Origin: Thermodesulfobacterium geofontis
GTDB taxonomy: Bacteria > Desulfobacterota > Thermodesulfobacteria > Thermodesulfobacteriales > Thermodesulfobacteriaceae
Assembly: GCA_002877985.1 (NCBI GenBank)
Contig: PNIK01000062.1
Span: forward strand, 1-35,993
Reading direction: 5' to 3'
DNA: 35,993 nucleotides
In this document: positions 1 to 35,993 of the stretch, one piece after another
Layout of the letters: every line of letters starts with the position of its first letter
Numbering within the stretch: position 1 is the stretch's first letter
The notes under the pieces: generated by a model
Told to the model about the DNA's origin: nothing
Seen by the model: only the letters and a program-made list of their open reading frames with translations
Databases searched by the model: none
Translations under genes and position numbers: made by a program

Positions 1-33
1 AGTCCGCTGCTCTACCGACTGAGCTACCCCGGC
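1..33 (-). tRNA. Partial tRNA (5' half; window edge cuts it just before the anticodon, so isotype is undetermined)
   Basis: Reverse complement reads GCCGGGG-TA-GCTC-AGTCGGTA-GAGC-A-GCGGACT: 7-nt acceptor strand, U8/A9, a D-arm with paired GCTC/GAGC, then the anticodon 5' arm. Confidence 0.85.
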
Positions 34-82
34 AACCAAATATTAAAATTATTATATTTCTCCATTTTGTCAAGCCTTTTAC

Positions 83-1285
83 CTATTTTAAACAACTGAT
101 TATGTGCCCTAATTTTTCTTTTTTAGCTTTTAAATAGTTATAATTTTCCGGTCTTGGTGGTATTTCAAGAGGAACTCTTTCTACCACTTTCATCCCATAT
201 CCTTCAAGTCCAACTATTTTTCTTGGGTTATTGGTCATAAGCCTCATTTGCCTTACTCCCAGATCCCTTAAAATCTGAGCTCCTATTCCATAGTCTCTTA
301 AATCTGGCTTAAATCCAAGAGCTAAATTAGCTTCCACTGTGTCTTTACCTTCATCTTGCAATTTATATGCTTTTAACTTATTTAAAAGACCTATCCCTCT
401 TCCTTCCTGTCTGAGATATAAAAGAACTCCCTTACCTTCTTTGGCAATTAATTCCATTGCTTTTTTAAGCTGAAGCCCACAATCGCATCTTAAAGAACCA
501 AAGACATCCCCTGTTAAACATTCAGAATGAACCCTTACCAATACAGGATTTTCATCTATTTCCCCCATTACCAAAGCAATATGGGTTGCTTTATCAATAA
601 AATTAGAATAGGCAATAAGCTTAAACATCCCGTATTCAGTAGGAAGATAGGTTTCAACTTCTCTTTTAACTAAACTTTCCTTTTTAATTCTATAGGCAAT
701 CAAATCTCTTATGGTAATAATTTTCAAACCGTGTTCATCTGCAAATTTTTCAAGATCAGGTAAACGAGCCATGGTTCCATCATCTTTCATTATTTCACAT
801 ATAACACCAGCAGGTTTCAATCCTGCAAGTCTTGCAAGATCTACTGCTGCTTCTGTATGTCCTGCTCTAACAAGAACCCCTCCCTTTCTTGCTATAATTG
901 GGAAAACATGACCAGGAGTTATAAAATCTTGAGGTTTGCTGTTTTCATCAATTACAAGTTTGATGGTATAAGCTCTATCATAAGCGGAAATACCTGTTGT
1001 AATTCCATGCCTTGCATCTATGGATACTGTAAAAGCCGTGCCAAAGGGATCTACTCCTCTTCTTGGTTGTAAAGGAAGTTCTAATCTTTCTGCAGTCTCA
1101 GGAGTTATAGCTAAGCAAATAAGCCCTCTTCCATATTTTGCCATAAAATTGATAGCCTCCGGAGTTACCTTTTCTGCTGGTAATACAAGATCACCTTCAT
1201 TTTCTCTGTCTTCATCATCAACAACAATAATCATTTTTCCTTTTTTTATATCTTCTAAAGCTTCCTCAATGGTACTAATAGGCAT
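83..1285 (-). CDS. ribBA: Bifunctional 3,4-dihydroxy-2-butanone-4-phosphate synthase / GTP cyclohydrolase II
   Basis: RibB motifs ([24 protein letters not shown]) followed by RibA motifs ([36 protein letters not shown]). Shine-Dalgarno AGGAGG upstream of the ATG. Confidence 0.97.
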
Positions 1286-1370
1286 AAATATTTCCTCCTA
1301 ATTAGAGGTTGGTTAAACTATTAGATATGTTAATATAATAAATCTATTAATCTTTTTGCCAAGAGTAAGA

Positions 1371-2927
1371 ATGGAAAAAATAGAAAGCATTACTCGTTCA
1401 GCTACCTCAGTAACTATTGCAGTTTTCGTAAGTAGAATTCTTGGACTTATAAGAGAACAGGTACTTGCCTATTTTTTTGGAGCAGGGAAAAGTATGGATG
1501 CCTTTGTGGTAGGATATAGAATCCCCAATCTTTTAAGAGATCTCTTTGCTGAAGGTGCCCTTGGTTCAGCCTTTATAAAAGTTTTTAGCTCAAGTCTTGA
1601 AAAGGAAGGAATAGAAAAAAGCTTTAAGATAGCTCAAATTCTTATATCAAATTTTTTAATCATTCTTATAATAATAGTTACCTTAGGAATAATCTTTGCT
1701 GATTACATAGTTTCCCTTATTGCACCAGAATTTAAGAAAGATCTTTACAAAATTGCCCTTACTACAAAACTCACTCAGATAATGATGCCCTTTCTCTTAT
1801 TTATAAGTTTAGCCTCCATTTTGGCAGGAATGCTTAATTCTTTCAGAATATTTTTTCTTCCTGCCCTTTCCTCAGGATTTTTTAACTTAGTTTCTATTAT
1901 TATAGGAGTTGCAGGATACTATTTTTTAGTAAACATAGCTATAAACCCAATCTATGCTATGGCAGTGGGAGTTACCTTAGGAGGATTATTTCAGGTTGTT
2001 TTTCAGTATCCCTTAATTAAAAAGAAAGGTTTTTCTTTTTCCTTTTCTCCAGATTTTAAAAACGAATATTTTAAAGAAGTTTTGAGGCTTATGTTCCCGG
2101 TTATTTTAGGACTTTCTGTAGTCCAGATAAATATATTTATCAATACCTTTTTTGCTACTTCCTGTGGAGAAGGAGCAGTTTCTTGGTATTCCTATGCTTT
2201 CAGAATTATGTATGTTCCTCTTGGACTATTCGGAGTAGGGCTTTCTCAAGCACTTTTACCAGAACTTTCACGACAGATTGCAAGAAGGAATTTTACAATA
2301 GCTAAGGATACTTTTTCAAGAGCTTTAATCATTTCTTTAAGCCTATCCATCCCCTCTGCTATAGGGCTTTTTATACTTTCTAATCCTTTAATAGGTATTC
2401 TTTTTGAAAGAGGGAAATTTACCTTCTATGATACTTTAAAAACTTCCGGAATTTTACAGATTCTTTCTCTTGGGCTTCCTTTCTATGGACTCTCTAAAAC
2501 TGCAGTCCCCTTGTTTTATTCCTTAGGTAAAACTATAATTCCTGCCTTTGGAAGTATAATTGCGGTAATTACAAATATAATTGTTATTCTTTTAACTATA
2601 AAAAAACTGGGAATAAATGGAGTTGCTCTTGGAACAAGTGCTTCTCTTATTTTCCAAGCACTTTTTTTACTTTTTATGGCTATTTATAAAATGGGAACTT
2701 TTGATTTTAAATTTATACTAAGGTCTCTTTTTACTTTGATATTTGCAAGCCTGGGATTGATAGGAATTTTAAAAGTTTTGGATATATTTGCTTTAAATAG
2801 CTTACTAAAAATATTTTTAGGTATTCCTCTTGGGGCAATGGTTTTTATTGGTATTTGTAAAGTTTTAGGACCTAAAGAAACTTATATGTTTTTTGAGAAA
2901 TTTTTTAAACCTTTTAATAAATTTTAA
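1371..2927 (+). CDS. murJ: Lipid II flippase MurJ (MviN family); the ORF track starts at a TTG at 1356, ATG 1371 is the likelier start
   Basis: Polytopic membrane protein with N-terminal SVTIAVFVSRILGLIREQVLAYFFGAGKSMDAFVVGYRIPNLLRDLFAEGALGSAFIKVF, characteristic of MviN/MurJ. Confidence 0.95.
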   Translation: MEKIESITRSATSVTIAVFVSRILGLIREQVLAYFFGAGKSMDAFVVGYRIPNLLRDLFAEGALGSAFIKVFSSSLEKEGIEKSFKIAQILISNFLIILIIIVTLGIIFADYIVSLIAPEFKKDLYKIALTTKLTQIMMPFLLFISLASILAGMLNSFRIFFLPALSSGFFNLVSIIIGVAGYYFLVNIAINPIYAMAVGVTLGGLFQVVFQYPLIKKKGFSFSFSPDFKNEYFKEVLRLMFPVILGLSVVQINIFINTFFATSCGEGAVSWYSYAFRIMYVPLGLFGVGLSQALLPELSRQIARRNFTIAKDTFSRALIISLSLSIPSAIGLFILSNPLIGILFERGKFTFYDTLKTSGILQILSLGLPFYGLSKTAVPLFYSLGKTIIPAFGSIIAVITNIIVILLTIKKLGINGVALGTSASLIFQALFLLFMAIYKMGTFDFKFILRSLFTLIFASLGLIGILKVLDIFALNSLLKIFLGIPLGAMVFIGICKVLGPKETYMFFEKFFKPFNKF

Positions 2928-2991
2928 GCGCAAATAGGAGAGTAGAATTAATACGGTTTTAGATTTTGCTATACCTGAAAAAACAGAGCTT

Positions 2992-3699
2992 TTGAAGACT
3001 TTATATAATTATGTAGAAAATACATATAAAGTCTATCCTCTTGCATGTAAACCTGGGTGCAGTCTTTGTTGTACACAAAAAATTTTTGCCACCTCTATTG
3101 AGGCATATTATATACTTGATATTCTAACAGAAACTGATTTAGAAAGGCTTTTCCAGATAAAAAATTATCTTCGTCCAAAACTTACTCACAATCAGATTTT
3201 ACTTTGCTATAAAGAAGGCTCAGAACCATCTTTAGAGGAATTTTCAGAAATTTTAGACCCTTGTCCCTTTTTAACAGAAGAAAATCTATGTAAAATTTAT
3301 GAAAGAAGACCACTTATGTGTCGCATTATGGCATCTGCTGTGCCTTGCGAAAAGGGCTATGCTGAGCTTCCTCCTTTTCTTTTTCAGGTAAGCACCATTG
3401 CTCTTCAGCTTGCTGAAAATATAGATATCGGAGGTCTTTACGGAAATATACTTGATTTACTAAAATTCCTTTATAAATATAAAAAAGGCTCAGCTGAAGA
3501 GATCCCAGATTATCTTTTAAATACAATTGAGGTGGATGAACTTCCTATTTTACCAGAGGAAAGGGAATTAAAAAAGTGGGTGGGTAATTTATATAGAACT
3601 CCCATAAGTAAAGATTTCACTTTTAGAGAACTTTTACAAAAATTAAGAGAAGAATTTAAAAAATATGAGATCCTAAGTTTTCTCAAGGAGATTTTTTAA
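2992..3699 (+). CDS. YkgJ-type zinc/iron-chelating CxxxCxxCC domain protein (start uncertain; may begin at 2947)
   Basis: Cys pattern CKPGCSLCC...CPFLTEENLCKIYERRPLMC, typical of the putative zinc/iron-chelating domain family. Confidence 0.8.
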   Translation: MKTLYNYVENTYKVYPLACKPGCSLCCTQKIFATSIEAYYILDILTETDLERLFQIKNYLRPKLTHNQILLCYKEGSEPSLEEFSEILDPCPFLTEENLCKIYERRPLMCRIMASAVPCEKGYAELPPFLFQVSTIALQLAENIDIGGLYGNILDLLKFLYKYKKGSAEEIPDYLLNTIEVDELPILPEERELKKWVGNLYRTPISKDFTFRELLQKLREEFKKYEILSFLKEIF

Positions 3700-3701
3700 A
3701 T

Positions 3702-4475
3702 ATGTATCAAGGAAAAGTAGTTTTTAATATAAAGGAAGCTGATAATATCTATTTATTAGGGATTGAGGCTCCCAAGAAAATTTTAAAAAGTTTTAAGCCT
3801 GGACAATTTTTAAAAATAAAAATCGATAAAAGATTCGATCCTCTCATCCCCAGACCTTTTAGTATCCACGCAATTGATGAAAACATTCTCTATATTCTTT
3901 ATCAAGTTGTAGGAAAGGGTACAAAAGCTTTAAGTGAAATTAAAAAAGGAGAGATTATTGAATTTCTGGGCCCTTTGGGGAAACCCTTTCCAAAAATAAA
4001 GAATTATATTATTTGTGCAGGAGGGATAGGGATAGCAGGTTTTGGTTTTCTGCTTCAAAAAAGTGTTAATAAGAAAGACTTTTATCCTCCTGAAAAAATT
4101 TTTTATGGAGCTAAAACAAAAAATGAGCTAGTAAGGTTGCCTTTTTTAAAGAAATTTGGTATACCTATAAAACTATCTACCGATGATGGATCTAAAGGGT
4201 ATAAAGGCTTGATTACAGATATGGTAGAAAAGGAACTTAAGAAAAATCCTCAAATAATTTTAGCCTGTGGTCCACAGCCAATGCTTAAAAAAATAGCAGA
4301 ACTGGGAGAAAAATATAAAGTAAAAACTTATTTGGTTATGGAAACCTTTTTAGCCTGTGGAATTGGTTTCTGTATGGGATGCGTTATTCCATCAAAGAAG
4401 GGGAATTATTTACATCTTTGTATAGATGGACCAACTTTTTTGGCAGAGGAGATAGACCTTGGATTTCTCAGTTAA
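3702..4475 (+). CDS. pyrK: Dihydroorotate dehydrogenase B electron-transfer subunit
   Basis: FAD-binding RPFSIHAID, AGGIGIAGF, and C-terminal 2Fe-2S Cys cluster ETFLACGIGFCMGCVIP...LHLCIDGP. Next to pyrD. Confidence 0.93.
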   Translation: MYQGKVVFNIKEADNIYLLGIEAPKKILKSFKPGQFLKIKIDKRFDPLIPRPFSIHAIDENILYILYQVVGKGTKALSEIKKGEIIEFLGPLGKPFPKIKNYIICAGGIGIAGFGFLLQKSVNKKDFYPPEKIFYGAKTKNELVRLPFLKKFGIPIKLSTDDGSKGYKGLITDMVEKELKKNPQIILACGPQPMLKKIAELGEKYKVKTYLVMETFLACGIGFCMGCVIPSKKGNYLHLCIDGPTFLAEEIDLGFLS

Positions 4476-5343
4476 TCTCGGGCTTCTCAAACTAAAAACT
4501 CCTTTAATGCTTGCTTCAGGCACCTGGGGGTTAGGAGAAAATCTGGATAAGTTTTTTTCTCTTAAAGAAATTAGAGAAAATATAGGAGCTTTAGTTACAA
4601 AGGGAATTTCTATAAATCCAAGAAAGGGAAATCCTCCTCCAAGACTTTTTGAAACTCCCTGTGGACTTATAAATTTTATAGGAGTTGAAAATCCAGGAAT
4701 TAAAGAGTTTAAAAAAAGCTTTCTTCCAAAAATTAAAAAATTTGGTATTCCTGTTATTGTTAATCTATATGGAGAAAAGATTGAAGAGTTTCTTGAGCTT
4801 GCTAAAGATTTAAAAAAGGAAAAGGTTGCTGGACTTGAACTCAATATTTCCTGTCCCAATGTTGAGAAGGGTGGAATTTATTTCTCCTATGATCCTAAAA
4901 TCGTTTCAGAACTGGTTAGGAAGGTTAGAAAAGTCTGGGAAAGATTTTTAGCTGTTAAACTTTCTCCAGTTGGTCCTGTTTATGAAATAGCAGAAATATG
5001 CGAAAAATCTGGGGCAGATGCTATAGTTGTTGCTAACACCTATCCAGCTTTAGCTGTAATTAGTCTTAAACCCTTTAAAATTTTACAGGGTGGGCTTTCA
5101 GGCCCAGCTATAAAGCCCCTTACTCTGCGTTTGGTTTACGAAATTTCCAAAAAAATAAAAATTCCTGTTATAGGATGCGGTGGAATAATTTCTGGAAAGG
5201 ACGCTTTGGAATATTTGCTTAGTGGGGCAAAGGCTTTTCAAATAGGAACCACTAATTTAATAGATCCTAGGTCTGCTATAAAGATAATGAGAGAATTAAA
5301 GGAATTCAAAAATGGCTTATGTGATAAGAGCGATACCTGTTAA
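4459..5343 (+). CDS. pyrD: Dihydroorotate dehydrogenase catalytic subunit (TTG start, overlaps pyrK)
   Basis: LMLASGTWG, LELNISCPNVEKGG, VKLSPV, GGLSGPAIKPLTLRLV, IPVIGCGGIISGKDALEYLLSGAKAFQIGT. Confidence 0.95.
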   Translation: MDFSVNLGLLKLKTPLMLASGTWGLGENLDKFFSLKEIRENIGALVTKGISINPRKGNPPPRLFETPCGLINFIGVENPGIKEFKKSFLPKIKKFGIPVIVNLYGEKIEEFLELAKDLKKEKVAGLELNISCPNVEKGGIYFSYDPKIVSELVRKVRKVWERFLAVKLSPVGPVYEIAEICEKSGADAIVVANTYPALAVISLKPFKILQGGLSGPAIKPLTLRLVYEISKKIKIPVIGCGGIISGKDALEYLLSGAKAFQIGTTNLIDPRSAIKIMRELKEFKNGLCDKSDTC

Positions 5344-6190
5344 TAAAAACTTTAGAACCTTTGCTGTTGAATGTAGAGATGTTGTTGAAGAAGTAAGAAA
5401 ACTTCAAGGCTTAAGTCCTGTTGCTTCTGCAGCTCTTGGAAGAGCTCTTGCAGGAGTTGCCCTTCTTTCAGCAGATCTAAAAACTGGAAAAATACTTCTT
5501 CAAATAAGTGGAGGTGGCCCCTTAGGTGAAATACTTGCAGAAGGAGATTATCAGGGAAATTTAAGAGGCACAGTGAGAAATCCTGATGTTTATTTAAAAA
5601 TTAAAGGCAAAAAATTGCCTGTTGGAGAAGCTGTGGGAAAAAATGGATTTATTTCGGTAGTTAAAGATTTAGGATTAAAAGAAATCTATCAAAGTTCAAC
5701 TAAATTAGTTTCTGGGGAAATTGCAGAAGATCTTGCCTATTATCTTACAGTTTCAGAACAGATCCCCTCTGCAGTTTCTTTAGGAGTTCTTGTAGGAACT
5801 GATGGAAAGATTCTTGCTGCAGGAGGTTTTTTAATTCAAAAATTGCCAGAAGCAAAGGATGAGGAAATTGCAGAGTTGGAAGAAAAATTAAGAAATCTTC
5901 CTCCTATTACAACTCTTTTATCACAAGGAAAGGGTCCAGAAGAGGTTTTGGCTATGTTATTTCCAGATATAAAAATACTTGAAAAAAGAGAACTCAGGTA
6001 TAAATGTACCTGCAATGAAGAAAGAGTAGAAAGTATGCTTGTTGCCTTAGGAGAAAAGGAGTTGGAGGATTTTATAAAAAAGAAAGAACCTATTGAAGTT
6101 ATCTGCCACTTTTGCAGGAAAAAATACATTATTTCTTTAGAAAGAGTAAAAGAACTTTTAAAAGAACTCAAAACCAAAAAAAAGAGGTGA
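5312..6190 (+). CDS. hslO: Hsp33 redox-regulated chaperone
   Basis: ALGRALAGVALLSADLKTGKILLQISGGGPLGEILAEGDYQGNLRGTVRNP, plus C-terminal CxC/CxxC zinc motif (CTCNEERVE...CHFC). Confidence 0.95.
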   Translation: MAYVIRAIPVNKNFRTFAVECRDVVEEVRKLQGLSPVASAALGRALAGVALLSADLKTGKILLQISGGGPLGEILAEGDYQGNLRGTVRNPDVYLKIKGKKLPVGEAVGKNGFISVVKDLGLKEIYQSSTKLVSGEIAEDLAYYLTVSEQIPSAVSLGVLVGTDGKILAAGGFLIQKLPEAKDEEIAELEEKLRNLPPITTLLSQGKGPEEVLAMLFPDIKILEKRELRYKCTCNEERVESMLVALGEKELEDFIKKKEPIEVICHFCRKKYIISLERVKELLKELKTKKKR

Positions 6191-6194
6191 AGGG

Positions 6195-7679
6195 ATGAAA
6201 AAACTGGGAGCCTTGATATTAACTTGCAGTCTTTTTTCCTTACCATACACAAGTTTTTCAGCAACAGATGAAGAAATTTACAGGCTTCTGCAAGAATTAG
6301 CAAAAGAAGTAAAGGAGTTAAAACAAGAAAACCAATTTTTAAAAGAAGAAATTGAAAGGCTTAAAGCTCAGCAAAAGACAGAAACAAAAGAAGCAAAGAC
6401 AGAGGTTGTGAAGAAGGATGAAAAAGGAATATTTTCTGGATTTTTTTCCAAAGGAGCTTATGGAGCAAGTAATTCTAAGGTTGATTTTTACGGATTCTTA
6501 AAAGGAGATTTAATCTGGCAAGATTCATCCTCTGTAGGAACAATTTATTTACTTTGGGCTTTACCGAAAGATAAAGGAAGACACGATTCTACCTCCACTA
6601 TAACTTTCAGACACAGTAGATTTGGTTTAGACTTAACCAGACCTTATAAAGATTTTACTGTTAAAGGGAAATTCGAAATGGATTTTTATACCGAAAGTAG
6701 CGATACTGTAAATAAACCCTGGAATCCTGAACATGCACCTTTAAGAGCAAGACTTGTTTATCTTGAATTTTTAAAAGATTCTTGGGAATTAAGAGTGGGA
6801 CATGACTGGATGACAATTTCTCAACTTTATCCACACCTTTCAAATTTTCCTTCAGGTTCCTATATGGGAAACTTAGCCTATCGTGCAACTCAAATAAGGG
6901 TTACTAAAAATTTTAAATTTTCTGAGGAGGATCTTTTAAAAGTTCAAGTAGCTCTCGAGAGACCATTTAATTTTGGAAAATTAAACGGGGTAGTGGTTTT
7001 TGATAACGATCCTGATGTAGATTTTGCTTTTCCAGGGATTGAAGCAAGAGTAGCATATCAAACTAAACTTTTTGATAAACCTGCTCTTTTTGCTTTGTAT
7101 GGACACTACTCTGGACAAGAATATAAAAAAGACTATAAAAATTTAAGTGGAGATATAAAAACAACCAGTTTTTCAACAGGGATGGAACTGAGTCTGCCTT
7201 TACCCTTTTTTAAAAAGTATAACCCTGTGCTTTCTGGGGAATTATGGTATGGTCAGGGATTGGGTGGTTACTATACAGCTGCTATAGATCAAACAGCAAG
7301 AATAAAATATTGGGATGAAAGTGAAAAAAAGTATGTTTATGCTACGGATTTATCCGGTTTCGATAAAAAAACTGACAAAATAATTTCTATTACCCCTGTT
7401 CATGCTATTGGTGGATGGGTTGAACTTGGACTCAATCTTACTCCTAAACTGCAAAGCTGGTTTGGATGGGGAATTGACAACCCGCTTGATTCTGAGTTAA
7501 AAGGAGTAAAAGGTGCAAGATTGCAACAACAAATGTATTATGCCCACTTTTTATATAAATTTGTTCCTGAATTTGGAACAGGGTTGGAATATCTCCGTGC
7601 CATTACAGATTATAGAAAAAATGACGGAGATGATGGAATTGTCAATCGCTTCATGTTAAGCTTTTATTACTTCTTTTAA
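6195..7679 (+). CDS. Secreted porin-like outer-membrane beta-barrel protein with an N-terminal coiled coil
   Basis: Signal peptide (MKKLGALILTCSLFSLPYTSFSA), heptad-like coil (EEIYRLLQELAKEVKELKQENQFLKEEIERLKAQ), alternating aromatic strands, C-terminal aromatic FMLSFYYFF. Confidence 0.75.
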   Translation: MKKLGALILTCSLFSLPYTSFSATDEEIYRLLQELAKEVKELKQENQFLKEEIERLKAQQKTETKEAKTEVVKKDEKGIFSGFFSKGAYGASNSKVDFYGFLKGDLIWQDSSSVGTIYLLWALPKDKGRHDSTSTITFRHSRFGLDLTRPYKDFTVKGKFEMDFYTESSDTVNKPWNPEHAPLRARLVYLEFLKDSWELRVGHDWMTISQLYPHLSNFPSGSYMGNLAYRATQIRVTKNFKFSEEDLLKVQVALERPFNFGKLNGVVVFDNDPDVDFAFPGIEARVAYQTKLFDKPALFALYGHYSGQEYKKDYKNLSGDIKTTSFSTGMELSLPLPFFKKYNPVLSGELWYGQGLGGYYTAAIDQTARIKYWDESEKKYVYATDLSGFDKKTDKIISITPVHAIGGWVELGLNLTPKLQSWFGWGIDNPLDSELKGVKGARLQQQMYYAHFLYKFVPEFGTGLEYLRAITDYRKNDGDDGIVNRFMLSFYYFF

Positions 7680-7687
7680 AATTTAGA

Positions 7688-7708
7688 CGCGGACCCTTAG
7701 GATCCGCG
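7688..7708 (+). terminator. Hairpin (possible intrinsic terminator) after the porin-like gene
   Basis: CGCGGAcCC-TTA-GGaTCCGCG, 9-position stem with one mismatch, 3-nt loop, just after the stop codon. The following U tract is weak (GATTTCTT). Confidence 0.45.
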
Positions 7709-7770
7709 GATTTCTTGAATATTCTTCATCTATTGAAAGTTGTAAACTTGGTGATAAATTTTAAAATATC

Positions 7771-9192
7771 GTGTTTGATATTTTTAGAAAAATTCCACTT
7801 AAGTGGAAACTTACTTCTCTTCTCCTTTCTCTAAATTTCATTTTGGTGTTTTCCCTTTATATATCTTATACTCAAATAGAAAAAAAGCTTCTGAGAGAAG
7901 TTGAAGAACAGATTAAAGAGCTTACTACAGTGATACAAATAGGAGTAAAAGAAATTACAGGAGGGGACCCAAACATACTTAATGAATATTTAAATTCATT
8001 AAAAACAAGGGGTATTAAAGAAATTTCAATTATTAGTAACACTCAAGAAATTATCGCAAGTACCAATCCTCAAAAAATTGGCAAACCAATTAGTCACAAG
8101 AAAAAAGAATTGATTATAAAGGCTGAACTTGGTGAACAGGTTTCGGAAGAAAAGGATGAAAAAGAAGATGTTTATAATGTAATTGTTCCTATAGTAGCAG
8201 GAAATGTTCAATATGGATATATGCATTTAAAAATAAATAAAGAGAATTTTTCACAAATTCTTAAAATTAACGCATTGAAGCGAATGTTAATCACTTTATT
8301 TATCCTCTCCATTGGAACAGTTTTAATTTATATAATTTCCGCAAGATATACTAAACCTATTAATGTTTTAGCTGAGGCAGCTATAAAAGTAGCCCAGGGA
8401 AATTTTTCCTATAGATTGGACATCAACAAAAAAGATGAATTTGGAAAAATAGCTGAAAGTTTTAATTTTATGATGCAAAAATTAGAAGAAAATCAACTTT
8501 TACAAAAAAGACTCAGAGAGGCAGAACATCTTTCTACCCTTAATTATTTAAGTAGATCCATTGCACATGAAATAAGAAATCCTCTTAATTTTATTAATTT
8601 GAGTATAGATCATCTCATAGAAAGACTTAAAAAAGAGGAAATGGATTTTCAAAATTATGTAAAACTTTTAGAAAATATGAAACAAGAAATTTTTAGAATA
8701 GATAAATTAATTAGAGAATACTTAGATTACATTCGTCCGCTCAAACTTGACATAAAATCTGTAGATATTAAAGAAATAATGGATGAGGTGGTTGCTAATG
8801 TTGAAATTGCAGCAAAAAAACAAGGCGTAAATATTTATAAAGATTACGAGTCCTTTATTGTCAATATTGATGCTGGGCTGATAAAAAGTTGTCTTTTAAA
8901 TATAATTGTTAATTCTTTACAGGCTATGAAAGATTCAGTAATTAAAAATTTATACCTTAAAACTGAGAAAGCAGAAAATAAATTTTTAGTAATTAGTATA
9001 TCTGATACAGGTTGCGGAGTACCTAAAGAATTATTAGACAAAATTTTTGAACCTTATTTTACTACAAAAAAAGAAGGGCTTGGATTGGGATTGTCTTTAA
9101 CCAAAAAAGTTATAGAAGAACATGGAGGAAAAATAAAATTTTTAAGTGAATATGGTAAGGGTAGCGAAGTAAAAATTTATTTACCTTTGTGA
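7771..9192 (+). CDS. Membrane sensor histidine kinase (HAMP, HisKA, HATPase; NtrB/AtoS-like)
   Basis: N-terminal TM, periplasmic domain, second TM, HAMP region, H-box SRSIAHEIRNPLNFI, N-box NIIVNSLQAM, G-boxes DTGCGVP and GLGLGLSLTKKVIEEHGG. Confidence 0.93.
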   Translation: MFDIFRKIPLKWKLTSLLLSLNFILVFSLYISYTQIEKKLLREVEEQIKELTTVIQIGVKEITGGDPNILNEYLNSLKTRGIKEISIISNTQEIIASTNPQKIGKPISHKKKELIIKAELGEQVSEEKDEKEDVYNVIVPIVAGNVQYGYMHLKINKENFSQILKINALKRMLITLFILSIGTVLIYIISARYTKPINVLAEAAIKVAQGNFSYRLDINKKDEFGKIAESFNFMMQKLEENQLLQKRLREAEHLSTLNYLSRSIAHEIRNPLNFINLSIDHLIERLKKEEMDFQNYVKLLENMKQEIFRIDKLIREYLDYIRPLKLDIKSVDIKEIMDEVVANVEIAAKKQGVNIYKDYESFIVNIDAGLIKSCLLNIIVNSLQAMKDSVIKNLYLKTEKAENKFLVISISDTGCGVPKELLDKIFEPYFTTKKEGLGLGLSLTKKVIEEHGGKIKFLSEYGKGSEVKIYLPL

Positions 9193-9198
9193 TAAGTT

Positions 9199-10575
9199 AT
9201 GACTTCAGTTTTAGTAATTGATGATGAATCTTATCAAAGAGAGATTTTATCAATTATCATTTCAGAGGCTGGCTATTCTGTCTATTCTGCTTCAAATCTT
9301 AAAGAAGCTAAAGAAATAATCAAAAAATATTCCCCAGATATTATTCTTACAGATTTAAAACTTGAAAACGAAAACGGTCTTGAAATATTGAACCATCTTC
9401 CTCAAGAACCCTTTACCCCTGCTGTAATAGTAATTACAGCTTTTGGAACAATATCTTCGGCTGTAGAGGCAATTAAAAAGGGAGCCTTTGATTATTTAAC
9501 CAAACCTATAGATAAAGATATTCTACTGATCACAATAAAAAAGGCAGAAGAAAAAATAAATTTGATTAAAGAAAATTTAAGATTAAAAGAAGAATTATAT
9601 AAACAATTTAAAATTGAAGGTGTTATAGGTAAATCAAAAAAAATGCTTCAGGTTCTTGATATTGTAAAAAAAGTAGCTCCAACTTCAGCAACAGTTCTTA
9701 TTTATGGAGAAAGTGGGACAGGAAAGGAACTTATAGCAAGATCTATACATTATAATTCTCCCAGGAAAGAATATCCCTTTATTGCTATAAATTGCGCTGC
9801 TATTCCTGAAACTCTTATTGAAAGTGAACTTTTCGGTTATGAACCAGGAGCTTTTACAGGTGCAAATACTAGAAAATTAGGTTTAATAGAAATTGCAAAC
9901 AAAGGGACTCTTTTTCTTGACGAAATTGCTGAACTTCCCTTATCTCTTCAAGCCAAGCTTTTAAGAGTTTTACAAGATAAAGAAGTAAGAAGAATAGGAG
10001 GAAAAGATACAATAAAGGTGGATGTAAGATTTATTGCAGCAACTAATAAAAATCTATTAGAAGAAATTAAAAAAGGCAAATTTAGAGAAGATCTTTTTTA
10101 TAGATTAAAAGTTGTAAGTATTGAAATACCACCTTTAAGGGAGAGAAAAGAAGATATTCCAGAGCTTGTAAAGTTTTTTATAGAAAAATATTCAAAAGAA
10201 ATAGGAAAGAAAATCTCAGGAGTTGACGAAAAAGCTTGGCAAGCTTTAATGAATTATCACTGGCCAGGAAATATAAGAGAACTTGAAGCTGTTATAGAAA
10301 AAGCAATAATTGTTTGTGAAGGAGAAAAAATTACTTTAAAAGATATTCAAGATGAATTGCAATGGCCACTTCCTCATAACTCAATTAATATAGATATTCC
10401 AGATGAGGGAATAGATTACCAAGAACTTGAAAAAGAACTCCTTAAAAAAGCCCTAATGAAATCAAATTATACAATTGCTAAGGCAGCAAAACTTCTTGGA
10501 ATGAGTTATGACAAATTTTGGTATAGACTCAAAAAATACGGACTTTTTAAACATATTCGTGAAAACACAAAATAG
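9199..10575 (+). CDS. Sigma-54-dependent response regulator (NtrC family: receiver, AAA+, Fis-type HTH)
   Basis: Receiver VLVIDDES...ILTDLKLENENGLEIL...KP; Walker A GESGTGKE; GAFTGA loop; GTLFLDEIAELP; C-terminal Fis-like HTH NYTIAKAAKLLGMSYDKFWYRLKKYGL. Confidence 0.96.
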   Translation: MTSVLVIDDESYQREILSIIISEAGYSVYSASNLKEAKEIIKKYSPDIILTDLKLENENGLEILNHLPQEPFTPAVIVITAFGTISSAVEAIKKGAFDYLTKPIDKDILLITIKKAEEKINLIKENLRLKEELYKQFKIEGVIGKSKKMLQVLDIVKKVAPTSATVLIYGESGTGKELIARSIHYNSPRKEYPFIAINCAAIPETLIESELFGYEPGAFTGANTRKLGLIEIANKGTLFLDEIAELPLSLQAKLLRVLQDKEVRRIGGKDTIKVDVRFIAATNKNLLEEIKKGKFREDLFYRLKVVSIEIPPLRERKEDIPELVKFFIEKYSKEIGKKISGVDEKAWQALMNYHWPGNIRELEAVIEKAIIVCEGEKITLKDIQDELQWPLPHNSINIDIPDEGIDYQELEKELLKKALMKSNYTIAKAAKLLGMSYDKFWYRLKKYGLFKHIRENTK

Positions 10576-10592
10576 ATTCGTGAAATTACGAA
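10556..10592. promoter_or_regulatory. Two operator-like inverted repeats 21 bp apart (candidate enhancer sites for the NtrC-type regulator)
   Basis: Site 1 TTCGT-GAAAAC-ACAAA (10556-10571, one mismatch); site 2 TTCGT-GAAATT-ACGAA (10577-10592, perfect). Confidence 0.5.
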
Positions 10593-10641
10593 AAATAAAA
10601 AACATTATCATTAAAAACCTCAGAATTATTGAAAATTTCAT

Positions 10642-10657
10642 TTGGCATAAAGTTTGA
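10642..10657 (+). promoter_or_regulatory. Candidate sigma-54 (-24/-12) promoter
   Basis: TTGGCA-TA-AAGT-TTGA against consensus TTGGCACG-N4-TTGC; GG-to-G(C/A) spacing matches; only the final GC is GA. Confidence 0.55.
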
Positions 10658-10694
10658 TATATAAATTTTCAAAAACTAATAGGAGGTGAGGGTG

Positions 10695-11087
10695 ATGGGT
10701 AAAAAGCTTTTGAGTTTTTTAATTGCTTTAGCCTTTGCTTTTTCTGTATCAACAACCTTTGCACAGGTTTCAGGGACTAAACCTGCAGAACCAGCTAAAA
10801 AAACTGCACCTGCAAAACCTGCTGAAGTAGCAAAAGAAAAAGTAAAGGTTATTACGGGAGAAGTTACAGCAGTTGATCCGGTTGGAAAAACCATAAAAGT
10901 AAAAGGTAAAAAAGAGGAACTTACTATAGGAGTTACAGAAAAACAGATTAAGGATATTAAAGAAGGGGATAAGGTTACAGTAAAATATGTAGAAAAGGAT
11001 GGGTCTTTGGTAGCCAAAAGCATAGTAAAAGCAAAGAAGATTGAGAAAAAGACTGAAAAGAAGACCGAAAAGGAAACTAAAAAGTAA
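10695..11087 (+). CDS. Small secreted protein with a beta-rich core and a Lys/Glu-rich tail (function unknown; the ORF track starts at 10686)
   Basis: Signal peptide MGKKLLSFLIALAFAFSVSTTFAQ, P/A/K-rich linker, core ITGEVTAVDPVGKTIKVKGKKEELTIGVTEKQIKDIKEGDKVTVKYVEKDGSLVAKSI, tail KKTEKKTEKETKK. SD AGGAGGTGA before ATG 10695. Confidence 0.8.
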   Translation: MGKKLLSFLIALAFAFSVSTTFAQVSGTKPAEPAKKTAPAKPAEVAKEKVKVITGEVTAVDPVGKTIKVKGKKEELTIGVTEKQIKDIKEGDKVTVKYVEKDGSLVAKSIVKAKKIEKKTEKKTEKETKK

Positions 11088-11206
11088 AGTACAAAGCATA
11101 AGGTCTCCCTAATTTTTATTTAAATTTTCATTGTTAAACTTTCATTTTTTTAAATCAAAATTTTGTCTAAAGTTTCTATTATTCAAAAATATTGTAAATT
11201 AATATC

Positions 11207-13018
11207 ATGCAAAAAAACTTAAAAAACGTCATAAAAGCTTTAGGTATTGTTTTTGGTGATATAGGCACAAGTCCGATTTATACCATAAGTACCATTTTTC
11301 TATTTCTTTCTGTAAGCAAAGAAAATGTTTTTGGAATTTTATCCCTTATTTTTTGGACTCTAATTTTGCTTCCCACTATTCAGTACTCCTTTCTTGCAAT
11401 GAAATTAAGTTTAAGAGGTGAAGGTGGAATTTTAATTCTTTCTGAGATTTTTAAAAATTTAGTTAAAGATAAAAGATGGAAACTCATAGCTACTTATTTA
11501 GGATTTGTAGGAATTTCTTTTCTTATGGGGGACGGAGTTATTACACCAGCTATAAGTATTCTCAGTGCTGTAGAAGGTCTTTCATTAATTACTTATATTC
11601 CGAGTATTACTCCCTCAACCATAGTTTATATAAGTATAATTATAGCTATAATGCTTTTTTCTTTTCAACCTAGGGGCACAGAAAAAGTTTCTATTACTTT
11701 CGGACCTATCATGTTATTATGGTTTATAAGTCTTAGTGTCTTAGGATTGATTTATATTTTAAAAGTTCCTGAAGTAATAAAGGCGATTAATCCTTGGTAT
11801 GGAATTAAATTTTTGATAGATCACGGTTGGAAAGGATATCTTATTTTAGGAATTGTCATTCTCTGCGCAACTGGAGCAGAAGCTATGTATGCAGATATAG
11901 GACATTTAGGTGTAAAACCTATAAAAGATGCATGGAAAATCGTATTTTTAGCAGTAACCATAAACTATTTTGGACAAGGAGCTTATTTAATTTTACATCC
12001 AAAAACAAGATATGTACTTTTTGAAATGTGTAAAAATTTTTCTCCACCTCTTTATCTTCCTTTTTTAATACTTGCACTACTTGCTACTATAATTGCTTCG
12101 CAGGCAGTAATAAGTGCTATGTTTAGCCTTGTTTATCAATGTATTTTGTCCCGCTATCTTCCCGTATTAAAAGTTAAATATACTTCTACAGAACTTAGCA
12201 CCCAAATCTATATTGGAACTGTAAACTGGTTTCTTTTATTGGCTGTATGTTATATTATGTATTTTTTTAAATCCTCGGAAAGGCTTGCCGCTGCTTATGG
12301 ATTAGCTGTTACTGGGGTTATGGTTCTTACAGGCTTTTTTCTTGTTTTAATTTTTTATTTTAAAAACCTATGGAAATTCTTTTTTTTATCTTGTTTAACA
12401 GCGTTAATTTCATTTGCATATTTCGTTTCCACATCTCATAAGATTTTAGAAGGAGGGTATATATCTCTTATTATAGCAAGTATACCTTTTTTGTTAATTC
12501 TTCTTTATGTTAAAGGACAAGAAAGATTATATAAAGCTCTTCGTCCCTATTTTCTTCCAAGGGAAGAATTTATAAATAAATTTACTAAAGTATATACCTC
12601 TTATCCTAAAATTCCAGGAACAGCGCTTTTTTTTATAAGAGATTTGGATCATATTCCGCCTTATGTAATAGAAACGATATTTTTTCACGGCATTTTGTAT
12701 GAAGAAAATATTTTTATTTCTTTTATAAGAAAAAATGAACCCTTTGGAATAACAACTGGTTTTTTAGAAGAAATCTGTCCAGGTATTAAAGTATTAGAAA
12801 TAGCCTATGGATATATGGAAAGGCTTAATGTCGAAGATATTTTAAGGGAAAATGGAATTGAAGAAAAAGTTATTTTTTATGGATTAGAAGATATAGAAGC
12901 TAAAAATATTATCTGGAAACTTTATGCTTTTATAAAACAGATAAGTTCTCATTATGTTAAATTTTTAGAACTCCCTTCTCACAAACTCCACGGTGTATTA
13001 ACAAGAATTGAAATTTGA
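11207..13018 (+). CDS. kup: KUP-family potassium uptake transporter
   Basis: FGDIGTSPIYTIST, LRGEGGILILSEI, GDGVITPAISILSAVEGL, ATGAEAMYADIGHLG motifs. Confidence 0.95.
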   Translation: MQKNLKNVIKALGIVFGDIGTSPIYTISTIFLFLSVSKENVFGILSLIFWTLILLPTIQYSFLAMKLSLRGEGGILILSEIFKNLVKDKRWKLIATYLGFVGISFLMGDGVITPAISILSAVEGLSLITYIPSITPSTIVYISIIIAIMLFSFQPRGTEKVSITFGPIMLLWFISLSVLGLIYILKVPEVIKAINPWYGIKFLIDHGWKGYLILGIVILCATGAEAMYADIGHLGVKPIKDAWKIVFLAVTINYFGQGAYLILHPKTRYVLFEMCKNFSPPLYLPFLILALLATIIASQAVISAMFSLVYQCILSRYLPVLKVKYTSTELSTQIYIGTVNWFLLLAVCYIMYFFKSSERLAAAYGLAVTGVMVLTGFFLVLIFYFKNLWKFFFLSCLTALISFAYFVSTSHKILEGGYISLIIASIPFLLILLYVKGQERLYKALRPYFLPREEFINKFTKVYTSYPKIPGTALFFIRDLDHIPPYVIETIFFHGILYEENIFISFIRKNEPFGITTGFLEEICPGIKVLEIAYGYMERLNVEDILRENGIEEKVIFYGLEDIEAKNIIWKLYAFIKQISSHYVKFLELPSHKLHGVLTRIEI

Positions 13019-13359
13019 ATTTGCCTATTGAAGCTTTTCTGAATATTGAATATAATAAAAAACCTTATTGGGAGGCAAAATTGATTATCAGATTAATTAT
13101 ATGGATTATTATAACTCTTTTTATTGTACTTTTTGTAGTTTTTAATGTAGAACCAAAGGTCAATGTTTATATCTTACCTGGGGTAACTTTGGAAAATATT
13201 CCTCTTGCTCTTGTAATTATTATAAGTTTTATTCTGGGACTGCTTGCAGGAATGATTTTATTTCTTGGTCAGATTATTAAATACCAGCTGGAATTAAGAA
13301 GAGCAAGGAAACATGCTCATACAGAAACAAAAACTTTAGGGGGTAAGGATGAAGATTAA
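13015..13359 (+). CDS. LapA-like (DUF1049) small membrane protein; a better SD-supported TTG start lies at 13081
   Basis: Two TM helices separated by a short loop with a charged C-terminal coil (YQLELRRARKHAH). GGGAGG lies upstream of TTG 13081. Confidence 0.65.
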   Translation: MNLPIEAFLNIEYNKKPYWEAKLIIRLIIWIIITLFIVLFVVFNVEPKVNVYILPGVTLENIPLALVIIISFILGLLAGMILFLGQIIKYQLELRRARKHAHTETKTLGGKDED

Positions 13360-13897
13360 TCCAGAAAAAGAAATTATTGAAAGTCTGGCTAAAGAAATTT
13401 TAGTTGCAGCAAGAACTGCTCCTAAAGCAAAGGGAGTGGATGATCTTGTTTTTGGACTTATAACCGAAAAAACTGAAAAAGAAAAACTTGCTCAGGAAAT
13501 GGAAAGAGTAGCAGAAGAAAAAGGAGAAGCTTTTAAGTTTTTTAAAAGAGATGCAGACAATGTAAGAAATTCTGAAGCTATAATTTTAATTTCCGTTAAT
13601 TTTACAAAACCCTTGGGTCTTAACTGTGGAGCCTGTGGTTTTAGCTGTGATACAATCTTAAAACAACCTAAATCAAATTTAGATTTAGATGGACCTATTT
13701 GCGCCATGAAGCTTTTAGATATGGGAATTGCCATAGGTTCTGCAGTATATAAGGCTAAAGATCTATGCATAGATAACAGAGTAATGTATACCATAGGAGT
13801 TGCAGCTAAAAGACTAAATCTTTTACCTGGTCAGGTAATAATAGGTATTCCTTTAAGCGTTAAAGGAAAAAATATATATTTTGACAGAAAATACTAA
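13349..13897 (+). CDS. DUF2148 ferredoxin-like domain protein
   Basis: CGACGFSC motif, DLDGPICAMKLLDMGIAIGSAV, DNRVMYTIGVAAKRL pattern of DUF2148 proteins. Confidence 0.85.
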   Translation: MKINPEKEIIESLAKEILVAARTAPKAKGVDDLVFGLITEKTEKEKLAQEMERVAEEKGEAFKFFKRDADNVRNSEAIILISVNFTKPLGLNCGACGFSCDTILKQPKSNLDLDGPICAMKLLDMGIAIGSAVYKAKDLCIDNRVMYTIGVAAKRLNLLPGQVIIGIPLSVKGKNIYFDRKY

Positions 13898-13905
13898 CTT
13901 TTATA

Positions 13906-14526
13906 ATGATTAAAGTCAAAATCTGCGGGCTTAAAAAGAAAGAGGATGTTGAATTTTTAAACAATTTTCCAGTAGATTATATGGGATTTATTATGTACCC
14001 AAAATCTCCAAGATATGTAAATAATGAATTAAAAGAGCTTCTTTCTTTGGTAAAAAAAGCTAAAAAAGTGGTTGTTTTTGTAAATCCCTCTTATGAGGAG
14101 GTTAAAAATGCTCTTGATTTAGGTGCAGATTTTATTCAACTTCACGGAGAGGAGACTCCTGAATTTGGAGAAAAAATAGGCTTTAAAAAGATCATAAAAG
14201 CCTTTAGAGTAAAAGAAAACAGAATTGATTTTAAGGAATTATCTTTTTGGAAAAATGCTTATGCCATATTACTTGATACCTATGTAAAGGGAATCCTGGG
14301 TGGAACAGGAAAAACTTTTAACTGGGATATAGCAAAGAGGATTGTTTCTTCAGGTTATAAAGTTTTTTTAGCAGGTGGTATAGATCCTGACAATGTTTTA
14401 AATGCAGTAAAAGAAGTTTCTCCTTATGCAATTGATATAGCATCAGGGGTTGAACTTTATCCAGGGAAAAAAGATCCAGAAAAAATAAATAGACTTTTTA
14501 ATAGTTTAAAATTGATATCCAGCTGA
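13906..14526 (+). CDS. trpF: Phosphoribosylanthranilate isomerase
   Basis: VKICGLKKKEDV, GFIMYPKSPRYV, QLHGEE, LLDTYVKGILGGTGKTFNW, AGGIDPDNV, DIASGVELYPGKKD. Confidence 0.96.
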   Translation: MIKVKICGLKKKEDVEFLNNFPVDYMGFIMYPKSPRYVNNELKELLSLVKKAKKVVVFVNPSYEEVKNALDLGADFIQLHGEETPEFGEKIGFKKIIKAFRVKENRIDFKELSFWKNAYAILLDTYVKGILGGTGKTFNWDIAKRIVSSGYKVFLAGGIDPDNVLNAVKEVSPYAIDIASGVELYPGKKDPEKINRLFNSLKLISS

Positions 14527-15696
14527 AGCTACAGAAACTATAGAACCTTTACCAAAAGGGATCGCCTCTTGATAAAAAATCTGATAATCTCCTTTAGCAT
14601 TCATTTTATTTAAAAGAAGATTGAGTAAATAAAGACAGGAAAGACCACATATTTTCATAGGAGCAAGATTTTTTGCCTCATTTAAAAATTCTTCTGAGGT
14701 CCCATTAAAAGTAAGTTCTAATAATTTTTTATCTGTTTCCAATACTTTCTGAATATGAACTTCTGATACCTCAAAAGGATCTCCATATCTCGGACCTAAA
14801 TGACAAAAATCTATTCCCAGAACAAGGTAAGTTCTCTCATCAAACAATTCAGATAGTGCGGATATAAATTTTTCTAACAGTTCTTTAGTTTTATTTTCAA
14901 AAAATATAATTAAGGGTCCTACTAAGATTGGAAGAACAACAAATTCATCTTTAAGAATATGATGTAAGAATAGAATTTGAAATTCAATGGAATGCTCAAG
15001 TTTATGGGCTATATGATTTGGAAATACTTCAACCTGTTTAGATTTAGTAAGATATAATAAACCTCCTCGGTCATTTTTAATTACTCCAAAGGGGGTTGCA
15101 ATATCCTTAGTGAGAATAGACCAGGGAAGATCTAAATGATGTCCTACACCAAAAATAATTACTCTTGAACCAGAGGGTATTTTAAATCTATTATAACTTT
15201 CAGCAAAAGCTTTTGCTCCAGCTCTAAGGTCAATATGGGGTGCAATTAAAATCTTTGGTGGTTTTGAAGAATCGGGATTGCATAATTTTAGAATATCCTC
15301 TATAAAGAATTGAGCTTCGGAGGCTGAAAGAGGATAAGCTTGATTTGCATAAGCCATAGGTCTTAATGGCAAAGATAACCACTTTTCATAGGCTTTATTT
15401 TTTATTTCTTCAAAATTTTTACTCCACAAAAGACCCTTTTCATCAAGAAAATTGACAATTTTGATTATCTCTTCTAAAGGAATAATTTCTCCGAATCTTT
15501 TTGTGGCTTCAGCTTGAAGATCTCTTAAATCGTGTTTTCCATCCATTAAAGGAAGTAAAAAAACTATACTTTGCGGAACAACAACGATTTCTTCAATAAT
15601 ACCGATAGGGTCTCTCAATAAGCATACAGGTTTCCCTTCATGTTTAGTAGGAATAATATCTACATATCTTAAAATAGGTTTAAAAGTAGCATCCAT
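14506..15696 (-). CDS. Memo-like (AmmeMemoRadiSam protein B) family protein with a ~120-aa N-terminal extension
   Basis: Memo core PHIDLRAGAKAFAESYNRF, GVGHHL, HKLEHSIEFQILFLHHIL, GIDFCHLGPRYGDPF, CGLSCLYLLNLLL. Extra N-terminal domain LLPLMDGKHDLRDLQAEATKRFG...FLDEKGLL. Confidence 0.85.
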   Translation of the reverse strand: MDATFKPILRYVDIIPTKHEGKPVCLLRDPIGIIEEIVVVPQSIVFLLPLMDGKHDLRDLQAEATKRFGEIIPLEEIIKIVNFLDEKGLLWSKNFEEIKNKAYEKWLSLPLRPMAYANQAYPLSASEAQFFIEDILKLCNPDSSKPPKILIAPHIDLRAGAKAFAESYNRFKIPSGSRVIIFGVGHHLDLPWSILTKDIATPFGVIKNDRGGLLYLTKSKQVEVFPNHIAHKLEHSIEFQILFLHHILKDEFVVLPILVGPLIIFFENKTKELLEKFISALSELFDERTYLVLGIDFCHLGPRYGDPFEVSEVHIQKVLETDKKLLELTFNGTSEEFLNEAKNLAPMKICGLSCLYLLNLLLNKMNAKGDYQIFYQEAIPFGKGSIVSVASAGYQF

Positions 15697-16481
15697 TATA
15701 CTATTTCTTCTCCAAAATCTTCAGCAGTCAAGCTCTGGCAGGCTTCTTTTACCCTCTCAACTGCAGTATAAAATTCTTCTTCAATGGTTCTTACTCTTAT
15801 ACCATAAGCCTTTTGCACTGCCTTTCTTACTATCTCTCCTTTCATCAAAGCATTTTCCCATCCAAATTCAGCATATTTTTCATTTACCACTCTATTTAAA
15901 TCTATCAATGCAGAAGCCCTTTTTCTTCTTTCTTCAGCAGCCTCATTTAAAGGCATAGCCAAAAAATTGTCAATCTTTGAAACAAAGCTTTCATAAAAAC
16001 TGGCAGGAAATCTGGAATCAAATTCTTCTATAGCAAATCCAAAGGTAATAAATATAGGATCTTTAAAATAGGTAAAAAGGTCTTCCTCTATCATGCTGGG
16101 ATCTTCTCTCAATAAGTCCTGATAAAGCCTATAGGCTTGTTTAGATTTTTCTTTTACATTAGGTGGCTTTTCTGTATTGAATTCAAGGATATAGTGATAA
16201 AGACTTTCATCAACTACAATAGCAAGAATTTCTCTTGCTCCCAGATCTCTCATAGCTTCAAGCCTATGCATTCCGTCAACTACATAATATTTTCCATCCT
16301 TAGGCACAACTACTATTGGGGTTAAGAATCCGAGTTTTTCTATTGCCATCTCTAAATGTTTTTTCAAACTTTCAGAAATATCTCTCTGAAAAGGAGGCCT
16401 GTATATTTCATCAATATTAAAAAGAACTAACTTCATAGGTTGTTTTTTTACAGGATCTTCAAAGGAGGCAATTTCAACCAT
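15696..16481 (-). CDS. ParB/Srx-fold domain protein with a helical C-terminal region
   Basis: LGFLTPIVVVPKDGKYYVVDGMHRLEAMRDLGAREILAIVVD matches the ParB/sulfiredoxin N-terminal pattern. No obvious canonical ParB HTH. Confidence 0.75.
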   Translation of the reverse strand: MVEIASFEDPVKKQPMKLVLFNIDEIYRPPFQRDISESLKKHLEMAIEKLGFLTPIVVVPKDGKYYVVDGMHRLEAMRDLGAREILAIVVDESLYHYILEFNTEKPPNVKEKSKQAYRLYQDLLREDPSMIEEDLFTYFKDPIFITFGFAIEEFDSRFPASFYESFVSKIDNFLAMPLNEAAEERRKRASALIDLNRVVNEKYAEFGWENALMKGEIVRKAVQKAYGIRVRTIEEEFYTAVERVKEACQSLTAEDFGEEIV

Positions 16482-16492
16482 ATTACCACCCC

Positions 16493-17611
16493 CTAATCAG
16501 CGTTTCTTCTTAGAAAAGTTGGTATATCTAAAATTTCCTCGTCAAATGTATTTAAAACATTTTGTTTTTGTTTTTCAGTTTTCTTCTTTAATCCTTCATT
16601 CATTTGTATGATCTTTTCTTTTCTTTCTTTTTCTTTAGCTTTTTCAAGCCCTGTAGCAATAACAGTAACCCTTAAAGAATCTTCCAGATTTTCATCAAAA
16701 ACAACACCCCAATATACTTTTGCTTCTGGATGCAATTCTTTAGCAATTGTTCCTGTAATTACTTGTGTTTCGTGAATGGTCAAAGTATCAGGATGGACAC
16801 TTATATTTAACAATAATCCTTTAGCTCCTGAAATAGAAATATCTTCTAAAAGGGGGCTATAAATAGCCATTTGGGTTGCTATTTCTGCTCTTTCTTCACC
16901 TCTTGCTTCTCCCATACCCATCAAAGCTGTACCTCCACTTTCACTCATTAATGCTTTAACATCTGCAAAATCAAGGTTTATATAACCTGGAGAAAGAATT
17001 AAATCAGAAATACCTCTTACTGCATAATATAATACATCATCCGCTTTTTTAAACATATCTGCAAGCCTTTCTTGAGGAGAACCTAAAGTAAGAAGTTTAT
17101 CATTGGGTATAGTGATAAGGGTATCTACGTATTTTTTTAATTCTTCCAATCCTTGTTCTGCTATTTTCATTCTAAATCTACCTTCAAAAGAGAAAGGTTT
17201 AGTAACCACAGCAACAGTTAAAATACCTAAATCTTTACAAATACTTGCTATTACAGGAGCAGCTCCGGTTCCTGTTCCACCTCCCATCCCTGCTGCAATA
17301 AAAACCATATCTGCATCCTTCAAAATATCTCTTATTTCTTTTTCACTTTCCTCAGCCGCTTGTTTTCCAATTTCAGGCTTCCCCCCAGCTCCCAAACCTT
17401 TAGTTAATTTCTTACCTAATTGTATTTTAATTGGTGCAGGGTTAATATCTAAAACCCTATAATCTGTATTTGCTGCAATAAACTCAACTCCTTGCAATTT
17501 GTTTCTTATCATATTGGCTACCGCATTTCCTCCTGCTCCTCCAACACCTATTACTTTTATATTAGGTTGAACTTTAGTTTCTTCATCTAATAATTCAAAA
17601 GAAATACCCAT
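16493..17611 (-). CDS. ftsZ: Cell division GTPase FtsZ
   Basis: GVGGAGGNAVANMI, AAGMGGGTGTGAAPVIA tubulin signature, C-terminal conserved peptide DIPTFLRRNAD. Confidence 0.99.
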   Translation of the reverse strand: MGISFELLDEETKVQPNIKVIGVGGAGGNAVANMIRNKLQGVEFIAANTDYRVLDINPAPIKIQLGKKLTKGLGAGGKPEIGKQAAEESEKEIRDILKDADMVFIAAGMGGGTGTGAAPVIASICKDLGILTVAVVTKPFSFEGRFRMKIAEQGLEELKKYVDTLITIPNDKLLTLGSPQERLADMFKKADDVLYYAVRGISDLILSPGYINLDFADVKALMSESGGTALMGMGEARGEERAEIATQMAIYSPLLEDISISGAKGLLLNISVHPDTLTIHETQVITGTIAKELHPEAKVYWGVVFDENLEDSLRVTVIATGLEKAKEKERKEKIIQMNEGLKKKTEKQKQNVLNTFDEEILDIPTFLRRNAD

Positions 17612-17612
17612 T

Positions 17613-18854
17613 TTAGCCCCCTTTTATTAATTTAAATAAACTTTTTCTTATTTTTTCAATTATTCCTTCTTTCCTTTCTTCTTTTATCTTTTCCTTTAAA
17701 TTGTAAATATAGGAAAGCATTCCTACAGAGGTAGCAAATTGGGGATGATAAATTTCTTCAGTAAGTCCAGGAAGTTGTAAAGGATAGCCAATTCTTGCTG
17801 GTAAATCTAACAATTGTTCAGCTAAATAAATCATACCTGGAAGAAGTGCAGAACCACCGGTTATCACTACACCGCTACCAAGTTTTGATTTAATATCAAG
17901 AATATCTTCATTTTCAAACACTTTTTCTTTTAATTCTCTTTCAATTAACTCAAAAAGTTCTTTTATTCTTAATTCCAATATTTCTGCTAAAATCTTTTTA
18001 CTTATTCTCCTTGAGGGACGATTTCCTATTCCAAGAACCTCAATAAAATCTTCCTCATCTACAAGTTCCCTTACGCAAACTCCCTGTTCAATTTTTATTT
18101 TTTCTGCTTCTTTTTTTGAGGTTCTTAATCCAACAGCCAAATCATTAGTAAGCAGTTCTCCTCCTACAGGAAGAGAAAACACATACCTTAAAACATTATC
18201 CCAGTAAATTGCTACATCTGTTGTTCCTCCACCGAAATCAATCAAAATAACTCCTAATTCTTTTTCTTCTGGAGTTAGAACCCCTTCCCCAGAAGCCAAT
18301 CCTTGAAAAATGACACCATCCACTTCTAAATCCAGATTTTCAAAACATCTTAGCAGATTTTGAAGATTAGATCTGTTGCAGGTAATTAGCTGAACATGAG
18401 CTTCAAGTCTTACTCCTGACATCCCTACAGGTTGAAGTATACCTCTTGCCTGATCAACTATAAATTCCTGAGGAATTACATGTAAAATTACTCTGTCCTG
18501 TGGAAGTTCTATTGTTTGAGCAGAATAAAGTACTTCCTCAACTTCAGAAGGAGTAACCACCTTTTCTTTTAAAGCTACCACACCAGAACTGAAAACTGTT
18601 TTTATGTGGCTTCCAGCAATACTAACATAAATACTTTCTACAGGAACCTTTGCTTGAGCCTGAGCCTTTTCTATAGCATTTTTAATACTCTGGGTAGCTT
18701 CATCTATATTTATTATAGTTCCCTTTTTAAGACCCTTTGAAGGAACTATTCCTAATCCCGTAACCCATAATTTCTCTTCCTTTTCTTCACCAATGAGAGC
18801 ACATATCTTGGTAGTTCCCACATCTACAACAAGTATGCCTTTTTCCCTTTCCAT
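17613..18854 (-). CDS. ftsA: Cell division protein FtsA
   Basis: VVDVGTTKICALIGE, IDFGGGTTDVAIY, VVITGGSALLPG, C-terminal amphipathic helix IIEKIRKSLFKLIKG. Confidence 0.98.
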   Translation of the reverse strand: MEREKGILVVDVGTTKICALIGEEKEEKLWVTGLGIVPSKGLKKGTIINIDEATQSIKNAIEKAQAQAKVPVESIYVSIAGSHIKTVFSSGVVALKEKVVTPSEVEEVLYSAQTIELPQDRVILHVIPQEFIVDQARGILQPVGMSGVRLEAHVQLITCNRSNLQNLLRCFENLDLEVDGVIFQGLASGEGVLTPEEKELGVILIDFGGGTTDVAIYWDNVLRYVFSLPVGGELLTNDLAVGLRTSKKEAEKIKIEQGVCVRELVDEEDFIEVLGIGNRPSRRISKKILAEILELRIKELFELIERELKEKVFENEDILDIKSKLGSGVVITGGSALLPGMIYLAEQLLDLPARIGYPLQLPGLTEEIYHPQFATSVGMLSYIYNLKEKIKEERKEGIIEKIRKSLFKLIKGG

Positions 18855-18857
18855 AAA

Positions 18858-19598
18858 CTAACCTCTAAATTTTATTAAAGCTGAACCTAATGGATAATCT
18901 AATCTAATAAGTTCCACTTTTTCAATAAGATCTCTTTCGTATAAATAAGCCATTATTTTATCCAAATTTTTGTAAAAATATGTCCAATCTTTTTCAGAAA
19001 TAAGAGGAAAATAAATTTTTATGTTATTCTTAGTAATAAAAACGATTTTATCCTCTTCTAAACTAATTTTAGCTAAGTTTTCATAAACAGGTAAATAATT
19101 TTTTTGATTTTTTAACCAATCTAAAAAGTTTAAAAATTTATCTTTAAATTCTTCATTTTTTATTTCAATTACAGGATAAAATTGATAGTCTTCAGGCAAG
19201 ATAGTATCTATAATAACTCCCTTTTTATCTATAAGATAACCTTTGTTATTTTGTGTAATGATTGCAAGAGGTTCTCTTTCTTTTACCTTTATTTCAAGTG
19301 TACTAGGAAGGTGTCTCACTATAATTACCTCTTCAATCTTGGGATTGAGAAGAATTTTTTCTTTTATCTTTTTAACTGGTATAGAAAAAAGCCTTTCTCC
19401 ACCTCTTAATCCTGTTAGTTCTATGATTTCTTTTTCTGTAATTTTTTTATTATTTAATACTTTTATTTCTCTCAATACAAAACAATTTGTAAAATAGAGC
19501 AAATAAATTATTCCAGAAAAGAAAAATATTATGCTCGCAGATAACCAGAGATATTTATTTTTAATTGAATTTATAATTTTTTTAATTATAAAGAACAT
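18858..19598 (-). CDS. ftsQ: Cell division protein FtsQ (POTRA/FtsQ)
   Basis: Single N-terminal TM, POTRA region FVLREIKVLNNKKITEKEIIELTGLRGGERLF, RHLPSTLEIKVKEREPLAII. Sits between murB and ftsA. Confidence 0.9.
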   Translation of the reverse strand: MFFIIKKIINSIKNKYLWLSASIIFFFSGIIYLLYFTNCFVLREIKVLNNKKITEKEIIELTGLRGGERLFSIPVKKIKEKILLNPKIEEVIIVRHLPSTLEIKVKEREPLAIITQNNKGYLIDKKGVIIDTILPEDYQFYPVIEIKNEEFKDKFLNFLDWLKNQKNYLPVYENLAKISLEEDKIVFITKNNIKIYFPLISEKDWTYFYKNLDKIMAYLYERDLIEKVELIRLDYPLGSALIKFRG

Positions 19599-20515
19599 CC
19601 CAAGAAGTTTACCTCCGGTTCAAGTTTTATTCCAAATTTTAAAAATACTTTTTCCTGAACTAATTTTATAAGTTGTAAAACATCCTCTGCTTTTGCATCT
19701 CCAAGATTAACTATAAAATTGGCATGTTTTTCAGAAATTTTAGCAGATCCTATTTGATAACCCTTTAAATTACAAGCTTCTATTAATGCACCAGCATAAT
19801 AAGTAGGCGGATTTTTAAAAACAGAACCAAAGGTTTTTTCAAAAAGGGGTTGAGTTTTTTTTCTTTTTTCAAGGTATTTTTTTAAAAGCTCCTTTACTCT
19901 TTCCTTTTCCATCCTTTCCATTTCAAGTTCTGTACTTATAACGATGCCATTTTCTTTAAATTTTCTATATTCCCAAAGAGATTCCTCAGATTTTATATTT
20001 TTTATCTTTCCGTTTTTATAAATTCTTATGTTTTTTACTAATTGAGATATAGTATTTCCAAAGGCTCCTGCATTCATTTTTATAGCTCCGCCTAAGGTCG
20101 CAGGAATTCCTCCTAAAAATTCAAGACCTCCAAACCCCTTTCTTATCCCCATCCCTATGATTTCATTAATTCTTGTACCTGCGAGTATTTTTAAAATTAT
20201 CTTTTTTTCATTTTCTTCTGTTATTTCTATTCCTTTAAATTTACAAAAGTTTATAACCACTCCTTCAAACCCCTTATCTGAAACAAGGAGCTTACTTCCT
20301 CCACCAAGAACAAAAAAGGGGATTTCAGAATTTTCGAGGAATTTCAGAATTTTTAGTAAAGACTTTTCCTTTTCTGGGAAAATCATTCTTTTACAAGGTC
20401 CTCCTATTTTAATACTTGTATAAGGAGCTAAGGGCTCATCAACTTTAAAAATTATATTTAGTTCCTCTAATTTTTTATCCAAATCTTTAAGCCACATTTT
20501 TTGATCTTTCCTCAT
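19586..20515 (-). CDS. murB: UDP-N-acetylenolpyruvoylglucosamine reductase
   Basis: APYTSIKIGGPCKRMIFP, VLGGGSKLLVSD, GLEFLGGIPATLGGAIKMNAGAFG, SEKHANFIVNLG. Confidence 0.97.
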   Translation of the reverse strand: MRKDQKMWLKDLDKKLEELNIIFKVDEPLAPYTSIKIGGPCKRMIFPEKEKSLLKILKFLENSEIPFFVLGGGSKLLVSDKGFEGVVINFCKFKGIEITEENEKKIILKILAGTRINEIIGMGIRKGFGGLEFLGGIPATLGGAIKMNAGAFGNTISQLVKNIRIYKNGKIKNIKSEESLWEYRKFKENGIVISTELEMERMEKERVKELLKKYLEKRKKTQPLFEKTFGSVFKNPPTYYAGALIEACNLKGYQIGSAKISEKHANFIVNLGDAKAEDVLQLIKLVQEKVFLKFGIKLEPEVNFLGCSL

Positions 20516-21881
20516 TTTCTTTTATAAGGATCATTTTATGTAATTTATAAATATTACCTGCTCCCATAGTTAAAATTATCTGATTCTCTCCTCCTATTTT
20601 TTCAAGAAGGTTTAAAATTTCTTCAAAAGACTCTCCATAAAAAGTAAGATTGGGAGTTCTTAAATTCTTAATACTTTCAAAAAAGGTAAAGCCTGAAATT
20701 CCGGGAATGGGTTTTTCACTGGCAGGATAAATATCTGTTAAAATTAAAATTTCAGGCTCCTTTAAGACAAATAAAAATTCATCCCATAAAGCTTTCATTC
20801 TGGTATAGCGGTGTGGTTGAAAAATAAGTATCAGCTTTTTATCTGGGTAAACCTCTTTTACAGTTGAGAGGGTGGCTCTAATTTCAGTAGGATGATGAGC
20901 ATAATCATCAAGTAAAATTGCCCCTTTCCAAATTCCCTTAAAATCAAGTCTTCTTTCTACACCTCTAAAATTTTCCAATATTTTTATTACTTCAGTAATG
21001 GGAAGATTTAAAATTAAAGAAACTCCTATAGCTGCCAAAGCATTTAAAGCATTGTGTTTCCCAGGAACAGAAAGTTGAAATGTCCCGAGGAGCTCATCTA
21101 AATAATAAACTTCAACCCTTGGATAAGCAGAATCTTTAACAATTTTTCCTATAAGGTGATTATTTTCCGAAAATCCATAAAGCAAAAAAGGACCTGAGAT
21201 ATCCTGTAGTATTTCCCTTACTCCCTGATCATCTCCACATAAAATTACCTTTCCATTAGGGGAACATCTTTTTATAAAATTTATAAATGCTCTTTTGACC
21301 GCATTAAAATCTGCATAAAAATCAAGATGTTCCTTATCAATATTAGTAATAACCTCTATATAGGGGCTATAACAGAGAAAGGAACCATCACTTTCATCTG
21401 CTTCAGCAACCAGAAATTCTCTTTCTCCAAGAAGTGAATGGGTCTTAAAATTATTTATTATTCCTCCTACTATCACAGTTGGATTTTTCTCAAGTTTTAT
21501 TAAAACCTCAGAGATCATAGAAGTGGTAGTGGTTTTACCATGGGAGCCAGCAACAACAATACTTTTAGGATAAGCATTCATCACCTCTGATAGCATCTGA
21601 GCTCTTGGAATTACCCATATTCCCAATTCTTTTGCTTTTAAAAGTTCGGGATTTTCCGGAGGTATCGCTGAAGAATAAACTACAATATCAATTGAATCTA
21701 AGTGAGAAGGAGAATGTTCATAATATACTTTTATTCCCTTTTTTTCCAATAATTTTGTGTATTTGCTTTTCGCAATATCACATCCACTTATCTCATATCC
21801 CAAGGAATGCATTATTAAAGCAAGTCCACTCATTCCTACTCCACCAATTCCAATAAAATGAATTCTTTTTTTCTCAGACAT
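20487..21881 (-). CDS. murC: UDP-N-acetylmuramate--L-alanine ligase
   Basis: HFIGIGGVGMSGLALIMHSLGYEISGCD, GSHGKTTTTSMI, EADESDGSF, NIDKEHLDFY, DDYAHHPTEIRATL. Confidence 0.97.
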   Translation of the reverse strand: MSEKKRIHFIGIGGVGMSGLALIMHSLGYEISGCDIAKSKYTKLLEKKGIKVYYEHSPSHLDSIDIVVYSSAIPPENPELLKAKELGIWVIPRAQMLSEVMNAYPKSIVVAGSHGKTTTTSMISEVLIKLEKNPTVIVGGIINNFKTHSLLGEREFLVAEADESDGSFLCYSPYIEVITNIDKEHLDFYADFNAVKRAFINFIKRCSPNGKVILCGDDQGVREILQDISGPFLLYGFSENNHLIGKIVKDSAYPRVEVYYLDELLGTFQLSVPGKHNALNALAAIGVSLILNLPITEVIKILENFRGVERRLDFKGIWKGAILLDDYAHHPTEIRATLSTVKEVYPDKKLILIFQPHRYTRMKALWDEFLFVLKEPEILILTDIYPASEKPIPGISGFTFFESIKNLRTPNLTFYGESFEEILNLLEKIGGENQIILTMGAGNIYKLHKMILIKENEERSKNVA

Positions 21882-22956
21882 TTTTTACTAATCCCTCCAG
21901 CTCTTCTATAATTATTTTTCTTGAATCTTTAATAAAAAAACTTTTCATAACCTGAGACATACTTCTTAATTTTTCTTTATTTTCAAGTAGGGATTTTATT
22001 TCTTTTAATACTAATTCTGGAGTTGCTTCTTTTTGCCTTATTAAAACAGCTCCTCCTTTTTGAGCCACAATTCTTGCATTCTTTTCCTGATGATTTTTAG
22101 TAGCATAAGGGAAAGGTATAAAGATAGCAGGAAGGCCTACTGCAAAAAGTTCGGCAAGAGTTGTTGCTCCGCATCTTCCCAAAAATAAGTCAACCTGAGA
22201 ATAGACCCAGCTCATATCTTCTATAAAAGGAAAAACCTTTAAACGGGACACATTTTCTTCTTTTATCAAGTTTTGATATTCATTTTTAACCTTTTCAAAA
22301 TCATCTAAACCTGTTTGGTGAATAATTAAAAGATCCTTATATTCATCTAAAAGCCGTGGAACTATCCTTAGGGCAAGCTCATTTATAAATCTTGCTCCCA
22401 AACTTCCTCCTAAAATTAATAAACCCTTTCCTGAATATTCTCTAGGTTTTAAATTTAGTATATCTTCTCTTACAGGATTTCCTGAAAAAATTACTTTTTT
22501 CTCAGGAAAATATTTTTTACTTTCTTCAATACTCACAAAAATTCTATCTACCATATAACTTAGCAATTTATTTGCTAATCCAGGTTCTATGTTTTGCTCA
22601 TGAAGACCAATTTTTTTGTTTCTAAATTTTCCTACTAACACTATAGGAAAAGAAATATAACCCCCTGTAGCAAAAATAATATGGGGATCTAAATCTTTAA
22701 TAAGTTTATAGGCTTCATTTATAGCTTTTATCATTTTAATAAAAGCTCTAATTTTATCTTTTAAAGCTCTTCCAATAAACCCCTCTACATCTAATCTATA
22801 AACTTTAAAGGGTTTATTTTTTAAAATAACCTCCTCTATTCTTCTTGTACCAGAAACAAAATATACTTCTCTTTGCATTTTCAATAATTCTTGAGCAATA
22901 GCTACACCAGGTATAATATGTCCTCCTGTCCCTCCAGCAACAATAAGCCATCTCAA
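21874..22956 (-). CDS. murG: Lipid II synthase glycosyltransferase MurG (TTG start)
   Basis: VAGGTGGHIIPGVAIA, HEQNIEPGLANKLL, GNPVREDIL, GGSLGARFIN, GRCGATTLAELFAVGLPAIFIPFPYATKNHQEKNA. Confidence 0.98.
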   Translation of the reverse strand: MRWLIVAGGTGGHIIPGVAIAQELLKMQREVYFVSGTRRIEEVILKNKPFKVYRLDVEGFIGRALKDKIRAFIKMIKAINEAYKLIKDLDPHIIFATGGYISFPIVLVGKFRNKKIGLHEQNIEPGLANKLLSYMVDRIFVSIEESKKYFPEKKVIFSGNPVREDILNLKPREYSGKGLLILGGSLGARFINELALRIVPRLLDEYKDLLIIHQTGLDDFEKVKNEYQNLIKEENVSRLKVFPFIEDMSWVYSQVDLFLGRCGATTLAELFAVGLPAIFIPFPYATKNHQEKNARIVAQKGGAVLIRQKEATPELVLKEIKSLLENKEKLRSMSQVMKSFFIKDSRKIIIEELEGLVKNV

Positions 22957-24356
22957 TGGAATATCCCCTCTTTTTTTTCTTTAAAATGCAAAGGAGCTTC
23001 TCTTATAACTAATCTTCTAAAAACTTCTCCTCTTTCTTTATAATCAGCAAATTGATCAAAACTTGAACAGGCAGGAGAAAGAAGCACTATGTCTCCTGGT
23101 TTAGCTAATTTAATAGCTAAAAGGGTTGCGGAACTGAGTGTTTCACTCATATATGTTTCAGTAATTCCTTCTAATTCTTCAGCCATAATGAAGCGTGATT
23201 CTCCCATTAGAATTAAAATTTTAACTTTTTCTTTAATGTAAGGAATTAAAGGACTATAAGAAGCTCCTTTATGTTTACCTCCAAGAATAAGAATTATAGA
23301 ATTTGGAAGACTTTTCAATGCTTGTAAAGTAGCGGACACATTGGTGGCCTTAGAATCATTTATAAAATAAACTCCTCCAAATTCTCCTATATATTCAAGT
23401 CTATGTGGAAATCCTCTAAACTCCTTTATTAATCTTTTTACACTTTCTTTAGTTGCAGAAAGAAGCCTTGCTCCTAAACTTGCTACCATAAAATTAACTT
23501 TGTTATGAATTCCAAGAAGTTTAAAACCAAAAAAGGAATAAAATTCCTTTTCTTTGAGATTAAGAATAAAACCATCTTCAGAGGAAATACTACTTGGCTT
23601 TAAATAGGCTACCGCATCAATATTTTCTTTTTCATCAAAAAACAAAACCTTACTTTTTATCAATTTTTTAAACTTTTCAAACCAAGGCTCTCCAAAAGGT
23701 AAAATAGCATAGTGATTTTCTTTTTGATATTCAAAGAGTCTGTATTTATAGTAGGCGTATTCTTCATAAGAGGAGTATCTTTCTAAATGATCGGGACTTA
23801 TATTTAGAAGAATCCCCACCTTCGGAGAAAAGGTACAAATATTTTCCAGCTGAAAACTTGAAACTTCAAGCACAATCTTATCTACTAAAACATTTGAGAC
23901 TGCAAGTTCGGACAAGGGTATCCCATAATTTCCTCCTGTAAAAACTTTATATTCTGAGAGTTTAAGAAGTTCTGAAACCATGGCAGTAGTTGTTGTTTTA
24001 CCGTTTGTACCGGTTATAGCTATAATTTCTTTTTTATTTTTCAAAAATTGCCAAGCAAGTTCAAGTTCACTTAAAACTGGTATACCTTTTTTAATACAAT
24101 CTTTATAAACTTCTCTTGGAACACCCGGGCTTGTTACAATGAGATCTGCTGAAAGAAGAGTTTCTTTTTTATGCCCCCCTCCCTCAAAATAGACTCCCTG
24201 TGATTTAAAAGAAGTTAAAATATCTGGAGGTAGTTCATCCAATTCTCTTATTTCAGAAACTATAACTTCGGCTCCTTGTTTGAGAAGAAGTTTGGTTACC
24301 GCTTTCCCACTTTTCCCAAAACCTAAAACTACTACTTTTTTATTTTTTAGTTCCAT
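22953..24356 (-). CDS. murD: UDP-N-acetylmuramoylalanine--D-glutamate ligase
   Basis: VVLGFGKSGKAVTKLL, SPGVPRE, ITGTNGKTTTTAMVSELL, LNISPDHLERY, FINDSKATNVSATLQALKS. Confidence 0.97.
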   Translation of the reverse strand: MELKNKKVVVLGFGKSGKAVTKLLLKQGAEVIVSEIRELDELPPDILTSFKSQGVYFEGGGHKKETLLSADLIVTSPGVPREVYKDCIKKGIPVLSELELAWQFLKNKKEIIAITGTNGKTTTTAMVSELLKLSEYKVFTGGNYGIPLSELAVSNVLVDKIVLEVSSFQLENICTFSPKVGILLNISPDHLERYSSYEEYAYYKYRLFEYQKENHYAILPFGEPWFEKFKKLIKSKVLFFDEKENIDAVAYLKPSSISSEDGFILNLKEKEFYSFFGFKLLGIHNKVNFMVASLGARLLSATKESVKRLIKEFRGFPHRLEYIGEFGGVYFINDSKATNVSATLQALKSLPNSIILILGGKHKGASYSPLIPYIKEKVKILILMGESRFIMAEELEGITETYMSETLSSATLLAIKLAKPGDIVLLSPACSSFDQFADYKERGEVFRRLVIREAPLHFKEKKEGIFH

Positions 24357-24359
24357 TTT

Positions 24360-25439
24360 TTATCTTATCTTTAATGTACTTAAAGCTAAAAGCCCAAAAA
24401 TTACAGATATAATCCAAAATCTAACCACTACTTTATTTTCAGGCCAACCTTTTAATTCAAAATGATGATGCAGAGGCGCCATTCTAAAAATCCTTTTTCC
24501 CTTTGTAAGTTTGAAATAACCAACCTGTAATATAACTGATAAGGCTTCCATTACAAATAAGCCACCAGCTATTACTAAAAGAAATTCTTGTTTTATTATG
24601 ATGGCAATAGCTCCAAGGGTTGCTCCTAAGGCAAGAGACCCCACATCACCCATAAAGATTTCAGCAGGATGGGAATTATACCATAAAAAACCTAAACCTG
24701 CTCCAACCAAAATGGCACATAGAATCGCCAATTCTCCAGCATAAGGTACATAAGGAAGATATAGATAACTTGAAAATTTAATATGCCCAGCTACATAGCT
24801 TAAAATACTATAAACACCTGCAACTACTATAAAAGGTACTATAGCAAGACCATCAAGCCCATCGGTTAAATTCATAGCATTGGAACTACCAATAATCACA
24901 AGCATACTAAAAATTAAATAAAAGTTTCCAATATCAACAATCAGTTTTTTAAAAAATGGAAAATTAAGGGTGGTAGGGAAATTTAAAAATTTAAATAAAA
25001 CAAAGTAAAAAATACATACAATTAAGATTTGAACTAAAATTTTTTCTCTTGCCCTTAAACCAAGATTTTTCTTTCTTTTTATTTTTAAAAAGTCATCTAA
25101 AAAACCCATAAATCCAAAGTTTAAAAGAATAAATAAAACTACCCAAACTAAATAGTTGGTAAGGTTACACCATAAAAGGGCAGAAACCACTACAGAACTA
25201 ACTATTATCACACCTCCCATAGTGGGAGTCCCTGTTTTTGCCTTATGATGAGCTGGTCCCTCATCCCTTACTATTTGCCCAAATTGTTTTTCTTTCATAA
25301 ATTTTATAAAATAGGGCATAAAAATATAAACCAAAATGAAGGCAGTTAGAGCTCCACAAATCATTCTAAAGGTTATATATTTAAAAACATTAAACAGGAT
25401 AGAAATATCTTTCAAAGAATAAAGAAGATGATAAAGCAT
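24360..25439 (-). CDS. mraY: Phospho-N-acetylmuramoyl-pentapeptide transferase
   Basis: GPAHHKAKTGTPTMGG, FGFMGFLDDFLKI, NLTDGLDGLAI, FMGDVGSLALG, APLHHHFELKGWPE. Confidence 0.98.
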   Translation of the reverse strand: MLYHLLYSLKDISILFNVFKYITFRMICGALTAFILVYIFMPYFIKFMKEKQFGQIVRDEGPAHHKAKTGTPTMGGVIIVSSVVVSALLWCNLTNYLVWVVLFILLNFGFMGFLDDFLKIKRKKNLGLRAREKILVQILIVCIFYFVLFKFLNFPTTLNFPFFKKLIVDIGNFYLIFSMLVIIGSSNAMNLTDGLDGLAIVPFIVVAGVYSILSYVAGHIKFSSYLYLPYVPYAGELAILCAILVGAGLGFLWYNSHPAEIFMGDVGSLALGATLGAIAIIIKQEFLLVIAGGLFVMEALSVILQVGYFKLTKGKRIFRMAPLHHHFELKGWPENKVVVRFWIISVIFGLLALSTLKIR

Positions 25440-26845
25440 TAACTTAACTCCTTAAGTAATCTTTCTACAATTCTTTCCATTTTTAGAGCCCTTGATCCTT
25501 TTATCAAAATAATTGCTTTTTCTTTTATAATTTCTTTAAAAGAGAAATTTTCCAAAAATTCTTCTACGCTATTAAAAATCTTACAATTTTTATCTTGATT
25601 TTTTTCCTTAAATCCCTCTTCATAACTTTTAGCCATCTCACCCGTAAAAATGGCAAAATCAACAATTTCAGCAACAAGTCCTCCTATTTCTCTATGAAGT
25701 TTTTCTGATTCATTTCCCAATTCTTTCATATCTCCTAAAATAACAACCTTTTTCTTATTTCTTGAAATTTCCTTTAAATACTCTAAAGCTGCTTTAGTAG
25801 AACCAGGATTTGCATTATAGGTATCGTCTATTATAAAAATGTTTTTCTTTTCCAAAATTTTAAATCTTTTATAAAGAGGAATTTCTTTTTCTATAAGAGG
25901 GACAATTTCTTTTAAGTTAAGTCCCAAAGAAATAGCGGAACAAAGACCCGCTAAGAGATTTAAAAGATTGTGTTTCCCTATATTTTCTATTTCCAGGGGA
26001 TAGGTTTTCTCTTTAAAAACGATTACACCCTTTATTTTGTTTTCAGAAAATACCAAATCTTTAAAAGAAAGATCCGCTTTTTTATCAAATCCAAAAGAAA
26101 TTTTATTCTGTGGAAAACTTTCTGCTCTTTTTCTTAAAATTTCTTGATCAAAATTGTAAATGATGGTTCCCTTTTCCCAAGTATTTTTAAATAAACTTGT
26201 TTTTTCTTCTAAAACCCCCTCTATAGAATTTAGTCCTTCTAAATGGGAGGGATATATAGAGGTTATAACTGAGATGTGAGGTTTTACAATTTGAGAAAGT
26301 CTTTCTATTTCTCCCTTTTGATTTGTTCCAAGCTCAAGAATTGCTACTTCTGTATCCTCTTTTATAGAAAGAAGTGAAAGAGGTACCCCTATTAAATTAT
26401 TATAATTAGCTTGATTTTTGGCTGTTTTAAAAAATCTGGAGATTATATTATAAGTTAACTCTTTAGTAGTTGTCTTTCCGCATGAACCTGTTATAGCTAC
26501 AAAGGTAGAATTAAGTTTATCTCTCCAGTAACTTGCCAAATCTCCTAAAGCTTTAAGAGTATCCTTTACTAAAATGACAGAAATGGTTTTAGGGATTTCT
26601 TCAACTCTAAACCCCTTTGGAAAATAGGAAATAACCATACCTTTAGCTCCTTTTTCAATGGCATCTTTATAAAATTCATGTCCATCAAATTTTTCTCCTT
26701 TTAAAGCAAAGAAAAGATAACCGGGTTTTATAATCCTTGTATCTGTTGAAATACCTTTAAAAGAAATGCCCATATCTCCATTAATAAGAATCCCTGAAAC
26801 TGCTTTTATTACGCTCTCTGTAGAAAGTTCAATTTCTACATTCAT
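25439..26845 (-). CDS. murF: UDP-MurNAc-tripeptide--D-Ala-D-Ala ligase
   Basis: STDTRIIKPGYLFFALKGEKFDGHEF, ITGSCGKTTTKEL, NNLIGVPLSLL, ELGTNQKGEI, IIDDTYNANPGSTKAAL. Confidence 0.97.
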   Translation of the reverse strand: MNVEIELSTESVIKAVSGILINGDMGISFKGISTDTRIIKPGYLFFALKGEKFDGHEFYKDAIEKGAKGMVISYFPKGFRVEEIPKTISVILVKDTLKALGDLASYWRDKLNSTFVAITGSCGKTTTKELTYNIISRFFKTAKNQANYNNLIGVPLSLLSIKEDTEVAILELGTNQKGEIERLSQIVKPHISVITSIYPSHLEGLNSIEGVLEEKTSLFKNTWEKGTIIYNFDQEILRKRAESFPQNKISFGFDKKADLSFKDLVFSENKIKGVIVFKEKTYPLEIENIGKHNLLNLLAGLCSAISLGLNLKEIVPLIEKEIPLYKRFKILEKKNIFIIDDTYNANPGSTKAALEYLKEISRNKKKVVILGDMKELGNESEKLHREIGGLVAEIVDFAIFTGEMAKSYEEGFKEKNQDKNCKIFNSVEEFLENFSFKEIIKEKAIILIKGSRALKMERIVERLLKELS

Positions 26846-28335
26846 AAGGTTTTAAGGTTTTTTATAATTTTTAAAATTTCTTCCTGATCAGAAAAGGGAT
26901 ATCTTTTACCTTTAATTTCTTGATAGGTTTCGTGTCCCTTTCCAGCAACCAAAAGCACATCTCCTTTTTGAAGATTTTTAATGCCAAATTCAAGAGCTTC
27001 TCTTCTATCAGGAATAATTCTATAAGGTTTAGAAGAGTTTATTCCTTTTTTTATATCTTCAATAATTTTCAATGGATCTTCAAATCTTGGATTATCTGAG
27101 GTTAAGATTATTTCATCAGCAAAAAGACTTGCCACTTTTCCCATAAGAGGCCTTTTACCTTTATCTCTGTTTCCTCCGCAGCCAAAAATAACAATAAGTT
27201 TGTTTTCTTTAAAGGTTTTCAAACTTTTTAAAGCTGAAGCCAAAGCTTCTGGTGTATGAGCGTAATCTACAAATATTTTAGCACCTTTAAATTCAGCAAC
27301 CAATTCAAGTCTTCCAATAGGATTTTTAAGGTTTTGAATGGACCCTAAAAGGTCTTCAATCTTATAATTCATAGCTAAGAGAATCCCTAAAGTAGTTGCT
27401 AAATTTTTAGCCTGATAATCTCCCAAAAGTTGGGTTGGGATTTCATATTCTTTATCTTTTACTTCAATTTTTAAGGTAGACCCCCTTTTTTTGTTAAATA
27501 TTTCACATTTAAATTCTTCATTATTTACAAAAATTGGAGATAAATGTTTTAACTCCTCAGCCAATCTTTTTCCATATTCATTTTCAAGAGAAACAACCAC
27601 TTTTGCATTTGGTTTTAGATATTGGGTAAAAAGTTTTTTCTTTGCCTGATAATAATCCTCCATATCTTTGTGATAATCCAAATGATCCCTTGAAAGATTA
27701 GTAAAAGCTGTAACATCAAAGAAAAGCCCCAGTAATCTATCCTGATGAAGAGCATGTGAAGAAACCTCAATTACACAAGCTTTAAAACCTTTATCTACCA
27801 TTTCTTTCAATAAGCTTGAAACAGTTAGAATTGAAGGTGTTGTTTCAAGGGCAGGAATAATTCTATCGGTTTCATAAAAAAGGGTTCCTATGTATCCACA
27901 TTTAACTCCCAATCGATTTAAAATGTTTTTGGTAAAATAGCTCACTGAGGTTTTTCCATTTGTTCCAGTAACACCGATAAGAAATAATTTTTTTTGAGGA
28001 TTTTCATAAAAGTTTAAAGAAAGGGTAGATAAAGCTTTTTTGACATCTTTAACCTGAATTTGAATAGTTCCTGGATAAGTTTCAGAAGGATTTATATCAC
28101 TTTCTCTCACAATAATAAGGGCTCCATTTTTCAAAGCCTCTTCAATAAAAGCCTCACCATTTAAATTTGTTCCCTTTCTTGCAACAAAAATAAATCCGTC
28201 TTTTATTTCTTTAGAATTTTCAGAAATACCCTTTATTTTTAAACATTTATAAGGCCCAAAATTTTCTATAAGTTTACTTCCATAATAGGCTTTTATAATC
28301 TCCAAATTTTGGATAAGTTCTTCTAAGGGCTTCAT
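26842..28335 (-). CDS. murE: UDP-N-acetylmuramoyl-L-alanyl-D-glutamate--2,6-diaminopimelate ligase
   Basis: VTGTNGKTSVSYF, EVSSHALHQDRL, FTNLSRDHLDYHKDMEDYYQAKKKLF, VDYAHTPEALASAL, TSDNPRFEDP, DAP-ligase-type DNPR motif. Confidence 0.97.
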   Translation of the reverse strand: MKPLEELIQNLEIIKAYYGSKLIENFGPYKCLKIKGISENSKEIKDGFIFVARKGTNLNGEAFIEEALKNGALIIVRESDINPSETYPGTIQIQVKDVKKALSTLSLNFYENPQKKLFLIGVTGTNGKTSVSYFTKNILNRLGVKCGYIGTLFYETDRIIPALETTPSILTVSSLLKEMVDKGFKACVIEVSSHALHQDRLLGLFFDVTAFTNLSRDHLDYHKDMEDYYQAKKKLFTQYLKPNAKVVVSLENEYGKRLAEELKHLSPIFVNNEEFKCEIFNKKRGSTLKIEVKDKEYEIPTQLLGDYQAKNLATTLGILLAMNYKIEDLLGSIQNLKNPIGRLELVAEFKGAKIFVDYAHTPEALASALKSLKTFKENKLIVIFGCGGNRDKGKRPLMGKVASLFADEIILTSDNPRFEDPLKIIEDIKKGINSSKPYRIIPDRREALEFGIKNLQKGDVLLVAGKGHETYQEIKGKRYPFSDQEEILKIIKNLKTL

Positions 28336-29333
28336 AGCATAGAAATTATATAGTTTATAATTTTTTTATTTTTGCTTAATAAATCTTTCTCCTGAGGATT
28401 AAAAGCAAAAGAGGAAAGAATTAATTTATTATTTTTAAAAGCAACTGTAATAAAAATTTTACCTAAATCATAAATATACTCCCTTTTTTCAAAGATCTCT
28501 AAATTTGGTTCACATACCTTAGTTTTTTGAGGCAAAATAGTAGGAATTACTGACTGATTGCAAGCCTTTTCCATATACCATTTAGCAAGATGCCAGAGAT
28601 TTATTTTTATTGTATCCATTTCTTTAAGCATTAAATTTTCTCCCAAAACCCAATTAAAATCTTTTAATTCAGAAGGATGAATACCAAAAAGGTTTAAAGG
28701 ATAATAATTATCAAAAAGTCTCAAATTTTCGCTTTCTAAATAACCAAGCAATTCACCTGTTTCAAGATCAAAAACTGCTATTCCAAAACCTGGAAGATTT
28801 GATTCATAAATTATATTGTAAATCTTTTTTTCTAAATTTAAATCAATAGATAAAACAAGAGGATTCCCTATACGCAAATGCTCGTCAAAGATTTTTTCTA
28901 ATCCAGACACTCCGTATCCATTAAAGGTTTCTCCCACAAGAAATTTTAAATAGGGTTGCAAAACCTTTCTTTTAAAGGTTTTTTCAATTATCACATTTTT
29001 CTCTTTTTTAAGTTTTTCAACCTCTTCTAAACTAAGATCCTCTGAAAGAAGAATTATTCCTTTTTTGGAGAGATTTATAGTGGAACTCAAATACTTTTTA
29101 AGAAATGATATATCTGATGAATCAAAAAGAGCATTATCTTTAAGCAGATAATAAGCTTTATAATTTTCTAAAGAGACTGCGATGGGATTAAAATTTCTAT
29201 CAAATATATAACCCCTTTTAACTCTATATTCAGGAACTTTCCCAGTTACCCTTTCTGCTGAGAAATTAATTATTAAAATTATCAAAAATAGAGATGCACT
29301 CAAAAGTAATAAAAGTTTTTGCTTTTTTTTCAT
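28332..29333 (-). CDS. FtsI-position protein: FtsI/PBP3-like N-terminal module with a shortened, degenerate transpeptidase region (putative pseudo-transpeptidase)
   Basis: Lies between ftsL and murE. One N-terminal TM, RGYIFDRNFNPIAVS (cf. RGxIxDRxGxxLAvS), GVSGLEKIFDEHL (cf. GxxGLExxxdxxL), LVLSIDLNLEKKIY, GFGIAVFDLETGELLGY. Only 333 aa; no SxN; KTG appears as KTK. Stop overlaps the murE ATG. Confidence 0.8.
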   Translation of the reverse strand: MKKKQKLLLLLSASLFLIILIINFSAERVTGKVPEYRVKRGYIFDRNFNPIAVSLENYKAYYLLKDNALFDSSDISFLKKYLSSTINLSKKGIILLSEDLSLEEVEKLKKEKNVIIEKTFKRKVLQPYLKFLVGETFNGYGVSGLEKIFDEHLRIGNPLVLSIDLNLEKKIYNIIYESNLPGFGIAVFDLETGELLGYLESENLRLFDNYYPLNLFGIHPSELKDFNWVLGENLMLKEMDTIKINLWHLAKWYMEKACNQSVIPTILPQKTKVCEPNLEIFEKREYIYDLGKIFITVAFKNNKLILSSFAFNPQEKDLLSKNKKIINYIISML

Positions 29334-29681
29334 TTATTCTAACCTAAGTAAATCTTCTTTTTGAGGTGGATAAAGTCCTAAAACTTTTGCTTTTTCTAAA
29401 ACAACTTCTTTAGATGTTAAATACTGGTATTCTTTTTTTAGACTTTGATTCTCATGTAATAAAGATTTTTTTTCTACTTTTAATTTTATTAAAAGATAGG
29501 TATTATAAGCAGTAGCAACGCTAAAAACAAAAATTAAAATCCCAAGAAAAAAAAGAAAACTATCAACAATAAACTCCTTTATCCAATCTTTAATTGAGAT
29601 AGCTTCTTCTTTGTTTTTAGATTTTTTGTTAGTATGTGTATACTCTACGGTGGGTCTATAAATCGTAGCTTTATTATTCAT
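29334..29681 (-). CDS. ftsL: FtsL-like cell division protein
   Basis: Small protein with one TM, then a coiled coil (KLKVEKKSLLHENQSLKKEYQYL) and EKAKVLGLYPPQKEDLLRL tail. Sits between rsmH and the ftsI position. Confidence 0.8.
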   Translation of the reverse strand: MNNKATIYRPTVEYTHTNKKSKNKEEAISIKDWIKEFIVDSFLFFLGILIFVFSVATAYNTYLLIKLKVEKKSLLHENQSLKKEYQYLTSKEVVLEKAKVLGLYPPQKEDLLRLE

Positions 29682-30502
29682 ACTCTCTCCCCCACTCTCA
29701 TTTTTGCACTTCTTGCTCTTGGATTTCTTTTTATTTCTTCTTCTGAAGGGGTTATAGGTTTTTTTGTAAGAACCTTGATTCTGGGATCACTTTTGAAAAA
29801 GTTTTTGACGATCCTGTCTTCCAAGGATTGAAAAGAGATAATCACTATTCTTCCAGAAAGTTTCAATATATCAGGAAAATCCCTTAAAACCTTTTCCAAA
29901 TTCTCAAGCTCCTTATTCACTTCTATTCTCAAGCTCTGAAATATCACTGCCAAGAGATCCTTTTTAGAGGACTTGTAAAATTCTTTTATAGCTTTTACGA
30001 GATCCTGTGTTGTTTCAAAAGGTTTTTTCTTTCTTTTCTCACAAATGAATTTGGCAAATTTTTCTGCTTTTGGAACTTCTCCTTTTTTAAAAACTTTACT
30101 TAGATTCATAAAATCGTAATTATTTAGTATATCTTTAGCAGTGAGCTCTATAGAAAGGTTTATTCTCATATCAAGGGGTTCTTCTTTTTGGAAGGAAAAT
30201 CCCCTTTTACTTCCTTCTAAGAGAAAGGAAGAAATTCCAAGATCTAAAAGAATTCCGTCTGCTAATACACCTTCTCTTTGAAGAATCTCTTTAATAAAAA
30301 TGAAATTTTTATTAAAAAGTTTTACCCTTTCTCCGTATCTTTTTAATCTTTCCTTGGCTATTCTAAAAGAATCTTCATTCCATTCAAAACCATATAAAAT
30401 GCCTGAAGGACTAGAAGCTTCTAAAATTGCAGAACTATGTCCACCTAATCCAACAGTTCCATCTACATAAATTTTATTTTCTTTCACATTTAGCCACTCC
30501 AA
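29678..30502 (-). CDS. rsmH: 16S rRNA (cytosine1402-N4)-methyltransferase
   Basis: YVDGTVGLGGHSSAILE, DGILLDLGISSFLL, GFSFQKEEPLDMRI, QSLRIEVNKELENLE, SFQSLEDRIVKNFFK. Confidence 0.97.
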   Translation of the reverse strand: MEWLNVKENKIYVDGTVGLGGHSSAILEASSPSGILYGFEWNEDSFRIAKERLKRYGERVKLFNKNFIFIKEILQREGVLADGILLDLGISSFLLEGSKRGFSFQKEEPLDMRINLSIELTAKDILNNYDFMNLSKVFKKGEVPKAEKFAKFICEKRKKKPFETTQDLVKAIKEFYKSSKKDLLAVIFQSLRIEVNKELENLEKVLRDFPDILKLSGRIVIISFQSLEDRIVKNFFKSDPRIKVLTKKPITPSEEEIKRNPRARSAKMRVGERV

Positions 30503-30524
30503 TACCTCTTTTAATAATACTGGC

Positions 30525-30989
30525 TCATGGTGATAAATTTTTAACTCCTATAAGATAGGGATTTATAATTTGCATAACCTTATCAAAGTTTTCCTTAGTT
30601 TCTTTAAACTTAGAATCCAGATCCTTAGGATTCCAAATTTCAAAATGGGTCAACATTCCTAAAAGAACTACTTCTCTTTCAAGCCTTATTTCCTCTCTTA
30701 AAGATTGAGAAAGAAGGATTCTTCCTTGTTTATCTGGTTGATATTCTTCAGCAGCACCTAAAAAATATCTTACATATTGTCTTACTTCTGGAATATCCCA
30801 AGGAAGAGATAATAATTTACTTTCTATTTTTTGCCATTCTTCTAAAGGATAAGCAACAAGACAATCTGGATAATTGGTAACTACCAAATTTTCGCTTCCA
30901 TATTTGACTCTTAAGATCTCTCTAAATTTAGCTGGTAGGCTGAATCTTCCTTTTTCATCAAGTAAGTGTTTAAATTTACCTCTAAACAT
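30525..30989 (-). CDS. mraZ: Transcriptional regulator MraZ
   Basis: Two AbrB-like repeats with DEKGRFSLPAKFR and DKQGRILLSQSLR. First gene of the dcw cluster. Confidence 0.96.
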   Translation of the reverse strand: MFRGKFKHLLDEKGRFSLPAKFREILRVKYGSENLVVTNYPDCLVAYPLEEWQKIESKLLSLPWDIPEVRQYVRYFLGAAEEYQPDKQGRILLSQSLREEIRLEREVVLLGMLTHFEIWNPKDLDSKFKETKENFDKVMQIINPYLIGVKNLSP

Positions 30990-30993
30990 TATT

Positions 30994-31020
30994 CCACTTT
31001 ATACCACTTTTTTCCACTAA
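30994..31020 (-). promoter_or_regulatory. Three MraZ-box-like direct repeats, 10-bp period
   Basis: Minus strand TTAGTGG-AAA-AAAGTGG-TAT-AAAGTGG; plus-strand CCAC cores at 30994, 31004 and 31014. Confidence 0.8.
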
Positions 31021-31048
31021 GCATATTTAAATTTTTAAAAAAAGTCAA
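31020..31048 (-). promoter_or_regulatory. Sigma-70-type promoter of mraZ / dcw operon
   Basis: Minus strand TTGACT (31048-31043), 17-bp spacer, TATGCT (31025-31020). Confidence 0.7.
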
Positions 31049-31163
31049 GACCAATTTTACAAATTCACTTTTTTCCAAAATAATAACCTTTCTAAATTAT
31101 TACACTTAGTTAGGGATAGGAAGGGAGGTTTGAAAAATTTAAGAATATTTTTAAAATAAATTT

Positions 31164-32804
31164 GTGCTCTTGGAGTTAAAAATTAATAATCTTGTACTTA
31201 TAGAAAATGTTCATCTTGAATTGGACAAGGGATTTGTTGTCTTTACCGGAGAAACAGGTGCTGGAAAATCTTTACTTGTAAAAGCTATAAAACTTCTTTT
31301 AGGAGAAAAAGGAGGAGTTAATTACATAAGACCAGGAGAAAAAGAAGGAGAAATTGAGGCTATTATCTGGGGAGGGAAAAGGCTTTTCCAAAAATTGCAA
31401 GAAGCAGGATATGAACCTCAAGAAGAAATACATATAAAAAGAATTTTTTCTTTTAACAAACAAAAGATTTATATAAATGGATCCCCTGCAACATTAACCG
31501 AACTTTCAAAGCTTACCAAAGATCTAATCCTTCTTACAAGCCAGCACGAATTTTACACTCTTTTGTCTTCTGAAAAACAGCTTGAATTTTTAGACCAATT
31601 TTTAGGACTTATTCCATTTTTAAAGGAATATCGGGAACTTTATCACAAATATAAAGATCTAATTTCTCAAATAAAGGATTTGGAAGAAAAGATAGCTTCT
31701 GCTCAGCTTAAAAAGGATTTTCTGCTTTTTCAAATTAGAGAACTTGAAGAGCTTAATCCTAATCCAGAAGAAGAGGAAAATCTCCAAAGAGAAAGAGAAA
31801 AACTAAAAAATCTCTCTTTTTTAAAAGAAAAAACCCAACTTCTTCTTTCAAACCTCGAAGAAATGGAAACAAATTTTTATCAAATTGTTTCTTCCTTTGA
31901 AAGTTTAAGTAAGATTGAACATAGATTTAAAGACCCCTTTTCAAGGGTTTACTTCATGTACTATGAGCTTAAAGAAATAACAAGAGATTTAATTGATTAT
32001 GCGAGCCATCTGCCTGAAGATGATACAGCTTTAAATGAAATAGAAGAAAGACTTTCTAAATATGAGAAACTTAAAAGAAAATATAAAAGAGACACACAAG
32101 GATTAATAAAACTTTTAGAAGAATTAAAGGAAGAAATAGATCTTTTAGAAACTGGGGAGGAAAACTATGAAAGGCTATTAAAAGAAGAAGAAATATTGAG
32201 AAAAAGGGTAATTGATTTAGCTTTAAAATTGAGTGAAGAAAGACTCAAAGGAATTCCTAAGCTCCAGAATCTTTTAAAAAAGGAACTGAAAGATCTGGGT
32301 ATGGAAAAAGCAGATTTTAAGATAGAGTTAATACCTAAAGAACCTAAAATAGAAAATTTAAGTTCATCTGGACTTGATGAAGTAATATTTTTATTCTCCT
32401 CTAATCCTGGAGTCCCTTTAAAGCCTCTTGAGAAGGTTGTCTCAGGGGGAGAACTTTCTCGTATCTTTCTTGCCTGTAAATCTCTTTTGAAAGAAAAAAC
32501 CGAAGCAGGAACTCTATTATTTGACGAGGTAGATACAGGTATAGGAGGGACTACAGCTAAAAAAGTTGCCCAAAAGCTAAAGGATCTTTCACAAAATCAT
32601 CAAATTCTCTGTATTACCCATCTTCCTCAAATTGCAGTTTTAGCTGATATTCATTATGTGGTAGAAAAGGAAATGAAAGAAAAAGAAACTAAAACAAATA
32701 TTAAAAAAGTTGAAGGAGAAGAAAGAGTAAAAGAGATTGCAAGGATGCTTGGTGATCCGCAAAACTTGGAATTGGCAAAAAACTTTTTAGAAGCTCAAAT
32801 TTAA
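31164..32804 (+). CDS. recN: DNA repair protein RecN (GTG start)
   Basis: LLELKINNLVLIENVHLEL, FTGETGAGKSLLVKAIKLLLG, VSGGELSRIFLACKSLL, LLFDEVDTGIGGTTAKKVAQKL, CITHLPQIAVLAD. Confidence 0.97.
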   Translation: MLLELKINNLVLIENVHLELDKGFVVFTGETGAGKSLLVKAIKLLLGEKGGVNYIRPGEKEGEIEAIIWGGKRLFQKLQEAGYEPQEEIHIKRIFSFNKQKIYINGSPATLTELSKLTKDLILLTSQHEFYTLLSSEKQLEFLDQFLGLIPFLKEYRELYHKYKDLISQIKDLEEKIASAQLKKDFLLFQIRELEELNPNPEEEENLQREREKLKNLSFLKEKTQLLLSNLEEMETNFYQIVSSFESLSKIEHRFKDPFSRVYFMYYELKEITRDLIDYASHLPEDDTALNEIEERLSKYEKLKRKYKRDTQGLIKLLEELKEEIDLLETGEENYERLLKEEEILRKRVIDLALKLSEERLKGIPKLQNLLKKELKDLGMEKADFKIELIPKEPKIENLSSSGLDEVIFLFSSNPGVPLKPLEKVVSGGELSRIFLACKSLLKEKTEAGTLLFDEVDTGIGGTTAKKVAQKLKDLSQNHQILCITHLPQIAVLADIHYVVEKEMKEKETKTNIKKVEGEERVKEIARMLGDPQNLELAKNFLEAQI

Positions 32805-32810
32805 CCTAAA

Positions 32811-33746
32811 ATGCCAAAAGCTCTTCTTCTTTTTTCAGAAGGTCTTGATAGCCATTTAGCAGGCTTGATTCTTAAAGAACAGGATATCAAAATTGTAGCT
32901 GTAAAATTTATTACCCCCTTTTTTGGATGGAAGTACAAAGAAAATTCTGAGCCTTTTTACGAAAAAATCAAAGAACTTGGATTTGACGAGGGTATCCTTG
33001 TAGATATTACAGAAGAATTCTTAGAAATTCTTAAAAAACCTCAGTATGGATATGGAGATTATGCTAATCCTTGTGTAGATTGTAAGATTCTTATGTTAAA
33101 AAAAGCAAAGGAACTTATGAAAAATTTAAAGACAGATTTTATCGCAACCGGAGAGGTTTTAGGACAAAGACCTATGAGCCAGAATAAAAATACTCTTGAT
33201 TTAATAGAAGAAAAGTCAGGTGTTAAGGGAATTTTATTAAGACCACTTTCTGCTAAACTTCTTGCTGAAACAGAGGTTGAAAAGAGGGGATTAGTTGACA
33301 GGAGAAAACTTTTGGATATTTGTGGAAGAAAAAGAACTGCCCAGCTTGAGCTTGCCAAAAAATTTCATCTAAAAGAAATCCCTACCCCAGCAGGTGGGTG
33401 CTTACTTACTGACCCTCGAATTGGAGAAAGGGTTTTAAGAGTTTTAAAAGAAAAAAGAATTTTAAATTATAAAATAGCTCAGCTTCTTATTTTAGGAAGA
33501 CACTTTTTTGAGGAAGGTTTCTGGATAGTTCTTGGAAGAAATAGAGAAGAAAATGAGAAAATTAAAAGGATAGCTGAAAATAGCTATAAAATCTATACTC
33601 TAAATGCTCCTGCACCTTTAGCTGTAGTTGTAGAAGGAAATCCTCCTCAAGATTTTATTAAAAATCTACTTGTAAAGTATTCTAAAAAGGCAAAAGAAAA
33701 AATTGCAAAGGGAGAAGAGGTTTTTCTTACTTCCCAAAATGTTTAA
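32811..33746 (+). CDS. PP-loop ATPase, tRNA thiouridylase-like (MnmA/ThiI-type) with a C-terminal NFACT-R-like region
   Basis: LLFSEGLDSHLAGLIL (variant SGGxDS), NPCVDCKILMLKKAKEL, FIATGEVLGQRPMSQ, PAGGCLLTDP, C-terminal GRHFFEEGFWIVLGRNREENEKI. Confidence 0.75.
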   Translation: MPKALLLFSEGLDSHLAGLILKEQDIKIVAVKFITPFFGWKYKENSEPFYEKIKELGFDEGILVDITEEFLEILKKPQYGYGDYANPCVDCKILMLKKAKELMKNLKTDFIATGEVLGQRPMSQNKNTLDLIEEKSGVKGILLRPLSAKLLAETEVEKRGLVDRRKLLDICGRKRTAQLELAKKFHLKEIPTPAGGCLLTDPRIGERVLRVLKEKRILNYKIAQLLILGRHFFEEGFWIVLGRNREENEKIKRIAENSYKIYTLNAPAPLAVVVEGNPPQDFIKNLLVKYSKKAKEKIAKGEEVFLTSQNV

Positions 33747-34518
33747 AGTAGTAGCTTTACTTACAGACTTTGGAATAGAGGATCATTATGCTGGGGTTGT
33801 TAAAGCAAGAATTTTAAGAGAATTAAAGGAACCTTTAAATATAAATTTTATTGATATTACCCATAAAATCCCTCCTCAAGATGTGAGAAAGGGAGCTCTA
33901 AGTCTTTATTTTTCCTACAAATATTTTCCAGAAGGCACCATATTTTTAGTTATAGTTGATCCTGGGGTGGGAACAGAAAGAAAGGCATTAGTTATTAAAA
34001 CTGAAAAATTTATTTTCGTAGGACCAGACAATGGTGTATTTTCACTTATTTATGCAGAAAATCCAGAATTTTTGTCTTTTGAAATAATAGAAAATAAAGT
34101 TTTAAAACCACCCTATAGTCACACCTTTCATGGAAGAGATCTCTTTGCTTCAGCTGTAGCTTATATTTTAAGCGAAATACCCTTTGAAGAATTTTTAAAA
34201 CCAATTCCTAAAGAAAATCTTAAAAAATTAGATTTCCCTTTTCCTGAAAAAACTAAAAAGGGATACAAACTTTCCATCTGGTATGTGGATCATTTTGGAA
34301 ATATTATAACCAATTTGCACAAAGACATAATTAAAAGCCCTTTTAGGGTATTGATAAATAAAAGAGAGATCCCTCTGGTTAAATCTTACGGTTATGCTAA
34401 AAAGGGAGAATTTATAGCTCTTTTTGGAAGCGAAGGCCTTCTTGAGATTGCTATAAGAGAGGGTTCAGCTTTTGAAATCTTGGCAAATCCTGAAATAGAA
34501 ATTATACTGGAGAGCTAA
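33739..34518 (+). CDS. SAM hydroxide adenosyltransferase (DUF62 / SAM hydrolase family); the ORF track starts at 33703
   Basis: VALLTDFGIEDHYAGVVKA, DITHKIPPQDVRKGA, VIVDPGVGTERKAL, GPDNGVFS, TFHGRDLFASAVAYI, VDHFGNIITNL. Confidence 0.92.
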   Translation: MFKVVALLTDFGIEDHYAGVVKARILRELKEPLNINFIDITHKIPPQDVRKGALSLYFSYKYFPEGTIFLVIVDPGVGTERKALVIKTEKFIFVGPDNGVFSLIYAENPEFLSFEIIENKVLKPPYSHTFHGRDLFASAVAYILSEIPFEEFLKPIPKENLKKLDFPFPEKTKKGYKLSIWYVDHFGNIITNLHKDIIKSPFRVLINKREIPLVKSYGYAKKGEFIALFGSEGLLEIAIREGSAFEILANPEIEIILES

Positions 34519-34519
34519 T

Positions 34520-35977
34520 ATGAAGGTTTATTTAATTGGGATTGGCGGAATAGGGATGTGCGGAGTTGCTGGAATTTTAAAGGAGTCTGGTTTTGAGGTT
34601 TATGGTTCAGAAAAGAAAATTCCCTACCCTCCTTCCTCTTTAATTCTTAAAAAACTAAATATCCCTCTTTACAAACCTGACTCAGAAAATATCAAAAAAA
34701 TTAAACCCGATGCAGTTATAGTTGGAAATATTGCTAAAAGCGATGATCAAGAGGTTTTAATTTCTCAAAGTCTTGGAATCCCCCTTTATTCCTTTCCTTC
34801 TTTTTTAGATAAATTTATATTAAAAGATAAAAAGGTTTTTCTCTGTGCAGGAACCCATGGGAAAACAACAGTTACAGCCCTTTTAAGCTATACTCTTGAG
34901 TATCTCGGTTTTGATCCTACCTATCTTGTAGGTGGAGTTTTAAAACATACAGAACTCAACTATAGAAAAGGAGAAGGAGATTTTGCGGTTATAGAAGGAG
35001 ATGAGTATCCTGCTTCTTTCTTTGATAGAGAACCTAAATTTCTTTATTATCATCCCTTTGCAGTTATTCTAACAAGCCTTGAGTATGACCATGCAGATGT
35101 CTATCCTGATATGGAAAGTTTAAAAGAGGTATTTAAAAAACTAATAAAATCTGTGCCTAAAGAGGGTATTATAGTATACAATTACGATGATAAAAATTTA
35201 AGAGAAGTAATAGAAAGTGCAAATCCAAATGTAAGAATAATTTCTTATGGTAAAAATTCTAAAGCAGATTTTGTTTTGCTTAAAAGTGAAACTACATTTG
35301 AGGATCTGGTATTTAAAAATCATGTTATAACAAATACACCTTTCAAAAATTTAGAGTTTTTTTTCTCTATTCCAGGAGAATACAATGCTCTTAATGCTCT
35401 TTCTGTGATTGCTTTGCTTTATAGCTTGGATTTGTTAAAAATGGATTGGAAAGAAGCTTTTAAAACATTCCCAGGGGTTAAAAGAAGACAGGAGATTGTA
35501 TGGGCTGATGAAAAACTTATCATAGTTGATGATTTTGCCCATCACCCAACTGCTGTTAAAAATACACTTGAAGAATTAAAAAAAGCTATTAAGCCTGAAA
35601 AGACAGTAGCTATCTTTGAACCAAGAACCAATTCCAGCAAAAGAAAAATTTTTCAAGAAGATTATGTAAAAAGTTTAAGTCTTGCAGATGAGATTTATCT
35701 GAAAATTCCCCCAGGTTTAGAAAATATTCCAGAGCGTGAAAGAATTGACATAAATTACATATTAGAATCTTTAAAAAATCTGGAGAAAAAAGTTTTTTTT
35801 CTTGAAAACAATCTGGACAATAATTTAAGTTTTTATAAAATCAAAAAAGAAAAAACTCTTGTAGTATTTATGTCAAGTGCCTATTTTAAGGAATTGGGAA
35901 AATTAAAGAACTTAATTTTAAAACCTAAAATAAAAAGGAGTCAACTATCAGAAAATAGGATAAAGAAAAAATGTTAA
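34520..35977 (+). CDS. mpl: Mpl-like UDP-N-acetylmuramate:L-alanyl-gamma-D-glutamyl-meso-diaminopimelate ligase
   Basis: YLIGIGGIGMCGVAGILKESGFEVYGSEKKIPYPPSSLIL, GTHGKTTVTALLSY, EGDEYPASFFDREPKFLYYHP, LEYDHADVYPDMESL, DDFAHHPTAVKNTL. Confidence 0.88.
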   Translation: MKVYLIGIGGIGMCGVAGILKESGFEVYGSEKKIPYPPSSLILKKLNIPLYKPDSENIKKIKPDAVIVGNIAKSDDQEVLISQSLGIPLYSFPSFLDKFILKDKKVFLCAGTHGKTTVTALLSYTLEYLGFDPTYLVGGVLKHTELNYRKGEGDFAVIEGDEYPASFFDREPKFLYYHPFAVILTSLEYDHADVYPDMESLKEVFKKLIKSVPKEGIIVYNYDDKNLREVIESANPNVRIISYGKNSKADFVLLKSETTFEDLVFKNHVITNTPFKNLEFFFSIPGEYNALNALSVIALLYSLDLLKMDWKEAFKTFPGVKRRQEIVWADEKLIIVDDFAHHPTAVKNTLEELKKAIKPEKTVAIFEPRTNSSKRKIFQEDYVKSLSLADEIYLKIPPGLENIPERERIDINYILESLKNLEKKVFFLENNLDNNLSFYKIKKEKTLVVFMSSAYFKELGKLKNLILKPKIKRSQLSENRIKKKC

Positions 35978-35993
35978 ACATAACCAACCACCT
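35971..35993 (+). CDS. Possible start of the next gene (truncated by the window edge)
   Basis: ATG preceded by AGGAtaaagaaaaa, overlapping the mpl stop; only 7 codons visible (MLNITNH). Confidence 0.3.

Follow-up and report, generated by a model that had tools for sequence, protein, structure and literature searches.

The FtsW-FtsI pair as universally essential for septal peptidoglycan synthesis in walled bacteria is a view both stated and challenged in the literature (PMC10693644). Division of C. difficile is driven by the class A PBP1, and the class B PBP3 helps non-catalytically (PMC10693644, PMC12539705). A structural division role separable from catalysis was described for PBP 2B of B. 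subtilis (PMC5656894), and PBP1 of S. aureus serves division in ways that go beyond catalysis (PMC9426605). In published divisome structures and models, the anchor loop (E. coli R207-D225) and pivot (L53-R60) of FtsI face FtsW, and its neck/head faces FtsL (PMC7614612, PMC10390529). For the Thermodesulfobacteria, one sentence of an earlier paper mentions that the dcw cluster has lost ftsW (PMC8871954).

Here, a stretch of 35,993 nucleotides from Thermodesulfobacterium geofontis (assembly GCA_002877985.1, contig PNIK01000062.1; hereafter the window) was analyzed together with related genomes of its order and phylum. The dcw cluster of the window is arranged as mraZ-rsmH-ftsL-ftsI(reduced)-murE-murF-mraY-murD-murG-murC-murB-ftsQ-ftsA-ftsZ.

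The ftsI slot in the window and across the order

The ORF at the ftsI slot (28332-29333, minus strand) encodes a protein of 333 aa and lies between an ftsL-like ORF and murE. Its start ATG is directly downstream of the ftsL-like gene (29334-29681, minus strand, 115 aa), which was assigned by position together with a PF04999 score of 22.8 bits, just under the cut-off of 22.9. Its TGA overlaps the ATG of murE (26842-28335, minus strand) as ATGA, indicating that no DNA is missing at the ftsI slot. The Pfam profile search of the 333-aa protein showed a match to PBP_dimer (PF03717; 26 bits, cut-off 24.4) and none to Transpeptidase (PF00905), and no NCBIfam profile matched. The PBP_dimer match was stronger in longer relatives (52.7 bits in G025, the longest form), and PF00905 was detected only as fragments in the proteins of G025 and family f3.

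The division genes downstream, all on the minus strand, are ftsQ (18858-19598; POTRA_1 55 bits, FtsQ_DivIB_C 21 bits), ftsA (17613-18854; conserved dcw position and a weak MreB_Mbl match, as expected for FtsA) and ftsZ (16493-17611; conserved dcw position, with identity from the sequence). Past ftsZ, the interval 14506-16481 (minus strand) encodes two proteins, one of 261 aa with a ParB_N domain and one of 396 aa that is Memo/AmmeMemoRadiSam-B-like. ORFs of similar size follow ftsZ in those loci of genera g1, g2 and g6 that extend that far, and the two proteins could possibly be a division-linked pair. The window also encodes a second MurC/Mpl-like ligase of 485 aa (34520-35977, plus strand) besides murC at 20487-21881, and this ligase scored under both equivalog cut-offs (289 vs 335 bits for murC and 268 vs 389 bits for mpl).

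The search of 41 related genomes with the window protein identified homologues in 15/15 genomes of the genus as well as in genera g2 and g6, and the complete ORFs in the genus are 291-340 aa. The dcw locus was read in 32 order members (the window and 31 others), and all 32 carry a reduced FtsI of 291-522 aa, as compared with 593-670 aa for outgroup FtsI of the same phylum. The length follows family and genus, from 522 aa in family f2 (G025) to 449-474 aa in f3, 370-392 aa in genera g3-g5 of f1 and 291-340 aa in g1, g2 and g6 of f1. The g3-g5 proteins keep a PASTA domain and little of the second half of the pedestal. The graded lengths (522, ~450, ~380 and ~330 aa) amount to a natural deletion analysis of FtsI.

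An assembly error or a gene split in a draft genome could also give a short ORF, and the genome of the window (G000) is a 107-contig draft in which mrdA is split over two contigs. Against this explanation, the reduced ORF is also present in closed one-contig genomes (G005, G011, G014, G018, G019, G025 and G027) and in the isolates T. hydrogeniphilum, T. thermophilum and T. hveragerdense, which together with Caldimicrobium thiodismutans are among the public-record loci. Frameshift and misassembly fail because the reduced ORF occurs in all 32 order loci, several closed genomes included, and this explanation is all but excluded.

The original prediction, which was made from the window sequence alone, had described a miniature FtsI-like ORF that is not an obvious frameshift remnant and leaves no room for missing sequence, and both statements held. 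All the motifs that it quoted were found, with LVLSIDLN from residue 159, GIAVFDLETGELL from residue 184, KTK at residue 270 and the others at the positions given below. A full-length FtsI at this locus in close relatives would have refuted it and was observed in 0/32 order members. The original prediction was silent on the minus strand, the empty ftsW slot, the genome-wide loss of FtsW and the spread beyond the order.

Active site, retained parts and selection

For the motif analysis, the 32 order members were aligned with five controls, E. coli K-12 FtsI and four outgroup FtsI. The controls have the Ser of SxxK, the Ser of SxN and the Lys of KTG in 5/5 cases each. In the order members, Ser was found at the SxxK column in 2/32 and Lys at the KTG column in 1/32, and all 32 have a gap at the SxN column (SxN Ser, 0/32). 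The region corresponding to E. coli FtsI 316-365, from just past the SxxK tetrad through SxN, has an occupancy of 0.00 in every order group, showing that the helical lobe of ~50 residues bearing SxxK and SxN is deleted; the KTG strand is also gone. G025 carries SETFPLKPVLDPFL in place of the TDTFEPGSTFKPIL of the others and has lost the KTG strand. Since even this longest form lacks the motif and the KTG strand, the inactivation is inferred to be older than the divergence of the three families.

An alternative explanation is that the protein is an active enzyme with a relocated site, a divergent transpeptidase or carboxypeptidase in which, for example, SELK serves as SxxK. It is supported by an SxxK-like tetrad in the window protein and by the KTK string of the same protein. 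However, the SELK tetrad (residues 221-224; 28662-28673, minus strand) is not conserved, its columns varying within the genus as SELK, SEIK, TEIK, NEIK, KNLT, RGVA, EEVS or a gap, with AKIK also among the readings in relatives. SELK was thus rejected as a displaced SxxK. Moreover, no SxxK, SxN or KTG column is common to most of the 32 members and the SxxK-SxN lobe is deleted, leaving a relocated site very unlikely. Five sequences have a KTG at alignment column 302, which was also considered and rejected, as it resembles the LKTGEL strand and not the active-site KTG. That the reduced FtsI is non-catalytic is well supported, on the basis of sequence and predicted fold and without beta-lactam binding data.

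The structure model of the reduced FtsI, built from 14 sequences (mean pLDDT 86.9), predicted a TM helix, a pedestal of reduced size and a compact beta-core flanked by helices. Division-type or related class B PBPs made up all of the 50 best Foldseek matches of this model in the PDB (E 6e-14 to 2e-12, TMq 0.45-0.62). These matches include PBP3 of P. aeruginosa, E. coli and Y. pestis, PBP1 of S. aureus and SpoVD of C. difficile, and the best match was PBP3/FtsI with E about 1e-13.

The retained parts, all encoded on the minus strand, begin with the N-terminal TM helix (residues 2-25; 29259-29330) placed by the structure model, whose column occupancy is 0.96 in short forms. It is followed by the neck strand RGYIFDRNFNPIAV (residues 40-53; 29175-29216), which corresponds to RGMITDRSGRPLAV of E. 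coli FtsI, fits the pattern RGxIxDRxxxPLAV and has an occupancy of 1.00 in all groups (E. coli 70-85); KRG, D45 and R46 of this strand are invariant in A1. GVSGLEKIFDEHL (residues 141-153; 28875-28913) was aligned with GIEGVEKSFDKWL of E. coli, and GxxGLEKxFD is kept in g1, g2 and g6. R167 is kept in 18/18 short forms. The structure model places the remnant of the transpeptidase core, consisting of the first helix and strands b1-b2, at residues 165-200 (GIAVFDLETGELLGYLE; 28734-28841), and a predicted helix at residues 246-258 (28560-28598) matches the VTPLQLARVY helix of FtsI (VTPLQLARVYATI). The remnant strands b3-b5, located by model and alignment at residues 285-310 (28404-28481), are without a KTG motif.

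By homology to the published structures and models (PMC7614612, PMC10390529), and without FtsL-binding data, the neck strand of the window protein is assigned to the side of the pedestal that faces FtsL. The E. coli model also has a C-terminal strand paired with FtsL, and this strand is largely unaligned in short forms. On the side facing FtsW, the anchor loop expected after GVSGLEKIFDEHL is deleted in the window protein, and the FtsW-contact loop (E. coli 206-232) has an occupancy of 0.18-0.30 in the order vs 1.00 in the outgroups. The FtsW-facing pivot is largely or wholly deleted in the order. The loss of FtsW-facing parts alongside FtsW is the most telling pattern in these data, and its meaning is inferred.

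The pairwise dN/dS of the reduced ftsI (Nei-Gojobori method, nine species pairs) is 0.08-0.22, as compared with values of up to 0.28 in neighboring mur and fts genes, and ftsL is similar to the reduced ftsI. Several pairs have dS >1, so that single values are rough. The reduced ftsI is under purifying selection in the order. These values bear on the possibility of a decaying pseudogene, in which FtsI became dispensable after the loss of FtsW and is eroding. The stepwise shortening from 522 through ~450 and ~380 to ~330 aa and the retention of different parts by different families would be consistent with such decay. On the other hand, the frame is open in 32/32 order members and in two further genomes of the phylum (G120 and G094), the gene always sits between ftsL and murE in the operon, the predicted fold is compact and of high confidence, and dN/dS is like that of neighboring genes. 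Decay is largely refuted by dN/dS and remains an unlikely explanation.

The original prediction of a non-catalytic or radically reduced FtsI thus held, as the catalytic triad and lobe are lost, the predicted fold is FtsI-like and selection is purifying. Its placement of SELK about where SxxK would be did not hold for SELK as SxxK, and its proposal that the protein is kept as a divisome scaffold remains an inference.

The single SEDS gene and the septal synthase

In the window, murD (22953-24356, minus strand) and murG (21874-22956, minus strand) overlap by 4 nt, and the ftsW expected downstream of murD is absent. The same interval lacks ftsW in 29/29 order loci that span it, the window included. 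One SEDS gene per genome was found in 43/43 order genomes (in two pieces at contig ends in G013), and no second SEDS gene was detected in these 43 genomes. FtsW is thus lost in the order.

The SEDS gene of the order adjoins mrdA, encoding PBP2, wherever its context was read. The arrangement in G005 is mreC-mreD-mrdA-rodA followed by ATP synthase genes, and the same order extends across two contigs in G000. The two draft contigs over which mrdA of G000 is split are G000:C35 (L089) and G000:C56 (L088). The SEDS partner scores 644 bits for the pbp2_mrdA equivalog, above the cut-off of 455 bits. The SEDS protein itself scores 257 for rodA vs 196 for ftsW, both under the cut-off. In the SEDS tree, G025 clusters with RodA, and f1/f3 form a long branch apart from the FtsW and RodA clades. 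The retained SEDS protein is read as RodA, not FtsW, from its mrdA/mreC/mreD context; the tree placement of f1/f3 is not confident owing to long branches.

MreB and a class A PBP were present in 19/19 genomes checked, some of which also encode a monofunctional glycosyltransferase. FtsB-like (DivIC) matches were found in 18/19 genomes and SPOR proteins in 19/19. A weak third PF00905 match of f1 genomes (G000:C26, 360 aa) was considered as a third class B PBP and rejected. It carries S-x-x-K, SSN and KTG and looks like a DacA-type carboxypeptidase, as judged by sequence only without a family search.

The explanation that we consider likely is that FtsI of this FtsW-less lineage is a non-catalytic pseudoenzyme acting as an FtsQLB-bound division scaffold; the docking on FtsL, the scaffold role and the septal enzyme are inferred. 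The reduced FtsI would keep its membrane anchor, FtsL-facing neck and transpeptidase beta-core, serve the FtsZ-ring divisome as a structural subunit docked on FtsL of FtsQLB, and recruit or regulate other peptidoglycan synthases. The septal polymer may then come from the class A PBP (PBP1a), from the sole SEDS/class B pair, RodA-PBP2, or from both. PBP1a, which is about as likely to be the septal enzyme as not, is favored over RodA-PBP2 because the SEDS-contacting parts of FtsI were those deleted and because C. difficile, without FtsW/FtsI, divides with the class A PBP1 (PMC10693644, PMC12539705). A point against the scaffold is that retained parts differ between lineages, with PASTA in g3-g5 and a TM helix plus PASTA without PBP_dimer in G094, and therefore one docking surface cannot explain every case. 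The poor alignment of the C-terminal FtsL-pairing strand in short forms and the uncertain tree placement of the f1/f3 RodA also count against this explanation.

A sub-case of this explanation is that the reduced FtsI is a non-catalytic partner and activator of RodA, with RodA-PBP2 serving both elongation and division. In its favor, RodA is the sole SEDS protein and has diverged 1.4-2.2x as much as PBP2 in f1/f3 (L006-L030, L088), as compared with ~0.97 in outgroups. Against it, the FtsW-touching elements (pivot and anchor loop) are those deleted, and the acceleration of RodA is weak (ratio 1.0-1.1) in the RodA-only G025, f20, f51 and f61, within a range of 1.0-1.5 in RodA-only families other than f1/f3. 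The weak acceleration in several RodA-only lineages indicates that acceleration did not simply accompany the loss of FtsW. RodA-PBP2 as the septal pair, and FtsI as its activator, are tentative possibilities that we each judge rather more likely to be wrong than right.

Other families of the phylum and known systems

Outside the order, 113 genomes of the phylum were sampled. Of these, 22 have one SEDS gene and one has none, and a single SEDS gene was thus ruled out as specific to the order. By its neighboring genes, the SEDS gene retained is the mrdA-linked one in 16 of the 22 single-SEDS genomes and ftsW in the other six. These six (L190-L194, L209) show the opposite state, with FtsW kept and RodA not found.

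The dcw loci were located in two of the 16 RodA-only genomes, G120 and G094, sampled in 20-kb pieces. G120 (f51, one contig) has no ftsW and encodes a 535-aa FtsI with PBP_dimer, a fragment only of Transpeptidase (profile 124-191) and no recognizable motifs. At the ftsI slot of G094 (f26; L289:7092-7856, minus strand), a 254-aa ORF consists of a TM helix, a short remnant and PASTA, without PBP_dimer, and is the most reduced ftsI-slot ORF seen. The ftsW slot of G094 between murD and murG (L289:1107-1892, minus strand) encodes a 261-aa polytopic membrane protein with no Pfam match, which may be a degenerate FtsW or a replacement.

RodA of G025 groups (support 100/98) with the RodA-only families f17, f20, f29, f45, f51, f61 and f63, and the SEDS proteins of f1/f3 and f26/f50 are on long branches in the RodA-only tree. 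One loss of FtsW for all RodA-only genomes is likely and, given the long branches, not proven. A bolder reading, which could equally well prove right or wrong, is that FtsW was lost and FtsI inactivated in one ancient event in a common ancestor of the Thermodesulfobacteria and other families of the phylum, leaving FtsI as an obligate pseudoenzyme through which FtsQLB would drive a class A PBP or RodA-PBP2 in septum formation. If true, a broad FtsZ-containing clade would have a divisome without its own SEDS/class B pair.

In an order that has FtsZ, FtsA, FtsQ, FtsL and MreB, plus at least two further families, FtsW is gone and the active site of FtsI is lost, and these FtsZ-containing bacteria must build the dividing wall by a non-textbook route. 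Natural evolution has here separated the structural role of FtsI from catalysis, with selection on FtsI seen in the order. The synthase that builds the septum without FtsWI, and the surface of FtsI that matters to FtsQLB, become testable.

The reduced FtsI resembles FtsI/PBP3 in its position between ftsL and murE, the N-terminal TM helix, the PBP_dimer neck motif, GxxGLEKxFD, the beta-core and the best PDB match. It differs in lacking SxxK, SxN and KTG, in the deletion of the 50-residue lobe and the FtsW-contact loop, in its length of 333 aa vs about 590-670 aa, and in its occurrence in a genome without FtsW. The report of ftsW loss from the dcw cluster (PMC8871954) concerns this lineage and the gene found missing here, and in its relevant passages neither a genome-wide absence of FtsW nor a degeneration of FtsI is mentioned. 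No description of a naturally inactivated FtsI in Thermodesulfobacteria was found in the open-access literature searched, which did not cover subscription papers or preprints. What is new here is the natural, lineage-wide conversion of FtsI into a selected pseudoenzyme together with the loss of FtsW.

The divisome of C. difficile is similar in having no canonical FtsW/FtsI pair, in the presence of a class A PBP and in the ability of a class B PBP to support division non-catalytically (PMC10693644, PMC12539705). However, C. difficile has a full-length enzyme as its class B PBP and retains the dcw-encoded SpoVD/SpoVE for sporulation, whereas in the order the sequence of FtsI itself has lost catalysis and no gene occupies the ftsW slot. 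For PBP 2B of B. subtilis, the separation of structure from catalysis was obtained with an engineered point mutant whose catalysis is taken over by PBP 3, whereas the loss in FtsI of the order is natural, ancient and large-scale.
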